Shown one piece after another: positions 1-64,000 of a stretch of 64,000 nt of DNA. The notes beneath the pieces are model-generated. The model was given only the letters and a program-made list of their open reading frames with translations, searched no databases and was not told the DNA's origin. This DNA comes from Alkalibacillus salilacus (lineage in GTDB: Bacteria > Bacillota > Bacilli > Bacillales > Alkalibacillaceae). The stretch is from NCBI RefSeq assembly GCF_030812915.1, contig NZ_JAUSTQ010000002.1:186001-250000 (forward strand). The letters are read 5' to 3'. Both the position numbers and the translations under genes were made by a program. Each line of letters starts with the position of its first letter. Position 1 is the first letter of the stretch.

Positions 1-764
1 AATAACGAACGTGCTTTCTCAATGTCATTAAATTCTGGTTGCATTAAAATGTTCGATTTTCCACTCACATACAAACTTGTTGTCTGATGACCAAATAAAG
101 CGTTGTGAATCAGATCATAAGACTTTTGATAATTAGACGTATATTGATTAAGTAAGTCTAAAACCTCACTTTCAATCATACGGTCAAGATAAATAATCGG
201 GACACCAACAAGTTTTTGGTTTAAAATATTGACGACTTTTTCTAAATCACTGTGATCAATTGTATGCGGGACAGCAAATGAACGGTGTTCAACATGTCCT
301 GTGTCTGTCACCAAAATTGCGATTGCAGATTGTTTATTAATCGGGACAATCTGTAATTGTTTCAATTTTGTTTCATATACTTCTGGTCCCAAAACAAGCG
401 TCGTATATTGAGTTAATTCAGATAAGATGTGAGCAGAATTTTGCATGACCTTTTCCATTTCAATCATGCGATCATTAAATTGAGATTTAATCACTTGCAT
501 CTCTTCAGTCGATAAACTGAATGGTGATAACATGTGATCGACATAAAATCGATATCCTTTTTCGGATGGGATTCGACCAGATGAACTGTGGGTTTTAACT
601 AAATAACCCGCTTCTTCTAAGTCAGCCATGTCATTGCGAATGGTAGCTGGACTGTATGAAATATGATCCTTTTTAGCAATATTACGTGACCCGATCGGTT
701 GAGCTGTTTCGATGAACTCATCGATGATCACTTGCAAAATGAGTGCTTGTCGATCTGTTAGCAT
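1..764 (-). CDS. hrcA: HrcA heat-inducible transcription repressor, C-terminus cut off by window edge
   Basis: HrcA represses the hrcA-grpE-dnaK-dnaJ and groE operons by binding CIRCE operators, with GroEL as its folding modulator. About 254 residues are visible out of the roughly 340 usual for the family; the rest lies before position 1. The N-terminus (MLTDRQALILQVIIDEF, then GSRNIAKK and SPATIRNDMADLEE) is the winged-helix DNA-binding part, followed by SSSGRIPSEKGYRFYVD. I chose the ATG at 764 because it sits 8 nt after an AGGAG; the ATG at 770 would be only 2 nt from that Shine-Dalgarno. A CIRCE lies immediately upstream, so the gene is autoregulated as in other Bacilli. grpE and dnaK would be expected just outside the window, which is inference. 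Confidence 0.96.
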   Translation of the reverse strand, partial: MLTDRQALILQVIIDEFIETAQPIGSRNIAKKDHISYSPATIRNDMADLEEAGYLVKTHSSSGRIPSEKGYRFYVDHMLSPFSLSTEEMQVIKSQFNDRMIEMEKVMQNSAHILSELTQYTTLVLGPEVYETKLKQLQIVPINKQSAIAILVTDTGHVEHRSFAVPHTIDHSDLEKVVNILNQKLVGVPIIYLDRMIESEVLDLLNQYTSNYQKSYDLIHNALFGHQTTSLYVSGKSNILMQPEFNDIEKARSL

Positions 765-778
765 CTGCATCACTCCTG

Positions 779-805
779 TTAGCACTTGGATGTTCCGAGT
801 GCTAA
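779..805 (-). promoter_or_regulatory. CIRCE operator upstream of hrcA
   Basis: An inverted repeat TTAGCACTT-N9-GAGTGCTAA matches the CIRCE consensus TTAGCACTC-N9-GAGTGCTAA at all but one arm position. It lies 15 nt before the hrcA start. A TATACT at 811-816 (minus strand) is a plausible -10 that would put the transcript start inside the operator. TTGACA at 839-844 is 22 nt further up, which is too far for a standard -35, so the exact promoter is uncertain. Confidence 0.95.
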
Positions 806-827
806 TGCTAAGTATAAGTTATCAAAA

Positions 828-2006
828 TCATATTGGGCTGTCAATTGAAAACTTTTTATTCCATGTCGAGTCATCAATTAAAAACGATGCAAAGGCATCA
901 TTACCGAACAACATACCATCTCGAGTTAGGGCAATACGGTTGTTTTCATGGCTTAACCATCCTTTTTGCTTCAAACGATCAATCTCTTCTTTATACAAAT
1001 CAAAAAGTGAAAAGCCATAGCGTTTTTGAAATTCTTCATCAGAGACTCCAGATTGGCGACGAAGACCTAAGAACATTTCCTCTTCAATCTGTTCTTTAAG
1101 CGATGTCGGTTCACGGTGCACAACTGGCTTCGTATCATTTTGAATATAATCATTATAATGATTAACTGGCCGTAAATTAACGTAACGCTCATCATTCAAA
1201 TAACCATGTGCCCCTGCTCCAAATGCATAATAAGGAACATTTGCCCAGTACGTCAAATTGTGCTTGCTTTCATATCCTGGTTTCGAAAAGTTACTAATCT
1301 CATAGTGATTTAAACCATGCTCTTCCATGAGATCGACTAATGTATGAAACATAGCCGCTTCATCCTCTTCAGGAGGTTTGGTGAGTTGCCCTTTTTGATA
1401 GCGCATATAAAAAACGGTTTTCGGTTCAATTTGTAAAGCATAGGAAGAATAATGCGGTAAATCATAGGACAAAGCCTGTTCTAGAGTTCGTCGAAAATGG
1501 TCAATCGATTGATTAGGGAGTGCATAAATGAAATCCATACTAATATTAGTTAGACCGTATTGCTTAAGCAGTTCAACCGAACGACTAACATCAGCTACGG
1601 AATGAATTCGATTTAGTTCTTGCAAATAATCATCATCTAAAACTTGCACGCCTAGTGAGACACGATTTACACCGTATTTAGCCATTAGCTGAACATGTTC
1701 TTCTTGAAACTCCCCAGGGTTAGCTTCAATCGTCCATTCTTTTACGAATTTCGTATTAAAATAAAATGCAATTGTTTCGAATAAGCGTTCTAATTGTGGA
1801 GGCGTTAGACTCGTAGGTGTGCCCCCACCTATATAAATAGTATCTACTTCTAAAGGACCATTTTCTATATACATTCCGATTTCTTTATGAAGTGAAGATA
1901 AGTATTGATCAGCTGTTTCCTCATCATAATACATCTTAGCGAAATCACAGTAATGACATATTTCATGGCAAAATGGTATATGGATATAGACTGCTCTAGC
2001 TTCCAT
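828..2006 (-). CDS. hemW: HemW, radical SAM heme chaperone (formerly annotated as HemN-like)
   Basis: This 392-residue radical SAM protein carries the cluster-binding CxxxCxxC (Cys13, Cys17, Cys20 in FCHEICHYCDF) followed by the GGGTPTSL SAM-contact motif near residue 60. HemW proteins bind heme and are not true coproporphyrinogen dehydrogenases; older records call them HemN. The cysteine spacing and a length close to the 379-residue B. subtilis protein fit HemW. It follows lepA on the same strand and precedes hrcA, the usual lepA-hemW-hrcA order. The stop codon is only 23 nt from the CIRCE arm, so the hrcA promoter overlaps the 3' end of hemW. Confidence 0.93.
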   Translation of the reverse strand: MEARAVYIHIPFCHEICHYCDFAKMYYDEETADQYLSSLHKEIGMYIENGPLEVDTIYIGGGTPTSLTPPQLERLFETIAFYFNTKFVKEWTIEANPGEFQEEHVQLMAKYGVNRVSLGVQVLDDDYLQELNRIHSVADVSRSVELLKQYGLTNISMDFIYALPNQSIDHFRRTLEQALSYDLPHYSSYALQIEPKTVFYMRYQKGQLTKPPEEDEAAMFHTLVDLMEEHGLNHYEISNFSKPGYESKHNLTYWANVPYYAFGAGAHGYLNDERYVNLRPVNHYNDYIQNDTKPVVHREPTSLKEQIEEEMFLGLRRQSGVSDEEFQKRYGFSLFDLYKEEIDRLKQKGWLSHENNRIALTRDGMLFGNDAFASFLIDDSTWNKKFSIDSPI

Positions 2007-2046
2007 AGTTATCCTTCTTTCTTAATTAAATTATACAAAAACAATG

Positions 2047-2073
2047 AAAAGGCCAGTCCTAAAGGCTGGCCTT
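2047..2073 (-). terminator. Probable terminator after lepA
   Basis: A hairpin with arms AAGGCCAG (2049-2056) and CTGGCCTT (2066-2073) is followed on the minus strand by an interrupted T-run. It lies between the lepA stop and the hemW start. The T-run is imperfect, so partial read-through into hemW is likely. Confidence 0.55.
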
Positions 2074-2084
2074 CGCTCATCATT

Positions 2085-3899
2085 CTAATCGTCATCATTC
2101 ATTTCTAGTACAGACATGAAGGCTTCTTGCGGAATTTCTACTTTTCCAACCATTTTCATGCGCTGTTTACCTTCTTTCTGCTTTTCTAACAACTTGCGTT
2201 TACGGGTAACGTCACCACCATAACATTTCGATAGCACGTTCTTGCGCATTGCCTTAATTGTAGATCTTGCAATGACATTATTGCCAATAGCCGCTTGAAC
2301 TGGCACTTCAAACTGTTGTCTTGGAATTAAGTCTTTTAATTTTTCTGCGATTTGTTTACCTCGGTGATAAGCAAAGTCGCGGTGAACAATAAATGATAAA
2401 GCGTCAATGGTCTCTCCGTTCAATAAAATGTCCATCTTCACGAGATTAGATGGCTTATAGCCTTTAAGTTCATAATCAAATGAAGCATACCCTTTTGTCT
2501 GTGATTTCAATCGGTCAAAGAAATCGTAAACAATCTCGGATAGCGGAATATCATAAACAATGTTTACACGATTTTCGTCCATATAACGCATATCGGAATA
2601 TTCGCCACGCTTCTTCTGGCAAATTTCCATTACGGGACCAACATATTCGTTAGGTACCATAATAGATGCTGTTACAAACGGTTCTCTAACTTCATTTACT
2701 TGCTGAGAATCAGGCATATGAGCTGGATTCTCGATTTCAATCGTCTCACCGCCCGTTTGTTCTACTTCATAAATAACGCTTGGTGCGGTAGTAATTAATT
2801 GAATATTAAATTCACGTTCAATTCGTTCTTGAATAATTTCCATGTGTAATAAACCTAAGAAACCACAACGGAAGCCGAACCCTAAAGCTTGAGATGATTC
2901 TGGTTCATATTGTAATGATGAATCGTTTAATTCGAGACGTTCTAAAGCTTCTCTAAGATCATTATAATCATCAGCACTAACAGGGAAAAGTCCACAGAAA
3001 ACCATAGGATTCAATCGTCGATAACCTGGTAATGGTTCATCAGCTGGTCGACTGGCGAGAGTAATTGTATCACCTACACGCGTATCTTTGACATTCTTAA
3101 TCGATGCGGTTAAAAAGCCAACGTCACCTACTGATAACTCTTTTTTGCGCACAGCATTAGGCGTGAATACACCCATATCATTGACCTCAAACTCTTTTCC
3201 TGTCTGCATCATTTGGATCTTGTCGCCAATCTTAATTGAACCTTCTTTAACACATGTATACGCAATGACACCACGGTAAGGGTCATATAACGAATCGAAA
3301 ATCAAACCACGTGTTGGGTCTTCGAGACCTCCAGATGGTGCTGGTATATCTGTCACAATCCGTTCCATAATTTCTTCAATACCTTTTCCATCCTTAGCAG
3401 AAGCCAATATTGCTTCATCTCCGTCGATGCCAATGACATCTTCAATTTCTTGTTTAACCCGATCGACATCCGCACTTGGAAGATCAATTTTATTAATAAC
3501 GGGGATGATTTCTAAATCATTATCCAATGCTAAATAAACATTGGCTAATGTTTGAGCTTCAATTCCTTGGGCAGCATCAACGACTAGGATTGCTCCTTCA
3601 CAAGCAGCTAAACTCCGTGACACTTCATATGTAAAATCGACGTGCCCTGGTGTATCAATTAAATGAAATATATAGTTTTCACCATCATTGGCACCATATT
3701 CTAATTGAACTGAATTTAACTTAATGGTAATGCCTCGTTCACGTTCTAAATCCATCCCATCAAGAAATTGTTCTTTCATTTCACGATCAGATAAAGCCTT
3801 TGTTTTCTCTAAAATTCGATCAGCTAATGTTGATTTACCATGATCAATATGAGCTATAATCGAGAAGTTTCGAATACGTTGTTGTCTATCATTAGTCAA
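2085..3899 (-). CDS. lepA: LepA (EF4), ribosome-associated translational GTPase
   Basis: LepA acts on the ribosome during translation and ribosome biogenesis. The 604-residue product shows the translational GTPase motifs AHIDHGKST (about 16-24), DTPGHVDFT and NKIDLPSAD, then the EF-G-like domains and the LepA-specific C-terminus ending in a lysine/arginine-rich [17 protein letters not shown] block. I prefer the TTG at 3899, because AGGAG lies 8 nt upstream and translation then begins [15 protein letters not shown] like B. subtilis LepA. A GTG at 3908 overlaps the Shine-Dalgarno. It sits between yqxA and hemW as in B. subtilis. Confidence 0.97.
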
Positions 3900-3983
3900 A
3901 ATTACCACTCCTGTATACGTCCATTCACTAGCTCGATTATAGCAATACCACGCATGATATTCAATTCAAATCTGTTAATCCCT

Positions 3984-4256
3984 TTATCCGAAACTCACAG
4001 CTAGACGATAAACAAAGTGAAATAATAGGGAAAATAATTCTTTAATATAGTGCTCAACTCTTGTTGCTAAATAAAACAACCCTTTTTCCTCTTCCGCTTC
4101 ATCCTGAGTTAGTTGTTGATGTTGTTCCTGAAAAGATGATTCTTGCTCACTTATTTGCTGTTCATTTTGGACAACGTCTGAGTTATCATGATCACCCATT
4201 TGAAATCCGAATTGAAAGATGAGTAATAATACAAATAATAAACCAATTAACCGCAT
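3984..4256 (-). CDS. yqxA: YqxA-like small membrane-anchored protein of unknown function
   Basis: A 90-residue protein with an N-terminal hydrophobic segment (MRLIGLLFVLLLIFQFGFQMG), a Gln/Glu-rich hydrophilic middle (about 25-55) and a second hydrophobic stretch near the C-terminus. Sequence similarity is hard to judge by eye. The name rests on position: B. subtilis has yqxA exactly between spoIIP and lepA. The ATG at 4256 is preferred because GAGGG lies 8 nt upstream and it begins 1 nt after the spoIIP stop, which suggests translational coupling. A longer reading from 4289 would overlap spoIIP. Function unknown. Confidence 0.7.
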   Translation of the reverse strand: MRLIGLLFVLLLIFQFGFQMGDHDNSDVVQNEQQISEQESSFQEQHQQLTQDEAEEEKGLFYLATRVEHYIKELFSLLFHFVYRLAVSFG

Positions 4257-4257
4257 T

Positions 4258-5382
4258 CTATTCACCCTCTGATTGATTATTTTCTGCAATATAATCCGCT
4301 AGCACATCAGCAAACAGATCTAAGCTATAATTCATCTCTTCAAAATCATTATCAACGCCACCGACTTCTAGCAGTAACTTCTGTTCAGATAAATCTTGAT
4401 TAAATACACCATTCGTCCCTTCACCCTCACTAATTTGAACGCCACGACTCAAGGATGGATAACGTTCCTCTAGCATTTCATGTAATTCTGCCGCAAACTC
4501 TAAATTCGCTTCATAGTCCTCGTGATCTCCCCCAACAACAAACATAAGCTTAGCGGCTGGTTTATCGTTGATTGTGGTTGTCGTAATTCGGTGAGGTTGA
4601 CCATCACGGTGAATGTCTATAAAATACTCTGTTGGTTCTTGTTCATGATAATCTGCCACGACTTCACGAGCCACATCGTATGACTCATGGTATTCAAGTC
4701 CTTTTTGCTGCAAGATTTTATAAAAGTCTGTTTTCTCTACGTAAGAATCTATCCCTCGTTCTTGTAACCTTTCTTTTAACGTTACACTCAAGTCCACGAC
4801 ATTATCTACGTGATTGAATGCTTCATTGCTAGTAGCATCTTCGTCTAAATACGGCAAAAACGCTTCACGGTTATGAGTGTTGTAAATATAAACAGCTTCA
4901 TCTTCATAAACATCTGTACTTCTTTGTTCTGATTCATCAATCTCTTCTTCTTGTTCAAATATATAATCAGGTGGAGCTGATTCAACAGATGTTGTAAATT
5001 GGTTTGTCCCACTCCCTGCTATCGCAATACGTCCTTGGTTTCCAGGAAAATTAGGCAACTCATGCCCAAATAACAACCGCAAATCTTGATAAGGCGAATT
5101 AGTTATGAGAGGTATTATTATATTTGAAAATGATAGTGTTTGATCGTGATCAGATTGTAAGTCTGCTAATACTGGTTGATCAAAGGACATCAACGTCGTT
5201 AAAGTGGATCCATCGATCTCTTGAATCCATTCGTGCATTAAATTTGTTGATGATTCTGGTGACCCTTTTGAAAACAATGGAATCACTAGCCATAAACATA
5301 TAAATAGTACAACAAAAATCAACATTGGATTATGTTTAATGGCTTTAACTATAGATCTAAGAATATACAATGGTCTGTTCAT
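4258..5382 (-). CDS. spoIIP: SpoIIP, stage II sporulation autolysin (amidase/endopeptidase)
   Basis: SpoIIP is the peptidoglycan amidase and endopeptidase of the SpoIID-SpoIIP-SpoIIM engulfment machine, anchored in the mother-cell membrane. The 374-residue protein has an N-terminal transmembrane segment (about 17-36), a variable extracellular linker and a C-terminal amidase domain. The domain shows YIYNTHNREAFLP with the likely zinc-binding His, FIDIHRDGQ, and LLEVGGVDNDFEEM with a conserved Glu. It lies downstream of gpr, as in B. subtilis. A strong hairpin covers the start region (separate entry), so read-through transcripts from gpr may be poorly translated. Confidence 0.93.
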   Translation of the reverse strand: MNRPLYILRSIVKAIKHNPMLIFVVLFICLWLVIPLFSKGSPESSTNLMHEWIQEIDGSTLTTLMSFDQPVLADLQSDHDQTLSFSNIIIPLITNSPYQDLRLLFGHELPNFPGNQGRIAIAGSGTNQFTTSVESAPPDYIFEQEEEIDESEQRSTDVYEDEAVYIYNTHNREAFLPYLDEDATSNEAFNHVDNVVDLSVTLKERLQERGIDSYVEKTDFYKILQQKGLEYHESYDVAREVVADYHEQEPTEYFIDIHRDGQPHRITTTTINDKPAAKLMFVVGGDHEDYEANLEFAAELHEMLEERYPSLSRGVQISEGEGTNGVFNQDLSEQKLLLEVGGVDNDFEEMNYSLDLFADVLADYIAENNQSEGE

Positions 5383-5441
5383 ACCTTTTCAACCTTTCTA
5401 TTAACACTCTATTAAACCGTATGTGTTAAGTTGAAAAGGTA
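5382..5441 (-). promoter_or_regulatory. Hairpin over the spoIIP start with an embedded SigE-like -10
   Basis: Perfect 12-bp arms (5382-5393 and 5430-5441) plus an inner 7-bp pair (5401-5407 and 5423-5429) form one long stem with a 7-nt bulge. In RNA copied from the minus strand the 3' arm covers the region between the Shine-Dalgarno GAAAGG (5393-5398) and the ATG. The loop contains CATACGGT on the minus strand (5416-5423), which resembles a SigE -10. A transcript starting there would lack the 5' arm and leave the start free. No convincing -35 is visible. Confidence 0.6.
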
Positions 5442-5447
5442 GAACTA

Positions 5448-6542
5448 TTAACCGAGAAAATCTTTTGTATTATGTTGTTCTACTTGGTTGTGAAGTCCTT
5501 GGTTAATACCTGATGCAACCAGTTTTGACATATGCACAATCACATCATCTACTTCCTTAGGTGTGACTATTAAATTGTGTCCTATTGGGCTTAATACTTC
5601 TTCTATTAATTGTCTTTTTTCATCTTCACCCAACTGACCAATTAATCCTAAATATCGTTTCCTCTCTTCTTCTTCAGGTAAATCTTCATCTGTGAGTTCT
5701 TTTCGTTCTCCAAAAGTCATCCCACTCGGCGTTAATGCTTTACTGGCTTTGTCTTGCTCATCAACCTCACGTCCGAAATGCTTTAATAGATAGTCAATCG
5801 TATCACTCGTGATGGTGACAGCATCGACCACTGTCGGAATGCCTATCGAAAAAACAGGTACATTTAACGTAGATTCACTCACTTCTTTACGATCATTCCC
5901 AACTCCTGACCCTGGATGAACACCAGTATCAGATAATTGTATTGTTGTATTCACTCGATCGATCGACCTTGCTGCTAAAGCATCGATTGCGATAATAAAA
6001 TCAGGTTTTACCTTTTCGACCACACCAAAAATAAGATCTGTGGTCTCCACTCCAGTTAGTCCCATTACACTTGGCGTAAAAGCAGTCAAAGGACGAAAGC
6101 CTTTTTCAACACGTTCTGGCTGTAATTTGAATAAATGATTGGTCACATAGACTTTCTTCGTTACTTGAGGTCCCAATGCATCAGGTGTTACATAATCATT
6201 TCCTAAACCGACAATAAGCCCCATCGCATCCGGATGAATATCATGGAACTCAAGCAGCCTTTCTAATTCACCAGCTAATAAAGTACCTAATTGCTTTTCG
6301 AAATCATCATTTAGTCGCCGCATCAGTTGAGATTCAATAGTTGTATAATGCCCCGGCGCTTTGCCTACACGCTCAGCTCCCTTTGAGTCAATCTTTACTC
6401 GCGTTAATTTAATATCATCTTCTTCAAATGTCTTAATCGTAATTCCGTCTAATTCTTCTTTTCGGTCCGGATTCTGTTCAACAAACATATCTCGCGCTTC
6501 TAAAGCTAAATCCGTTCGGCGATTAGCATTAATCTTAGTCAT
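5448..6542 (-). CDS. gpr: GPR, spore germination protease for small acid-soluble proteins
   Basis: GPR is made in the forespore as an inactive zymogen and degrades alpha/beta and gamma SASPs at germination. The 364-residue length matches the roughly 370-residue family. The short N-terminal propeptide precedes RTDLALEA, the conserved region after which family members mature. Conserved internal blocks include IVGLGNDYVTPDALGP, SVMGLTGVETTDLI and PGSGVGNDRKEVS. The ATG has GGAGG 6 nt upstream. A SigG-type promoter is visible upstream. spoIIP follows after 65 nt on the same strand. Confidence 0.96.
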   Translation of the reverse strand: MTKINANRRTDLALEARDMFVEQNPDRKEELDGITIKTFEEDDIKLTRVKIDSKGAERVGKAPGHYTTIESQLMRRLNDDFEKQLGTLLAGELERLLEFHDIHPDAMGLIVGLGNDYVTPDALGPQVTKKVYVTNHLFKLQPERVEKGFRPLTAFTPSVMGLTGVETTDLIFGVVEKVKPDFIIAIDALAARSIDRVNTTIQLSDTGVHPGSGVGNDRKEVSESTLNVPVFSIGIPTVVDAVTITSDTIDYLLKHFGREVDEQDKASKALTPSGMTFGERKELTDEDLPEEEERKRYLGLIGQLGEDEKRQLIEEVLSPIGHNLIVTPKEVDDVIVHMSKLVASGINQGLHNQVEQHNTKDFLG

Positions 6543-6587
6543 ACAATACCTCCATCAATTAATAAACTACACATTATCATCTCCAAA

Positions 6588-6616
6588 TAACATGTATTTT
6601 AAACGAAGGAGTATGC
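6588..6616 (-). promoter_or_regulatory. SigG/SigF-type promoter of gpr
   Basis: On the minus strand a -35 GCATA (6612-6616) and a -10 CATGTTA (6588-6594) are separated by 17 nt. This fits the published SigG pattern (gHATR, 17-18 nt, CATnnTA). It lies 46 nt before the gpr start. gpr is a known forespore gene in B. subtilis. Confidence 0.65.
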
Positions 6617-6633
6617 TTCTTAACTATTATCTA

Positions 6634-6662
6634 TTGAAAACTGGTGGTTGCTTTGGTAAAAT
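6634..6662 (+). promoter_or_regulatory. SigA promoter of rpsT
   Basis: TTGAAA (6634-6639) and TAAAAT (6657-6662) are separated by exactly 17 nt, about 60 nt ahead of rpsT on the plus strand. It lies back to back with the forespore promoter of gpr. Confidence 0.65.
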
Positions 6663-6721
6663 GACTTTTGTCCAAGATACGAATGAATTGGTACGGATAT
6701 ACTCATCAGGAGGTGAAAGAA

Positions 6722-6988
6722 ATGGCTAATAACCCACAAGGTGAAAAACGAATTCGCATTAATGCTGATAAGCGCGAGCGTAATCAAGAACCTCGTTCTG
6801 ATATGCGTACAGCTGCAAAGCGTGTTGAAAAAGCAGTTCGTAATAAAGATGTTGATGAAGCAAAACGTTTGCTTACAACTGCTACAAGCAAAATTGACAA
6901 AGCTGTTCAGCGCGGTATTATTCATAAAAACAATGGTGACCGTAAGAAGAGCAGATTAACACAAAAAGTAAACAACCTTATTAGTTAA
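6722..6988 (+). CDS. rpsT: Ribosomal protein bS20
   Basis: bS20 binds 16S rRNA early in 30S assembly. The 88-residue basic protein begins MANNPQGEKRIRINADKRER and continues with the all-helical Lys/Arg-rich body. The ATG at 6722 follows AGGAGGTG, which is decisive against the 18-codon longer reading from 6668. It is the only plus-strand gene between gpr and holA, an arrangement also found in B. subtilis, and it ends at a strong bidirectional terminator. Confidence 0.96.
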   Translation: MANNPQGEKRIRINADKRERNQEPRSDMRTAAKRVEKAVRNKDVDEAKRLLTTATSKIDKAVQRGIIHKNNGDRKKSRLTQKVNNLIS

Positions 6989-6991
6989 TGC

Positions 6992-7027
6992 AAAAAAGCG
7001 ATCGCTATTAATAGCGATCGCTTTTTT
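6992..7027. terminator. Bidirectional terminator between rpsT and holA
   Basis: A long palindrome with core AGCGATCGCTA/TAGCGATCGCT is flanked by an A-run on the left and a T-run on the right. It can therefore terminate rpsT on the plus strand and holA on the minus strand. It overlaps the holA stop codon at 7026. Confidence 0.93.
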
Positions 7028-8051
7028 ATCTCGTTTGTGTTAGGTGACGCATAATGGATTGTAAGTACATTTCAATTGCTAACCACTTATCCATTTGACC
7101 TGTTTTTAATTTTTCATCAGTTTTTGCACCATCACTCAAAGCTGATTTGAGTGTTATTTCACTAAAAGCTCTCTCTCGTTTGAACGCCATCTTCACTGCA
7201 TAAGGATGTACACGCATTTGCTTAGCTATTTGTTGTTGTTGGTACCCTCTGCGTTTTAAAAGTTTGCATTGTAAGATTAATCTGATTTGCGATGTAATAA
7301 GAGCTAAAAGAGCGATAGGTTCCTCATTTTGCTTTCGCAAAGCCTTCAGAATATTTAAAGCCTCCCCCAATCGATTGTCCACTAATGCATCAATCAAAGA
7401 AAATGTACTCGTTTCAGCGTAAGTACTAATTAACGGTTCAGCTTCATAGTAATTGACTTGGTTTGTACCAAAGTAAAGCGAGAGTTTATGTAATTCTGAT
7501 TGTAAAGCTTCTAAATGATCGCCTACTCTTTCTACCAATAAGTCAATGACTGACTCAGACAAACTTAACTCAAATGAATCTGCCATCTGTTTAATCACAT
7601 CATTCATATGACGTAAATCGGGTGGTGAACAATCAATCAGTTCACAATGCTCCTTTAATGTTTTTACAATTTTACGACGTTGGTCCAGTTTCTCATATGG
7701 AGCAATAATGATGAGTGTTGTGAATTCAGCAGGTTGTTTAATATATTCAGTTAACACATCAAGGTCATGTTCTATTTCACTTTTAGCTTGTCCTGTTAAG
7801 AAGCTCGCTCTATTTAAACTGACTATTTTATATTCACTGAAGAAAGGAAATGTTTCAGCATCATGAATTGCCTCCTGAACCGATACCGTTTCCATATCGT
7901 AATTTTGTTGGTCGACTTCAGGATCTTTTTCGCGAATCTGATTGATAATTTTTTCTGTCGATTGCTGTATAAAAAAAGGCTCATTGCCATAGAGTAAATA
8001 AATAGGGGCTACTGTGATTTTCTTCTGTTCAACAAATTGTTGTGCATGCAT
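7026..8051 (-). CDS. holA: DNA polymerase III delta subunit (clamp loader)
   Basis: HolA is the wrench of the clamp loader: it opens the DnaN ring and works with DnaX and HolB. The 341-residue product has the N-terminal YLLYGNEPFFIQQS segment, which replaces a functional P-loop in delta subunits, LTTLIIIAPYEKLD-like strands mid-domain, and the C-terminal collar domain. Length fits the family (about 345 in B. subtilis, YqeN). It lies between rpsT and comEC as in B. subtilis. The start ATG has GAGGAGA about 8 nt upstream. Confidence 0.93.
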   Translation of the reverse strand: MHAQQFVEQKKITVAPIYLLYGNEPFFIQQSTEKIINQIREKDPEVDQQNYDMETVSVQEAIHDAETFPFFSEYKIVSLNRASFLTGQAKSEIEHDLDVLTEYIKQPAEFTTLIIIAPYEKLDQRRKIVKTLKEHCELIDCSPPDLRHMNDVIKQMADSFELSLSESVIDLLVERVGDHLEALQSELHKLSLYFGTNQVNYYEAEPLISTYAETSTFSLIDALVDNRLGEALNILKALRKQNEEPIALLALITSQIRLILQCKLLKRRGYQQQQIAKQMRVHPYAVKMAFKRERAFSEITLKSALSDGAKTDEKLKTGQMDKWLAIEMYLQSIMRHLTQTR

Positions 8052-8363
8052 GACTCGTTCTCCTCTCTATAGCTATCCTATACTGATCATCGCTTTTTCA
8101 CAAGAGTAAATCATGTAAAGAGAGGAGACCCAGAAAAAGTCTCCTCCCAGCATCTATATAAACACTAAAAACAAATACCCGGGATTCTTTGTTTTTAGTG
8201 TTATTTGTTGTTATAATTAGTGTGTGTAATTATAATCGAATTATCGTTGTTAGTTCTTAACAATCAAGGATTAACGACAGTCACAAATTTTTGACATTCA
8301 ACAAAACATATAGATTTTTTTGAATGAATCGCTTATACTATTATTGAACTAGGAGGGATGGTC
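8052..8363. other. 312-bp intergenic region with two hairpins between divergent holA and yqzM
   Basis: This gap separates two divergent 5' ends and holds no ORF I can support. It contains a hairpin with GAGGAGAC (8122-8129) and GTCTCCTC (8139-8146). It also contains a perfect 15-bp inverted repeat (8161-8175 and 8188-8202) around a 12-nt loop that includes CCCGGG. Neither is followed by a clear T-run, so neither looks like an ordinary terminator, and no upstream gene reads into them. Confidence 0.6.
8161..8202. repeat. Perfect 15-bp inverted repeat of unknown role
   Basis: Arms AACACTAAAAACAAA (8161-8175) and TTTGTTTTTAGTGTT (8188-8202) surround a GC-rich loop. It is located in a promoter-type region between holA and yqzM. 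It could be an operator, an AT-rich cruciform or part of a small transcript; the sequence does not decide. Confidence 0.6.
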
Positions 8364-8498
8364 ATGAACGATTTCGAACACGATGTGCAATCCAAAAATA
8401 ATGACGTTGTTGATTCCATTAAAGGATTTGGCTTTTCGTTCATTTTCTTCTTTGTGATTTTTGCGATCGGCACCATTTTCACAATTTTTGCTAACTAA
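8364..8498 (+). CDS. yqzM: YqzM-like 44-residue membrane protein
   Basis: The short ORF starts MNDFEHDVQSKNNDVVDSIK and continues into a hydrophobic segment (about 21-43) that should span the membrane once. An AGGAGGG lies 6 nt before the ATG at 8364. Length, the N-terminal pattern and its position between holA and comEC match the YqzM family of Bacilli. Function is not known to me. It runs opposite to its neighbours and ends at a bidirectional terminator shared with comEC. Confidence 0.85.
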   Translation: MNDFEHDVQSKNNDVVDSIKGFGFSFIFFFVIFAIGTIFTIFAN

Positions 8499-8517
8499 AT
8501 GGTAATATGACTTATTT

Positions 8518-8544
8518 AAAAAGGGGCTATTAGTGCCTCTTTTT
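8518..8544. terminator. Bidirectional terminator between yqzM and comEC
   Basis: Arms AAAAAGGGGC (8518-8527) and GCCTCTTTTT (8535-8544) pair with one G-U wobble. The A/T-runs serve yqzM on the plus strand and comEC on the minus strand. Confidence 0.85.
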
Positions 8545-8552
8545 ATTTTAAT

Positions 8553-10781
8553 TTATGGGATAAATGGGTCTGCCGTGTGTTGTCCATCGATGAATTTTAT
8601 TGTAATGGCGCCATTTTCATCTGTACGATAAACAGCAATATCATGCTTAACTAAACGGTCATAAACTTCTGGACTTGGATGATTATAATGATTGTTATGA
8701 CCTACTGAAATAAGGCCTGTAGTTGGGTTTACGTGCTGTAAAAACGATTCAGATGTAGAGGTATCACTCCCGTGATGTGCTACCTTTAAGATATCAACTT
8801 CTCCTAATTTTTCTGCATTCATTAGCTCTTCTTCCACCGAATTAGTGATATCCCCAGTCATGAGTATTGAAAAATCATCATATTCAACTAATACCACAAC
8901 AGAACGTTCATTTTCATCATCTGTTACTTTACCAACATCTGGAGCCAAAACAGTAAATGTGGTATCTTTCCACTTAATTATATCCCCTTTTTCTACCTGC
9001 ATAGTTGTTCCATCCAAAGAGTCTAATTCTGACTGTTCTAATGAATATCGAAATAACAATTCAGGGTGAAAATCATGAATGACTTGTGATGCAGACCCAA
9101 TATGATCATAATCTGCATGACTAATCCACAGACCATCGAGATGCTTAATACCCCGTGACCATAAAAATGGCTTAATAATATTCTCATAATTATCATGCGA
9201 TTGAACTTCAGAGAAAGACACCTCTTCACCTGCATCAAACAAAAACACACCTTCACGATTAGGTAACTCCAACACAACCGCTTCAGCTTGACCGACATCC
9301 AACATCGTTAAATAAAGATTCTTATCAAGGTACACACTATATTGTGCAATTAACAAAATACTAATCATCACACAACCAGCTAAGGCTGCTTTTCCGAGTT
9401 CTTTTAATGCCCATAAACGCATCATGACTAACCAAGATATATAGAACAAGACAATTGCAATCATAGGTGGTTCACCAGTCACCCAAGTCGCAAAATAAGG
9501 TTGACCCATAATGGAAAAAATGGACTGAATTACTTCTTGCATACTTAGAAATACACGCTCTAATAAAAACGAAATGGGTTGAGGTAACCAGACACTAATC
9601 AGTAGTAATATACTTAACGGAATAATTAATACAGAATAAACGGGAACCATGATTAAGTTGATTAAAATGGATAATGCATTCGTGAAATGGAAATGGGTTA
9701 ACTGGATCGGTAAAATGGCGAGCTGGCTTACCAAGCTAATAATCAAGGATTGACTCAACCAATGATTAGATTGAGTTAATAACGACTTAGATAACACAAG
9801 CGAAAACGTCACAACAAATGAAAATTGAAAACCTAACTGATAAATTAAATAAGGATCAATCCACAACACAACTAAAAATATAAACGAAAGAATATCCGTT
9901 GTATCTAATCGTTTTTTATAAAAAGATAAGATAATAAATAGTGCAGCCATTAATCCAGCTCGAATAACTGGAGGATTCGCTCCTGCGATGACAATATAAA
10001 ATGGGATAAAGAATAATAATATGAGGTTAATACGTTCTTTGGGTAACTTTAATCCATACAGTAATACATAATAAATCATACCTAAGGTCAAACCAACATG
10101 AAGCCCTGAAATAGCTAATAAATGAGTAATATTCCAAAATTGATATACACCTAGAACTTCTTCATCTAATCCTTGTCTGTCACCAAATATTAAGGCATTT
10201 AGCCAAGCGATTGTATCCGCCTGATAGGTTTCATTTAGCCCACCCATCAAAGTCGATCGGTATTGATATAGATGGGATAGCACACTATTTCCATCGCAGT
10301 TTATAAGCGTGGGGTTATAACTAATGGCTACAATTCCTTCATTCTGTAAAAATGAACGATAGTCAAATTGACCTGGATTAGTGGCAGGATCAGGTGAGGA
10401 TAATTCGGCTTCTAAATAACATGTAGCTCCATGAACAACATGACTTAATTCCGCCTCTTGGTCAAAGAACAACTGTACACGCTGGCCGTCTTCCAATTCG
10501 GCGACATAAGAATAAGATTGATCATGTATATTTTGGTCCGATTTGATTGTAACAGTGTGTTGGTAATTCCATTTTTCTTGGATTGGAGTTAATGATTGAG
10601 GAGTGGGCGTCAAGAGAAGAGATAGTGTAAATAAAATGAGAGAAGTTATTAACAAACCTCGGTTCTTAGAAAAGTATTCTAAAAACAAATAAATCAAGAT
10701 ACTAATCACAAGAATACCGAGGCCTGTTGGTAAATAACCTGCTACATAAAAAAGTGCAACAATATAAAGTTTTCCACGCAT
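8553..10781 (-). CDS. comEC: ComEC DNA-uptake channel
   Basis: ComEC is the membrane channel that imports single-stranded DNA during transformation. The 742-residue protein has N-terminal hydrophobic helices, an OB-like extracellular segment (about 90-165), the competence domain with LIFGDRQGLD and HLLAISGLHVGLT followed by many membrane helices (about 215-480), and a C-terminal metallo-beta-lactamase-like domain with HADYDHIGS, LMTGDI and VAHHGSD. The gene follows the comEB stop by 4 nt and has no clear Shine-Dalgarno, so translation probably depends on coupling. Length is close to the B. subtilis protein (776). The ORF is intact, so competence remains possible. Confidence 0.94.
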   Translation of the reverse strand: MRGKLYIVALFYVAGYLPTGLGILVISILIYLFLEYFSKNRGLLITSLILFTLSLLLTPTPQSLTPIQEKWNYQHTVTIKSDQNIHDQSYSYVAELEDGQRVQLFFDQEAELSHVVHGATCYLEAELSSPDPATNPGQFDYRSFLQNEGIVAISYNPTLINCDGNSVLSHLYQYRSTLMGGLNETYQADTIAWLNALIFGDRQGLDEEVLGVYQFWNITHLLAISGLHVGLTLGMIYYVLLYGLKLPKERINLILLFFIPFYIVIAGANPPVIRAGLMAALFIILSFYKKRLDTTDILSFIFLVVLWIDPYLIYQLGFQFSFVVTFSLVLSKSLLTQSNHWLSQSLIISLVSQLAILPIQLTHFHFTNALSILINLIMVPVYSVLIIPLSILLLISVWLPQPISFLLERVFLSMQEVIQSIFSIMGQPYFATWVTGEPPMIAIVLFYISWLVMMRLWALKELGKAALAGCVMISILLIAQYSVYLDKNLYLTMLDVGQAEAVVLELPNREGVFLFDAGEEVSFSEVQSHDNYENIIKPFLWSRGIKHLDGLWISHADYDHIGSASQVIHDFHPELLFRYSLEQSELDSLDGTTMQVEKGDIIKWKDTTFTVLAPDVGKVTDDENERSVVVLVEYDDFSILMTGDITNSVEEELMNAEKLGEVDILKVAHHGSDTSTSESFLQHVNPTTGLISVGHNNHYNHPSPEVYDRLVKHDIAVYRTDENGAITIKFIDGQHTADPFIP

Positions 10782-10785
10782 GGAC

Positions 10786-11355
10786 TTATTCAGAGTACGT
10801 AAACAATTGATTCGCTTTCATTCGTAAATCTTTTAACTCCTCTTCACTCGCACCTCGTTCTTCTAACTTTTCAATAAGTGACGTCATGAAATATAATTTA
10901 TCTTTTGTGTTGGTATCGATATGTAAATAATCTAATTCAACCTTCTCAAACTCGACACCCGCTTCTTGCAACAATTCAATCGCATAAGGGTGATTTTTGT
11001 AATCATGAGCGTAATATATTTTTTTGATACCACTTTGAATAATGGTTTTACAGCAATTTAAACATGGAAAATGTGTAACATATATTTCTGCTCCTTCTGT
11101 TGCTACACCAAACTTAGCACATTGTAGAATCGCATTAACTTCTGCGTGAATCGTTCGCACACAATGTCCGTCGATAAGTTTACATCCTTCATCGATACAA
11201 TGGACACTACCTGATGGGCTGCCGTTATACCCTCCAGCAATAACCCGTTTATCACGAACAATCGTAGCACCAACAGCTAAGCGTTCACACGTACTACGTA
11301 ATGCAAGTAAATGGCTTTGTGACATATAATATTGATCCCAAGAAATACGTTCCAT
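10786..11355 (-). CDS. comEB: ComEB, dCMP/deoxycytidylate deaminase family protein
   Basis: A zinc-dependent deaminase of 189 residues. HAEVNAI supplies zinc ligand His70 and catalytic Glu72, and PCLNCC supplies Cys98 and Cys101. It probably deaminates dCMP to dUMP; its link to competence is positional. Two adjacent ATGs are possible. The second (11355) lies 8 nt from AGGAGG and gives MERISWDQYY, like B. subtilis ComEB. It sits between comEA and comEC with a 4-nt gap to comEC. Confidence 0.95.
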   Translation of the reverse strand: MERISWDQYYMSQSHLLALRSTCERLAVGATIVRDKRVIAGGYNGSPSGSVHCIDEGCKLIDGHCVRTIHAEVNAILQCAKFGVATEGAEIYVTHFPCLNCCKTIIQSGIKKIYYAHDYKNHPYAIELLQEAGVEFEKVELDYLHIDTNTKDKLYFMTSLIEKLEERGASEEELKDLRMKANQLFTYSE

Positions 11356-11430
11356 CATTGTTGCCTCCTTATGACTGCAAATACCTTATCTTCATTGTAT
11401 AGAACCGTTCTAACTCCGTAAAGAGAATGA

Positions 11431-12024
11431 TTATGGAACAATTAGGTTTTCTTCGATCTGTTCTAACGTCTTCTCACCTATTCCACTTATATTTAACAAT
11501 TCATCTAAAGACTTAAATGCTCCGTTTTCTTCTCTGTAATCAATAATAGTTTGTGCTTTCTTCTCACCTATTCCTGATAACGATGTTAATTCTTCTGCTG
11601 TAGCTTGATTTATTCTAATTTTCCCATCTTGTTGACTATTATCTATAGATAAATCAGGAGAATTTTGACCATCACTTACTTCAGGTATCATAATAATCAT
11701 TTCATCATACACCAATTCAGCTAAATTAATTTGATGTTCATCTGCATCAGATTTTAATCCTCCAGCATACTCGATGGCATCGACCACTCTATCCCCTTCC
11801 GACATCTCATAAACACCCGGGTCATGTACCGCACCTTTAATATCGACAACTAGAGAATTTTCACTTACTTCACTAACTCTTTCGGTGCTTTCAGTTTCAG
11901 AAGAACGTTCTTCAACTATAACAGGTTGTCCCCCATTCTCGGAGGAACTTGATTGAAAAATGCTAATACCAATAACAACTAAAATCATCACAGTTGTAAC
12001 AATCCATTTTTTTGGAACTAACAT
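11431..12024 (-). CDS. comEA: ComEA, competence DNA receptor
   Basis: ComEA binds incoming double-stranded DNA at the cell surface and hands it to the uptake machinery. The 197-residue protein has an N-terminal membrane anchor (about 6-24), a Ser/Glu-rich linker, an SLBB-type domain (about 57-115, starting VVDIKGAVHDPGVYEM) and a C-terminal double helix-hairpin-helix (RINQATAEELTSLSGIGEKK and LNISGIGEKTLEQI). It is the first gene of comEA-comEB-comEC. I could not find a clear ComK box (AAAA-N5-TTTT) in the 55 nt shared with divergent comER. Confidence 0.95.
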   Translation of the reverse strand: MLVPKKWIVTTVMILVVIGISIFQSSSSENGGQPVIVEERSSETESTERVSEVSENSLVVDIKGAVHDPGVYEMSEGDRVVDAIEYAGGLKSDADEHQINLAELVYDEMIIMIPEVSDGQNSPDLSIDNSQQDGKIRINQATAEELTSLSGIGEKKAQTIIDYREENGAFKSLDELLNISGIGEKTLEQIEENLIVP

Positions 12025-12079
12025 GTTTTGAACCTTCTTTCATATACATAGAGTTAAGTTGGTTTAGAGGAGGATGATT

Positions 12080-12907
12080 ATGAATTGGGGAATAATCGGA
12101 ACAGGTAATATGGGAACAGTATTGTTAAACGCTTTAGTCGATAGTCATGCAGTCGACCAAAAAAACATTTATATTCACAACCGGACATTACTCAAAGCTT
12201 ATCGCCTAAAAGAAACTTATCCTGATGTTCATATTTTACAAACTGTTGATGCCATGGCTGCTTCATGTGATATTATATTTATTTGCACTAAACCGAAAGA
12301 CATTATTTCAGTTGCAAATCGACTCAATCAAAAATTATCAGAGGACCAGCTGGTTGTTTCCATCACAAGTTCAATTTCTTTAGACCACCTGAGTCATATT
12401 CTAAGCTGTCAAACGGCAAGATTAATACCGAGCATTACCAATAGCGCGCTTCGCGGAAAAACATTGTTAACATTTAATGATTCCATAAGTGACGAAATGA
12501 AATATATCCTATGGCAAACATGTAAATTGTTCTCAACACCAGTGGAAATTAGTGAATCACGAGTGAGAATTGCATCAGATTTAGTATCGTGTGGACCTGC
12601 ATTTGTCAGTTATCTTCTTGAAGAATTAATAGAAGCTGCTACAAGCGAAGCGGATATTGATAAGGAATTAGCCACGGAATTAGTGGAGTCCATGATGATT
12701 GGATATGGAGAGTTACTCAAACAAGACCATTTTGATTTAACATCTTTGAAAGAAAAAGTGATGGTTAAAGGTGGGATCACAGGAGTTGGCATGAAAGGCT
12801 TAGAGCAAAGTGTACCTGCTGGCTTTAATGAAGTCTTTATTAAAACACACACTAAATTTAATCGAGAAAAAGGCCATGTCGATGAGTGGATTAATCAATT
12901 GATTTAA
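12080..12907 (+). CDS. comER: ComER, pyrroline-5-carboxylate reductase-like protein
   Basis: A 275-residue NAD(P)-binding protein of the ProC family with the N-terminal Rossmann motif GIIGTGNMG, FICTKPKDI mid-protein and C-terminal CGPAFVSYLLEELIEAA and KGGITGVGMKGLE. Whether it makes proline is doubtful; in B. subtilis ComER is divergent from comE and dispensable for competence. The ATG at 12080 follows AGGAGG by 6 nt; the ATG at 12074 overlaps that site. It converges with yqeM on a shared terminator. Confidence 0.9.
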   Translation: MNWGIIGTGNMGTVLLNALVDSHAVDQKNIYIHNRTLLKAYRLKETYPDVHILQTVDAMAASCDIIFICTKPKDIISVANRLNQKLSEDQLVVSITSSISLDHLSHILSCQTARLIPSITNSALRGKTLLTFNDSISDEMKYILWQTCKLFSTPVEISESRVRIASDLVSCGPAFVSYLLEELIEAATSEADIDKELATELVESMMIGYGELLKQDHFDLTSLKEKVMVKGGITGVGMKGLEQSVPAGFNEVFIKTHTKFNREKGHVDEWINQLI

Positions 12908-12940
12908 AGCGATTACTATTATTTTACTTCATTTAACAAA

Positions 12941-12976
12941 AAAAGCAACCGATAAGTTCACTCATCGGTTGCTTTT
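12941..12976. terminator. Bidirectional terminator between comER and yqeM
   Basis: Perfect 13-bp arms AAAAGCAACCGAT (12941-12953) and ATCGGTTGCTTTT (12964-12976) flank a 10-nt loop. The right arm overlaps the yqeM stop at 12975. Confidence 0.92.
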
Positions 12977-13724
12977 ATATTGAAGTTTTTTGACAAACAT
13001 AAAAGATGCGATTGGCATTCTCTATGTCTGTCTCTCCCCAGTCGCCTGTGATTGTCTTTATTGATAAACCTTTCGATTCGAGTAATTGTCTAACCTCATT
13101 TACCGCAAACACACGTTGTGTATGCGTTTCATCAAATCGGCGGTATAACCCGTTTGATTCCTCAACAAAGAATGTTAGGTCATGCGTGATTTCTCCTGGT
13201 TGCTCTCCTGCCTCACAAAGCCAAACATAACTCAAATCTTCCCGAATTTCCGTAAACATTTCAGCATCAATCAAACCTTCAACATAAGACGAACTGTGAC
13301 TATCAAAAATAAACAAGCCATTTGGATTAAGATGCTGATAGACAGTATCAAACATTTGCTCTAAGCTAGTATAATCAGTTAAATAATTAACAACATCACA
13401 ATAACTCGTAATAATATCATAAGACTGTTCTAATCGCAGTTCACGAATATCGCTTTCAATCCAAGCCACTTTTTGGTCAGCGTATTGTGTCTTTTCTTTG
13501 GCAACATCAATCATCGTCTTAGATTGATCAACACCTACAATTTCATCAAATAAATGAGTCATTGAAAGGGTTAATGTCCCTGTACCACAACCAAGATCCA
13601 ACAACTTCATTGAAAAATGACTTGATGATTCGCCCAATAAACTTTGTGTAAATTGAACCCACTGATTATAAGGCGCATCATCCATCAATTCATCATAAAC
13701 ATAAGCCATGTTCTCATAAATCAT
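12975..13724 (-). CDS. yqeM: YqeM, class I SAM-dependent methyltransferase
   Basis: A 249-residue methyltransferase with the SAM-binding LLDLGCGTGTLTL near residue 42, VGVDQSKTMI and a DIITSYCDVVNYL motif IV region. The substrate is unknown to me. It is the last gene of the yqeG-to-yqeM operon and follows rsfS by 3 nt, which suggests coupling and perhaps a role in ribosome or RNA metabolism. The name rests on similarity and conserved position. Confidence 0.85.
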   Translation of the reverse strand: MIYENMAYVYDELMDDAPYNQWVQFTQSLLGESSSHFSMKLLDLGCGTGTLTLSMTHLFDEIVGVDQSKTMIDVAKEKTQYADQKVAWIESDIRELRLEQSYDIITSYCDVVNYLTDYTSLEQMFDTVYQHLNPNGLFIFDSHSSSYVEGLIDAEMFTEIREDLSYVWLCEAGEQPGEITHDLTFFVEESNGLYRRFDETHTQRVFAVNEVRQLLESKGLSIKTITGDWGETDIENANRIFYVCQKTSI

Positions 13725-13727
13725 CGT

Positions 13728-14075
13728 TTATGACACAGACAGCGACACTTCTTCCGCGTCGCCCCATAGTTTTTCTAAGTTATAATATTGACGCTCTTCA
13801 GCATGGAAAATATGAACAATAACATCGTCTAAATCGACTAAAACCCAGCGTGCATCATCTTTACCTTCTATTTTTTTGACTTCAACACCCTGTTCTTCAA
13901 CAGCATCTTTAATTCCCTTGCTAATTGCATCTACTTGGCGTTCATTTGAACCGTGACAGATTAAGAAGTAATCAGCCATAAGGGAAACTTCTCTCATATC
14001 TAGTGCGACTAAGTTTTCAGCTCGTTTATCATCACATGCTTGAGCCGCAATATTTAATAACTCTTTACTTTCCAT
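13728..14075 (-). CDS. rsfS: RsfS, ribosomal silencing factor
   Basis: RsfS binds uL14 on the 50S subunit and blocks joining with 30S when nutrients are short. The 115-residue protein begins MESKELLNIA and shows the family core ADYFLICHGSNERQVDAI, DARWVLVDLDDVIVHIFH and YYNLEKLWGDA. The ATG at 14075 is right after the yqeK stop and has GGAGG 9 nt upstream; the six extra codons of a longer reading overlap yqeK. Confidence 0.95.
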   Translation of the reverse strand: MESKELLNIAAQACDDKRAENLVALDMREVSLMADYFLICHGSNERQVDAISKGIKDAVEEQGVEVKKIEGKDDARWVLVDLDDVIVHIFHAEERQYYNLEKLWGDAEEVSLSVS

Positions 14076-14076
14076 A

Positions 14077-14661
14077 TTATTTGTAACCTCCATTTTGGTT
14101 AATTAATTTCGTTAATCCATTATATGCTTGAAACGTATCAGGATAAACTGGTTGTCCTTGACTCATTAAGAAAAATATCGTTTGTTGTAATGAATAGTGA
14201 CAAGCTTGATTTAAGTCAACTTTAGCTAATCGTCTAGCTTCGTGCACAGCCTCAAAATTTCTACCTGGCTCAATATAATCGGCTATAAAAATAATTTTTT
14301 CAATTAAACTCATTTGGTTATGTCCTGTTGTGTGCGATTTAATAGCGTTTAAAACCTCTTTATCTTTAACCTGAAACCAATAACGCACCATTTCAGCTCC
14401 AACTGGACCATGCCATAACTCATGATGATATTGAAGTAAATCTTTCGGTAAATTGGTTGACGTGACAATCCAATGTTTTAGCAAAGAAACTTCCATATGC
14501 TTGGCATAATCATGCAAAGCAGCTGCCAACCCAACTTTATAACGATCAGCATCATAATAATCCGCTAAATCTAAAGCTGTTTCAGTTACGCGTTCAACAT
14601 GCTCATATCGCTTAACTGATAATGTCTTTTTTGTCTCTGCTAAAGCTTGTTCAATATTCAT
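14077..14661 (-). CDS. yqeK: YqeK, HD-domain phosphohydrolase (Ap4A hydrolase family)
   Basis: A 194-residue HD-domain protein with HVERVTETAL near residue 20, LHDYAKHM supplying the metal-binding HD, YHHELWHGPVGA and IADYIEPGRNF. Family members (YqeK) have been shown to split diadenosine tetraphosphate symmetrically into two ADP. It overlaps nadD by 11 nt and abuts rsfS, so translation is coupled. The nadD-yqeK-rsfS order is widely conserved. Confidence 0.92.
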   Translation of the reverse strand: MNIEQALAETKKTLSVKRYEHVERVTETALDLADYYDADRYKVGLAAALHDYAKHMEVSLLKHWIVTSTNLPKDLLQYHHELWHGPVGAEMVRYWFQVKDKEVLNAIKSHTTGHNQMSLIEKIIFIADYIEPGRNFEAVHEARRLAKVDLNQACHYSLQQTIFFLMSQGQPVYPDTFQAYNGLTKLINQNGGYK

Positions 14662-15211
14662 AAAGTCGATACTCCTTTATATAATCAAACACAGACTGAG
14701 GTAGCCCATCAGGTTTATTATGCGCGTGTAGTTGGTTTCTAATGTCGCTTGACGATACATTGACTTCTTCCATTTCAATACGTAATACTGATGAGTCATT
14801 GAAGTCAGAACCATGCCTTGAGACACCGATAAACTGAATCAATGACTTAAGTTCATCAATTCCGTACCAATTTGGTAAATAATCAACCATGTCACCGCCT
14901 ATAATGAAATAGAATTGTACATTAGGATACCGATTTTTCAATTCTTTAACAGTCTCTAATGTATAGGAACGACCCTCTCGTTCACTCTCAATTTCAGTCA
15001 CAAACAAATTTTGTTCATTTTCACTTAACGCGTGAAGCATATTAACTCGATGTTCAAAAGAGACATTAGCAGGTTCTTTATGAGGTGGTTGATACGTCGG
15101 CATTAACCATATTTCATCAAGTATTAGTTGCTCTAACACCGTTTGACATATTTTCAAATGACCTTGATGAGGTGGATCAAATGTACCACCAAAAATTCCT
15201 ATACGACGCAT
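14651..15211 (-). CDS. nadD: Nicotinate-nucleotide adenylyltransferase
   Basis: NadD adenylates nicotinate mononucleotide to deamido-NAD in NAD synthesis. The 186-residue protein begins MRRIGIFGGTFDPPHQGHL, the nucleotidyltransferase GGTFDPxHxGH motif, and carries the C-terminal SSSDIRNQL (ISSTxxR-type) motif. The ATG at 15211 follows AAGGTG. A 35-codon longer reading would run into yhbY. It overlaps yqeK by 11 nt. Confidence 0.95.
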   Translation of the reverse strand: MRRIGIFGGTFDPPHQGHLKICQTVLEQLILDEIWLMPTYQPPHKEPANVSFEHRVNMLHALSENEQNLFVTEIESEREGRSYTLETVKELKNRYPNVQFYFIIGGDMVDYLPNWYGIDELKSLIQFIGVSRHGSDFNDSSVLRIEMEEVNVSSSDIRNQLHAHNKPDGLPQSVFDYIKEYRLYEY

Positions 15212-15224
15212 CTTCGTCACACCT

Positions 15225-15515
15225 TTATGGGAGATCAATCTGCTTATATTCACGTGATTCACGATATAGAATAATGACATTTCCAATGATTTGAACGATA
15301 TAAGCACCTGTTCCATTAGCTATTTGTTCAGCTAAATCCTCTTTACTTTCGAAATTATTTTGTAAAACAGAAACTTTAATAAGTTCTCGCTTTTCCAAAG
15401 TTTCATCAATTTGTTCAATCATATTGTCATTCAAACCATTTTTACCAATTTGAAAAACAGGCGTTAAATGGTGAGCATGTTTGCGTAGAAATCGTTTTTG
15501 TTTTCCAGTTAACAC
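15225..15515 (-). CDS. yhbY: YhbY-type RNA-binding protein (CRM domain; B. subtilis YqeI)
   Basis: A 96-residue single CRM-domain protein beginning MLTGKQKRFLRKHAHHLTP with the characteristic FQIGKNGLN loop (GxxG-type RNA contact). Such proteins associate with pre-50S particles. It sits between aroE and nadD in the operon, 13 nt before nadD. GAGGA lies upstream of the ATG. Confidence 0.93.
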   Translation of the reverse strand: MLTGKQKRFLRKHAHHLTPVFQIGKNGLNDNMIEQIDETLEKRELIKVSVLQNNFESKEDLAEQIANGTGAYIVQIIGNVIILYRESREYKQIDLP

Positions 15516-15533
15516 AGTGGTGTCCTCCTCGAG

Positions 15534-16316
15534 TTATTCATTCATAGTCCATATTTCAAATGCTTTGACCGCTTGATAGTATAACATGGATTCTCCAAAA
15601 AGTAAGGGACAACCTTCCTCATGAGCTTCTATTAACAATTTAGTCCACGTCGGCTGATAAACAATATCACTTATGATCGGATTAGACTCCAGCCCTTTCA
15701 ATGCAATAATAGATTGATGATCATTCGGTGCCATACCGACAATCGTTGTATTTATAACTAAATCAACTTGAGATAAGACCGAAGCCACTTGTGACCACTT
15801 AATTGTTTCTATTTCAGGAAATATAGACGCTAATTCTGAAGCTTTCGATTGTGTTCGATTAGCAATAAGAATACGTCCTAACTGATGGGTCACTAATTGA
15901 TGAGTAATCCCCTTAGCTGCTCCACCAGCACCCAACACTAAAACTGTTTTCTCCTGTCTATTTTTAAACCAATCTGGATAGTCTTGCTTAAGAGATTCAA
16001 TATAACCTAATCCGTCTGTATTGTAGCCAATCAATCGTCCATTCACTATTTTAACCGTATTAACGGATTGCATGACTTCTGCGGACGTTTCTAAAGCATC
16101 TAAAAACGGAATAATCGTTTCTTTATATGGGACTGTTACGTTGAAGCCTTTATAGCCTTTGGTTATTAAATGCTCAAGCGTTTCTGAAATTATCGATTCA
16201 TCTATTGAGAACAGATGATATTCTCCTGCTAAACCATTCTCCGCTAGCAATTTATGATGGATGGCAGGTGACTTCGAATGCTCTACAGATTTCCCAATTA
16301 AACCAAGCTTGTACAT
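15534..16316 (-). CDS. aroE: Shikimate dehydrogenase
   Basis: AroE reduces 3-dehydroshikimate to shikimate with NADPH. The 260-residue protein has the substrate-binding GKSVEHSKSPAIHH at the N-terminus, FNVTVPYKE with the catalytic Lys, NTDGLGY, the nucleotide-binding VLGAGGAAKGI and ANRTQSKA. It belongs to the yqeG operon. A 356-bp GC-rich structured repeat lies in the 439-nt gap from yqeH, whereas most gaps in this operon are under 20 nt. Confidence 0.96.
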   Translation of the reverse strand: MYKLGLIGKSVEHSKSPAIHHKLLAENGLAGEYHLFSIDESIISETLEHLITKGYKGFNVTVPYKETIIPFLDALETSAEVMQSVNTVKIVNGRLIGYNTDGLGYIESLKQDYPDWFKNRQEKTVLVLGAGGAAKGITHQLVTHQLGRILIANRTQSKASELASIFPEIETIKWSQVASVLSQVDLVINTTIVGMAPNDHQSIIALKGLESNPIISDIVYQPTWTKLLIEAHEEGCPLLFGESMLYYQAVKAFEIWTMNE

Positions 16317-16377
16317 AAACGTAACACCCTTTATTTAGCTTCTTTATGTTTATAATTAAATGTTGATTTAGCACTTA

Positions 16378-16733
16378 GTTGTTGAATTGTGAGAAGCGAA
16401 GGTGGCGACTCCTGGTCAAATAAGTTCGGTCACGTCCTATGACCAACGTTGACATTAGGCCGTCCGGGCCGTCACGGGAAAAGCACGAGTCTCGACACCC
16501 CACAGGAAGCGCTTTTCTTCCGAGGGATGCACCTGCGTCTGCAAGTCAACGCTTCGAAGTAGGCTTCCTCGGTGCAAGTTGCAAGGTAGCACATTCGATG
16601 ATGTAAACTGGCTCGAGCCGTGCCCCTGCATAGAAAACACTGTGAAAAACGAACGTAGTGAGATTGAACAGATGTTGCACTTGTGCCCTATGGGTAAAAG
16701 CGTCCACCGAAAGCGGATCACAAGATCAACAAC
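16378..16733. repeat. Structured GC-rich repeat, copy A (long form with three hairpin insertions)
   Basis: Copy A of an inverted-ended repeat also present at 45660-45805 and 59230-59375. The ends are GTTGTTGAATTGTGAG and CACAAGATCAACAAC. Relative to the 146-bp copies it has three extra blocks at about 16415-16474, 16526-16608 and 16626-16692. Each begins and ends with complementary bases (GTCAA/TTGAC with inner GGTCA/TGACC; TGCACC/GGTGCA; CATAG/CTATG). It lies inside the yqeH-aroE gap of an operon read on the opposite strand. An 88-codon ORF within it is not credible. Confidence 0.85.
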
Positions 16734-16755
16734 TTAAATAAATATAGTCGATTAT

Positions 16756-17862
16756 TTATATAATGGCATCGCGTACAATGATTCTAACACCCTTAGGTGC
16801 GTAGGCAGTTACAGATGTTTTCCCCTTCGGCACTGTAACCCAGCCAAGTCCAGAAAACACAATATCTTGTTTATGATTTCTATTTAACTGCAACGTCTGT
16901 GGTTCTAAAGGTGGCATCTCATCTAATGTTTCATCTGATGGAGGTGATAATAACTCCCCAGCATGTTGATCATATAATAAGTCAGCTTTATCTGTTTTAG
17001 TACGATGGATATGAATATCATTAGATACATAACAAACAAAGCCTTTACGTTCATCCACTTTATCAATATCCAAACGTGCTAAAGCGCCAAAAAACAATGT
17101 TTGGTCCGACTCTAATTGGAAGACTTTTGGTTTAACCTCTTTATCAGGTGTAATAACTTTCAAATCATTTTTTGATAAATAATGAGCCATCTGATGACGA
17201 TTAATAATTCCTGGTGTATCAATAAGTGACGACTGATCATCTAATGGTATATCAATAAATCCAAGGGTAGTTCCAGGGAAATAAGATGTTGTAATAACTT
17301 GTTCTTGTTCAATTGAACGGTTAATTAAGTAGTTAATAAAAGTAGATTTACCTACATTCGTACAGCCCACAACGAAGATGTCTCTACCTTGTCTTAGTCG
17401 TTCTAGTTCAAAGGCGCATTCTTCCATATTCGTACCTGTCTTAGAACTGACTAGGTAAACATCTTTTACTTTTAGCCCGAATTCTTTTGCTACGCGCTTC
17501 ATCCAATGCTTTACTTTATTAAGATTGATCGAGCTAGGCAATAAATCCACTTTATTGCCTACCAATATAATTTCGTTTTGGCCGACAAAACGGTTTAGAC
17601 CGTCGACAAAACTGCCATGTACGTCAAACAAATCAACAATATTAACAACTAATCCGTCGTGGTCTCCGATTTCATGTAATAAGTTAAGGAAATCATCGTC
17701 CGTCAAGTCAACATCTTGTACTTCATTATAATGTTTTAAGCGAAAACATCTTTTACAGATAACATCTTCTCGTTCTAAAGCTGAAACTGGCGCATAACCT
17801 ACCTTATTCTCATCTTCCGTTTGAATCTTAGCACCACAGCCTTGGCAGTAAATTGTCTCCAT
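16756..17862 (-). CDS. yqeH: YqeH, circularly permuted GTPase for 30S assembly
   Basis: YqeH is needed for 30S biogenesis. The 368-residue protein has an N-terminal zinc finger (CQGCGAKIQ and ICKRCFRLKHY), then G motifs in permuted order: NKVDLLP (G4), VSSKTG (G5), GCTNVGKSTF (G1), and DTPG (G3). A C-terminal domain follows. It is 1 nt from yqeG upstream. Length matches B. subtilis YqeH (366). Confidence 0.96.
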   Translation of the reverse strand: METIYCQGCGAKIQTEDENKVGYAPVSALEREDVICKRCFRLKHYNEVQDVDLTDDDFLNLLHEIGDHDGLVVNIVDLFDVHGSFVDGLNRFVGQNEIILVGNKVDLLPSSINLNKVKHWMKRVAKEFGLKVKDVYLVSSKTGTNMEECAFELERLRQGRDIFVVGCTNVGKSTFINYLINRSIEQEQVITTSYFPGTTLGFIDIPLDDQSSLIDTPGIINRHQMAHYLSKNDLKVITPDKEVKPKVFQLESDQTLFFGALARLDIDKVDERKGFVCYVSNDIHIHRTKTDKADLLYDQHAGELLSPPSDETLDEMPPLEPQTLQLNRNHKQDIVFSGLGWVTVPKGKTSVTAYAPKGVRIIVRDAII

Positions 17863-17863
17863 A

Positions 17864-18379
17864 TTAATCCTCCCAGTGTAAATAACCTTTTCGTCTAAAG
17901 TATTTTAATAAACGACGTTCGACAATGCGATTAAAGCGCGTGAAAAACCCGTCAGTTTTTACAATCGGTACGACTAAAATCGTATAATATTTAGAGCGGT
18001 TACCACCAAACACATCCGTTAATACTTGATCGCCCACTACAGCGACGTCATTACGATTTAACCCCATATCTGTTCTAGCTTTATTAAATGCTTTTTGCAT
18101 TGGTTTTCTTGCTTTTGAAATAAACGACACATTAAGCGGGCTACTAAAAGTTGATACACGTTCTTCATTATTGTTCGAAATAATAACCACTTGAATATCA
18201 TGACTTTGTAGGCTTTGAATCCATTCAATAACCTCTTGAGTCGCATCAGGTTCATCCCATGCAACTAATGTATTATCTAAATCAGTAATAACACCCTTTA
18301 TATTGTGTTGTTTTAACATTTCTGGTGTAACATTGTGGATCGATTCCACATAATCATTTGGTAGAAACCTCTTTAACAA
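17864..18379 (-). CDS. yqeG: YqeG, HAD-superfamily phosphatase (IIIA)
   Basis: A roughly 171-residue HAD phosphatase with DLDNTL (nucleophile Asp), VVIISNNNEERV, a conserved Lys in ARKPM and GDQVLTDVFGGN. The substrate is unproven; mitochondrial relatives dephosphorylate phosphatidylglycerophosphate. I favour a TTG start at 18379: GAGGTG lies about 6 nt upstream and translation begins MLKRFLPNDYV like B. subtilis. A reading from the ATG at 18406 lacks a comparable site. It is the first gene of the operon, with a SigA promoter just upstream. Confidence 0.88.
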   Translation of the reverse strand: MLKRFLPNDYVESIHNVTPEMLKQHNIKGVITDLDNTLVAWDEPDATQEVIEWIQSLQSHDIQVVIISNNNEERVSTFSSPLNVSFISKARKPMQKAFNKARTDMGLNRNDVAVVGDQVLTDVFGGNRSKYYTILVVPIVKTDGFFTRFNRIVERRLLKYFRRKGYLHWED

Positions 18380-18414
18380 TACAGTCACCTCATAACATTT
18401 TCTCACTAATTTAC

Positions 18415-18443
18415 ATCATATACAATCAAGCGACATCTTTCAA
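18415..18443 (-). promoter_or_regulatory. SigA promoter of the yqeG-yqeM operon
   Basis: On the minus strand TTGAAA (18438-18443) and TATGAT (18415-18420) are 17 nt apart, with the -10 about 36 nt before the yqeG start. Confidence 0.75.
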
Positions 18444-18556
18444 AGATATTCTTGTTATTATTCATTACTGATTCTATAGCGTTTCTGGATCCTCTTAAGT
18501 AATCATCTTTGTTATATGAACACTTTCGTTCGACAATTCCTTTCATATTTCACATT

Positions 18557-18652
18557 TGTGGATAAAATAATTCACAAGATATACCCTGATTTGACAATAT
18601 TCTAAAGGTATTAAAACGAATGTACCAACAGGTTATCAACAAGTTACACACA
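18557..18652. promoter_or_regulatory. DnaA-box cluster upstream of sda
   Basis: A perfect DnaA box TTATCCACA (18557-18565, minus strand) is followed by TTATCAACA (18633-18641, one mismatch) and TTACACACA (18644-18652, two mismatches). B. subtilis sda is activated by DnaA through upstream boxes, so the same control is likely. The rest of the 18380-18746 gap holds weak promoter-like matches, for example TTGTCC (18664-18669) with TAGGAT (18687-18692). Confidence 0.7.
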
Positions 18653-18714
18653 TTTTATTCAAGTTGTCCAAATGACAAAGCAATGATAGGATTACTCATA
18701 CAATAGTAATTCCC

Positions 18715-18739
18715 AGGGGGTGACAGTCATTAACGACTG
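18715..18739 (+). promoter_or_regulatory. Remote Shine-Dalgarno and bridging hairpin of sda
   Basis: The only good Shine-Dalgarno for sda, AGGGGGTGA from 18715, lies about 25 nt before the ATG, with a stop codon at 18738-18740 ruling out an earlier in-frame start. Between them CAGTC (18724-18728) and GACTG (18735-18739) can form a hairpin with a 6-nt loop. That would shrink the effective spacing to about 10 nt. Confidence 0.5.
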
Positions 18740-18746
18740 AAAACTT

Positions 18747-18887
18747 ATGGAATATTTATCTAACGAATTGTTAATCGAATCCTATCAGAAGGCCAAAGCA
18801 CTGCAGCTCAATCAAGATTTTATTCAACTGTTTGAGAAAGAACTAAAAAAACGAAAATTATTTAAGGCGTTAAAAGAATCGTCATAA
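18747..18887 (+). CDS. sda: Sda, checkpoint inhibitor of the KinA sporulation kinase
   Basis: Sda blocks autophosphorylation of the sporulation kinase when replication is initiating or damaged. The 46-residue product, starting [18 protein letters not shown], matches the helical-hairpin family: the core ELLIESY, the LNQDFI turn and a Lys-rich end. B. subtilis has sda next to yqeG, as here. DnaA boxes lie upstream and a strong terminator follows. Its ribosome site is unusual (separate entry). Confidence 0.93.
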
Positions 18888-18911
18888 TTTGAGTTTCTAC
18901 CTATATTTAAG

Positions 18912-18944
18912 ACTAGACACTTTACCGAGTGTCTAGTTTTTTTA
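18912..18944 (+). terminator. Terminator after sda
   Basis: A perfect 10-bp stem ACTAGACACT (18912-18921) and AGTGTCTAGT (18928-18937) with a 6-nt loop is followed by a T-run. Confidence 0.9.
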
Positions 18945-18975
18945 TTCGCTTGTGACACATAGTTTTTCTTTTCAA

Positions 18976-18998
18976 AAAGCTTATAATATCGTTATAAT
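18976..18998 (+). promoter_or_regulatory. Candidate promoter of the mrp operon
   Basis: A consensus -10 TATAAT (18993-18998) lies about 50 nt before mrpA. A second TATAAT is about 12 nt upstream of it. The -35 match is poor (TTTCAA near 18971-18976), so an activator or another sigma factor may be involved. Confidence 0.4.
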
Positions 18999-19047
18999 GG
19001 TTACTGTATTATTGTTGGGTTAGTTTGATTGAAAGGATGAACAGAAC

Positions 19048-21378
19048 ATGATTTTTGCTATATTTGCTCCGCTATTATTAGCATTTATAATTCCGTTATT
19101 GAGCAAATGGAAATATAAAGTACATACAGGTTGGCTGATCTTACCTATTCCATTTGCTATTTTTCTTTATTTCTTACAATATGTCGGAGCTGACTTTCAA
19201 CCACAAATGGTTTCGGTTGATTGGATTCCTTCTCTCGATATTGCATTAAGTTTTCATCTTGATGGTCTTAGTTTGCTTTTTGCTTTATTAATTAGTGGAA
19301 TTGGAACATTGGTTGTTTTGTATTCCATTTACTATTTAAATCACAAAGAACAACTTGGTCATTTCTATACATACCTCTATATATTCATGACGGCTATGTT
19401 AGGGGTTGTTCTTTCTGACAACGTATTTGGATTATATGCTTTCTGGGAATTTACATCCATTTCATCCTTTTTACTAATTGGTTATTGGCACCATCGTGAA
19501 CGATCTCGTTATGGTGCATTAAAATCTATGTTAATCACAGTCTTTGGTGGTTTCAGCTTACTAGCTGGTATCATCTTATTATCCATTGTAACGGGCACGA
19601 CAAGTATTCAAGGAATGGTTGAACAATCTGATACTATTGTGAATAGCGAATACTTCCCGTTCATTTTAATCTTTTTATTATTAGGTGCATTCACAAAATC
19701 TGCTCAATTTCCATTTCATATTTGGTTACCAGATGCTATGGAAGCACCTACACCAGTCAGTGCCTACTTACATTCAGCTACCATGGTAAAAGCCGGTATT
19801 TATTTAATGGCTCGGTTTTCACCCATACTAGCTGGTGAGCCTTATGTGTTTATTGCATTAAGTCTATTCGGTCTTGTGACATTAACTTGGGGCTCTTATA
19901 TGGCTGTTCGTCAGACGGATCTAAAGGGTATCTTAGCCTTCTCGACGATTAGCCAACTTGGGATGATTATGGCCATGCTTGGTTTCGGCACCAAAGTTGC
20001 GCTATTTGCAGCCGTATTCCACATCTTAAACCATGCTACCTTTAAAGGTAGTCTATTTATGATTGCTGGAATTGTCGATCACGAAACAGGTAGCCGTGAT
20101 ATACGCAAATTAGGTGGCTTATTTACGTTTATGCCTATATCAGCCACTCTAGCGATTTTCGGTACGTTTTCTATGGCAGGTGTCCCACTTCCGTTTTTAA
20201 ACGGGTTCTATAGTAAAGAAATGTTTTTCCAAGCATCTTTAGATAACACAGCATCTGGAGCGATCGCTGAAACATTAGTGACCATCATACCAGTATTAGC
20301 TGTTGTTGGTAGTATTTTTACATTTATTTATTCGATGTACTTATTCTTTAACACCTTCACTGGTAAGTCACAAGTTGAAGAATTACCTAAACATCCGCAT
20401 GAAGCACCTAAAATGATGCTAGTTCCACCATTTATATTAGTTTTAGGTGTATTAGTCATTGGCTTATTCCCGACAATCTTCAATGAATCTCTAATCACGC
20501 ATGCCGCTGATGCGGTTTATGGCGGGGAGGCTAATAAAGAAATATACTTCTGGCACGGTTTAATACCAGCATTTTATATGTCCATAGCCGTTGTCGTCAT
20601 TGGTGCCATCATGTATCTCACGAAATCTAAGTGGTCCGGAGTGTATCAAGTATTACCTGGTCGCCTTAGTATGAATCGTGTATACGATTGGATGGTTGAA
20701 AAATCTGAAACAGCTTCACAGCGGATTACAAACACATACATGACCGGATCTCTCCGTCAATATATGGTTTTATTATTAACAGCCATTACCGTGATTGTAG
20801 CAGGTGTTTTAATTAAAACGAGTGGTATTAATTTCGATATGGCCGAGACTGCAAGTATTACAGCAACTGAAGTGATTGTCACCTTATTAATTGCTTCAGC
20901 TGCTATTGCGACGATCTTTGCACGTAATCGAATAGCGATCATACTTATTGTGGGAGTTGTTGGGTACGGTTTAGCTATTTTATTCGTCCTATACCGTGCT
21001 CCAGATTTAGCATTAACTCAACTAATTGTTGAAACAGTTACTGTAACGTTATTTATGCTTTGCTTTTATCATTTACCAAACTTGAAAAAAGACACATCAT
21101 CTTGGTTTACGAAATCAACTAACATCATCATTTCAGTTGCGTTCGGTTTATTAATGATGGTGATTGGTATTAGTGCATACAATAGTCGCTCGTTTGATAC
21201 AATTGCCCAATATTTCATCGATAACACATATAAACTCGGTGGCGGAGATAATATGGTAAACGTCATTCTAGTTGACTTTCGTGGAATTGATACTTTGTTC
21301 GAAGTCGCCGTACTATTCGGGGCTGCATTAGCGATTATTGGTATGATCAAACTTCGCCGAAATAAGGGGGCGAATTAA
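19048..21378 (+). CDS. mrpA: MrpA subunit of Na+/H+ antiporter
   Basis: MrpA is the largest, NuoL-like subunit of the multi-protein Mrp cation/proton antiporter. The 776-residue membrane protein has the proton-channel core (EFTSISSFLLIGYWHH near residue 140, FPFHIWLPDAMEAPTPVSAY near 225, then HILNHATFKGSLF). It ends in the MrpA-specific tail: RAPDLALTQLIVETVTVTLF and NMVNVILVDFRGIDTLFE. Length matches stand-alone MrpA (about 800) and not the longer MrpA-MrpB fusions. The next gene is mrpC after 1 nt; mrpB is missing. Confidence 0.95.
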   Translation: MIFAIFAPLLLAFIIPLLSKWKYKVHTGWLILPIPFAIFLYFLQYVGADFQPQMVSVDWIPSLDIALSFHLDGLSLLFALLISGIGTLVVLYSIYYLNHKEQLGHFYTYLYIFMTAMLGVVLSDNVFGLYAFWEFTSISSFLLIGYWHHRERSRYGALKSMLITVFGGFSLLAGIILLSIVTGTTSIQGMVEQSDTIVNSEYFPFILIFLLLGAFTKSAQFPFHIWLPDAMEAPTPVSAYLHSATMVKAGIYLMARFSPILAGEPYVFIALSLFGLVTLTWGSYMAVRQTDLKGILAFSTISQLGMIMAMLGFGTKVALFAAVFHILNHATFKGSLFMIAGIVDHETGSRDIRKLGGLFTFMPISATLAIFGTFSMAGVPLPFLNGFYSKEMFFQASLDNTASGAIAETLVTIIPVLAVVGSIFTFIYSMYLFFNTFTGKSQVEELPKHPHEAPKMMLVPPFILVLGVLVIGLFPTIFNESLITHAADAVYGGEANKEIYFWHGLIPAFYMSIAVVVIGAIMYLTKSKWSGVYQVLPGRLSMNRVYDWMVEKSETASQRITNTYMTGSLRQYMVLLLTAITVIVAGVLIKTSGINFDMAETASITATEVIVTLLIASAAIATIFARNRIAIILIVGVVGYGLAILFVLYRAPDLALTQLIVETVTVTLFMLCFYHLPNLKKDTSSWFTKSTNIIISVAFGLLMMVIGISAYNSRSFDTIAQYFIDNTYKLGGGDNMVNVILVDFRGIDTLFEVAVLFGAALAIIGMIKLRRNKGAN

Positions 21379-21379
21379 G

Positions 21380-21718
21380 ATGGAAATTATCTTAACTGTG
21401 CTGGCATCTATTTTGTTCAGCACAGGAATCTATAACTTATTACAAAAACAACTTTTACGTATCATTGTCGGTACAGTGCTAATATCACATGGAGCCCATT
21501 TGTTTTTATTAACAATGTCTCAAGTTAAACGTGGCGCACCACCACTACTAGTAGATGATGTTTCGAGCTACACTGATCCATTGCCTCAGGCATTAATACT
21601 AACAGCGATCGTTATCAGTTTTGGTGTGACAAGTTTCCTACTTGTCTTAGCTTACCGAACATACACCTTGAATAAGACTGACAATATGGAAGAAATGAGA
21701 GGTAGTGATTATGATTAA
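21380..21718 (+). CDS. mrpC: MrpC subunit of Na+/H+ antiporter
   Basis: A 112-residue NuoK-like protein with three hydrophobic segments. Conserved MrpC features are GTVLISHGAHLFLLTM, KRGAPPLL, and DPLPQALILTAIVISFGVTSF, the last being highly conserved in MrpC. The ATG has AAGGGGG about 9 nt upstream, inside the end of mrpA, whose stop is 1 nt before it. It overlaps mrpD by 8 nt. In most Bacilli mrpB would lie between mrpA and this gene. Confidence 0.95.
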   Translation: MEIILTVLASILFSTGIYNLLQKQLLRIIVGTVLISHGAHLFLLTMSQVKRGAPPLLVDDVSSYTDPLPQALILTAIVISFGVTSFLLVLAYRTYTLNKTDNMEEMRGSDYD

Positions 21719-23192
21719 TTTAATCTATTTACCCATTGTCCTACCGTTACTAGCAAGTGTCATTGCAGCACTACTAACCAAAAATACAAATATAACACGT
21801 CTGTTTTCACAAATAACTTCAGTTGTATTCCTAATATTTGTTGGAGGTTTAGCCTTCTACATATTTCAAAATGGTACAATCGTTGGCCAAGCAGGTGGCT
21901 GGGCTGCGCCTTATGGAATATCCATTGTCGGAGATCCTCTAGCAATCTTATTGGTTTTAACAACGAACATTATTGGAACAGCTGCTATCTTCTACGCACC
22001 TAAAGTTTTAGAAGAGAAACAAGAGCGTTTTTATTTTTACGCTTTATATTTCTTACTTATAGCTGGTGTATCTGGCGCTTTCATGACTGGAGACTTGTTT
22101 AACTTATTTGTCTTTTTCGAAGTCCTATTGATGGCTTCCTATGGATTAATCGTACTTGGAAATGGCAAAGCCCAACTAAGAGAATCATTTAAATATGTGT
22201 TATTTAATTTATTCTCATCCATGTTATTTATTGTTTCAGTAGCGTACATTTATGCTATTACTGGAACTGTTAACTTAGCGCATTTAGCAGAACGAATCGA
22301 AACTGTTGAGCAACAAGGGATTTTAACAGCTGTAGGAATGATCTTATTCTTTGTTTTTGCTGTTAAAGCAGCGGTATTTCCTCTTTATTATTGGTTGCCA
22401 AATTCATATGTTGTGCCAAATCCAGTTGTCTCAGCACTCTTTGGTGCTTTATTAACCAAAGTGGGGATTTATTCCATTATTCGCGTTTACACGCTTATCT
22501 TTGTTCATGAGACTGCCATCACACACAGCATCTTTATTTGGCTGGCCATGTTTACGATGTTATTTGGTGTGATTGGAGCTCTATCAACACATAATGTTAA
22601 GTTAATTGTTACTTATAACATTATACCGGCAGTTGGTTTTATGTTAATGGGAATCGGCTTATATACACCTGAAGCAATCGCTGGTTCTGTTTATTATTTA
22701 ATGCACGATATGGTTATAAAAGGAGCTCTATTCTTTTTAATTGGAGCACTTGTCATTGCTGCAGGCACAAAAGATTTGCGGCAAATGAGCGGTGTCATCC
22801 AAAAGTATCCTTTACTTGGTTGGATCTTCTTTATTGCTTCACTCATACTAGCAGGCGTCCCACCTTTTAGTGGTTTTATCGGTAAGATTTTATTACTTGA
22901 AGGTGGTTTACGACAAGAGGAATTCCTCCTTGTAATCGTTGCACTATTGTCGAGCTTACTCATCTTACTATCCATGATGCGCATTTTCGTTTATGGCTTT
23001 TGGGGTGAGCTTATGGATGGATTATCTAACGAAACAAAACGTATTCGACAACTAACCATTCCTGGTGTAGTTTTAGTCGGACTCGCAATCTTCTTAGGAA
23101 TAGGTGCTGAACTTGTCTATCCTCAAATCGAGTCTATTTCGAATATGTTATATGAACGTACTGATTATATCAGTTCTGTTTTAAAGGAGTAG
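21711..23192 (+). CDS. mrpD: MrpD subunit of Na+/H+ antiporter
   Basis: A 493-residue NuoM/N-like membrane subunit, paired with MrpA in ion translocation. It shows GDLFNLFVFFEVLLMASYGLI with the conserved membrane Glu, KAAVFPLYYWLPNSYVVPNP with the conserved Lys, and HDMVIKGALFFLIGA. I place the start at the ATG at 21711, 8 nt after GAGAGG. The GTG at 21705 is too close to that site. The start overlaps the mrpC stop. Confidence 0.95.
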   Translation: MINLIYLPIVLPLLASVIAALLTKNTNITRLFSQITSVVFLIFVGGLAFYIFQNGTIVGQAGGWAAPYGISIVGDPLAILLVLTTNIIGTAAIFYAPKVLEEKQERFYFYALYFLLIAGVSGAFMTGDLFNLFVFFEVLLMASYGLIVLGNGKAQLRESFKYVLFNLFSSMLFIVSVAYIYAITGTVNLAHLAERIETVEQQGILTAVGMILFFVFAVKAAVFPLYYWLPNSYVVPNPVVSALFGALLTKVGIYSIIRVYTLIFVHETAITHSIFIWLAMFTMLFGVIGALSTHNVKLIVTYNIIPAVGFMLMGIGLYTPEAIAGSVYYLMHDMVIKGALFFLIGALVIAAGTKDLRQMSGVIQKYPLLGWIFFIASLILAGVPPFSGFIGKILLLEGGLRQEEFLLVIVALLSSLLILLSMMRIFVYGFWGELMDGLSNETKRIRQLTIPGVVLVGLAIFLGIGAELVYPQIESISNMLYERTDYISSVLKE

Positions 23193-23198
23193 TGACCT

Positions 23199-23678
23199 AT
23201 GGCGATACAAATTATTTTAAACTTGTTAGTCGCACTAATGTGGATGTTCTTGAGTGAAAGTTATACAACCCCTACCTTCTTTGTCGGTTATATTATTGGG
23301 ATTGGCTTGCTATTTTTACTCAGACGTTTTCTTCCTGATATCTTCTACATTGTGCGTTTATATCGGATTTTCAAATTATTTGTGTTTATTTTTATAAAAG
23401 AACTGATTTTGTCGAGTGTTAATATTGTTGCTTTAGCTTATAAGCCAAAATTGAATGTCGAACCAGGCATTTTCAAACTACCTGTCGAGCTAAAAAGTAG
23501 CTGGGAAATCACTTTGTTATCATCTTTGATTTCATTGACACCAGGAACATTAAGTGTTGCTGTAGCAGAAGATCAAAGTAGTATTTACGTACATGCAATG
23601 GATTTACCTGATATCGAAGAGTCAATTAATGATATTAAAGCAACATTTGAAAAGGCGATTATGGAGGTGACACGTTAA
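23199..23678 (+). CDS. mrpE: MrpE subunit of Na+/H+ antiporter
   Basis: A 159-residue protein with two or three N-terminal membrane segments and a cytosolic end. Typical MrpE features are the middle region KELILSSVNIVALAY and the LISLTPGTLSVAVAEDQSSIYVHAMD segment that gives family members their signature. It starts 6 nt after mrpD and its TAA overlaps the mrpF ATG (TAATG). Confidence 0.94.
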   Translation: MAIQIILNLLVALMWMFLSESYTTPTFFVGYIIGIGLLFLLRRFLPDIFYIVRLYRIFKLFVFIFIKELILSSVNIVALAYKPKLNVEPGIFKLPVELKSSWEITLLSSLISLTPGTLSVAVAEDQSSIYVHAMDLPDIEESINDIKATFEKAIMEVTR

Positions 23679-23983
23679 TGTTAAATGAATTTGGTAATCA
23701 ATTTCTAGATATAGCATTATGGATAAGCTTCGTTGGTGTCACTTTATCCATTGTCTTACTTGTTTATCGAACGATTAAAGGTCCGACTAATCCTGATCGT
23801 GCTGTAGCTTTAGATGCTATTGGCGTCAATATGATGGCTTTAGTAGGGTTACAAGCGATCAATTTAGGAACGGATCGATTAAATGACGTTATTTTATTAA
23901 GTGGTATTCTGCTTTTCATTGGTACCATTGCCATCGCAAAATTTCTCGAAAAGGGTGTTATCATTGATCGAGATCATCGTTAG
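23678..23983 (+). CDS. mrpF: MrpF subunit of Na+/H+ antiporter
   Basis: A 101-residue protein with three predicted membrane helices and the conserved RTIKGPTNPDRAVALDAIGVN block of MrpF. Start and stop overlap neighbouring genes on both sides (mrpE by 1 nt, mrpG by 20 nt), so the set is tightly coupled. Confidence 0.95.
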   Translation: MLNEFGNQFLDIALWISFVGVTLSIVLLVYRTIKGPTNPDRAVALDAIGVNMMALVGLQAINLGTDRLNDVILLSGILLFIGTIAIAKFLEKGVIIDRDHR

Positions 23984-24299
23984 TTTACTTATATTAATCG
24001 GTACGTTTTTCACCTTTTCTGGTTCACTAGGCATCGTGAGATTCCCAGATATATTCAATCGATTACATGCCGCAACTAAAGCTGCAACGCTTGGTGTTGC
24101 TGGCGTATTATTAGGAGCCTTTATTTTCTTAGTATTTGATATTGGTATTATAAGTGGCAAGCTTATCTTAGGTATCTTCTTCGTCTTAATAACAGCACCT
24201 ATTAGTGCCCATATGATTTCACGTGCGGCATATAACTCCGGTGTGGAACTTACAGAAGAGACTCGTCACGATCAATTAGAAAAAGATCAACCGTCTTAA
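23964..24299 (+). CDS. mrpG: MrpG subunit of Na+/H+ antiporter
   Basis: A 111-residue membrane protein with the MrpG core GSLGIVRFPDIFNRLHAATK and LGVAGVLLGAF, plus TAPISAHMISRAAY near the end. I choose the TTG at 23964: AAGGG lies 8 nt upstream inside mrpF and translation begins MIEIIVSLLILIG, as in other MrpG proteins. The longer reading from 23901 adds residues that do not look like MrpG. It is the last gene of the operon. Confidence 0.92.
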   Translation: MIEIIVSLLILIGTFFTFSGSLGIVRFPDIFNRLHAATKAATLGVAGVLLGAFIFLVFDIGIISGKLILGIFFVLITAPISAHMISRAAYNSGVELTEETRHDQLEKDQPS

Positions 24300-24304
24300 T
24301 CAGC

Positions 24305-24338
24305 AATCGTCCTATGATTTTAATAGGGCGATTTTTTA
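24305..24338 (+). terminator. Terminator of the mrp operon
   Basis: AATCGTCCTAT (24305-24315) pairs with ATAGGGCGATT (24323-24333, one G-U) and is followed by a T-run. Confidence 0.85.
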
Positions 24339-24347
24339 TGTACAGGC

Positions 24348-24374
24348 ACATTCGCTCTATATGGGCATATATTA
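24348..24374 (+). promoter_or_regulatory. Candidate SigK/SigE-type promoter of sigK
   Basis: CATATATTA (24366-24374) fits the SigK -10 pattern CATANNNTA, and AC at 24348-24349 lies 16 nt upstream as in the SigK -35. It is 41 nt before the sigK start. SigK autoregulation is established in B. subtilis. A SigE promoter may overlap. Confidence 0.4.
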
Positions 24375-24415
24375 CATGTATAGACTCATAACCCTTTCTT
24401 AGGGAGTTGATACGT

Positions 24416-25132
24416 GTGTTAAGCCTCATGAAGCTTCTGTTCACCTTTTTACACAACCCTTATCTGTTTTTTGCTTACGTTAAAGGAAATGCCTTTCCAC
24501 AACCCTTATCGTCTAAAGAAGAACAATACTATTTAGAACGATGGCAAGAAGGAGATGAAGAAGCAAGGAACAAATTAATTGAGCATAACTTACGACTAGT
24601 TGCTCATATTGCTAAAAAATATGAACAAAACAAAGAAGAACAAGAAGATCTTATCTCAATTGGAACAGTTGGTCTGATCAAAGGAGTTGAGAGTTATTCA
24701 CTTAATAAAGGGACTAAATTAGCAACCTATGTGGCAAGATGTATCGACAATGAAATATTAATGTTTTTAAGATCAGCCAAAAAAACACATAAGGATGTGT
24801 CGTTACAGGACCCCATTGGCCATGATAAAGAAGGCAATGAAATCAGCTTGATCGATGTATTAAAGGCCGATCACCCTGACTTAACCGAAACGATACAAAC
24901 AGCTATTGATATTGAACATATTTTCAATTATTTACATTTATTAGATGAACGTGAACGTGAAGTCATTGTAAAAAGATATGGATTAAATAAACAAAAGGAA
25001 TATACGCAACGAGAAATCGCTGACTTATTACAAATCTCACGTAGTTATGTATCACGAATTGAAAAAAGAGCTCTTATGAAAATGTTTCACGCGTTTTATC
25101 GTGATCATAAAAAAAGTAAAAGTTCATCCTAA
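24416..25132 (+). CDS. sigK: Sporulation sigma factor SigK, uninterrupted gene
   Basis: SigK is the late mother-cell sigma factor. The product (238 residues from the chosen start) contains the hydrophobic pro-sequence and then [47 protein letters not shown] and the C-terminal [19 protein letters not shown] choose the GTG at 24416 because AGGGAG lies 9 nt upstream and this places the expected mature Tyr at position 21, as in B. subtilis pro-SigK. A TTG at 24407 abuts the Shine-Dalgarno. The reading frame is continuous: no skin-type element splits it. Confidence 0.95.
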
Positions 25133-25138
25133 CTAAAT

Positions 25139-25173
25139 CAAAAAACAGCTACCTAATCAACATAGGTAGCTGT
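25139..25173 (-). terminator. Terminator of the mtnN transcript
   Basis: A perfect 11-bp stem (25145-25155 and 25163-25173) is followed on the minus strand by a T-run (A-run on the plus strand). sigK converges on it, but the plus strand lacks a T-run. Confidence 0.8.
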
Positions 25174-25181
25174 CATGATCA

Positions 25182-25880
25182 TCACTGATTAATTTTTAAG
25201 ATTTCTGCTATAAGTAAGGCGCTATGTTTAGCTGCCTTATCTAAGTAAGCTTCAAATGAAATATCTGAAGATTGGCCTGCAATATCTGATAGTGACCGAA
25301 TAATTAAATAGGGGGTTTGATATTGATGACAGACTTGCGCAATTGAAACAGCTTCCATTTCTAGCGCTTTAACATCTGAAAAACGCTCAGCCACTTGTAA
25401 AACACGTTTATAATCAGACATAAACGAATCACCTGTTCCGATTAATCCTTCTACAACTGTAACGTCTTCAGGAAGAATACTTTTCGCACTTTGGGCTTGT
25501 TTGACTAACTGTTTATCTGAGTGAAACCTTGCAGGCATTTGTGGAATTTGACCATACGTATACCCGAATGCTGTTGCATCAGCATCATGATGCAAAGTCT
25601 CTGTTCCTATGACTAGATCGCCAACTTGCAAAGCCTGGTCAACACCACCACTTGAGCCTGTATTAATCACATAATCAGGATGAAAGCGTTCATGTAAAAT
25701 CGTCGTTGAAATAGCTGCATTTACTTTACCAATGCCTGATCTTAGTAGTACTACTTCATGGCCATGTAGATGGCCAATAATAAAATGGCAATGTGCAATA
25801 GTTTCTTCTCGTTCAACTGTCATTTGAGATTTTAACCAAGACACTTCTTCGTCCATTGCACCAATTAAGCCATATCGCAT
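25182..25880 (-). CDS. mtnN: 5'-methylthioadenosine/S-adenosylhomocysteine nucleosidase
   Basis: MtnN cleaves the glycosidic bond of methylthioadenosine and S-adenosylhomocysteine in methionine salvage. The 232-residue protein begins MRYGLIGAMDEEVSWL, containing the catalytic Glu near residue 12. It shows SGGVDQALQVGDLVIG, KALEMEAVSIAQV and RSLSDIAG with the catalytic Asp. The ATG at 25880 follows AGGAGA; a longer reading from 25937 overlaps yrrS. The cysteine and methionine recycling genes that accompany it in B. subtilis (yrrT, mccA, mccB) are absent here. Confidence 0.95.
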   Translation of the reverse strand: MRYGLIGAMDEEVSWLKSQMTVEREETIAHCHFIIGHLHGHEVVLLRSGIGKVNAAISTTILHERFHPDYVINTGSSGGVDQALQVGDLVIGTETLHHDADATAFGYTYGQIPQMPARFHSDKQLVKQAQSAKSILPEDVTVVEGLIGTGDSFMSDYKRVLQVAERFSDVKALEMEAVSIAQVCHQYQTPYLIIRSLSDIAGQSSDISFEAYLDKAAKHSALLIAEILKINQ

Positions 25881-25896
25881 ATTAATTCTCCTGTTC

Positions 25897-26655
25897 TTAT
25901 TCAGTATCCTCATTTGTTTCGTCGCTATTTTCATCATAGTCAGGATGTTTATCGTTCACTTCTAATTCTTCGATCTTCTGAGGTTGCCATCCTTCACCCT
26001 CAATCCAATCTAAATATACACGATAAACCTCTTCTTGATTGCTATCTGTTACGGTACCAATAACATGATTAGCCATACCACCGCTTTCTAAGCGCCAGAA
26101 AATAATATTGTCTTCACTTAGACCTGTTGCATACTCAATCGCATCTTCCATTTCAGCACGGTCTTGAGTGCCTTCAGAGAACTCTGAGTTATGAGGTTCT
26201 TCTTGTTCAGTACCAATTGGTTCCCAATCACGTTCAATGACACGAGTAACATTTTCTTTATCAGATTCAGTTACAGTTTCATCTGTTGGCTCCTCTGGTG
26301 AATCAGATTCAGTATCTTCTTCATTATTTGATTCTGAGTTTTCTTCTGTAGAATCATCAGAATTCTCATCGCCTTCTTGTCCACCTTGTTCTTCTTCATT
26401 ATTGGACTCAGTCTCATTACTCTCATCAGACTCATTGGCACCATCTGCGTTTTCATTGTTAGACTCATTATCTTCAGTTGACTCTGTAGACTGATCAGTT
26501 GTTTGATCACCTTGCTGTTCCTCTGAATCATCCCCACCAAAAAACCAGAAACCAATCAATACAATAATAAGTAGTATGACCGTCCAAATTAATACATTCA
26601 TTAGTCTTGTATTTTTTCGTCTTTTTTCAAAACGTTCTGAGCGACTATGATCCAT
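25897..26655 (-). CDS. yrrS: YrrS-like membrane protein with DUF1510 domain
   Basis: A 252-residue protein: basic N-terminus (MDHSRSERFEKRRKNTR), one membrane helix (about 19-40), a very acidic Glu/Asp/Asn/Ser low-complexity stretch (about 45-130) and a globular C-terminal domain (about 135-235, with ERDWEPIGTEQ and DRAEMEDAIEYATGL). It should face outside the membrane. Position next to greA and mtnN and the domain layout fit YrrS; function is poorly known. B. subtilis has the penicillin-binding protein gene pbpI beside it, which is missing here. Confidence 0.8.
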   Translation of the reverse strand: MDHSRSERFEKRRKNTRLMNVLIWTVILLIIVLIGFWFFGGDDSEEQQGDQTTDQSTESTEDNESNNENADGANESDESNETESNNEEEQGGQEGDENSDDSTEENSESNNEEDTESDSPEEPTDETVTESDKENVTRVIERDWEPIGTEQEEPHNSEFSEGTQDRAEMEDAIEYATGLSEDNIIFWRLESGGMANHVIGTVTDSNQEEVYRVYLDWIEGEGWQPQKIEELEVNDKHPDYDENSDETNEDTE

Positions 26656-26687
26656 TAACAGTTCCTCCTAACCCATTATCTTAAACA

Positions 26688-26711
26688 GTCCTACACCGAT
26701 TCGTGTAGGAC
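26688..26711 (-). terminator. Weak terminator after greA
   Basis: A 9-bp stem GTCCTACAC (26688-26696) and GTGTAGGAC (26703-26711) lies 8 nt downstream of the greA stop. The T-run on the minus strand is short, so read-through into yrrS is possible. Confidence 0.45.
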
Positions 26712-26718
26712 CTATATA

Positions 26719-27195
26719 TTACTTCACTTCTTTAATTTTGACTTCAAATTCGCCACCAGGTGTTTGTACCATAACTTGATCCCCAATTTTCTTACCTAGC
26801 AAACTCTGCGCCATTGGTGAATCATTTGAAATACGCCCTTCAAACGGATCCGCTTCTGCACTACCAACAATTTGATATTCTTCAACGTCTCCATCTGGGA
26901 TTTCTTCAAATACAACTGTCTTCCCTAATTGTACGATTTCGTTATTATCATCATCATTTTCAATAATAACTGCGTAACGAATCATATTTTCAATTTGTGA
27001 GATGCGCGCTTCTACAAATGCTTGTTCGTCTTTAGCTGCATCATACTCTGAGTTCTCTGATAAATCACCAAAATCACGAGCAATTTTTATACGTTCAACG
27101 ACTTCTGGTCGTCTTACGGTCTTTAACTCTTCTAATTCTTCTTCTAATTTGCGCTTCCCATCTTCTGTCATATAATAGCTTTGTTCTTCAGCCAT
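26719..27195 (-). CDS. greA: Transcription elongation factor GreA
   Basis: GreA rescues backtracked RNA polymerase by stimulating transcript cleavage in the secondary channel. The 158-residue protein has the N-terminal coiled coil with the acidic tip, [20 protein letters not shown], and the C-terminal domain with [18 protein letters not shown]. Length is standard. It lies between udk and yrrS, as in B. subtilis. Confidence 0.97.
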
Positions 27196-27248
27196 GCTTG
27201 GACACTCCTTCTTAATTCATATATCTGCATTAGCGATAATCATAATGG

Positions 27249-27881
27249 TTAAATTTGTTTTTTGTCAATAATACTTTTAATTTTTGTTGATAATAAATCG
27301 ATTGCCACGTGGTTTTCTCCACCTTCTGGAATAATAATATCAGCATAGCGCTTAGCTGGTTCGACAAATTGCAAATGCATTGGTCGAACCACGTTCATGT
27401 ACTGATCCATTACTGATTCTAGAGTTCGTCCACGTTCTTTAATGTCACGCATCATACGACGAATAATCCGTATGTCTGCATCTGTATCAACAAACACTTT
27501 AATATCCATCATATTACGTAATTTTTCGTCCTCTAAGATCAAAATTCCTTCTAAAATAATCACTTCTTGAGGTTCTACTGTAATGGTTTCGTCTGATCTT
27601 GTATGCAGTTCATAATTGTATACTGGTTTTTGCACAGTTTCTCGTCTAGATAGACGATCTAAATGATCAATTAACAAATCATTATCGAAAGCTAAAGGAT
27701 GGTCATAATTTGTATTCAACCGTTCTTCAAATGGTATATGTGATTGATCTTTATAATATGAATCTTGTTCTAACATAAGAATAGATGTATTTTCAAATTG
27801 GTCACAAATAGAACGCGTAACAGTCGTTTTTCCCGACCCCGTTCCGCCTGCAACACCTATGATGATTGGTTTGTCATTCAA
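27249..27881 (-). CDS. udk: Uridine kinase
   Basis: Udk phosphorylates uridine and cytidine to UMP and CMP in salvage. The 210-residue P-loop kinase has [12 protein letters not shown] (9-20), [17 protein letters not shown], the VILEGILIL strand and [15 protein letters not shown]. Length and motifs are typical. It sits directly downstream of trmR; the B. subtilis peptidase genes normally between the two are missing. Confidence 0.96.
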
Positions 27882-27917
27882 AACCCCTAAACTCCCTTCT
27901 CCTGAAGCTCAATAAAT

Positions 27918-28550
27918 TTATTTTTTGACGGCAATTGCTACTCCATCACCTGTTTCCACAATTGTAGTATCATAATCAACGTGATTCACAAGCCATTGAT
28001 TAAAATGATTAATTTTTTCTCCAATTGTTTGCCAACGTGAGTCATCATTTACCTCTTTAGCAACATACCCCTTAAACAGAACGTTGTCAACCACAAGGAT
28101 TCCACCTGATTTTAGATGAGGATTTATTTTTTCTACGAAAGCTTGATACTGTCCTTTGGCTGCATCAACAAAGATAAAATCATATTCTTGTTCATGTGGA
28201 ATTTGCTCAAGCCATTCCAATGCATCTTCAAAAACGATTGATATTTGTTCGGTTAAACCTGCTTGCTCCACATAATGAAGCGCATCTTGATACCGAGTTG
28301 AATCACGTTCGATCGTTGTAATATGAACATTAGAATGAGCTTTGGCCATTTGTATAGCTGAATACCCTATGGCTGTCCCGATTTCTAACAATCGTTTAGG
28401 CTGGTAAATTCGGATTAGTTGTTTCAAAAAAGCGATTCCATCAAGCTCCATAATAGGAACTCGATGTTCTTCTGCATATTTCTCCATCTCTAATAATAAT
28501 GAGTCATTGTGTTGATTCAACGATTGAATATATTGTTTCGTTTTTTCCAT
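27918..28550 (-). CDS. trmR: TrmR (YrrM), tRNA 5-hydroxyuridine methyltransferase
   Basis: A 210-residue class I O-methyltransferase with LLEIGTAIGYSAIQMA (SAM site), TTIERD, FIFVDAAKGQY and VVDNVLFKGYV. In B. subtilis YrrM/TrmR methylates 5-hydroxyuridine at the wobble base to 5-methoxyuridine. The ATG at 28550 is 5 nt after GGAGG; the TTG at 28565 overlaps that site. The hydroxylation genes trhP1 and trhP2 (yrrN, yrrO), adjacent in B. subtilis, are not present between it and udk. Confidence 0.87.
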   Translation of the reverse strand: MEKTKQYIQSLNQHNDSLLLEMEKYAEEHRVPIMELDGIAFLKQLIRIYQPKRLLEIGTAIGYSAIQMAKAHSNVHITTIERDSTRYQDALHYVEQAGLTEQISIVFEDALEWLEQIPHEQEYDFIFVDAAKGQYQAFVEKINPHLKSGGILVVDNVLFKGYVAKEVNDDSRWQTIGEKINHFNQWLVNHVDYDTTIVETGDGVAIAVKK

Positions 28551-28631
28551 AATGACCTCCGTCAATACTTCAAATATTGTCTAATTATATATTTAGACAG
28601 CTATTACTATCTCTGTTAGGTAAAGAGAACG

Positions 28632-28667
28632 ACAAAAAGAGAGGAATGCGATGGTTGTTCGCACTCC
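28632..28667 (-). terminator. Terminator after mltG
   Basis: GGAATGCG (28643-28650) and CGCACTCC (28660-28667) form an 8-bp stem with one G-U pair on the minus-strand RNA, followed by a U-rich tail. It separates mltG from trmR. Confidence 0.8.
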
Positions 28668-28676
28668 TTGTTCATC

Positions 28677-29810
28677 CTAATCATTAGATGGGCGATGTTC
28701 ATCAATATTAGCTTCATGTTCCTCTAGCGTCTCTGCATAATGTATTTCTCCATCATCGCCATGTAAGAAATACCTATAATTGTGATACTCAGGATCGACC
28801 GCGGCTTCTAATGCATTTTCCCTATAATTAGAAATTGGTCCAGGTGGTAACCCACGGTTTTGATACGTGTTATAAGGATGCTCAATTTCTAAATCTTCGT
28901 TAAGAACCCGTTCTTGATGTTCACCTTTTGCATATAAAACTGTTGGGTCAGTTTGTAGTGGCATTTCTTCTCTGCCTTCTTCAGGTCTCAGACGATTATA
29001 AAAGACGCCTGATACCATAAATCGAGTATCTGCTTCAGGTGCTTCATTTTCAATAATTGAAGCCAAAGTTAAGGCTTCATGAATTGTTAGATCGCGACTT
29101 TCAATTTGATCAATATAATTAAATACTTGTGTTCTTGTTTCATCTAACATCATTCGTACAACTTGATCAATTGTCGGATCTTCTTCATAGAAGGAATAGG
29201 TTAAGGCATTCAGATAACCTTCTAATGGGTAACGAACGTCTTCATTTAAGATATCATCTGATAATAAATCAGGATATTCTTCCATCAGTGTTTGAATGAA
29301 CTCTTCGTCAGTCATTTTATTCATAAACTCTTCAGGATCAATGGACGTTTCTTCACCATAGATTTCAGCTATCTCTTCAAGTGTTGTTCCTTCAGGAATC
29401 GTAACGGTAAATTGTGGTTCTACCATAACCTTACCTGTCTTTAATGTTTCAACAATTTCATTCATGTTTAAACTCTTTGACATTTGATAGTCACCAGCTT
29501 GAAATCCTGTTTCGTTTTTGAACGTGACGTAATAATCAAAGATTGTTGCATTACTTATTATATTATTTTCTTCTAATATATTAGCAATGTCTTCTACGCT
29601 TGAACCAAGTGGCACACTGACCTCAATTAGTTCATCATCGTCAGGGTCAACAGGGCTCAGTCCCTCTTCTATATAATTGTAAAGGAAGTAACCACCCACG
29701 ATAAATATAATTAGGAGTGCTAGAATTGCAATCACTATTATTCTTCTGGCCATGCTTGCTTCCTTTATTCGTTCAGCTTTAATATCTTCTGGATTATTGG
29801 AAGATGACAA
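28677..29810 (-). CDS. mltG: MltG, endolytic murein transglycosylase
   Basis: MltG cuts nascent peptidoglycan strands and is thought to set their length. The 377-residue protein has one N-terminal membrane helix (about 21-46), a LysM-like region (EVSVPLGSSVEDIANILE) and the YceG catalytic domain with LASIIENEAPEAD, holding the catalytic Glu, then LQTDPTVLYAKG and NTYQNRGLPPGPISN. The start appears to be TTG at 29810, 7 nt after AGGGGG. Position next to yrzB, ruvX and alaS matches B. subtilis yrrL. Confidence 0.94.
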   Translation of the reverse strand: MSSSNNPEDIKAERIKEASMARRIIVIAILALLIIFIVGGYFLYNYIEEGLSPVDPDDDELIEVSVPLGSSVEDIANILEENNIISNATIFDYYVTFKNETGFQAGDYQMSKSLNMNEIVETLKTGKVMVEPQFTVTIPEGTTLEEIAEIYGEETSIDPEEFMNKMTDEEFIQTLMEEYPDLLSDDILNEDVRYPLEGYLNALTYSFYEEDPTIDQVVRMMLDETRTQVFNYIDQIESRDLTIHEALTLASIIENEAPEADTRFMVSGVFYNRLRPEEGREEMPLQTDPTVLYAKGEHQERVLNEDLEIEHPYNTYQNRGLPPGPISNYRENALEAAVDPEYHNYRYFLHGDDGEIHYAETLEEHEANIDEHRPSND

Positions 29811-29910
29811 ATAACTTCCCCCTAACTTTCTTTATACCAAATAAAGTATAAAATAAAATGCGTCATTTTTCTATCTTTGTTTTAAATTTGTCGAAAATTT
29901 TATCTTAAAT

Positions 29911-29942
29911 CAAAAAACAGACCATGTGAAGTCACATGGTCT
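29911..29942 (-). terminator. Terminator of the alaS-ireB-ruvX-yrzB transcript
   Basis: Perfect 11-bp arms AGACCATGTGA (29919-29929) and TCACATGGTCT (29932-29942) are followed on the minus strand by a T-run. Confidence 0.88.
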
Positions 29943-29951
29943 AAGTCATCA

Positions 29952-30236
29952 TTATTCGCTTTCTTCATCTGATTCAGTAAAGGTGGCAAGCATCTCTTCG
30001 ACCATATTCCATTCTTCTTCTGTTTCAATTTGGAATAATGTTAAATCGTCTGAATCACCTTCAGCTTCTTCATAACGAAAAGCAAATACTTCGACTTCCT
30101 CTTCTTCTTCTTGTTCAGCAGGTACAGCGACTAAGTAAGATTTCTCAGTATGATCCACGTCAAATGTGAATAAAACATCAAATAAATGTTCTTCACCTGA
30201 TTCATCAGGTATGATAATACGTTCTTTTTCCTGCAT
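29952..30236 (-). CDS. yrzB: YrzB-like DUF1292 protein
   Basis: A small acidic protein (94 residues) with the DUF1292 core FDVLFTFDVDHTEKSYLVAV and an EEEEEVEVFAFRY stretch. Function unknown; it is conserved with ruvX and ireB next to alaS in Firmicutes. The ATG at 30236 lies 8 nt from AGGAG, while the GTG at 30245 overlaps that site. It is the last gene before the terminator. Confidence 0.88.
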   Translation of the reverse strand: MQEKERIIIPDESGEEHLFDVLFTFDVDHTEKSYLVAVPAEQEEEEEVEVFAFRYEEAEGDSDDLTLFQIETEEEWNMVEEMLATFTESDEESE

Positions 30237-30253
30237 TGTGTCCACTCCTTTTA

Positions 30254-30670
30254 TTAGCGGTTAGCGTCAAGATAACTTTGTAAGATCATGACAGCTGCCA
30301 TTTTATCAATAACTTGTTTACGTTTCTGTCGACTCATATCAGCGTCCAAAAGAACTCGTTCAGCAGCCATTGTGGTTAACCGCTCATCCCATAGAACAAC
30401 TGGTAAATCAAACATATCTTCTAAATATGAAGCAAACTCTTCACTCGCTTCACCACGTTCACCAATTGATCCGTTCATATTCTTCGGTAATCCAACAACA
30501 ATTCGGCTAATCTCGTGATCCTGAATAATTTGCGACATTTGATCCTTAACTGATGAGTAATCCGATTCTGTCCAGTTCAGCGTTTTAATACCTTGAGCCG
30601 TTAAATGTAAAGCATCAGAAACGGCAATACCGATTGTTTTTTCACCGACATCCAAGCCTAAAATTTTCAT
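30254..30670 (-). CDS. ruvX: RuvX/YqgF family nuclease, pre-16S rRNA processing
   Basis: A 138-residue RNase H-fold protein with [16 protein letters not shown] (first catalytic Asp), [17 protein letters not shown], and LWDERLTT with further acidic residues. Family members process the 5' end of 16S rRNA, and a Holliday-junction role was also proposed. It follows the ireB/yrzL gene by 9 nt. Confidence 0.93.
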
Positions 30671-30679
30671 AACATGTCC

Positions 30680-30943
30680 TCAAGAGTCTTTCGTAGTTTT
30701 CAAGTAATTCTTGACCACTTCTTCAATGATCTCATCACGTTCTAATTGAGACATTAAATTACGCGCGTCATTATGACGAGGGATATAAGCCGGATCACCT
30801 GATAATAAGTAGCCTACAATTTGATTGATCGGATTATAACCTTTCTCTTCTAATGACTGATAAACTTGGTGCAGTGTTTCATTCACCTGATTAGCTTGTG
30901 AGTCATCAGAAAACTGGTACTTCATAGTATGATCGTTTGACAT
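30680..30943 (-). CDS. yrzL: IreB-family regulatory phosphoprotein (YrzL)
   Basis: An 87-residue protein with the family core [38 protein letters not shown] and [15 protein letters not shown]. In Enterococcus the homologue IreB is phosphorylated by the IreK Ser/Thr kinase and limits cephalosporin resistance. The ATG at 30943 follows AGGGGGA; the 55-codon longer reading overlaps alaS in another frame. The alaS-yrzL-ruvX-yrzB order is conserved. Confidence 0.92.
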
Positions 30944-30989
30944 GTACAATCCCCCTCGTATGACTTTACCTTCATTATATACCGAAATG

Positions 30990-33632
30990 CTATGAAGATA
31001 AAACCGTTTTGACATAATCTTTAGCAGTAGTAAGTGCTTGTTCAATTTTTTCAGGCTGTTTACCGCCGGCTTGAGCCATATCTGGGCGACCTCCACCGCC
31101 GCCACCACACTGTGTTGCTGCTTCTTTAATTAATTGACCAGCATGGAAGCCGCGGTCAATTAAATCTTGGGAAACACCTGATGCTAATTGAACTTTACCC
31201 TCATTTTCCATTGCTAACAAAATAATGCCAGAATTAAGCTGCTGTTTCAAATCATCCACCATATTCCGAAGAGCATTCATGTCACTAACGTCTACTTTCT
31301 GAGCAAGTAGAGGAACATCATTAATGTGTTCGATTTGCTCTAAAATATTAGCTGACTCCACATTAGCTAGTTTTTGAGTTAATGATTCATTTTCACGTTG
31401 CAAATCTTTTAACTCTTGATAAAGACCATCAATTCGTTGCGGAACTTGTTCTGATTTTGTTTTTAATTTTGATGCAGCATCATTTAATAATTGTTCTCGT
31501 ACTTCGTAATATTCATACGCACCTTTAGCAGTACATGCTTCGATACGACGAGTTCCTGCACCAATCCCTGTTTCTTGAGTGATCTTGAACAATCCGATTT
31601 CAGCAGTATTATTAACATGACAACCACCGCAAAGTTCGATGCTGTAATCATCAACAAACACAACTCGAACCTCTTCGCCATATTTCGCATCAAACAGAGC
31701 CATCGCACCCATTGACTTCGCTTCTTCTAACGTATGGTTTGAAATTTGTACTTGGATTGACTCCCATACCTTTTCATTAACGATTTGCTCGATACGCTGA
31801 AGCTCTTCATCTGTTACAGCATTAAAATGAGAAAAATCAAATCGTAAACGATCAGGAGCAACAAGTGAACCTGCTTGATTGACGTGGTCACCTAACACAT
31901 CTTTTAAAGCTTGATGAAGTAGGTGTGTAGCCGTATGGTTTTTAACAGTTTGTTTACGCTCGTATTCATTAACCTCAGCCTTTACAACTTGATCTAGGGT
32001 TAAAGAACCTTCAACGACCTCGATTTGATGTAAATTCTGACCGTTCGGCCCTTTCTGAACGTCCTTTACTTTCGCATAACCTGTTTCAGATTGAATAAGA
32101 CCTTTATCTGCGATTTGTCCACCACTTTCTGCATAAAATGGCGTTTCAGTCAGGACGACTGTTGCTAAATCACCAGCTTGTAAATCTGTTGCTTCAGCAT
32201 GATCTTTTACTAAAGCTGTTAATGTGGTTGTTGTCGATAAATAATCGTATCCAATAAAATGACTTGAAACATGAATTTGTTGTAAGACTTCATCTTGAAC
32301 TTGCATAGAATCAACTTTTTGACGTGCTTGGCGCGCACGCTCACGTTGTTTCGTCATTTCTTTCTCAAAACCTGCTTCATCTATTGTAAAACCTTCAGCT
32401 TGAACATACTCTTCTGTTAATTCTTTCGGAAAGCCGTAAGTATCATATAAAGTAAATACTTCTTCTCCTGGGAAAATCGTGCTTTGTTTAGATTTTTCTG
32501 TTTGCATCACTTTTTCTAAGATCGCCAGTCCATCTTGCAACGTTTCATGGAAACGTTCTTCTTCCTTCTTCATGACTTCTTGAATAAAATCCTTTTTATT
32601 ATAAACTTCAGGGTAGAAGTCATACATAATGTGTGCGACCTGATCAACTAATTGATACATAAACGGCTCATTCAAATTAAGATCTTTGGAAAAACGAATC
32701 GCACGTCTTAATAAACGTCTTAAAACATAGCCTCGACCCTCATTCGAAGGTAATGCACCATCACCAATCGCAAAAGCAACAGTACGAACGTGATCGGCAA
32801 TAACTTTAAAAGCTACATCTTGGCGATTATACGTACCATAAGTCATGCCTGATAATTGCTCAGTTCTCTCGATAATCGGTTTAAATAGATCTGTTTCAAA
32901 GTTCGTTCTCGTATCTTGAATCACAGATACAATACGTTCTAATCCCATTCCAGTATCAATATTTTTCTTCGGAAGTGGGGTGTAAGTATGATCTGGATTA
33001 TGATTGAACTGTGAAAACACTAAGTTCCAAATCTCTAAATAACGCTCGTTTTCACCACCTGGATAAAGCTCAGGGTCTTCTGGGTCATGACCATAATCCT
33101 CGCCTCGATCATAGAAGATTTCAGTATTCGGTCCACTAGGGCCTTCTCCAATATCCCAGAAATTTTCTTCAATACGAATAATCCTTTCAACAGGTATTCC
33201 CACTATATCCTTCCATATCTCGTATGCTTCTTCGTCTTCTGGATGAACGGTTACAGATAAGCGCTCAGGATCGAAACCAATCCATTGATCACTTGTCAAA
33301 AACTCCCATGCCCATTCAATAGCTTTTTCTTTAAAATAATCACCAATTGAAAAGTTGCCAAGCATTTCAAAAAATGTATGGTGACGTGCAGTAAATCCTA
33401 CATTTTCAATATCATTAGTACGGATTGATTTTTGCGCATTTACAATCCGCGGATTTTCCGGAATGATACGACCGTCAAAATACTTTTTTAACGTCGCAAC
33501 ACCACTGTTAATCCATAGTAGTGTCGGATCTTCTTGTGGAACAAGAGAACGACTCGGTTCAACGCCATGCCCTTTTTCTTTGAAAAAATCTAAAAACATC
33601 TGTCTCACTTCATGTGATTGTAGTCGTTGCAC
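30990..33632 (-). CDS. alaS: Alanyl-tRNA synthetase
   Basis: AlaRS charges tRNA-Ala and edits mischarged Ser and Gly. The 880-residue protein starts at a GTG (after GGAGGAG) with [20 protein letters not shown]. It has the class II core ([32 protein letters not shown]), the editing domain with [11 protein letters not shown] and CGGCHVNNT zinc-type motifs, and a C-terminal DHHA1 domain with [17 protein letters not shown]-box leader with an alanine specifier controls it. Confidence 0.97.
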
Positions 33633-33677
33633 GCTTACTCCTCCTTTAAATTATGTACAGTCTAATCAATGACAGAA

Positions 33678-33923
33678 AAAACCGTCCCTACATGTAACAT
33701 GTAGGGACGGTTTTCCCGCGGTACCACCCTAATTATAGGCTAATGAATGCCTATCCACTTTAGTGACACAATAACGCTGTGCAAACGTCGGGGGTTAACC
33801 GCTCTCCAGAGTAGCTTCAGTGACCCTTCACTTAGCGTTTCTTCCAGCTTACAAAACACCTCTCTGTAAGTGGCCTGTCACCTACTCGTTCCTTCATTGA
33901 TTTCGTTTAGTTTATGATTACCT
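33678..33923 (-). promoter_or_regulatory. T-box riboswitch of alaS (alanine specific)
   Basis: On the minus strand the leader ends with the T-box AGGGTGGTACCGCGG (33716-33730) and a 17-bp terminator stem (33678-33694 and 33698-33714). The T-box UGGU would pair with a discriminator A, as expected for tRNA-Ala. In the specifier region CTGAAGCTACTC places GCU (Ala) at 33813-33815. Uncharged tRNA-Ala is expected to favour read-through into alaS. Confidence 0.95.
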
Positions 33924-33929
33924 GTCGTA

Positions 33930-33958
33930 ATTATAGTGAAACGGACAAGTCATGTCAA
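33930..33958 (-). promoter_or_regulatory. SigA promoter of the alaS leader
   Basis: A consensus TTGACA (33953-33958) and TATAAT (33930-33935) are exactly 17 nt apart on the minus strand. Confidence 0.93.
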
Positions 33959-34008
33959 CTTATAACCTATGTAGTCTAGCCACCAAAGTGATGGTGACTA
34001 GACATTTG

Positions 34009-34152
34009 TTAGCGAAAGCGTTTCATTAGCTTTCGACTCGATTTTCGAAGCTGCTTCATCGTTTTATTTCGTCGAAAAAATCGATTGTTACGCATAGCAT
34101 AAACGACTGCAGCACCGAGAACACCAGTCGACATGACACGACCCACTGTCAT
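34009..34152 (-). CDS. Small DUF3918-like (YrzQ-type) protein
   Basis: A 47-residue protein: one hydrophobic segment (about 4-20, VGRVMSTGVLGAAVVYAM) followed by a strongly basic tail rich in Arg and Lys. The ATG at 34152 has AAGG about 7 nt upstream; a 16-codon extension to 34200 has no better signal. Bacilli have a similar-sized DUF3918 gene (yrzQ) between alaS and recD2, which is the basis of the call. Function unknown. Confidence 0.6.
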   Translation of the reverse strand: MTVGRVMSTGVLGAAVVYAMRNNRFFRRNKTMKQLRKSSRKLMKRFR

Positions 34153-34216
34153 CACCAACCTTATGATTAGAAGCTGTTCTATACCGTAGGGTACGAACAT
34201 TTTTAGTGTTCAACAA

Positions 34217-36529
34217 TTACATAAAATCATAAGGCGAAAATTCTTCCTTTTCATCAACTTCCATATGATCTAAATTTGTAGCATCTGTAGAAACAAGCTC
34301 AGTCGTCGTACCATGAAAAGCATGAATTCTTTCAACTAATGTCGTCTGACGTTTAAAGGCATCACCTTTTTGCAGTCCTTCTAAAAAGATATCATAGTGT
34401 CCACAAATGATCAGTGATGATTTACCACGTGTCACAGCCGTATAAATTAAGTTTTTCACAAGCATTCGTTTAAACGGCCGAACGATGGGTAAAATAACAA
34501 TCGGAAATTCACTGCCTTGTGATTTATGAATAGAAATGGCATAGGCCAACATGATTTGATTAAAATCTTGTCGCGTGTACGATACTTCTAATCCTTCAAA
34601 ATCGATAATTAATTCGTCTTTTTTAGACTCTGCTTCTTTCGCATATTTAACTGCAATAATTTCTCCGATATCCCCATTGAAGACATCTTTTTCAGGCTGA
34701 TTAACTAACTGAATGACTTTATCGCCTGTCCGAAAGATCGATTGAAAATGCTCGATTTCCCGTTTCTTCTCCATTTTGGGGTTAAAAATATGTTGCAAGG
34801 ACTGATTTAATTCATGAATCCCCACTTTTGTCCGATACATAGGGGCTAACACTTGAATATCGCGCATCGTATAACCTTTATCCAATGCCTTCGTTACAAT
34901 TTGCTCAATCGTATCAATCGCATGGTCACTGGATGTATCAATGAAGTTGAAATCTGCCTTTTTCCCTACTGATTGTTCTGGTAATTGATCATGCTTAATA
35001 TCATGGGCTAATTTAACAATATAGGAATCATTTTTTTGACGATAGATCTCTTGTAATCGACAAACAGGAACTGCTTCAGATGTAAGCAAATCAGCTAAGA
35101 CTTGTCCTGGACCAACTGAAGGCAATTGATCTTCATCACCAACAAAAATCACTTTCATGTCAGTCGGCACAGCTTTAAGCAATCGATTGGCTAACCAAAT
35201 ATCCACCATCGAAAATTCATCAACAATAATCATCTTGCCGCTCAACTGATTTGAACCATTGAATTCAAATTCTTCTTCACCAGACCACCCAAGTAAACTA
35301 TGTATGGTCTTTGCTTTAAGTCCTGTTGATTCTGTTAGACGCTTAGCAGCTCGTCCTGTTGGTGCAGCCAGAATAAAATCACTCTGACGTTTCGGTTTAT
35401 TTTTCTGAAATAAAGTCTCATAGCAATGGAGGATTCCTTTAACAACGGTAGTTTTCCCTGTACCAGGTCCACCAGTTAATAACATCACTTTATGATCTAA
35501 TGCTTTTTTGACTGCTTCATACTGCTCTTCGCCGTAAGCAATTCCTTCTTGTTCTTCAATCTCACCGATTGTTGCTAACAATTCACTCTCGTCATATGAA
35601 GTCTCTTCTTCCGTTTCAAGTAATCGAGTTAATTGTGAAGCAACACCTTCTTCAGCAAAATACAATTGAGGTAAATACAACCGCTGATTTTCCAATACAA
35701 CTAAACTTTCTTCGACTAAATGATTAAGATGATCTAATAAAGATTCCTCATCTTCTATTGTTTGGCCTTGAAATAATAACTGGTTTAAACGCTCAATTAA
35801 ATGAGCTAATTCCGTATAAACATGACCATTTGATGCTTCTTCATCCAAGACATGAAGAATACCAGCTTGTACTCGTGTCGGATGATCATCTTTAATGCCC
35901 AAGAATTGTGCAATTTCATCAGCTCGTTGGAAACCGAAACCATCTACATGGAAAACGAAGTCGTAAGGATTATCTTGAAGTTGTTGAATCGTTCTTTCCG
36001 CATAAGCTTCATACAATTTCCGAGCTAATTGCAAACCAACACCGTATTTTGCTAACTCGACGGTTACTTGTTCAAAACCTTGATGTAATCTTAAATCAGC
36101 AATAAACTGCTTTTTAGTTTCACTTTTTACCCCTATGACTTCATCGAGTTTTGATTCATCACGCAAAATATCATCAACCGCATTTATGCCTAATGTGTCG
36201 ACTATTTTCTTTGCTGTTTTCTGACCAATACCATAAAATAAATCGCTTGATAAATACTTAACCAAACTGTCTTCTGTTTTCGGCAGTTCTTTTTCGTATG
36301 TAAAGACACTTAATTGCTCACCAAATTTAGGATGTGTTTGCATCTGACCGTAAAAAATATAGTCATTTCCATGCGTCAATGCAGGGAAATGACCTTTAAC
36401 CACTAATTCTTGCTCATCTAATTCTAAATCCGTATCCTCAACAGAAATAGACGCAATCGAAAATTGCGTCTGTTGATTTTGGAAAATCATTTGATTCAGC
36501 TGTCCTTTGACAAAGTATTGTTCAGCCAT
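34217..36529 (-). CDS. recD2: RecD2 (YrrC), 5'-3' DNA helicase
   Basis: RecD2 is a superfamily 1B helicase that works without RecBC and affects replication-fork progress and mismatch repair. The 770-residue protein has a long N-terminal region with helix-hairpin-helix-type segments (GIGQKTAKKIVDTLG near 100), Walker A LLTGGPGTGKTT near 350, the DEFSMVD Walker B, GDEDQLPSVGPG, and the C-terminal motif AYAISIHKSQGSEF. It is followed by yrrB. Confidence 0.94.
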   Translation of the reverse strand: MAEQYFVKGQLNQMIFQNQQTQFSIASISVEDTDLELDEQELVVKGHFPALTHGNDYIFYGQMQTHPKFGEQLSVFTYEKELPKTEDSLVKYLSSDLFYGIGQKTAKKIVDTLGINAVDDILRDESKLDEVIGVKSETKKQFIADLRLHQGFEQVTVELAKYGVGLQLARKLYEAYAERTIQQLQDNPYDFVFHVDGFGFQRADEIAQFLGIKDDHPTRVQAGILHVLDEEASNGHVYTELAHLIERLNQLLFQGQTIEDEESLLDHLNHLVEESLVVLENQRLYLPQLYFAEEGVASQLTRLLETEEETSYDESELLATIGEIEEQEGIAYGEEQYEAVKKALDHKVMLLTGGPGTGKTTVVKGILHCYETLFQKNKPKRQSDFILAAPTGRAAKRLTESTGLKAKTIHSLLGWSGEEEFEFNGSNQLSGKMIIVDEFSMVDIWLANRLLKAVPTDMKVIFVGDEDQLPSVGPGQVLADLLTSEAVPVCRLQEIYRQKNDSYIVKLAHDIKHDQLPEQSVGKKADFNFIDTSSDHAIDTIEQIVTKALDKGYTMRDIQVLAPMYRTKVGIHELNQSLQHIFNPKMEKKREIEHFQSIFRTGDKVIQLVNQPEKDVFNGDIGEIIAVKYAKEAESKKDELIIDFEGLEVSYTRQDFNQIMLAYAISIHKSQGSEFPIVILPIVRPFKRMLVKNLIYTAVTRGKSSLIICGHYDIFLEGLQKGDAFKRQTTLVERIHAFHGTTTELVSTDATNLDHMEVDEKEEFSPYDFM

Positions 36530-36543
36530 ATCAAGTATCTCCC

Positions 36544-37212
36544 TTAAGAATCATCCTGGTTCAGTAATTCTTCAACTTGCTTTTTACCATTGCTTGCTAA
36601 CACGTGCTCAGGTTGAATAGCCAATGCCTGATCAAATTGTTTTAACGCTTCTTCAGGTTTCTCGTGATATAATAGACAAACGGCTTTGTTATAATGGGCA
36701 TCACTATGCTCATCTGTTAATGATAAGACATGGTCCATCTGCTTTTCAGCATCGTCAATCATATTCGCATACGCTAATGTTAAACCATATTGAAATTGAA
36801 TGTCGACATCTTCATGATTCAATTCACTCGCTCGTTGCATATAAGGAAGAGCAAGCTTTGATTGTTCTTGATTTAACAAAGACATACCAAGCATAAAATA
36901 AACATCTTCATCTGCTAATCCTTGCTTCATCGCTTCTTGAAATTGTTCTGTTGCATCAGCATATTGTTCTTGTTCATAGTATAAACTACCTAACCCATAA
37001 TGCGCTGCTGGAATCTCTTTTTCTAACTCCAGTGCTTTTCGATAAAATCGTTCAGCTGATTCAAATTCTTGTAAATGAACAAGTAAGTTAGCGAAATTAA
37101 TAAACCCTACCGGATCCTGAGGGTTTGCTTCAATATAATCATTAAATGCCTGTGCTGCTTCTTCAAATTGCTGATTTTGCATGAATTCTATGCCTTTTTG
37201 TAATTCACTCAT
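36544..37212 (-). CDS. yrrB: TPR-repeat protein YrrB
   Basis: A 222-residue protein made almost wholly of tetratricopeptide repeats. At least five or six 34-residue units are visible, with patterns such as AAHYGLGSLYYEQEQYADA and AHYNKAVCLLYHEKPEEALK. It should be a scaffold for protein contacts; partner unknown. The ATG at 37212 follows AAAGGGA; the longer reading to 37260 has no clear site. It is between mnmA and recD2 as in B. subtilis. Confidence 0.9.
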   Translation of the reverse strand: MSELQKGIEFMQNQQFEEAAQAFNDYIEANPQDPVGFINFANLLVHLQEFESAERFYRKALELEKEIPAAHYGLGSLYYEQEQYADATEQFQEAMKQGLADEDVYFMLGMSLLNQEQSKLALPYMQRASELNHEDVDIQFQYGLTLAYANMIDDAEKQMDHVLSLTDEHSDAHYNKAVCLLYHEKPEEALKQFDQALAIQPEHVLASNGKKQVEELLNQDDS

Positions 37213-37246
37213 AAATAAATCCCTTTCTTCTCCAATTACATGCATT

Positions 37247-37276
37247 AAAAGTGCCACCATTCATTTGATGACACTT
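37247..37276 (-). terminator. Possible terminator or attenuator after mnmA
   Basis: AAGTGCCA (37249-37256) and TGACACTT (37269-37276) pair with one G-U on the minus-strand RNA and are followed by a short U-run, between mnmA and yrrB. Confidence 0.45.
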
Positions 37277-37288
37277 CCTAAAAATTAA

Positions 37289-38401
<1,113 letters not shown>

Positions 38402-39553
38402 TTATGTCACCACCTTCTTTAACCGATCAATAATCGGCTTAATTTTTTCAGCTACAATAGCCATTTCTTCTTCTGTATTATGAATCCCGAAACTAAAACG
38501 AATCGAATTGGTTAAGCGAGGATCCTCTTCCCCGTACATGGCTTTTAATACATGGGATGGATCAATAGAACCAGCTGTACAAGCAGAACCTGAAGACACA
38601 GCTACTCCTGCTAAATCCAAGTTCGTTAAAAACATCTCAACTTCTGTATTAGGAAAGCTTATATTGATAATGTTAGGCACACGAGCATTTAAATCACCAT
38701 TTATCGTAAAGGTTATACCTTGTTGCTCTAATTCCATTAACAAACGGTTTTGTAAAGCTTCATAATGACGATCACGTTCTTCTCGTTCTCTTTCTAACAC
38801 TTTTATAGCCTCATCAAATCCGGCAATAGCTAATGTGTTTTCCGTACCAGATCGCCACTTTCTCTCTTGCTCTCCACCATGTAATTGTTGTTGTAAATGA
38901 AGATCTTCCTTCTTATACAAGAACCCAACTCCTTTAGGCCCATATATTTTATGGCTTGAAGCTGTTAATAAATCAACACCTAAAGATTGGACATCCAATT
39001 TATAAACACCAAATGATTGAACAGCATCTGTATGAAAGATCGCTTGATGATCGTCTAATAATGCACCAATTTCTTGGATTGGCTGAGTAACGCCAATTTC
39101 ATTATTAACAGACATAATCGTTACCAAAATTGTATCGTCACGTAACGCAGCTTTCACATCTTCAACCTTAACCTTGCCCAACTCATCGACAGGTAAATAA
39201 GTGACGTCAAAGCCGTCCTTTTCTAATTGTTCACATGGATGGAGAACAGCATGATGCTCAATAGCTGTTGTTATAATGTGTTTACCTTGATTCTGGTAAG
39301 CATAAGCTGAACCAAAAATAGCTAGATTATTAGCCTCTGTCCCTCCACTAGTAAAAACAATTGTTGAAAAAGGGGCATTGATCGCCTCAGCTACTGTTGT
39401 TCGTGCTTGATCAACTAGTTTTCGCCCATCACGACCAAATGCATGGATACTAGATGGATTACCGTAATGTTGATTCATCACAGCCATCATTCTCTCTTGC
39501 ACTTCTTCATGTATGGGAGTTGTTGCCGCATGATCTAAATAGATTGAAGCCAA
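38402..39553 (-). CDS. yrvO: Cysteine desulfurase (YrvO type) for tRNA thiolation
   Basis: A 383-residue PLP enzyme of the NifS/IscS group that moves sulfur from cysteine. It shows YLDHAATTPIH at the start, FTSGGTEANNLAI, the PLP lysine in TASSHKIYGPKGVG and the active Cys in SSGSACTAGSIDPSHVL. I favour the TTG at 39553, 8 nt after GAAGG, giving MASIYLDHAATTP; the GTG at 39562 overlaps that site. No iscU follows; mnmA does, which supports a role in thiouridine synthesis. cymR lies upstream. Confidence 0.93.
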   Translation of the reverse strand: MASIYLDHAATTPIHEEVQERMMAVMNQHYGNPSSIHAFGRDGRKLVDQARTTVAEAINAPFSTIVFTSGGTEANNLAIFGSAYAYQNQGKHIITTAIEHHAVLHPCEQLEKDGFDVTYLPVDELGKVKVEDVKAALRDDTILVTIMSVNNEIGVTQPIQEIGALLDDHQAIFHTDAVQSFGVYKLDVQSLGVDLLTASSHKIYGPKGVGFLYKKEDLHLQQQLHGGEQERKWRSGTENTLAIAGFDEAIKVLEREREERDRHYEALQNRLLMELEQQGITFTINGDLNARVPNIINISFPNTEVEMFLTNLDLAGVAVSSGSACTAGSIDPSHVLKAMYGEEDPRLTNSIRFSFGIHNTEEEMAIVAEKIKPIIDRLKKVVT

Positions 39554-39573
39554 AATCGTCACCTTCTTTGAGC

Positions 39574-39993
39574 TTAAATATAAAACATATACTCTTCTTG
39601 GTATAAATCTTGGTCATATTCTGCCAAGTCTTCAAGCGTTGTGTGTTCTAAAACATCTTTAACTGCATCACGAATTCGTTTCCATAACTCACGTTTTGCG
39701 GGTTCTTCATCGTCCATTTCTTCAACAGGACGTATAGGACCTTCTAGTGTTCGAATTATATCTGCAGCAGTAATTTGTTTAGGTTCGCGCGTCAATAAAT
39801 AACCACCCTTAGCACCGCGAACGCTTTTCACTAATCGCTCATTTCTTAAAGGCGCAATTAATTGCTCTAAATAATGTTCTGATAATCCATAATCTGCCGC
39901 AATGGATTTTAATGGAATCGGTTTGTCACCATAATTTTTAGCTAATGCAATCATAATGGTTAATCCATAGCGACCTTTTGTTGAGATTTTCAA
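39574..39993 (-). CDS. cymR: CymR-type Rrf2 repressor
   Basis: A 139-residue Rrf2-family regulator with the N-terminal winged helix (MKISTKGRYGLTIMIALAK, LKSIAADYGLSEHYLEQLI, VRSVRGAKGGYLL type). CymR of B. subtilis and Staphylococcus represses cysteine synthesis genes together with the synthase CysK. There are no Fe-S cluster cysteines, in line with CymR rather than IscR. It lies next to the cysteine desulfurase as in B. subtilis. Confidence 0.9.
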   Translation of the reverse strand: MKISTKGRYGLTIMIALAKNYGDKPIPLKSIAADYGLSEHYLEQLIAPLRNERLVKSVRGAKGGYLLTREPKQITAADIIRTLEGPIRPVEEMDDEEPAKRELWKRIRDAVKDVLEHTTLEDLAEYDQDLYQEEYMFYI

Positions 39994-40083
39994 ACAAAGC
40001 GCCTCCTATCTAATCCTTATCTAAGTTTTATTATAACACGGTCAATTTAGCTTGCCGATTAAGTCGTATAAAAACCACAGGAT

Positions 40084-40089
40084 ATTATA
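40084..40089 (-). promoter_or_regulatory. Extended -10 promoter candidate for cymR
   Basis: On the minus strand TGCTATAAT gives a consensus -10 (40084-40089) with an extended TGn. The -35 region is weak. It lies about 90 nt before cymR, just after rarA. Confidence 0.45.
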
Positions 40090-40113
40090 GCATGTTTTAA
40101 AGACTAAATGCAT

Positions 40114-41412
40114 TTATTCTGATTGATTTTGTCGTCCTTTTTCTTTTAGAGAATTTAATTTCTCGTAAGTTTGGGCTAATCGTTTTTCTTCTCCAATTTC
40201 TTTTGGTTTATAATACTTAGCATCTTTTAGTCGCTCTGGAAGATACTCTTGATAAACCCAAGAACCTTGATAGTTATGTGGATATTTATATTCTAGACCA
40301 TGCCCTAAGTCTTGGGCACCTTGGTAATGCGTATCTTTTAAATGATCTGGAATATCATCGGTGATCCCTTTTTGAACATGTGTGATTGCTTGGTCTAAGG
40401 CCTTATAAGCTGTATTAGATTTTGGTGATAAACATAATTCGACGGTTACAACAGATAAAGGAATCCTTCCTTCAGGTAAACCCAGCCTTTCTACTGATTG
40501 TATGGCTGGCAAGACACGGGCAGTAAGAGATGGATTAGCCAATCCAATATCTTCATAAGCAATTACGAGTAAACGGCGGGTGATAGCTTCTAAGTCGCCA
40601 CCTTCTAATAACCTGGCTAAATAGTGTAAAGCAGCATTCACATCACTTCCACGTATACTTTTTTGAAAACTCGACAAAAGGTTATAGTATATATCACCTT
40701 TCTTATCATGTGAAAAACCTTTATTTTTGATGCAATACGAAACCGTGTCATGATGAACGATATATGTCCCATCTTCATCTTGGTCTGATGCAAATACAAT
40801 ATCCTCTAACAAAGTTAAAGCTGTTCTTGCATCACCCGTAACAGAAGCAATTTGTTGTAATTGTTCTTCTGAGATATTGATTGATAAATGACCAAGCCCT
40901 TTCATGTCATCATTTAAAGCTTGGTGAAGTAAAGTCATGATTGCATCTTGGTCTAATAGTGATAATTGTTTAATTTGACCACATCGTGATCGAATTGCAT
41001 TGTTCACACTATGATATGGATTCTCTGTCGTAGCTCCTACTAGGGTAATAACCCCTTCTTCCAATGCTTTTAATAAATAGTCTTGTTGACTCTTATTAAA
41101 GCGATGAATCTCATCTATGAATAAAATAGCCCCGCCACTCAATTTTGCCTTGGCAATAATCTCTTCTATATCTTTTTTGCTCGCAGTCGTTGCATTAATA
41201 GCATAAAAATCTTGATTAGTCGAGCCAGCAATAGCAAAAGCTAAGGATGTCTTTCCTGTACCTGGCTGACCATAAAGAATCATTGATGGCACGTGATTTT
41301 GTTTAATCATTTTATAAAGCGGCGTGTGCTCTCCAATAACATCGTCTTGTCCTATGACATCTTCTATTTTTTCTGGTCGCATGCGATACGCTAAAGGTTC
41401 TTGTACTAACAT
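40114..41412 (-). CDS. rarA: RarA (MgsA), replication-associated AAA+ ATPase
   Basis: RarA is a clamp-loader-like ATPase that acts at stalled forks. The 432-residue protein shows LYGQPGTGKTSLAFAIA (Walker A, about 42), [16 protein letters not shown] (Walker B), VGATTENPYHSV (sensor 1) and the C-terminal tetramerisation part with YPHNYQGSWVYQEYLP. It matches B. subtilis YrvN in length and place. rsfA is divergent. Confidence 0.95.
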   Translation of the reverse strand: MLVQEPLAYRMRPEKIEDVIGQDDVIGEHTPLYKMIKQNHVPSMILYGQPGTGKTSLAFAIAGSTNQDFYAINATTASKKDIEEIIAKAKLSGGAILFIDEIHRFNKSQQDYLLKALEEGVITLVGATTENPYHSVNNAIRSRCGQIKQLSLLDQDAIMTLLHQALNDDMKGLGHLSINISEEQLQQIASVTGDARTALTLLEDIVFASDQDEDGTYIVHHDTVSYCIKNKGFSHDKKGDIYYNLLSSFQKSIRGSDVNAALHYLARLLEGGDLEAITRRLLVIAYEDIGLANPSLTARVLPAIQSVERLGLPEGRIPLSVVTVELCLSPKSNTAYKALDQAITHVQKGITDDIPDHLKDTHYQGAQDLGHGLEYKYPHNYQGSWVYQEYLPERLKDAKYYKPKEIGEEKRLAQTYEKLNSLKEKGRQNQSE

Positions 41413-41579
41413 AGCATAACTCCTTTAATCTAGCTCTAATACTATTTTACATGATTAGGACATATTGTGACGAACATTCTTTCTCAACATGTATAAAGCG
41501 TTCATATTTTGTATATGATAGATATCGAAATCTATAATCAAGTTTTAATAATGATATAAACGAAAGGATCGATTCGACT

Positions 41580-42212
41580 ATGGTGAAAGTACGTCAAGAT
41601 GCTTGGTCACATGAAGATGATCTATTACTAGCCGAAACCGTTCTCAGACACATACGCGAAGGTAGTACACAATTAAATGCTTTTGAAGAAGTCGGGGATG
41701 CGTTAAATCGGACTGCGGCAGCTTGTGGTTTTCGTTGGAATGCCGAAGTGAGGCAAAACTATGAAAAAGCAGTAGATTTAGCTAAGAGACAACGGAAAGA
41801 ACGGAAGCGAGCTAAAAAACAAACTCATTCCGAGAAACTTCCTGAACAAGGTGAAAGTTCTCAACTTCCGATTACTGTTGAGTCACCTTCTGTGCAAACA
41901 ACAAGTGACACAGTCAATGATTCTACACTCGATGGAATTATTCAACAATTAGAGACATTAAAGACTCAAATGCGTGATCAAAGCGATATCGATATCATCA
42001 AAACTGATAATCAGCAATTGCGTGAAGAGAATGATCTTTTGAAAGAAGAACTTCAATCTTTAAAAGCACAATACAATAGTCTACAAGAGGATTATCAGAC
42101 ATTTATTACAATTATGGATCGTGCTCGTAAAATGATGATTCTCGAAGATGGTCAAGAATCTCCAGCATTTCAAATGGAGAAAAACGGTAATTTACAACAA
42201 ATTGCTAAATAA
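41580..42212 (+). CDS. RsfA-family prespore transcription regulator
   Basis: A 210-residue protein with an N-terminal Myb/SANT-like DNA-binding domain ([20 protein letters not shown] and [15 protein letters not shown]), a basic segment ([13 protein letters not shown]), a variable linker and a C-terminal coiled coil (about 120-190). This is the RsfA layout; B. subtilis RsfA tunes the SigF regulon in the forespore. The family has paralogues, so I leave the symbol open. Its terminator stem abuts the end of the gene. Confidence 0.85.
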
Positions 42213-42255
42213 AGAAAAGCGGTTATTTCCTTGTTTGGAAATAACCGCTTTTCTT
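42212..42255. terminator. Bidirectional terminator between the rsfA-like gene and 6S RNA
   Basis: Perfect 19-bp arms (42212-42230 and 42237-42255) with a 6-nt loop. It is a long, GC-cored stem with short T-rich edges on both sides, and lies at the 3' ends of both converging transcripts. Confidence 0.85.
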
Positions 42256-42260
42256 ATATG

Positions 42261-42460
42261 TAACAATCCCAATTGTGCCGTCTCTCCATTTTGTTTTGAA
42301 CCCGCTCAAGGCAGGTGGGTGTCTTGTTCCACGTATTTTGTAAGTCCTCGAAAGGCATTTACGCACCATGGAAACGTCAGACTCCCTTTTTATATAAGTG
42401 TTCGGTCAAAACGTATTAGGAGTAAGACGAACACATTAGGATTGTTTCAATTGATTTTGT
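42261..42460 (-). ncRNA. ssrSA: 6S RNA (SsrS/BsrA type)
   Basis: 6S RNA binds SigA-RNA polymerase by mimicking an open promoter. This roughly 200-nt region on the minus strand has a strong SigA promoter at the right distance. Its ends pair: ACAATCC (42439-42445) with GGATTGT (42263-42269), and GTG with CAC just inside. Internal blocks CCTAATGTGTTCG near the 5' end and AAGACACCCACCTG...GCGGGTTCAAAAC near the 3' end look like the family. B. subtilis carries bsrA beside aspS, as here. ORFs in the region are not credible. Confidence 0.83.
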
Positions 42461-42466
42461 ATTTAA

Positions 42467-42495
42467 ATCATAGCATGAACATCACTGTGTTTCAA
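42467..42495 (-). promoter_or_regulatory. SigA promoter of 6S RNA
   Basis: On the minus strand TTGAAA (42490-42495) and TATGAT (42467-42472) are 17 nt apart, with an extended TGC before the -10. No gene other than the 6S region lies downstream before the terminator. Confidence 0.8.
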
Positions 42496-42536
42496 GCTTA
42501 GAAACCGTCGTTTTTTGTAGTAATTTTTTCCGATAT

Positions 42537-44318
42537 TTACTCTTTCGGATCTTCATTTGTTTTAGTTGTTTTTAAGTAAAGTTCATCTAGTTGGCGCTCA
42601 TCTACTTCATCAGGTGCCTGCGTCAACAAGTCTGATGCAGAAGCTGTTTTCGGAAAGGCAATTGTATCACGTAAATTTGTTTTCCCAGCTAAAAGCATTA
42701 CTAAACGATCAAAGCCTAATGCTATACCACCATGAGGCGGAGCACCAAACTCTAAAGCTTCAAGTAAGAAACCAAATTGCTCTTGAGCTTCTTCTTGAGT
42801 GAATCCTAACGCTTCGAACATTTTTTCTTGCATTTCCTTCTTATAAATACGTAATGAGCCTCCACCCAACTCATATCCGTTTAATACGATATCATAAGCA
42901 CGCGCCTTAACGTCTGCTGGATTATTTTGAAGCTCGCTTAAGTCGTTAGTTTGAGGCATTGTAAACGGGTGATGCGCTGCATGGTAGCGTCCGTCGTCCT
43001 CATCATATTCAAATAATGGCCAATCTGTGACCCATAAGAAATTATATTGGCTATCATCAATTAAGTCTAAGTCTTTAGCTAATTTCTGACGTAAAGCACC
43101 TAAACTGTCATAGACAACTTCAGCTTGGTCTGCAACAAATAATAATAAATCATTTGTTTCGCCATTTGTTGCGTTCATAATGGCATTAGCATCTTCTTCT
43201 TCAAAGAACTTGGCGATTGGCCCAGTCAGCTGACCATCATCCACTTTCATCCAAGCTAAACCTTTAGCTCCGTATATAGCGACAAATTCCGTCAACTGAT
43301 CAATATCTTTACGAGAGAATTTGTCGGCATAACCCTTAACATTGATTGCACTGACTTTACCGCCAGTTTCTATCGCTTGTCTAAATACTTTAAAGCCACT
43401 ATCTTTCACAACTTCATTCAAATTAACTAGTTCTAAATCAAATCGTGTATCTGGCTTGTCCGAACCATAACGATCCATAGCTTCTTGGTAACTTAGGCGT
43501 GGGAACGGTAAAGGTACATCCACATCTTTAACCTCTTTTACGACAGACGCTAACATTTCCTCTGTCATTTCCATAATTTCCTCTTGAGACATGAATGACG
43601 TTTCAATATCTACTTGGGTAAATTCAGGTTGTCGGTCGGCACGTAAATCTTCATCACGGAAACAACGTGTAATCTGATAATACTTTTCAAACCCGGACAC
43701 CATAATAAGCTGCTTAAAGATCTGAGGAGATTGTGGTAGTGCATAAAATTCTCCTGGATGAACTCGGCTTGGCACTAAATAGTCACGTGCTCCTTCAGGC
43801 GTGCTTTTTGTTAGAATCGGTGTTTCCATTTCTAAAAAGTCTTGATTATTTAAATAATGACGTATAGCTTGAGCCGTCTGATGTCTTAGTTTCAACGTGT
43901 TTTGCATCGTTTCTCGTCGTAAGTCAAGATAACGATATTTTAGTCTGGTATCTTCATTTAGATCATTTGTACCATCGACTTTAATTGGCAAAGCTTTTGA
44001 GCTATTAACAAGTGTTACCTCATCAACAAGCACTTCAACTTCACCCGTAACCATATTAGGGTTTACTGTTTGTTCGTCACGACGCTTAACAGTACCTTTA
44101 ATTTCAACAACATATTCACTTCGCAAGTTTTCTGCTGTTTCAAGTGCTTCTTGATTATGTTCGGGACTGAAAACAGTCTGAACAATACCAGAACGATCAC
44201 GAAGATCAATAAAAATTAATCCTCCTAGATCTCGGCGTTTCTGTACCCAGCCTTTTAACAATACAGATTCATCAACTAATGCAGTTGTTACCTGCCCACA
44301 ATGCGTTCTTTTTTTCAT
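42537..44318 (-). CDS. aspS: Aspartyl-tRNA synthetase
   Basis: A 593-residue class II synthetase of the bacterial type: N-terminal OB anticodon domain ([23 protein letters not shown]), the catalytic core with [43 protein letters not shown], the inserted GAD domain and the C-terminal [11 protein letters not shown]. The full-length GAD form is typical of bacteria. It follows hisS by 11 nt and shares the T-box leader. Confidence 0.97.
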
Positions 44319-44329
44319 GGTGTACCTCC

Positions 44330-45598
44330 TTACAATCCTTGCTCGATTTGGGCTTTGACGTCATCAATGGCTATTGTTTTCTGTTCGCCATCTTCTAATC
44401 GTTTAATATTAGCTACGCCTTGTTCAATCTCTGACTCACCAATCACGATTGCATAGGACGCTTGATATCGGTCGGCCGCTTTAAATTGTGCTTTCATTTT
44501 TTTATCTAAATAATCTTGATCAACAATGAATCCCGCTTTTCTTAATTGGTAAACAAGTTTTGAACCAGCGAATTTGGCCTCATCACCCATTGTAATCACA
44601 TAACAATCTAGCTCATCTTCGCTATCTAAACTAATGCCTTCAGCTTCAAGAGCCATAATTAATCGTTCAATACTTAAAGCAAAACCTATACCCGAAATTT
44701 CCGGACCACCAATATCTTGAATAAGACCGTTGTAACGTCCACCTCCAGATAAAGTAGTGATTGAACCAAAACCATCCGCTTCACTCATAATTTCAAATGC
44801 TGTATGCGTGTAATAATCTAAGCCACGCACTAATGCATCATCAACGACATAATCGATACCCATTGCATCTAAATGCTTTTTAACGTCAATAAAATACTGT
44901 TGAGAATAATCATTTAAGTAATCCAAGATTGACGGAGCATTCTGCATGGAAGGGTGATCTTGGTCCACTTTACAATCCAATAAACGTAGTGGATTTTGCT
45001 CTAAACGCATCTGACAATCTGAGCATAATTCATCTTCGTGTGGTTTGAAATGATCAACTAATGCTTGTCTATGGGCTTCTCGACTCTCATGATCACCTAA
45101 GCTGTTCAAAACAAGTTTGAGCGATTTTAAACCAAGATCTTGGTAACAATCCATCGCAAAAGCAATAACTTCTGCATCAATTGCTGGATCAGCACTTCCA
45201 ATTGCCTCAATTCCAAACTGTGTAAATTGGCGTGTTCGTCCTTGTTGTGGACGTTCGTAACGGAACATCGGCCCTAAATAATACAATTTAGTCGGCTGTT
45301 CAGGATTACCATGCATTTTATTTTGAACATAAGAGCGCGCGACTGACGCTGTCCCTTCTGGACGTAGTGTTAAACTGCGTCCTCCACGATCCGTAAACGT
45401 GTACATCTCTTTTTGCACAATATCAGTTGTATCACCAACACCGCGTTGAAATAATTCGGTTCGTTCAAACATAGGTGTACGGATTTCGTGATAATGATAA
45501 CGTTCGGATAATTGTTTTAATGTATCTTCAATGATTTGCCAAGTTTTCGTTTGTTCTGGAAGTAAGTCTTCCGTCCCTCTAGGAATATGGATGTTCAT
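44330..45598 (-). CDS. hisS: Histidyl-tRNA synthetase
   Basis: A 422-residue class II enzyme with [11 protein letters not shown], the motif 2 [18 protein letters not shown], the histidine-A [13 protein letters not shown] loop and GGRYNGL, plus a C-terminal anticodon domain. The ATG follows GGAGGGA. Its leader holds a T-box and, between the T-box terminator and the ribosome site, a copy of the GC-rich repeat. Confidence 0.97.
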
Positions 45599-45659
45599 AT
45601 AAAGTCCCTCCTTAAGTTTTCCTTAATACGCATTAAATATAAAAGCTTTGTTAAAGTCC

Positions 45660-45805
45660 GTTGTTGATATTGTGCTCCGCTTTCGGTGGACGCTTTCCGC
45701 GGGCACGGCTCGAGCCTCCTCGGAAGAAAAGCGCTTCCTGCGGGGTCTCGAGACTCGTGCTATTCCCGCAGGAGTCGCCACCTTCGCTTCTCACAATTCA
45801 ACAAC
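45660..45805. repeat. Structured GC-rich repeat, copy B (146-bp core, reverse orientation)
   Basis: The core runs from GTTGTTGATATTGTG to CACAATTCAACAAC and differs from copy C at six positions by hand count. Weaker matching flanks extend it to about 45641-45845 (TTTGTTAAAG on one side, CTTTAACA on the other), giving outer inverted ends. It lies in the hisS leader, between the T-box terminator and the start codon, so it is transcribed into the mRNA. Confidence 0.9.
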
Positions 45806-45861
45806 TAAATGCTTAATACTTTGAAATCAACACTAAACTTTAACATAGCCAATATAAAAAA

Positions 45862-46126
45862 CGTCCCTATCAAATGATTATTTGATAGGGACGAGGTTCA
45901 CCCGTGTTGCCACCCTGATTAAAGCATATTATCATATGCTTTCGCTTCGTTAACATAACGCTTAATCGCGATCGTACTTACTAGACAAGTGTGGTTCAGC
46001 ACGACACCTCCAGAATGTCTTTCATGAAATAAACGGATAGGTTTATTTTCAGCCACGATAAACCCTCTCTGCAATTGTTCGGTTTCCACTACTTTTTCCT
46101 TCGTCGGTTTTATTTATTAAAATGTT
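45862..46126 (-). promoter_or_regulatory. T-box riboswitch of hisS-aspS
   Basis: On the minus strand the leader carries the T-box AGGGTGGCAACACGGG (45901-45916) and a 14-bp terminator stem (45862-45875 and 45880-45893) followed by a T-run. The specifier region reads CTGAACCACACTTG; CAC (His) at 45991-45993 is the best candidate. The T-box UGGC would pair with a discriminator G, which is typical for tRNA-Asp rather than tRNA-His. Confidence 0.9.
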
Positions 46127-46132
46127 TTTATT

Positions 46133-46161
46133 ATCATATCCATATTTCATACGACTGTCAA
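46133..46161 (-). promoter_or_regulatory. SigA promoter of hisS-aspS
   Basis: TTGACA (46156-46161) and TATGAT (46133-46138) on the minus strand are 17 nt apart. It lies just downstream of the dtd stop codon. Confidence 0.9.
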
Positions 46162-46166
46162 GTTTA

Positions 46167-46610
46167 TCATTCATTGGAGTCAATAATCAATGTTACTGGC
46201 CCGTCGTTTGTTAGGGAAACTTTCATATGTTCTCCGAAAGCTCCTGTTTCTACGGGAACTCCTAATGAACGAACTTTATCATTAAATTGTTCATACAGCG
46301 TATTAGCTTGCGCAGGTTTAGCTGCTTGCATAAAGCTTGGACGTCGACCTTTCCTTGTATCACCATATAGTGTGAATTGCGAAATCGATAAAATCTTTCC
46401 GCCAACATCTTTTAATGATAAATTCATCTTACCTTCTTCATCTTCAAAGATTCGTAAATTAGTCACTTTATCGGCGATATAGTCAAGGTCTTTTTCGGTA
46501 TCTTCGTGTGTGACTCCAAGCAAAACCACTAATCCAAAATCAATTTCACCTGTAATGGTTTGGTCCACTTCTACTTCTCCGTTTACAGTTCGTTGTACTA
46601 CTGCTCTCAT
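46167..46610 (-). CDS. dtd: D-aminoacyl-tRNA deacylase
   Basis: Dtd frees tRNAs wrongly charged with D-amino acids or glycine. The 147-residue product begins [15 protein letters not shown] and has the two signature motifs SQFTLYGD and [11 protein letters not shown] (Gly-cisPro). The ATG at 46610 gives the family N-terminus, though AAGGAG is 12 nt upstream. It follows relA by 16 nt. Confidence 0.95.
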
Positions 46611-46626
46611 CTTTCTACAGAACTCC

Positions 46627-48816
46627 TTATTGAATCGTTCGTTGGACAGTAAAGACATCTCTTATGTGTTTTATTCGTTCAACAATTCGTTTTAAATGAT
46701 CCACATTTTGAATTAAAATCGTTAAGTTAATAACAGCCATTTTGTTCTTATCAGATTTCCCATTCACTGCCACAATATCCGTATTAGTTTCATTTACAAC
46801 TTGTAATATTTCATTTAATAAACCATTACGATCGAATCCTGAGATTTCTAAATCGACACTGTAATTTTTACGTTGACTGCTAACATCTTCCCATTCGACT
46901 TCAATCAACCTTTTTTCGTCCTCATTTTTCATGTTTGGACAGTCTTCTCGGTGTACTGAAACGCCGCGACCTTTTGTAATAAAGCCAATAATGGGATCAC
47001 CTGGTACAGGGTTACAACATTTCGATAATCGAACCATAAGATTATCCATACCTTTAACATTGACACCCATGCCTGTGGTTTTTTTACGTTTTGATTCTAC
47101 TTCTTGTTGAGCTTCCAAAATTGAGTTCTCTAAATCTTCAGCACGTTCTTCTTTGACGATTTTTTCAGTTAATCGATTAACAGCCTGCTGAGTGGTTATC
47201 CCTTGGTAACCAACAGCAGCATAGAGATCTTCTAGTGAATTAATGTGTAATCTATCAACAGCATTTTGAATATTATCATCGACTAATACTTCTTTAGGAG
47301 ATAATCCTAAATTCTTTATCTCTTTCTCTATTAATTCTTTGCCGCGTTCAACATTTTCTTCACGACGTTGTTTTTTGAAAAACTGTTTGATTTTATTTTT
47401 AGCTTGTGTTGTTTGTGTAATTTTAAGCCAATCTTCTGATGGTCCATATGAATGTTTCGACGTTAACATTTCCACAATATCGCCTGTTTGTAGCTCATAA
47501 TCTAAAGGTTCAATCTTCCCGTTCACTTTAGCCCCGACTGTTTTATTACCTACTTCAGTGTGGATGCGAAAAGCAAAGTCTAGAGGCACGGAACCACTTG
47601 GTAGTTCAATCACGTCACCGTTTGGCGTGAACACATATACCATGTCAGAGAAGAAATCAACTTTAAGAGACTCCATAAATTCTTCGGCATCATTTGTTTC
47701 ATTTTGCCACTCAAGTATTTCACGGAACCAAGCCAATTGCTTTGACATATCTTCCTGTGTATTTGTTGTCCCTTCTTTATAAGCCCAATGAGCAGCGATA
47801 CCATATTCAGCGATTTCATGCATTTCTTGCGTTCGAATTTGGACTTCTAGCGGATCGCCTTTTGGCCCAATCACAGTTGTATGAAGTGATTGGTAAAGGT
47901 TTGGTTTCGGCATCGCAATATAGTCTTTAAAACGTCCTGGCATTGGCTTCCAACAAGTATGAATAATCCCTAATACTGCGTAGCATTCTTTAATACTCTT
48001 CACAATGACACGTACAGCCAAAAGGTCATAAATTTCATTAAAATCTTTTTTCTGATAAGCCATTTTTTTATAAATACTATAAATATGCTTTGGTCGTCCT
48101 GAAATCTCAGCTGAAATGCTGACATCCTGCAACTGATCTTGGATGTCATCAATGACTTGATCGATGTAGTAAACACGCTCATCCCGTTTCTGTTTCATCA
48201 AATTAACTATCCGATAATATTGTTGCGGATTAAGATAACGTAATGAAACATCTTCTAATTCCCATTTAATTGTGGAAATACCAAGGCGATGAGCAAGAGG
48301 TGCAAATATCTCTAGTGTTTCATTAGCAATGCGACGTTGCTTGTCCTCTGGAAGATGATCAAGCGTCCGCATATTATGCAGGCGGTCTGCTAGTTTAATG
48401 AGGATCACACGAATATCCTTGGCCATCGCGATGAACATTTTACGATGATTCTCTGCTTGCTGTTCTTCTTTGGACTTATACTTAATCTTACCTAATTTTG
48501 TTACACCTTCAACAAGTGATGCGACTTCTTCACCAAACTCTTCTGACAAGTTTTCGTACGTTGCTTCAGTGTCTTCTAATACATCATGCAAAAATCCGCT
48601 CGCAATTGTAGAAGGATCCATTTCCAACTCAATTAGAATGCCAGCGACTTGAACAGGATGGGTAATATAAGGTTCTCCCGATTTACGAGTTTGTCCCTCA
48701 TGTGCGTCTTTAGCGTATTCATAGGCAAGTCGAAGAAACGTCGTGTGTTCATCATTCAAATAACGACTCGCTTCTTCAATGACTTCATCTATTGTTTTTT
48801 CTTCATGTTTAGCCAT
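46627..48816 (-). CDS. relA: RelA/SpoT-type (p)ppGpp synthetase and hydrolase
   Basis: The long Rel protein of Firmicutes makes and degrades (p)ppGpp. The 729-residue protein has the hydrolase HD site ([14 protein letters not shown] and [15 protein letters not shown]), the synthetase region ([33 protein letters not shown] split across motifs), the TGS domain ([15 protein letters not shown]), a zinc-finger-like region ([14 protein letters not shown]) and a C-terminal ACT domain. Both active sites look intact. Confidence 0.97.
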
Positions 48817-48910
48817 AACATCACCTAGGTGTAAAATAATTTATCTTTATTATTTAGAATATAAGAGAAATTGTAAAGTAGAAAATCATGATCAAACGTT
48901 AACAATACCT

Positions 48911-48952
48911 AAAAATAATAAAACTTGGCTGCCCCAAAAGTGGGTCAGCCAA
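48911..48952 (-). terminator. Terminator after apt
   Basis: TTGGCTG (48925-48931) and CAGCCAA (48946-48952), with an inner C/G-rich pair, are followed by a T-rich tail on the minus strand. It separates apt from relA. Confidence 0.85.
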
Positions 48953-48959
48953 TATTCCT

Positions 48960-49472
48960 TTAATACTCCATTAATTTAAGTATATCATAGTCTTGTAATT
49001 TTTCACGACCGTTTAAGTAAGATAATTCAATTAGGAAAGCACAACCGACTACATTTCCACCAAGTTGTTCAACAAGGTCAATTGTCGCTTGAACAGTGCC
49101 GCCTGTCGCCAGTAAATCATCGACAAATAACACGCGTTGGCCAGGTTTAATAGCGTCTTTATGAATCGTTAAGACATCTGAACCGTATTCCAAACCATAA
49201 TCTACTCTTATTGTTTCGCGTGGTAATTTGCCTTCTTTACGAACAGGGGCAAATCCTACCTCAAGTGCATATGAAACGGGACAGCCCACAATAAAACCGC
49301 GTGCTTCAGGTCCAACGATGACATCAACTTCTTTTTCTTTAGCATAAGCCACGATTTCGTCGACAGCTGCTTTAAATGCTGGACCATTGTCCATTAACGT
49401 TGTAATATCCTTAAATTTAATGCCTTCCTTTGGCCAATCCTCAACAATTGTTACATAGTCTTTAAAATTCAT
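48960..49472 (-). CDS. apt: Adenine phosphoribosyltransferase
   Basis: Apt converts adenine and PRPP to AMP. The 170-residue protein begins [20 protein letters not shown] and shows [24 protein letters not shown] and the PRPP-binding [13 protein letters not shown]. The ATG at 49472 follows AAGGAG and overlaps the end of recJ by 11 nt. The relA-apt-recJ order is conserved. Confidence 0.96.
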
Positions 49473-51780
49473 GTACAACTTCTCCTTCCATTTCGCGAGA
49501 ATGAATTTTTGAATCAATCCATTCTTTCAATTCACGATAAGTTGAATAATATAAAATCTCATCTACTTTTACTGCGTCTAGCTTACGTTGATAAGTGGTT
49601 GATTGTTCAAGTGGTCGAAATGAAACACTTTCTTGAAAGACAATCAAACCATTAGTTATTTTAACAAAATCTAAATCAAAAAACACGTCCAACATAAAAT
49701 CAAGTTTGTCATTTGACCAACTTTTAGCTTGAGCAAGCTGTACTTTCTGTTCAGAAGTAATTTGTTTATGTTTTTTTAATAATCCGTATAGTTGTTTAAA
49801 GTCATCTCTTGTTGGAATGACAGATAAAAAATGTGATTGGTCTTGATGAAAACACAGATAAACAGCATCGATATAACTATGCTTCAGTATATCTTCAAAA
49901 GCTTGTAAATTTTGAGGTAAATCAAGACAGACGATGCGTTTATACTCATCATGGCTGTCATTTATTAACTGCTCATAATAGACAGCACTATCCACACTCG
50001 GCTTCATTTTATGATTGAAATAGACAAACAGTGTTTCTTGATCATTCGTTAATTGATGTTTAACTGTATCTGGTAAAACTTTACCACGATAATCAAACAA
50101 TTGCCATTCTTGACAACGAACGTCTTTTAACTTGATTTGTAGTTTTCGGTGTCCATTCCATTCATTCACTTCTATTTCACCAGCTACATCAATTTCAACA
50201 CCTGGTGTCAATTTCTCAGCTATATCTCCCAGTTGAAAACCAATCATTTCGATTGAAACTTGATCTTTCATGCCCATCATCTTAATATGATTCTGATTAG
50301 CTCCGATTCGCTTGATTTGAGATAAGGTGATATTAGAAACCTGAAAAATCGGCTTTTCGTTTTCCATCCCAAAAGGGGATAACAATTCAAGCTCCTTAGG
50401 AAAATTGAGATCAATTTCGGCCCAATCAACGTCATCCTCAATCGATAGGGTTGGGATATAATCTTCTGGACTCATGACTTTTTGTGCTCGTTCATTAAAG
50501 GCTTCTCTTAACTGACTAACTTGATTAAGATCCACTGTCATACCAGCTGCTTGGGCATGTCCACCGAACTGCTTGAAATGATCTCTAATCAGCATCCCTT
50601 CTTGAAACAAATCAAATGCCGGAATACTACGGCCACTTCCTTTAGCAATTCCCGATTCTGGATCCTCGCCGAGAACAAGTGTCGGTCGATAATATTTATT
50701 AACAATCCGTGATGCAACAATTCCTAAAACACCCGGATTCCAGCCTTCACCTGATACAACAATAACGGAATCATCACGATAATAGCTTTCGATTTGTTCA
50801 AAAGCCTCTTCAGCTATTGTCTTAACGAGTTGTTGCCGTTCTTGATTCAACTGATCAATTTCTTTAGCCATATCTTCTGCAAGAACAGAATCTTCTTCTA
50901 GCAGTAAATCTACCGCTAAGTCAGCATCTTGTAATCGTCCTACCGCATTTAACCTTGGCGCAATAACAAAGCCGATATTCTCAGCTGTTAAGTTGCCTTC
51001 TAGTTTTCCTAATTGTTTTAATGCTTCAATGCCAGGTTGGCACTCTTTAGATAAAATAGATAGTCCTTGCTTGACGAGCAGACGATTTTCACCTCTTAAA
51101 GGAACAAGGTCTGCAACGGTTCCTATCGCGACATAGCTTGTTAACCATGTTGGGACTTCACCGATTAACGCATGGGCCAATTTGAAAGCAACGCCTACTC
51201 CAGCCAAATCATCAAACGGGTATTGACCCGATAAATTAGGATGAATAATCGCAAATGCATCGGGCATGGTATCTTGTGGTTCATGATGATCCGTAATGAT
51301 TAGGTCAATTCCTAGCTCTTTTGCGACTGTCGCTTCATGAGGTGCAGCAATCCCATTGTCCACTGTAATGATAAGCGTACAACCAGATTCACCCAACATT
51401 CGAAAAGCTTCTTCGTTGGGGCCATAGCCTTCCGAAAAGCGACTCGGAATATAATAATCAACGACAGCTCCTAACGATTGTAACGTTGACACTAAGACAG
51501 ATGTTGATGTCACACCATCTGCGTCATAATCACCATAAATAACAATGTGTTCACCTGTATCAATCGCTTGTTGAATGCGTTGAACCGTTTTTTCCATATC
51601 TTCAAATAAAAATGGATTATGTAAATCATTTATGTTCGGGTATAAAAATTGCTGTGCCTGTTCATCATTATCAATCCCTCGTTTCGCTAACATTCGTTTA
51701 ATAACGGGGGAAACAGATACACTTAATTGTGTTTGATTTTCAATATTATTTAATTGCCAGTTCATTTTACTCTCTAACAT
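49462..51780 (-). CDS. recJ: RecJ, single-strand-specific 5'-3' exonuclease
   Basis: A 772-residue DHH-family nuclease used in recombination and mismatch repair. It has [19 protein letters not shown] (motif I), ITVDNGI, the DHH motif [21 protein letters not shown], and the DHHA1 segment [13 protein letters not shown] with [11 protein letters not shown] long C-terminal region typical of Bacilli follows. The ATG at 51780 is 5 nt after AGGGGTG; a longer reading to 51810 is less likely. Confidence 0.95.
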
Positions 51781-51849
51781 AACGTCACCCCTGACCCACT
51801 CATTATACAAGAGCTTGCCAGGGGTATCAATTGACGATTACGTGTCTTA

Positions 51850-52176
51850 TTATATTTTATCTGAATTTGCACCTTTATGTTCTGATGTCTGATCATCCTC
51901 AAGGTCAGTACTTTCATTTTGAACTTGTGATGATTCGTGTTCTGAATGAGTGTTAGCATATTTGAGTTGTCTTTGTAATTGATAAATTTTTGCAAAACTA
52001 CCACCAGCGACAACTAATGCACCTAAAAGAACCGATATTAAAATAACAAGAATCAGTGGTGCTTCAGTTCGTGTAAACAGAAAATCGACGGGCACTGATT
52101 CCACATTAATCACGGCAAAAATCGCTATGATCAGTGTAAAAATAAGCGATAAAATAATCATCGTTTGTTGTTTCAT
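51850..52176 (-). CDS. LapA-domain membrane protein
   Basis: A 108-residue protein with two membrane helices (about 5-25 and 40-63) separated by VDFLFTRTEAPLILVI, typical of the LapA (DUF1049) family. A hydrophilic, Glu/Ser-rich tail follows that could form a short coiled coil. In E. coli LapA works in lipopolysaccharide assembly, which cannot apply here. B. subtilis has an equivalent gene (yrvD) between secDF and recJ. Confidence 0.85.
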   Translation of the reverse strand: MKQQTMIILSLIFTLIIAIFAVINVESVPVDFLFTRTEAPLILVILISVLLGALVVAGGSFAKIYQLQRQLKYANTHSEHESSQVQNESTDLEDDQTSEHKGANSDKI

Positions 52177-52251
52177 ATAATCTCTCCCATTCCAGAATAG
52201 TCTTTGTTATTTTATACCCTATAATAATATTTCTTAATCTTCGATCAATAT

Positions 52252-52286
52252 AAAAAGATGGCAGACTTTCGATCTGCCATCTTTTT
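52252..52286 (-). terminator. Terminator after secDF
   Basis: Perfect 14-bp arms AAAAAGATGGCAGA (52252-52265) and TCTGCCATCTTTTT (52273-52286) lie just after the secDF stop. Confidence 0.93.
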
Positions 52287-52293
52287 GACCACC

Positions 52294-54564
52294 TTACACT
52301 TGTGGTCCTTCTTGTTTTTTCTTCTTACGGTAATCAACTGGTTTGTCTTTGATGTTACGACCACGAGATACGAGCCATAATTGGGCACCTAGGAATAGTG
52401 ATGAGTACGTACCAGCAATTAGCCCTACAATCAGTGCAAATGAGAAGTAGGTAATAGCTTGTGCGCCGAATACAAATAGCATAACAGCAGCAAACACAAC
52501 CGTAATAACAGTGTTAAAGCTACGTGCTAATGTCTGCATCAAGCTCTTATTAACAATGGATGCTAATTGACTGAATGATTTCACTCGTTGTTCTATCCTT
52601 AGATTCTCCCGTATTCGGTCGTAGGTCACAATCGTATCATTGACCGAATAACCCACAATGGTCAGTATCGCAGCAATAATCGTGACATCAAACTCAAATT
52701 GGAAGATGCTGAACAGTGCTAAGATAAAGAACGCATCATGTAGCAATGCTAAGATAGCAGTTATCGCAAAGAACATTTCGAATCGGAATGTGACATAGAT
52801 AATAATCGCAATAGATGCATATAAAACTGCATAGATAGCATTCATTGCAAGTTCTCTTCCAATTTGTGGTGTAACCGTACTAACGCTCGGTTCATTACCA
52901 TATTGCTCAGTGAAATGATTGTTAACCTCAGCAATTTGATCTTGGTCTAATACACTATTAAAACGCACCATTGCCATATCATTTTCATCACCAGCCATGA
53001 CAACTTGTGTTGGATTTAAGCCGAGCGAATCAAATTCTGATTCGACCTCTTCAGTTGTTATCGTATCATCTGATAACACTTGAACGCGCGAACCGCTTTC
53101 AAAATCAATGCCTAAGTTTAATCCAGCTGTCATTAAGAAAATGGCACCTGCTATAATTAACGCAATAGATATACCGAAAAACTTCTTACGATGTTTGATG
53201 AAATCAAATGATTTACCAAACACATGTGGGTCAACTTCTTCACCTTTGGATATATCTTTGATTTCTTCTGGTTTAACCCCGAATAATTTCGGTTTATTAT
53301 TAAGTGCTTTACTGTTGACCCATAGATTTAACAGGAGACGAGTTAAATAAACAGCTGTTATAAAGCTTAATATAATACTAATAATTAGCATCGTCGCAAA
53401 GCCTTTAACTGAACTCGTTCCGAAGATAAAGAGTACAGTTGCTGCAATGATGGTTGTGACGTTAGCATCTAAAATAGTGGCTAACGATCGTTTGTTTCCT
53501 GCTTTATAGGCGGATTTTAATGTTTTACCTGCTTTTAGTTCCTCTTTAATTCTCTCAAAGGTGATAATATTGGCGTCCACAGCCATACCAACACCTAACA
53601 CTAAGGCCGCAATGCCTGGTAATGTTAATACACCATTAATCAAATTAAAGACTAATAAAATGAGATAAATATAAACACTTAACGTTACCGCAGAAATAAT
53701 ACCTGGGAAACGATAATAACCTATGATATACAGAAGGATCAATAAGACACCTAAAGCACCTGCAATAATCGTCTTATCTAAAGCTTGTTCACCAAACTGA
53801 GCACCTACAGAGACTGAATATACTTCATTTAAATCAGCCGGTAATGAGCCAGAATTTAATAAATCTGCTAACTGTTTGGCTTCTTCAATTGTGAAGTTAC
53901 CCCTTATCATGACATCGTTTCCTGGGATTGGATCATCGACTGCAGGTGCTGATAAGTATTTCGGATCTTCAGATTGTCTTTGTTCTTCGAATGAATCGCC
54001 TTCTTCATAGTCTAACCAAATGACTAGTAAATTCTCTCCTCGTGGCTTGGCGGCAACTTCTTCGGTTACATCACGAAAATTTTCGTATTCACTGTCTTCG
54101 AATTGACGCTTTGTTTCTAAAGTGACAATCGGTTGATTGGTCTCATTAAAATCTTGGGCCGCACTTCCTTCAACTAACTGACTACCGTCAAAATATAATT
54201 CATCATCGACACCACGAAACGAAATGCTGGCCGTCGTCGATAATAACTCTCTCGCTTCATTTTGGTCACTTACACCTGCTAGTTGAACGCGAATCCGATT
54301 ATCCCCTTCAATATTAATTGAAGGCTCATTAACACCTAATACGTCGACACGTTGGTACAAGCTCTCTACCACCGCATCGAGCATGTCATCAGTTACTTCG
54401 TCCCCCTCATTTAATGGTTCCACTTCATATAAAACTTCAAAGCCACCTTGTAAATCTAAGCCAAGGGGAATATCTTTTGTGACTGAAGTAGTCGTTGTTC
54501 CAATAATTGTTCCTAATAATATTACAATTAAAAAGAACCCGACTATTCTACCCTTCCTTTTCAT
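52294..54564 (-). CDS. secDF: SecDF, fused protein-export membrane proteins SecD and SecF
   Basis: SecDF uses the proton gradient to help SecYEG-SecA export. The 756-residue fusion has the SecD half (DIPLGLDLQGGFEVLYEVE, LPGIAALVLGVGMAVDANIITFERIKEE) and the SecF half from about residue 440 (LNLGIDFESGSRVQV, TIVGYSVNDTIVTYDRIREN). Twelve membrane helices are expected. Fusion of the two is normal in B. subtilis relatives. comN lies upstream and yajC is also in the window. Confidence 0.96.
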   Translation of the reverse strand: MKRKGRIVGFFLIVILLGTIIGTTTTSVTKDIPLGLDLQGGFEVLYEVEPLNEGDEVTDDMLDAVVESLYQRVDVLGVNEPSINIEGDNRIRVQLAGVSDQNEARELLSTTASISFRGVDDELYFDGSQLVEGSAAQDFNETNQPIVTLETKRQFEDSEYENFRDVTEEVAAKPRGENLLVIWLDYEEGDSFEEQRQSEDPKYLSAPAVDDPIPGNDVMIRGNFTIEEAKQLADLLNSGSLPADLNEVYSVSVGAQFGEQALDKTIIAGALGVLLILLYIIGYYRFPGIISAVTLSVYIYLILLVFNLINGVLTLPGIAALVLGVGMAVDANIITFERIKEELKAGKTLKSAYKAGNKRSLATILDANVTTIIAATVLFIFGTSSVKGFATMLIISIILSFITAVYLTRLLLNLWVNSKALNNKPKLFGVKPEEIKDISKGEEVDPHVFGKSFDFIKHRKKFFGISIALIIAGAIFLMTAGLNLGIDFESGSRVQVLSDDTITTEEVESEFDSLGLNPTQVVMAGDENDMAMVRFNSVLDQDQIAEVNNHFTEQYGNEPSVSTVTPQIGRELAMNAIYAVLYASIAIIIYVTFRFEMFFAITAILALLHDAFFILALFSIFQFEFDVTIIAAILTIVGYSVNDTIVTYDRIRENLRIEQRVKSFSQLASIVNKSLMQTLARSFNTVITVVFAAVMLFVFGAQAITYFSFALIVGLIAGTYSSLFLGAQLWLVSRGRNIKDKPVDYRKKKKQEGPQV

Positions 54565-54604
54565 TTTTCTCGTATCCTCCTTTTATCGATCCAACGCTTT
54601 CTCT

Positions 54605-54916
54605 TTATTTAGTTTGTTCAGGTTCTCCATTTGTTAATGCTTCTATATGTTCCATTAAATTGCCTGTATCTTGTTGAGCTTGTACAGTTAAATAACTCAT
54701 AAAAAGTTGGTCACTCATATGTAAAATGTCTTGAACAACTTCATGTAACGTTAATTCCTTATTTTTACGCCAAACTTTTTGATTCAGGCAAAACCATACA
54801 TCTTCATGTGTTACTTCATCATATCCTAGTAGCGTTAATTCTTCTACTTTACTTTGAATGACATGATCTAATTCAGGGCGCCACGTTTCTACGTGTTTTT
54901 TTATCGGTTCCACCAA
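54605..54916 (-). CDS. comN: ComN-like post-transcriptional regulator
   Basis: A 103-residue soluble protein with the pattern SKVEELTLLGYDEVTHEDVWFCL and KELTLHEVVQDILHM. This matches the ComN/YrzD family next to secDF in Bacilli. B. subtilis ComN binds DivIVA and promotes comE mRNA localisation and expression, which is notable as comEA-EB-EC are in the same window. Confidence 0.83.
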   Translation of the reverse strand: MVEPIKKHVETWRPELDHVIQSKVEELTLLGYDEVTHEDVWFCLNQKVWRKNKELTLHEVVQDILHMSDQLFMSYLTVQAQQDTGNLMEHIEALTNGEPEQTK

Positions 54917-55091
54917 GAACCCTCCTCAATTTCCATTAAACGTAATAAATCCCACTCATATTTTAAAGGACTGTACCAATCAATACCTAACTAATCGAAA
55001 AACTTACACACGTTTAACATGTTATACGAATAGACAAGCATATAAATTATTGTATCGGAATTTCTTATGTTTGAGAAGGTAGGTATTCAAA

Positions 55092-56633
55092 TTGTCTAAA
55101 CAGACTTTCATAAAAGGCGCTTTAATTTTAATGATAGCAGGCATGATCAGTCGATTATTAGGTTTCATCAATCGCATTGTGTTGGCACGCATGCTTGGTG
55201 ATGAAGGTGTTGGCATTTATATGCTCACACTACCTGCTTTGTTTTTTGTCATTACATTATCACAAATTGGAATACCCGTTGCGGTCTCAAAATTAGTCGC
55301 TGAAGCTGAAACGAATCAACAATATGATAAGATTAGAAAAATTGTCTCTCTCTCGTTAATCATTACTGTCTCATTAAGTATTGTTCTAACACTTTTATTA
55401 GTCGCTTTTGCACCCTATATTTCAACCTACCTCATCTTGGATGAGCGCACACATCTATCACTTCTTGCGATCAGTCCTATTATTATAATTATTGCTATTT
55501 CTGCTGTATTTCGTGGCTATTTCCAAGGGTTACAAAATATGAAACCACAAGCCATAGCCCAAGTCATTGAACAAATCATAAGAATCATCTTTGTTTTTAT
55601 ACTCGTTAGATTGACATTGCCTTATGGATTAGAAGCCGCTTCTGCTGGAGCGATGGTTTCAGTCGTTATTGGTGAATTTGGTTCGCTGTTATACATTTAT
55701 TATTGTTATAAACGAAATAAGCAGAACATTGTCGCAAAAACTGTCAACACAGCACATTATAAGATGAAACAGCTTTATAAACGGATTCTTGATATCGCTT
55801 TACCAACAGCTGGAACACGTATCATCGGGTCCATCACCTATTTCTTAGAGCCCATATTCGTGTCACACACTTTAATCATTGCAGGCTATACCATTAGCGA
55901 GAGCACCAGTTTATACGGGCAGTTAACAGGCTATATTATGCCATTATTACTATTACCGACATTTATTACGCATTCACTATCTGTTGCTTTAATCCCTTCA
56001 ATTAGTGAAGCTCATGCTTTAAATCATATGCAAACCGTTCATTATCGAATTAGACAAGCTATTAGATTGTCATTCGCTTCAGGTGGTATTGCGACGGTCA
56101 TTTTTGTGTTATTAGCATCCACACTACTTCATTTGATGTATGACACTGAAGCAAGTGCTGATATGTTGACTTTTATGGCGCCGTTTTTCTTATTACTATA
56201 CATCCAAGCACCTCTTCAAGCCACATTACAAGCATTAGAATATGCGAAGCAAGCGATGATTAATAGTTTAATTGGCGCTGTTGTAAAGTTAAGTACGTTA
56301 TGGTTACTGGCCACACAACCTTCATTTGGTATTGATGGAGTCATGCTTTCCATCATCATTGGTGTTATAGTAGTAACCTTCTTACATATCATTTCATTGT
56401 ATAAACTCATACATTTTACGATTCCATTATCTTTAATCTTAAAAATGCTAGGACTTATCTCAGTGTTAATCATAATTGGTCAACCTATATTATCAATTCT
56501 AAGTTACTTACAACCATTGTGGTATGTCATCACATCGATAGGTTTTCTTGGTATCATCTACTTACTTGGATTGGTCCTGCTTCGCATTATCTCTAAAGAT
56601 GAATGGGACCAACTTAGAGCTGGACGATTTTAA
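55092..56633 (+). CDS. spoVB: SpoVB-type MOP-superfamily polysaccharide/lipid transporter
   Basis: A 513-residue protein with about 14 membrane helices of the MurJ-like MOP flippase group. The N-terminus MSKQTFIKGALILMIAGMIS and LGFINRIVLARMLGDEGVGIYM is characteristic. SpoVB is needed for spore cortex in B. subtilis. The start is TTG at 55092, 8 nt after AAGGTAGG. It overlaps the convergent yrbG by 4 nt. Paralogues exist in Bacilli, but position next to yrbG and yrzE supports SpoVB. Confidence 0.88.
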   Translation: MSKQTFIKGALILMIAGMISRLLGFINRIVLARMLGDEGVGIYMLTLPALFFVITLSQIGIPVAVSKLVAEAETNQQYDKIRKIVSLSLIITVSLSIVLTLLLVAFAPYISTYLILDERTHLSLLAISPIIIIIAISAVFRGYFQGLQNMKPQAIAQVIEQIIRIIFVFILVRLTLPYGLEAASAGAMVSVVIGEFGSLLYIYYCYKRNKQNIVAKTVNTAHYKMKQLYKRILDIALPTAGTRIIGSITYFLEPIFVSHTLIIAGYTISESTSLYGQLTGYIMPLLLLPTFITHSLSVALIPSISEAHALNHMQTVHYRIRQAIRLSFASGGIATVIFVLLASTLLHLMYDTEASADMLTFMAPFFLLLYIQAPLQATLQALEYAKQAMINSLIGAVVKLSTLWLLATQPSFGIDGVMLSIIIGVIVVTFLHIISLYKLIHFTIPLSLILKMLGLISVLIIIGQPILSILSYLQPLWYVITSIGFLGIIYLLGLVLLRIISKDEWDQLRAGRF

Positions 56634-57280
56634 TCAACGAATTTCAAATCAATGTGTATAGAGCCATCTTGTTGGATTTGAGCAAATGAGATTTTATCAA
56701 TTTGCTCAATCCCATGATGCTCCAATTGTTTTAGGATATCTTCTTTCGTCACTTGATGTTGATCTAAAGACTTTTCTTGCCACTTTCCATCCAAGATAAT
56801 GGGCTCAAAATAATTTAATGGTTGATCATCACGTGTAAACACAGAGAGCTTGCCACTTGTTTCCAAAATGGCAAGCTCTACTTCTTTTAGATTCACAACA
56901 CCTTTTTCCCTTAATTGGACCATCAAGTCATCTAGATTATATCGTTGTTTTTTCATGACTTCTTCATCTATTTTGCCATGTCTAATGATAATCGATGGCT
57001 GCCCATCCAACAAAGAACGCACGCGATGGTTTTTTAATGACAACCAAGCCGTTGCTCGCTGAATGACAAATAAGACGAGCATGGGGGTTAAGAGGACTAA
57101 AAATGAATCATCAGTCCGTTCAATCGATAAAATACCGATCTCAGCAAGCATAATGAAAATGACCAGATCCATCACACTTAATTCCCCGATCTCGCGCTTA
57201 CCCATAAATCTAAAAAGTAGATAAATCGCTATATAAACCCCAATCGTACGTATAACTAATAAAATAATTTCTTCTACCAT
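56630..57280 (-). CDS. yrbG: YrbG-like DUF421 (YetF family) membrane protein
   Basis: A 216-residue protein with three N-terminal membrane helices (up to about residue 80) and a cytosolic DUF421 domain with SLLDGQPSIIIRHGKID, LDDLMVQLREKGV and EVELAILETSGKLSV. Related proteins (YetF, YfjN types) support spore germination in B. subtilis. The ATG at 57280 has GGAG 9 nt upstream. It is convergent with spoVB. Confidence 0.88.
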   Translation of the reverse strand: MVEEIILLVIRTIGVYIAIYLLFRFMGKREIGELSVMDLVIFIMLAEIGILSIERTDDSFLVLLTPMLVLFVIQRATAWLSLKNHRVRSLLDGQPSIIIRHGKIDEEVMKKQRYNLDDLMVQLREKGVVNLKEVELAILETSGKLSVFTRDDQPLNYFEPIILDGKWQEKSLDQHQVTKEDILKQLEHHGIEQIDKISFAQIQQDGSIHIDLKFVD

Positions 57281-57343
57281 AATGTTCAACTCCAAAAGCT
57301 AATCCATAGTTAGGATGAGCCTTTGGAGTTGTAATTATACGGT

Positions 57344-58624
57344 CTAAAAATACCGAATGTACAAATAGCCTGAGGCAATTAATAACGATAACAACACAAC
57401 TGTAAAACCATAAACCATATATCTTAAAAACGGAATACGAACGCCATTCGTACTTGCAATACCTGCTACTACAACGTTTGCAGAAGCACCTAATAGCGTA
57501 CTATTGCCACCTAAGCATGCCCCTAATGCCAGAGCCCACCACATTGGGTCTGTTGCTTTCATCCCGAACTCTTCTAATTCTAATAAAACTTGAATCATTG
57601 AAGCCACATAAGGGATATTATCAAGAAATCCTGATAACAATCCAGCAGACCAAAGAATCGCATAGGAAGATTTTAAACTTTCACCCTCTGTAATTGACAT
57701 AAACATAACAGCTAAATGATCTATAATACCTGTCTGCTCTAGTCCTCCTACCAAAATAAATAAACCGATAAAGAAAAACAAAGTCGTCCATTCTATTTTT
57801 GAAAAAACTATATCTGTTAAACCATCCTTTTCCGATAGCAGTAACAATAATAAAGCACTAACCAATGCAATTGTTGTCAGCTCCACATGCAGAAGTCCAT
57901 GGAACATAAATGCGATAATCGTTAAACATAGAATACTGACTGACTGGTATAAGAGTGGGGTGTGTTTAAGGGCAGATTTGGGATCGACATTGCGAACTGA
58001 ACGATTATTTTCAGTTTCAACCTGTTTTAATGAACGGTTAAAGAAAAGAAATAAAAGACCCATTGTCATTAAAAATATAATCACAACTATTGGAGCTAAA
58101 TGCACAATAAATGACATAAAGGTTAAATGTTCTACAGCTTGTCCAATCATTATATTAGGCGGATCACCAATCATAGTAGCTGTACCGCCAATATTAGAAG
58201 AAATAATCACCATAACAAGATAAGGAAAAGCTGGCAAATTCAACTCTCGGATCATATGAATTAAAATCGGTACAAATAACAAAACAGTTGTCACGTTATC
58301 TAGTAACGCTGAGCCAACTGCTGTTAGAACAGCTATCCAAAAAAATAGTGCATAAGGCCGCTCACCAATACGTTTAATTAACCATAAGGCTATAAATTCA
58401 AAGATACCTGTACGCTGTGTAATGGTTATAAGTACCATCATAGAAAACAAGAGCACAATCGTACTCCAATCAACATAACTAGTCATCGCATCGTCAATTG
58501 TGAAAATATTAAACACAATTAATAATGCCGCACCACACAATGCGACTAAAGCACGATTTATTTTCTCTAACAATAAGAATAGATAACTTATTGCAAAAAT
58601 AGCGATAGCAATAATGGCTTCCAC
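57344..58624 (-). CDS. ArsB/NhaD-family ion transporter
   Basis: A 426-residue permease with about 11 or 12 membrane helices. It has the duplicated ion-transporter signatures SALLDNVTTVLLFVPI and GGTATMIGDPPNIMIG, and later LSGFLDNIPYVASMI and LGGNSTLLGASANVVVAG. This architecture covers arsenite exporters, NhaD Na+/H+ antiporters and P-protein-like carriers; the substrate cannot be read from sequence. There is no arsR or arsC nearby. It interrupts the usual yrbG-yrzE order. Confidence 0.85.
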   Translation of the reverse strand: MEAIIAIAIFAISYLFLLLEKINRALVALCGAALLIVFNIFTIDDAMTSYVDWSTIVLLFSMMVLITITQRTGIFEFIALWLIKRIGERPYALFFWIAVLTAVGSALLDNVTTVLLFVPILIHMIRELNLPAFPYLVMVIISSNIGGTATMIGDPPNIMIGQAVEHLTFMSFIVHLAPIVVIIFLMTMGLLFLFFNRSLKQVETENNRSVRNVDPKSALKHTPLLYQSVSILCLTIIAFMFHGLLHVELTTIALVSALLLLLLSEKDGLTDIVFSKIEWTTLFFFIGLFILVGGLEQTGIIDHLAVMFMSITEGESLKSSYAILWSAGLLSGFLDNIPYVASMIQVLLELEEFGMKATDPMWWALALGACLGGNSTLLGASANVVVAGIASTNGVRIPFLRYMVYGFTVVLLSLLIASGYLYIRYF

Positions 58625-58724
58625 TCTGATTACCCCTTTTCTACTAACCTAATCCATTCATACGTCTTTTTTAATCTATTCATGCATAGTTTAGAGTAAG
58701 ACAAGCAAAAGTTTAGAAAAGGGT

Positions 58725-59114
58725 GTGGTGACATTGAATCAACGTTTGAAGGCAGTGTTACTAGGTGTGTTGTCCATTTATGCATTAATGATTACGGTAA
58801 GTTTTGTTTTAGCTTTACTCATTCGATTTGATTGGCTTAATACTGATCAGCTGACTTGGTTACCATTTATTGTTAGTACACTAATTGTTATGGTAGGTGG
58901 GGGTATCAGTGGATATTTAACCGAACAAAAAGGTTGGTTATCTGGACTACTCGTCAGTAGTTTGTACATAATCAGTTTGATCGGTTATCAATTTCTAGCG
59001 CATGATACTGGTATTTATTCAGGGCAGTGGTTACATTTCGTCATATTTATTATTGCAACGATTATTGGTAGTATTTTAGGTGTACAATTACGTGGCCAAT
59101 CTAATAATACTTAA
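58725..59114 (+). CDS. yrzE: YrzE-like TIGR04086 membrane protein
   Basis: A roughly 129-residue protein with four membrane helices and the GGGISGYLTEQKGWLSGLLV loop typical of the TIGR04086 family. Function unknown. Start is uncertain between GTG at 58725, GTG at 58728 and TTG at 58734, all close after AAAGGG. Copy C of the repeat follows downstream. Confidence 0.82.
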   Translation: MVTLNQRLKAVLLGVLSIYALMITVSFVLALLIRFDWLNTDQLTWLPFIVSTLIVMVGGGISGYLTEQKGWLSGLLVSSLYIISLIGYQFLAHDTGIYSGQWLHFVIFIIATIIGSILGVQLRGQSNNT

Positions 59115-59229
59115 CCCGAAATCCATTTGTTCATATGCATACTTATAATCTAATCATCGTTTAGGTGCAGAGTTTTTAAATAATAGTTCTGTTAAAGTTT
59201 AGTGTTGATTTCAGATGATGTAGCACTGA

Positions 59230-59375
59230 GTTGTTGAATTGTGAGGAGCGAAGGTGGCCACTCCTGCGGGAACAGCACGAGTCTCGAGACCCCGCAGGAA
59301 GCGCTTTTCTTCCGAGGAGGCTCGAGCCGTGCCCGCGGAAAGCGTCCACCGGTAGCGGATCACAATATCAACAAC
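59230..59375. repeat. Structured GC-rich repeat, copy C (146-bp core)
   Basis: The core begins GTTGTTGAATTGTGAG and ends CACAATATCAACAAC. Outer homology to copy B extends to about 59190-59393 (TGTTAAAGTTTAGTGTTGAT on the left, ATCAAAGCTT on the right). It is visibly richer in G and C than its surroundings and full of complementary segments (CTCCTGCGGG/CCCGCAGG, GCACGAG with CTCGAGCCGTGC). It lies between yrzE and yajC. ORFs through it are not credible. Confidence 0.9.
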
Positions 59376-59396
59376 GGGCATTATCAAAGCTTGAAT

Positions 59397-59437
59397 AATA
59401 AAAGCCGCTTCGAGTTCATCGACTCAAAGCGGCTTAT
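59397..59437 (-). terminator. Terminator after yajC
   Basis: AAGCCGCTT...GAGT (59402-59415) pairs with ACTC...AAGCGGCTT (59422-59434) with one mismatch, and A/T-rich edges follow on both sides. The minus strand has TTTTATTATT after the stem. Confidence 0.8.
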
Positions 59438-59439
59438 TA

Positions 59440-59697
59440 TTATGCTTTCTTTTCACGAACTGCTGAACGATCATATGTAAGCTTCTGACCTTCATTAACT
59501 TCTAATACAATCGTACCTTCGTCTAAAGCGTGCACTGTAGCGTGAAGACCACCAATAGTGATAATCTCATCGCCTTTTTCTAAGTTGTTTTGCATTTCCG
59601 TTACTTGTTTTTGACGTTTTTGTTGTGGTCTAATCAAAATAAACCAAAACAAAGCAATAAACAAGACAATTGGAAGCAACGCACCAATAATATCCAT
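59440..59697 (-). CDS. yajC: YajC, preprotein translocase subunit
   Basis: An 85-residue protein with one membrane helix (about 5-22), LIRPQQKRQKQ and the cytosolic GDEIITIGGLHATV motif of YajC. It joins the SecDF complex, whose gene is also in this window. GGAGGGG precedes the ATG. The tgt-yajC order is conserved. Confidence 0.95.
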   Translation of the reverse strand: MDIIGALLPIVLFIALFWFILIRPQQKRQKQVTEMQNNLEKGDEIITIGGLHATVHALDEGTIVLEVNEGQKLTYDRSAVREKKA

Positions 59698-59714
59698 TGA
59701 TTCACCCCTCCTTT

Positions 59715-60869
<1,155 letters not shown>

Positions 60870-61895
60870 TTATAATATGATCATCGCATCGCCGAAACTA
60901 AAGAAACGATATCTTTCTCGAATCGCTTCATGATAAGCGTGCATGATAAAATTCTGATTCGCAAAAGCACTAACTAACATAATCAATGTTGATTTAGGCA
61001 AATGAAAATTTGTAATTAAGCCATCGACGGCCTGAAACTGATAAGGAGGATAGATAAAAATATCTGTCCAACCTGAAGCTTCCTTTAATTCGCCATAATC
61101 ACGCATAACCGTTTCTAACGTTCTAATTGACGTCGTCCCAACAGCAATAACGCGACCACCGTTTTCCTTCGTTGCTTTTAATTGTTCAGCCGATTCACGA
61201 GACAAATGATAATACTCTGCATGCATATCATGCTCTTCTATATCATCGACCTGAACAGGCCTAAACGTTCCTAGCCCTACATGTAACGTCAGATAAACAA
61301 TATTAATACCTTGCTCACGAATCTTGTTCAATAATTCTTCAGTGAAATGCAACCCTGCTGTTGGAGCTGCAGCCGAACCAGGATCTTCAGCATACACCGT
61401 CTGATAACGCTCTTGATCATCTAATTGTTCTTTAATATAAGGAGGTAAAGGCATTTCACCAAGTTCATTAAGTACTTCTAAAAAGATGCCCTCATAGTCA
61501 AATTCTACAATTTTGCCACCTTGGTCGAGTGTCTCAACACAGGTTGCTGTTAATAAGCCATCACCAAAATGAATAGTGGTGCCTTCTTTAAATTTCTTAG
61601 CTGGCTTTGCTAATACTTCCCAGCGATCCCCTTCAATTTGGTGTAACAATAATAATTCAATACTAGCACCCGTCTCTTCTTTCGTCCCTAATAAACGAGC
61701 AGGTAATACTTTTGTATTATTGAGAACTAAACTATCTCCTGGTTGTAAGTAATCCAAGAGATCTGAAAAGGTTCGATGTTCAATCGATTCATCTTCACGG
61801 TTTAACACCATCAAATTAGAAGCCGTTCGGTCCTTTAATGGGGTTTGAGCAATTAGTTCTTCAGGTAAGTCAAAATCGAAATCTTCTATCTTCAT
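60870..61895 (-). CDS. queA: QueA, S-adenosylmethionine:tRNA ribosyltransferase-isomerase
   Basis: QueA adds a ribosyl moiety from SAM to preQ1 in tRNA. The 341-residue protein has [56 protein letters not shown]-like [10 protein letters not shown] and [14 protein letters not shown]. It is between ruvB and tgt, 18 nt from tgt. The queG and preQ1 synthesis genes are not in this window. Confidence 0.97.
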
Positions 61896-61912
61896 TGTTT
61901 CTACACGTCCCT

Positions 61913-62113
61913 TTATTTAAACCTTCCAATAATCATGAAAATCACACTTAAAATGATACTGACAACAATTGAAGTTACAATCGGAAAATAAAACGTTGTG
62001 TTGCCTGTCTTAATCGTAATGTCTCCAGGTAATTTACCGATGAAACTCCAAATCAAGCCAATCATAATAAATAGTACGCCTATTAAGATAAAGAACTTGC
62101 CAAATCCAGTCAA
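61913..62113 (-). CDS. DUF2905 small membrane protein
   Basis: A 66-residue protein with two membrane helices separated by [20 protein letters not shown], the characteristic DUF2905 loop. Function unknown. The start is TTG at 62113, overlapping the ruvB stop (TTGA), with GGGAGG about 10 nt upstream. It links ruvB and queA in one transcript. Confidence 0.88.
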
Positions 62114-63111
62114 GTTTCATGAACCTCCCGATTAAAATGATCATATGCTTTATGCGTTGCCACTCGCCCTCTTGGTGTACGTTGAACATATCCTTGTTGA
62201 AGTAAAAATGGTTCATAGACATCTTCAATCGTTTGAGACTCTTCTCCAATAGTAGCAGACAATGTATCTAAACCAACAGGACCACCTTTGAACTGATCAA
62301 TGATACTGAGTAGATATTTATGGTCGATATGGTCCAAACCTGATGCATCTACTTGTAACATATTTAACGCTTTATTAGCACTATCAATCGATATAATGGG
62401 TTCACGATTCACTTGGGCCAAATCTCGAACACGCTTTAATAAGCGATTAGCTATTCTTGGGGTCCCCCGTGAACGTGAGGCGATTTCTTCCGTTGCTTGT
62501 TGGTCAATGTCAAATTCAAACACAGATGCTGTTCGTTCGATTATCGAACAGAGATCAGTCACTTGATAAAATTCAAGACGACTAAGGACACCAAACCGGT
62601 CGCGTAGAGGTGCTGATAATAGTCCAGCCCTCGTTGTAGCTCCCACAAGGGTGAATGGAGGTAAGTCTAACCTTACCGATCTCGCTGCATCCCCTTGACC
62701 TATAACAATGTCGAGTACAAAATCCTCCATTGCAGGATATAATACTTCTTCAACTGAGCGTGGTAGACGGTGAATTTCGTCAATAAACAAGACATCCCCT
62801 GCCTCTAACGAGGATAGAATGGCAGCTAAATCACCAGCTCTTTCAATCGCTGGGCCTGATGTCGTCCGAAATTGCACACCCATTTCTTCAGCAATAATCG
62901 CAGCTAATGTCGTCTTACCAAGTCCAGGTGGGCCGTATAATAAGACATGGTCCAATGGCTCCTCGCGCATTTTAGCCGCTTCAATAAATATTTTTAAGTT
63001 TTCTTTTGTTTTATCTTGTCCTATATATTGTCTCAGTGTTGACGGACGTAAACTTTGTTCGACTTGTACATCTTCCCACTGAGCCTCACTCGACACCATT
63101 CGTTCATCCAT
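62110..63111 (-). CDS. ruvB: RuvB, Holliday-junction branch-migration ATPase
   Basis: RuvB hexamers pump DNA through the RuvAB complex. The 333-residue AAA+ protein shows [66 protein letters not shown] and the C-terminal winged-helix with [10 protein letters not shown]. It follows ruvA by 11 nt. No ruvC is expected in Bacilli, which use RecU. Confidence 0.97.
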
Positions 63112-63122
63112 TCAACTCACCC

Positions 63123-63728
63123 TTAACGCATTAATAATTGCAGACCTTGTTTCACCAGTTCATCTGTCGAATCTGCTTGATACGATTTTAATGTTGGCGC
63201 GATTTTATCAATTTCTCGTTTCGTATAACCAAGTGTCAATAACGCTTCAATAGCCTCGTCATATTGTTGATGGTTGGGTTGTGCTTCATGCTCAATCGTC
63301 AACATATCATCAACAGATGTTTGCATCCATGCATCCACTTTTCCTTTTAAGTCTAAGATCATTTGGCGGGCTGTCTTTTTACCGACACCAGGAAATTTGG
63401 TTAAGTAAGCATCATTTTCTTGTTCAATTGCTTGAGCAAAATCATGAACAGATGTTTCACTAACGATACTTAACGCATTTTTAGGACCAATTCCTGAAAC
63501 GTTTAATAATTTCTTAAATAAATCTTTTTCTTCGCTCTGATAGAAACCATAAAGCATCTGAATATCTTCACGGACATAAAAATATGTAAACAATTTAACG
63601 GATTCGTCTTGTTTGGATTGGTAACAGAGAGGGTGTGGACACCATATTTCATAACCAACGCCGTCAACATCCAAAACAACATACTCTTCGGTGATCGATG
63701 TTAGTTTACCTTGTATATATGCGTACAT
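63123..63728 (-). CDS. ruvA: RuvA, Holliday-junction binding subunit
   Basis: A 201-residue protein beginning MYAYIQGKLTSITEEYVVLD with the OB domain (GVGYEIWCP), the acidic-pin region, two helix-hairpin-helix motifs (VSGIGPKNAL and FPGVGKKTARQMI) and a C-terminal three-helix domain (EAIEALLTLGYTKREID) that binds RuvB. The ATG at 63728 follows AGGAGG; nine further upstream codons are not needed. Confidence 0.97.
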   Translation of the reverse strand: MYAYIQGKLTSITEEYVVLDVDGVGYEIWCPHPLCYQSKQDESVKLFTYFYVREDIQMLYGFYQSEEKDLFKKLLNVSGIGPKNALSIVSETSVHDFAQAIEQENDAYLTKFPGVGKKTARQMILDLKGKVDAWMQTSVDDMLTIEHEAQPNHQQYDEAIEALLTLGYTKREIDKIAPTLKSYQADSTDELVKQGLQLLMR

Positions 63729-63858
63729 TTTGTTCCTCCTAGTATGTCTGAACAAACGTTCTCACTCTAGTTTAACATGTCATAGCCCATTCGTCCGCAA
63801 TTTATTTTGTTACGTTTTTTTAACACACTAACTCTGTTATAGCCTAAACCATAAACTC

Positions 63859-63890
63859 AAAAATGCCACCTCCCCGGCTGGAAAGGTGGC
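63859..63890 (-). terminator. Terminator after yebC
   Basis: GCCACCT (63865-63871) pairs with AGGTGGC (63884-63890) and is followed on the minus strand by ATTTTT. It ends the yebC transcript ahead of ruvA. Confidence 0.85.
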
Positions 63891-63897
63891 TCTTTGT

Positions 63898-64000
63898 TTA
63901 TTGCATATTATGATGAACTTCTTGCACATCATCAAGATCTTCTAACATATTAATAAGATGATCCATGTCTTCTTCGTGTTCATTCGGAATCGGTGTATAC
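63898..64000 (-). CDS. yebC: YebC/PmpR-family protein, C-terminal end only
   Basis: The last 33 codons of an ORF entering from beyond the window read YTPIPNEHEEDMDHLINMLE and then DLDDVQEVHHNMQ with a stop. This is the conserved C-terminus of YebC-family proteins (B. subtilis YrbC), which help ribosomes through proline stretches or act as transcription regulators. The rest lies past position 64000. Confidence 0.9.
   Translation of the reverse strand, partial: YTPIPNEHEEDMDHLINMLEDLDDVQEVHHNMQ

Follow-up and report, generated by a model that had tools for sequence, protein, structure and literature searches.

The junction between aroE and yqeH in Alkalibacillus salilacus raises the question of why one copy of a small interspersed repeat is 210 bp longer than two other copies nearby and what the additional blocks are. 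In the window, i.e., the whole stretch of 64,000 nucleotides that was analyzed, this copy (copy A) occupies positions 16378 to 16733 on the plus strand, opposite in orientation to both of its neighbors, aroE (15534 to 16316, minus strand) and yqeH (16756 to 17862, minus strand). The cores of copy B (45660 to 45805, minus strand) and copy C (59230 to 59375, plus strand) are unextended and 146 bp long. The original prediction had placed the entire excess of copy A in three blocks of about 60, 83, and 67 bp that close on themselves and had read these blocks as peripheral stem extensions of a structured RNA rather than as the result of random decay. A global alignment against copies B and C agrees exactly with these lengths, and removal of the three blocks, here termed modules S1, S3, and S4, leaves the 146-bp core. 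From 5' to 3' on the plus strand, copy A comprises the 5' arm of stem P1 (GTTGTTGAATTGTGA, 16378 to 16392), whose partner in the fold is the 3' end of the core; the 5' strand of P2 (GGTGGCGAC, 16401 to 16409), assigned by covariation; module S1 (60 bp, 16415 to 16474); an apical hairpin GGAAG...CTTCC (16505 to 16521), whose place is taken in other copies by a module absent from copy A, S2; module S3 (83 bp, 16526 to 16608); module S4 (67 bp, 16626 to 16692), which has covarying stems; the 3' strand of P2 (GTCCACC, 16702 to 16708), also assigned by covariation; and the 3' arm of P1 as seen in the fold (TCACAAGATCAACAAC, 16718 to 16733). The borders of the three modules were taken from the alignment.

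The family that hosts these modules is a MITE with IS1595-type ends and target duplications of 8 to 9 bp. Copies of type I continue past their arms to the ends GGCTCTGTTAAAG...CTTTAACAGAGCC, and a perfect 8-bp duplication was found in 27 of the 79 copies for which both ends were recognized (each end may slide by 3), compared with 1.1% perfect 8-mers, and a maximum of 5.1% over 200 mispairings, when flanks were mispaired. Copy B, which lies between a T-box leader and hisS, is a whole, unextended mobile element (GGCTATGTTAAAG...CTTTAACAAAGC, 45645 to 45850, minus strand), and its site is empty in Alkalibacillus almallahensis; A. salilacus carries the 9-bp target duplication TTTTATATT on both flanks (left copy, 45851 to 45859; right copy, 45636 to 45644; both minus strand). 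In A. almallahensis, a different copy (L339) is inserted elsewhere in the same T-box/hisS leader. A relative (G021) contains a 1,698-bp IS (L342) with the same ends and an 8-bp duplication (TATAGAAA), and its 351-amino-acid product matches the IS1595 transposase model NF033547 (3e-62). Unlike this IS, the repeat lacks a transposase gene; its structured interior carries modules, and L342 showed no trace of that interior. The transposase domain PF12762 exceeded its cutoff in 3 of the 22 genomes of the family; the search of the A. salilacus genome returned one partial match to it (20.8 bits, below the cutoff of 27), and a full IS1595 transposase was not found in this genome. Copy A itself is an old representative of this MITE whose ends have decayed: intact terminal inverted repeats are no longer present at its outer ends, and the 3' end of its ortholog in A. 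almallahensis has likewise decayed. An origin from plasmids was rejected (in plasmids, the copy C region had two weak matches and a 72-nt core query had none), as was an origin from phages, in which no match was found.

The repeat is abundant in A. salilacus, where 83 match rows were merged by hand into 40 copies, 7 of which lack the type I arms GTTGTTGAATTGTGA/TCACAATATCAACAAC and have different ends. Six further copies were recovered through matches to the Rfam family RF01690 and five through a model of the core, resulting in at least 51 copies. The core pattern was present in at least 114 stretches of named genomes, which, among the matches listed, belong to the genera Sporosarcina, Planococcus, Alkalibacillus, Filobacillus, Allobacillus, Lentibacillus, Virgibacillus, and Gracilibacillus and to one record titled Arthrobacter. 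The occurrence in the latter record (Arthrobacter beigongshangensis; L086 and L111) is unexpected for an actinobacterium, and the record is possibly mislabeled or contaminated. Across the phylum, the core model was detected in 2 of 249 genomes, a sample that contained few Bacillales and in which the best 12 candidates per genome were scored, so that this figure carries little weight. Inspection by eye of the type II copies (L034, L038, L041, L045, and L046) revealed other ends, followed by a terminator-like hairpin with a T-rich tail, and these copies may be transcribed units of their own. In the literature searched, neither of two exact core strings had a match and a description of the repeat was not found, PMC9936203 and PMC3116915 being without relevance to it in the parts accessible; subscription papers lay mostly outside this search, and we do not claim absence from print.

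Inside the MITE lies a 146-nt sequence whose fold is conserved. When 55 unextended copies were aligned (5 from A. salilacus and 50 of the 94 from named stretches), 25 consensus pairs were obtained, 8 of which show changes on both sides, for example, pair 31/136 in 20 sequences and pair 54/117 in 22; P3 is largely fixed by the search pattern and is hence little informative on covariation. Copy C folds at -70.3 kcal/mol, with a z score of -6.13. The folding of copy A itself counts against the original prediction: the unextended copy folds far better than shuffled sequences, but the fold of the whole 356-nt copy A (z score, -1.48) is no better than the chance expectation, and its three blocks folded singly (z scores, -1.97, -0.26, and -0.83) have at most a slight advantage over shuffled sequences. 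In five of six copies, the plus strand has a lower folding energy than the minus strand, and in the sixth the two energies are equal (differences, 0 to 14.6 kcal/mol). Since the plus strand folds as well or better in all six, the comparison leans towards RNA over single-stranded DNA.

We then counted modules in a set of 40 A. salilacus copies (type I arms in 38, different arms in 2), a set that omits the type II copies, the locus C8:48888, and the five copies known from the core model alone. Thirty of these copies were extended, at four sites plus one nested site: 10 copies had no module, 20 had S1, 3 had an insert nested in S1, 14 had S2, 10 had S3, and 10 had S4. They represent 15 module states (14 besides the unextended one), and the length of every copy equals that of the core plus its modules within 2 bp. 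Among the 67 copies sampled in A. almallahensis, a genome with at least this many, 34 had no module, 26 had S1, 4 had the nested insert, 10 had S2, 15 had S3, and 7 had S4. The 67 copies represent 16 states, and all lengths but one, which is 7 bp longer, were within 3 bp of the respective sum. S1, the nested insert, S2, S3, and S4 are discrete modules that occur in many combinations at fixed places in the core fold. That other long copies would be extended at the same few sites was borne out in A. salilacus and its relatives, and the blocks are discrete; for the copies compared, the additive lengths and fixed sites rule out random decay or scattered insertions, as had been foreseen. S4 keeps its place in Virgibacillus, Bacillus piscicola, Gracilibacillus, and Allobacillus. 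S3 was found in Gracilibacillus and, as variants, in Filobacillus; the same 3' segment follows, but the apical hairpin is replaced, and the place of S3 is thus nearly the same in other genera while not being beside an apical hairpin in these two. S2 is not a clean insertion, as it takes the place of the whole apical hairpin.

The complementary segments named in the original prediction are all present in copy A, and across copies the pairing of all three blocks is kept well above that of slid controls. (i) For S1, pairing, including GTCAA/TTGAC and GGTCA/TGACC, was observed in 532 of 544 cells from 34 distinct sequences, one of which (L090, Filobacillus) sits at the S4 place, compared with 99 to 222 of 544 in slid controls. 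Compensatory changes were found at pairs 5/37, 6/36, and 46/56, among others, and the GTCAA/TTGAC of copy A is itself such a change, since most copies have GTCGA/TCGAC. (ii) For S3, TGCACC/GGTGCA was paired in 177 of 180 cells from 30 sequences (slid controls, 29 to 91). This closure is kept above controls, but its letters hardly vary and show no compensatory changes, so variation gives no test of S3 pairing. (iii) For S4, CATAG/CTATG was paired in 118 of 135 cells from 28 sequences (slid controls, 41 to 74); one of its five pairs varies often and fails in 6 sequences, and the consensus fold is built on other stems, AACA/TGTT and CTGY/RCAG, both with compensatory changes. Judged by pair counts, such changes occur at four pairs in the 28 S4 sequences and at none in the 30 S3 sequences. 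Compensatory base pairs, as expected of a structured RNA, are therefore present in the core, S1, and S4, with none in S3. The blocks of copy A are interchangeable, largely self-pairing modules, present or absent at a small set of shared sites across dozens of copies of a mobile repeat.

On the basis of its sequence, S1 is related to Bacillaceae-1 (RF01690), a family previously catalogued as a small RNA gene. The S1 module of copy A is a diverged relative that scores 25.8 bits, below the gathering score of 35, and no RF01690 match at gathering level was found anywhere in the 64-kb window. When six loci were scanned against Rfam at E values up to 5, RF01690 was the only family matched within the element, and the core did not correspond to a known family. 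The window also contains 6S RNA (RF00013; 42262 to 42445, minus strand; 100 bits) and a second T-box leader (RF00230; 33700 to 33906, minus strand; 96 bits). In the entire A. salilacus genome, 33 RF01690 matches were listed, with scores of 39.2 to 81.4 bits, and all of them lie inside the repeat; 31 were placed by a script and 2 by reading the sequence, namely, a long full copy that the script had truncated and C8:48888. Sorted by hand, they correspond to S2 (14 matches), S1 (18 matches), and a further insert (1 match). Relative to the core, the S2 matches are in minus and the S1 matches in plus orientation, so that related sequences lie on opposite strands of the same element. The locus C8:48888 (L065), outside the counted set, has a further RF01690-like insert inside S1, with the 3' part missing. 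Inserts inside RF01690-like hairpins (L022, L028, and L031, which are copies with the nested insert, and also L211 and L065) share a CGATTACTCGGC-like motif and are perhaps a further module family.

RF01690 matches were present in 78 of 150 genomes sampled from Bacillales. Inspection by eye of 20 loci in 20 genomes, that of A. salilacus included, revealed the RF01690 module within several unlike GC-rich repeats and in both orientations. In five genomes, all 40 loci picked from the top-scoring matches had a flank that recurs beside another RF01690 locus in that genome. A match at the S2 place but in plus orientation was found in Lentibacillus (L081), Filibacter (L134), Bacillus piscicola (L147), and L186, and in Filobacillus (L090) the match is at the S4 place. 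The opposite orientations of S2 between genomes imply at least two acquisitions, and RF01690 has been acquired several times independently by one repeat family. A copy in Bacillus piscicola (L084, positions 6232 to 6474) contains three RF01690 matches in both orientations, and its modules appear by eye to be nested. By eye, RF01690 modules apparently also occur in at least three further Bacillales repeat families (L197, L205, L206, and L213; L199, L200, and L214; and L196, L198, L204, L207, L208, and L211).

To compare copies at the same genomic places, we used 60 regions of A. almallahensis CECT 8373 along with the loci already collected and paired copies by their flanks. Of the resulting 12 pairs, copy B/L339 was set aside, since these are separate insertions within one leader; the remaining 11, a small sample from one species pair, are the places common to the 40 and 67 copies compared. 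Between these two sister species, orthologous copies have diverged much more in module content than in sequence: flanks were 93.4% identical, whereas all 11 pairs differed in at least one module, and 20 of the 55 site comparisons were discordant, compared with an average of 19.5 for shuffled partners. The ortholog of copy A at the aroE-yqeH junction carries no module, and in the relatives G001, G002, G003, G004, and G008 there is no element at this junction, which measures 16 to 17 bp. Within the element, orthology is kept in the 5' arm (a difference of 3.2% for orthologs and 11.9% for random pairs), hardly kept in the interior segment mid1 (6.6% and 9.2%), and partly kept, about as in the arms, in the second interior segment mid2 (1.7% and 3.4%). 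For the 3' arm there were 35 raw differences in 407 positions, 22 of which come from one pair offset by a one-base gap. Seven pairs have in common one or more core bases that are rare among the copies (present in fewer than 20%), and four, including the copy A pair, have none in common. In the pair L040/L338, a minority base directly beside S1 (T in 17 of 94 copies) is identical with and without S1.

The explanation that we hold best, with a confidence somewhat above even, is that the element is a structured MITE, with modules passing from copy to copy, probably through gene conversion over short tracts, and with an RNA role that is hypothetical. An IS1595-family transposase would spread the whole element, and modules would be exchanged among the roughly 50 copies per genome by short-tract recombination, i.e., ectopic gene conversion. 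Now and then a new module would be captured, RF01690 being probably the most promiscuous. Hairpin tips and joints may tolerate modules because a self-closing module does not disturb the outer stems. Copy A would perhaps have received its interior by exchange after the element had become fixed between aroE and yqeH; alternatively, modules may have been lost in A. almallahensis, the data being compatible with gain as well as with loss. The weakened orthology of mid1 is the partial loss that conversion predicts, and the fact that S2 takes over the entire apical hairpin also favors conversion. Against conversion, a minority core base is common to only 7 of the 11 pairs and to none in the copy A pair, and for L040/L338 the unchanged base makes bare insertion or deletion fit at least as well. 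The failure to find a full IS1595 transposase in A. salilacus, the decayed outer ends of copy A, and the small number of pairs also count against this explanation. Separate insertions are in part favored by this base, by the orthology of mid2, and by the opposite S2 orientations. Each module could instead be a miniature element with a mobility of its own, a nested hyperparasite that settles in hairpin tips and joints of other structured repeats, a possibility that we take seriously but consider rather doubtful. It would account for RF01690 modules inside unlike repeats of other Bacillales, for the repeated flanks at all 40 picked loci, for S2 in minus orientation in A. salilacus and in plus orientation in L081, L134, and L147, for the match at the S4 place in L090, for the insert nested in S1, and for the three matches in both orientations in L084. 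It fits less well with module edges, which, in an unsystematic look at the alignments read, had neither terminal inverted repeats nor target duplications, with the exchange of the apical hairpin for S2 in place of a clean insertion, and with the interior bases that change as well in several pairs. In its broadest form, which we put forward tentatively and think more likely wrong than right, Bacillaceae-1 and its fellow modules would be selfish plug-in units in the hairpin tips and joints of Bacillales mobile repeats, with precise and fast insertion and exit reshuffling them between sister species while the surrounding element stays orthologous.

The idea of peripheral stem extensions of a structured RNA stands in part. 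The recurrence at the same sites, the discrete blocks, and the compensatory pairs in the core and in two of the three blocks agree with it, but what carries them is a mobile repeat bounded by transposon ends, with no clear sign of being an RNA gene, and orthologous copies differ in which of the interchangeable blocks they contain. That the element is a functional structured RNA, with modules being extensions selected for RNA function, appears unlikely to us, although it is compatible with module swapping within a MITE. The stability of the unextended core, the double changes at 8 of its 25 pairs, the covariation in S1 and S4, the constant place of S4 in other genera, and the lower or equal energy of the plus strand speak for it. 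On the opposite side, the module state of orthologs differs as if random; only 11 places are common to the 40 and 67 copies compared; S1 and S2 are related and yet opposite in orientation; and copy A as a whole does not fold better than chance. A more specific function, that the modules are CsrA binding sites, predicted from a motif as in the proposal for reverse-complement RF01690 (PMC4333381, in the part accessible), is highly improbable: S2 in the core plus strand does read CACAGGATGTG, from the RF01690 reverse complement, but S1 in the same element carries the opposite strand, the orientation of S2 varies between genera, and such loops were not seen in S3 or S4. We also considered an assembly artifact, in which one or both assemblies would contain repeat interiors taken from a different copy. 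The two genomes are draft assemblies (30 and about 40 contigs), in which misassembly of repeat interiors could imitate swapping, and loss of orthology in the interior with retention in the arms is the pattern expected of such an error. The outermost module edges are, however, roughly 50 to 130 nt from unique flanks, a distance that should be within one ordinary read, and in some pairs (L040, L042, and L044) orthologs share minority bases on both sides of the changed modules, which leaves this artifact improbable. Because they recur in several genera, the modules themselves are not artifacts.

Several families of small repeats bear on a MITE that swaps modules. ERIC elements have internal insertions at specific places. 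As described in the accessible part of PMC2229807, ERIC and Correia/NEMIS are likewise small MITEs with folded transcripts, terminal inverted repeats, and target site duplications, and that part, with which we compared by description only, contains no comparable set of interchangeable modules. The nearest known architecture, compared by architecture alone, is that of pneumococcal BOX elements, which, according to the accessible part of PMC3049150, are modular interspersed repeats (boxA, boxB, and boxC) with terminal inverted repeats, target duplications, and a predicted fold, the middle module being absent or present in several copies. Unlike BOX, the A. salilacus repeat has at least four unlike modules at separate places, nesting, and many combinations, together with IS1595-type ends and one module from a family found in other repeats too. 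Its ends and 8-bp duplication are shared with IS1595-family IS and MITEs, exemplified by the L342 IS. With respect to Bacillaceae-1 (PMC2864571, PMC4333381, and PMC8208703, as far as accessible), S2 and most S1 modules score above the gathering threshold. Eight Bacillaceae-1 structures have been reported for Bacillus subtilis in the accessible part of PMC8208703, and that of PMC4333381 proposes that the reverse complement binds CsrA. RF01690 is filed in Rfam as an sRNA gene, whereas the matches listed for A. salilacus are all parts of a larger repeat.

If this interpretation is true, a small RNA family of Rfam would be recast as an interchangeable part of mobile repeats. The view of RF01690 as a stand-alone regulator would be weakened, and the annotation of many Bacillales genomes would change, given that 78 of the 150 sampled carry matches. 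The dozens of natural copies per genome would furthermore be a system for measuring how defined sites gain and lose structured modules, and such a system could separate short-tract gene conversion from module transposition by experiment.
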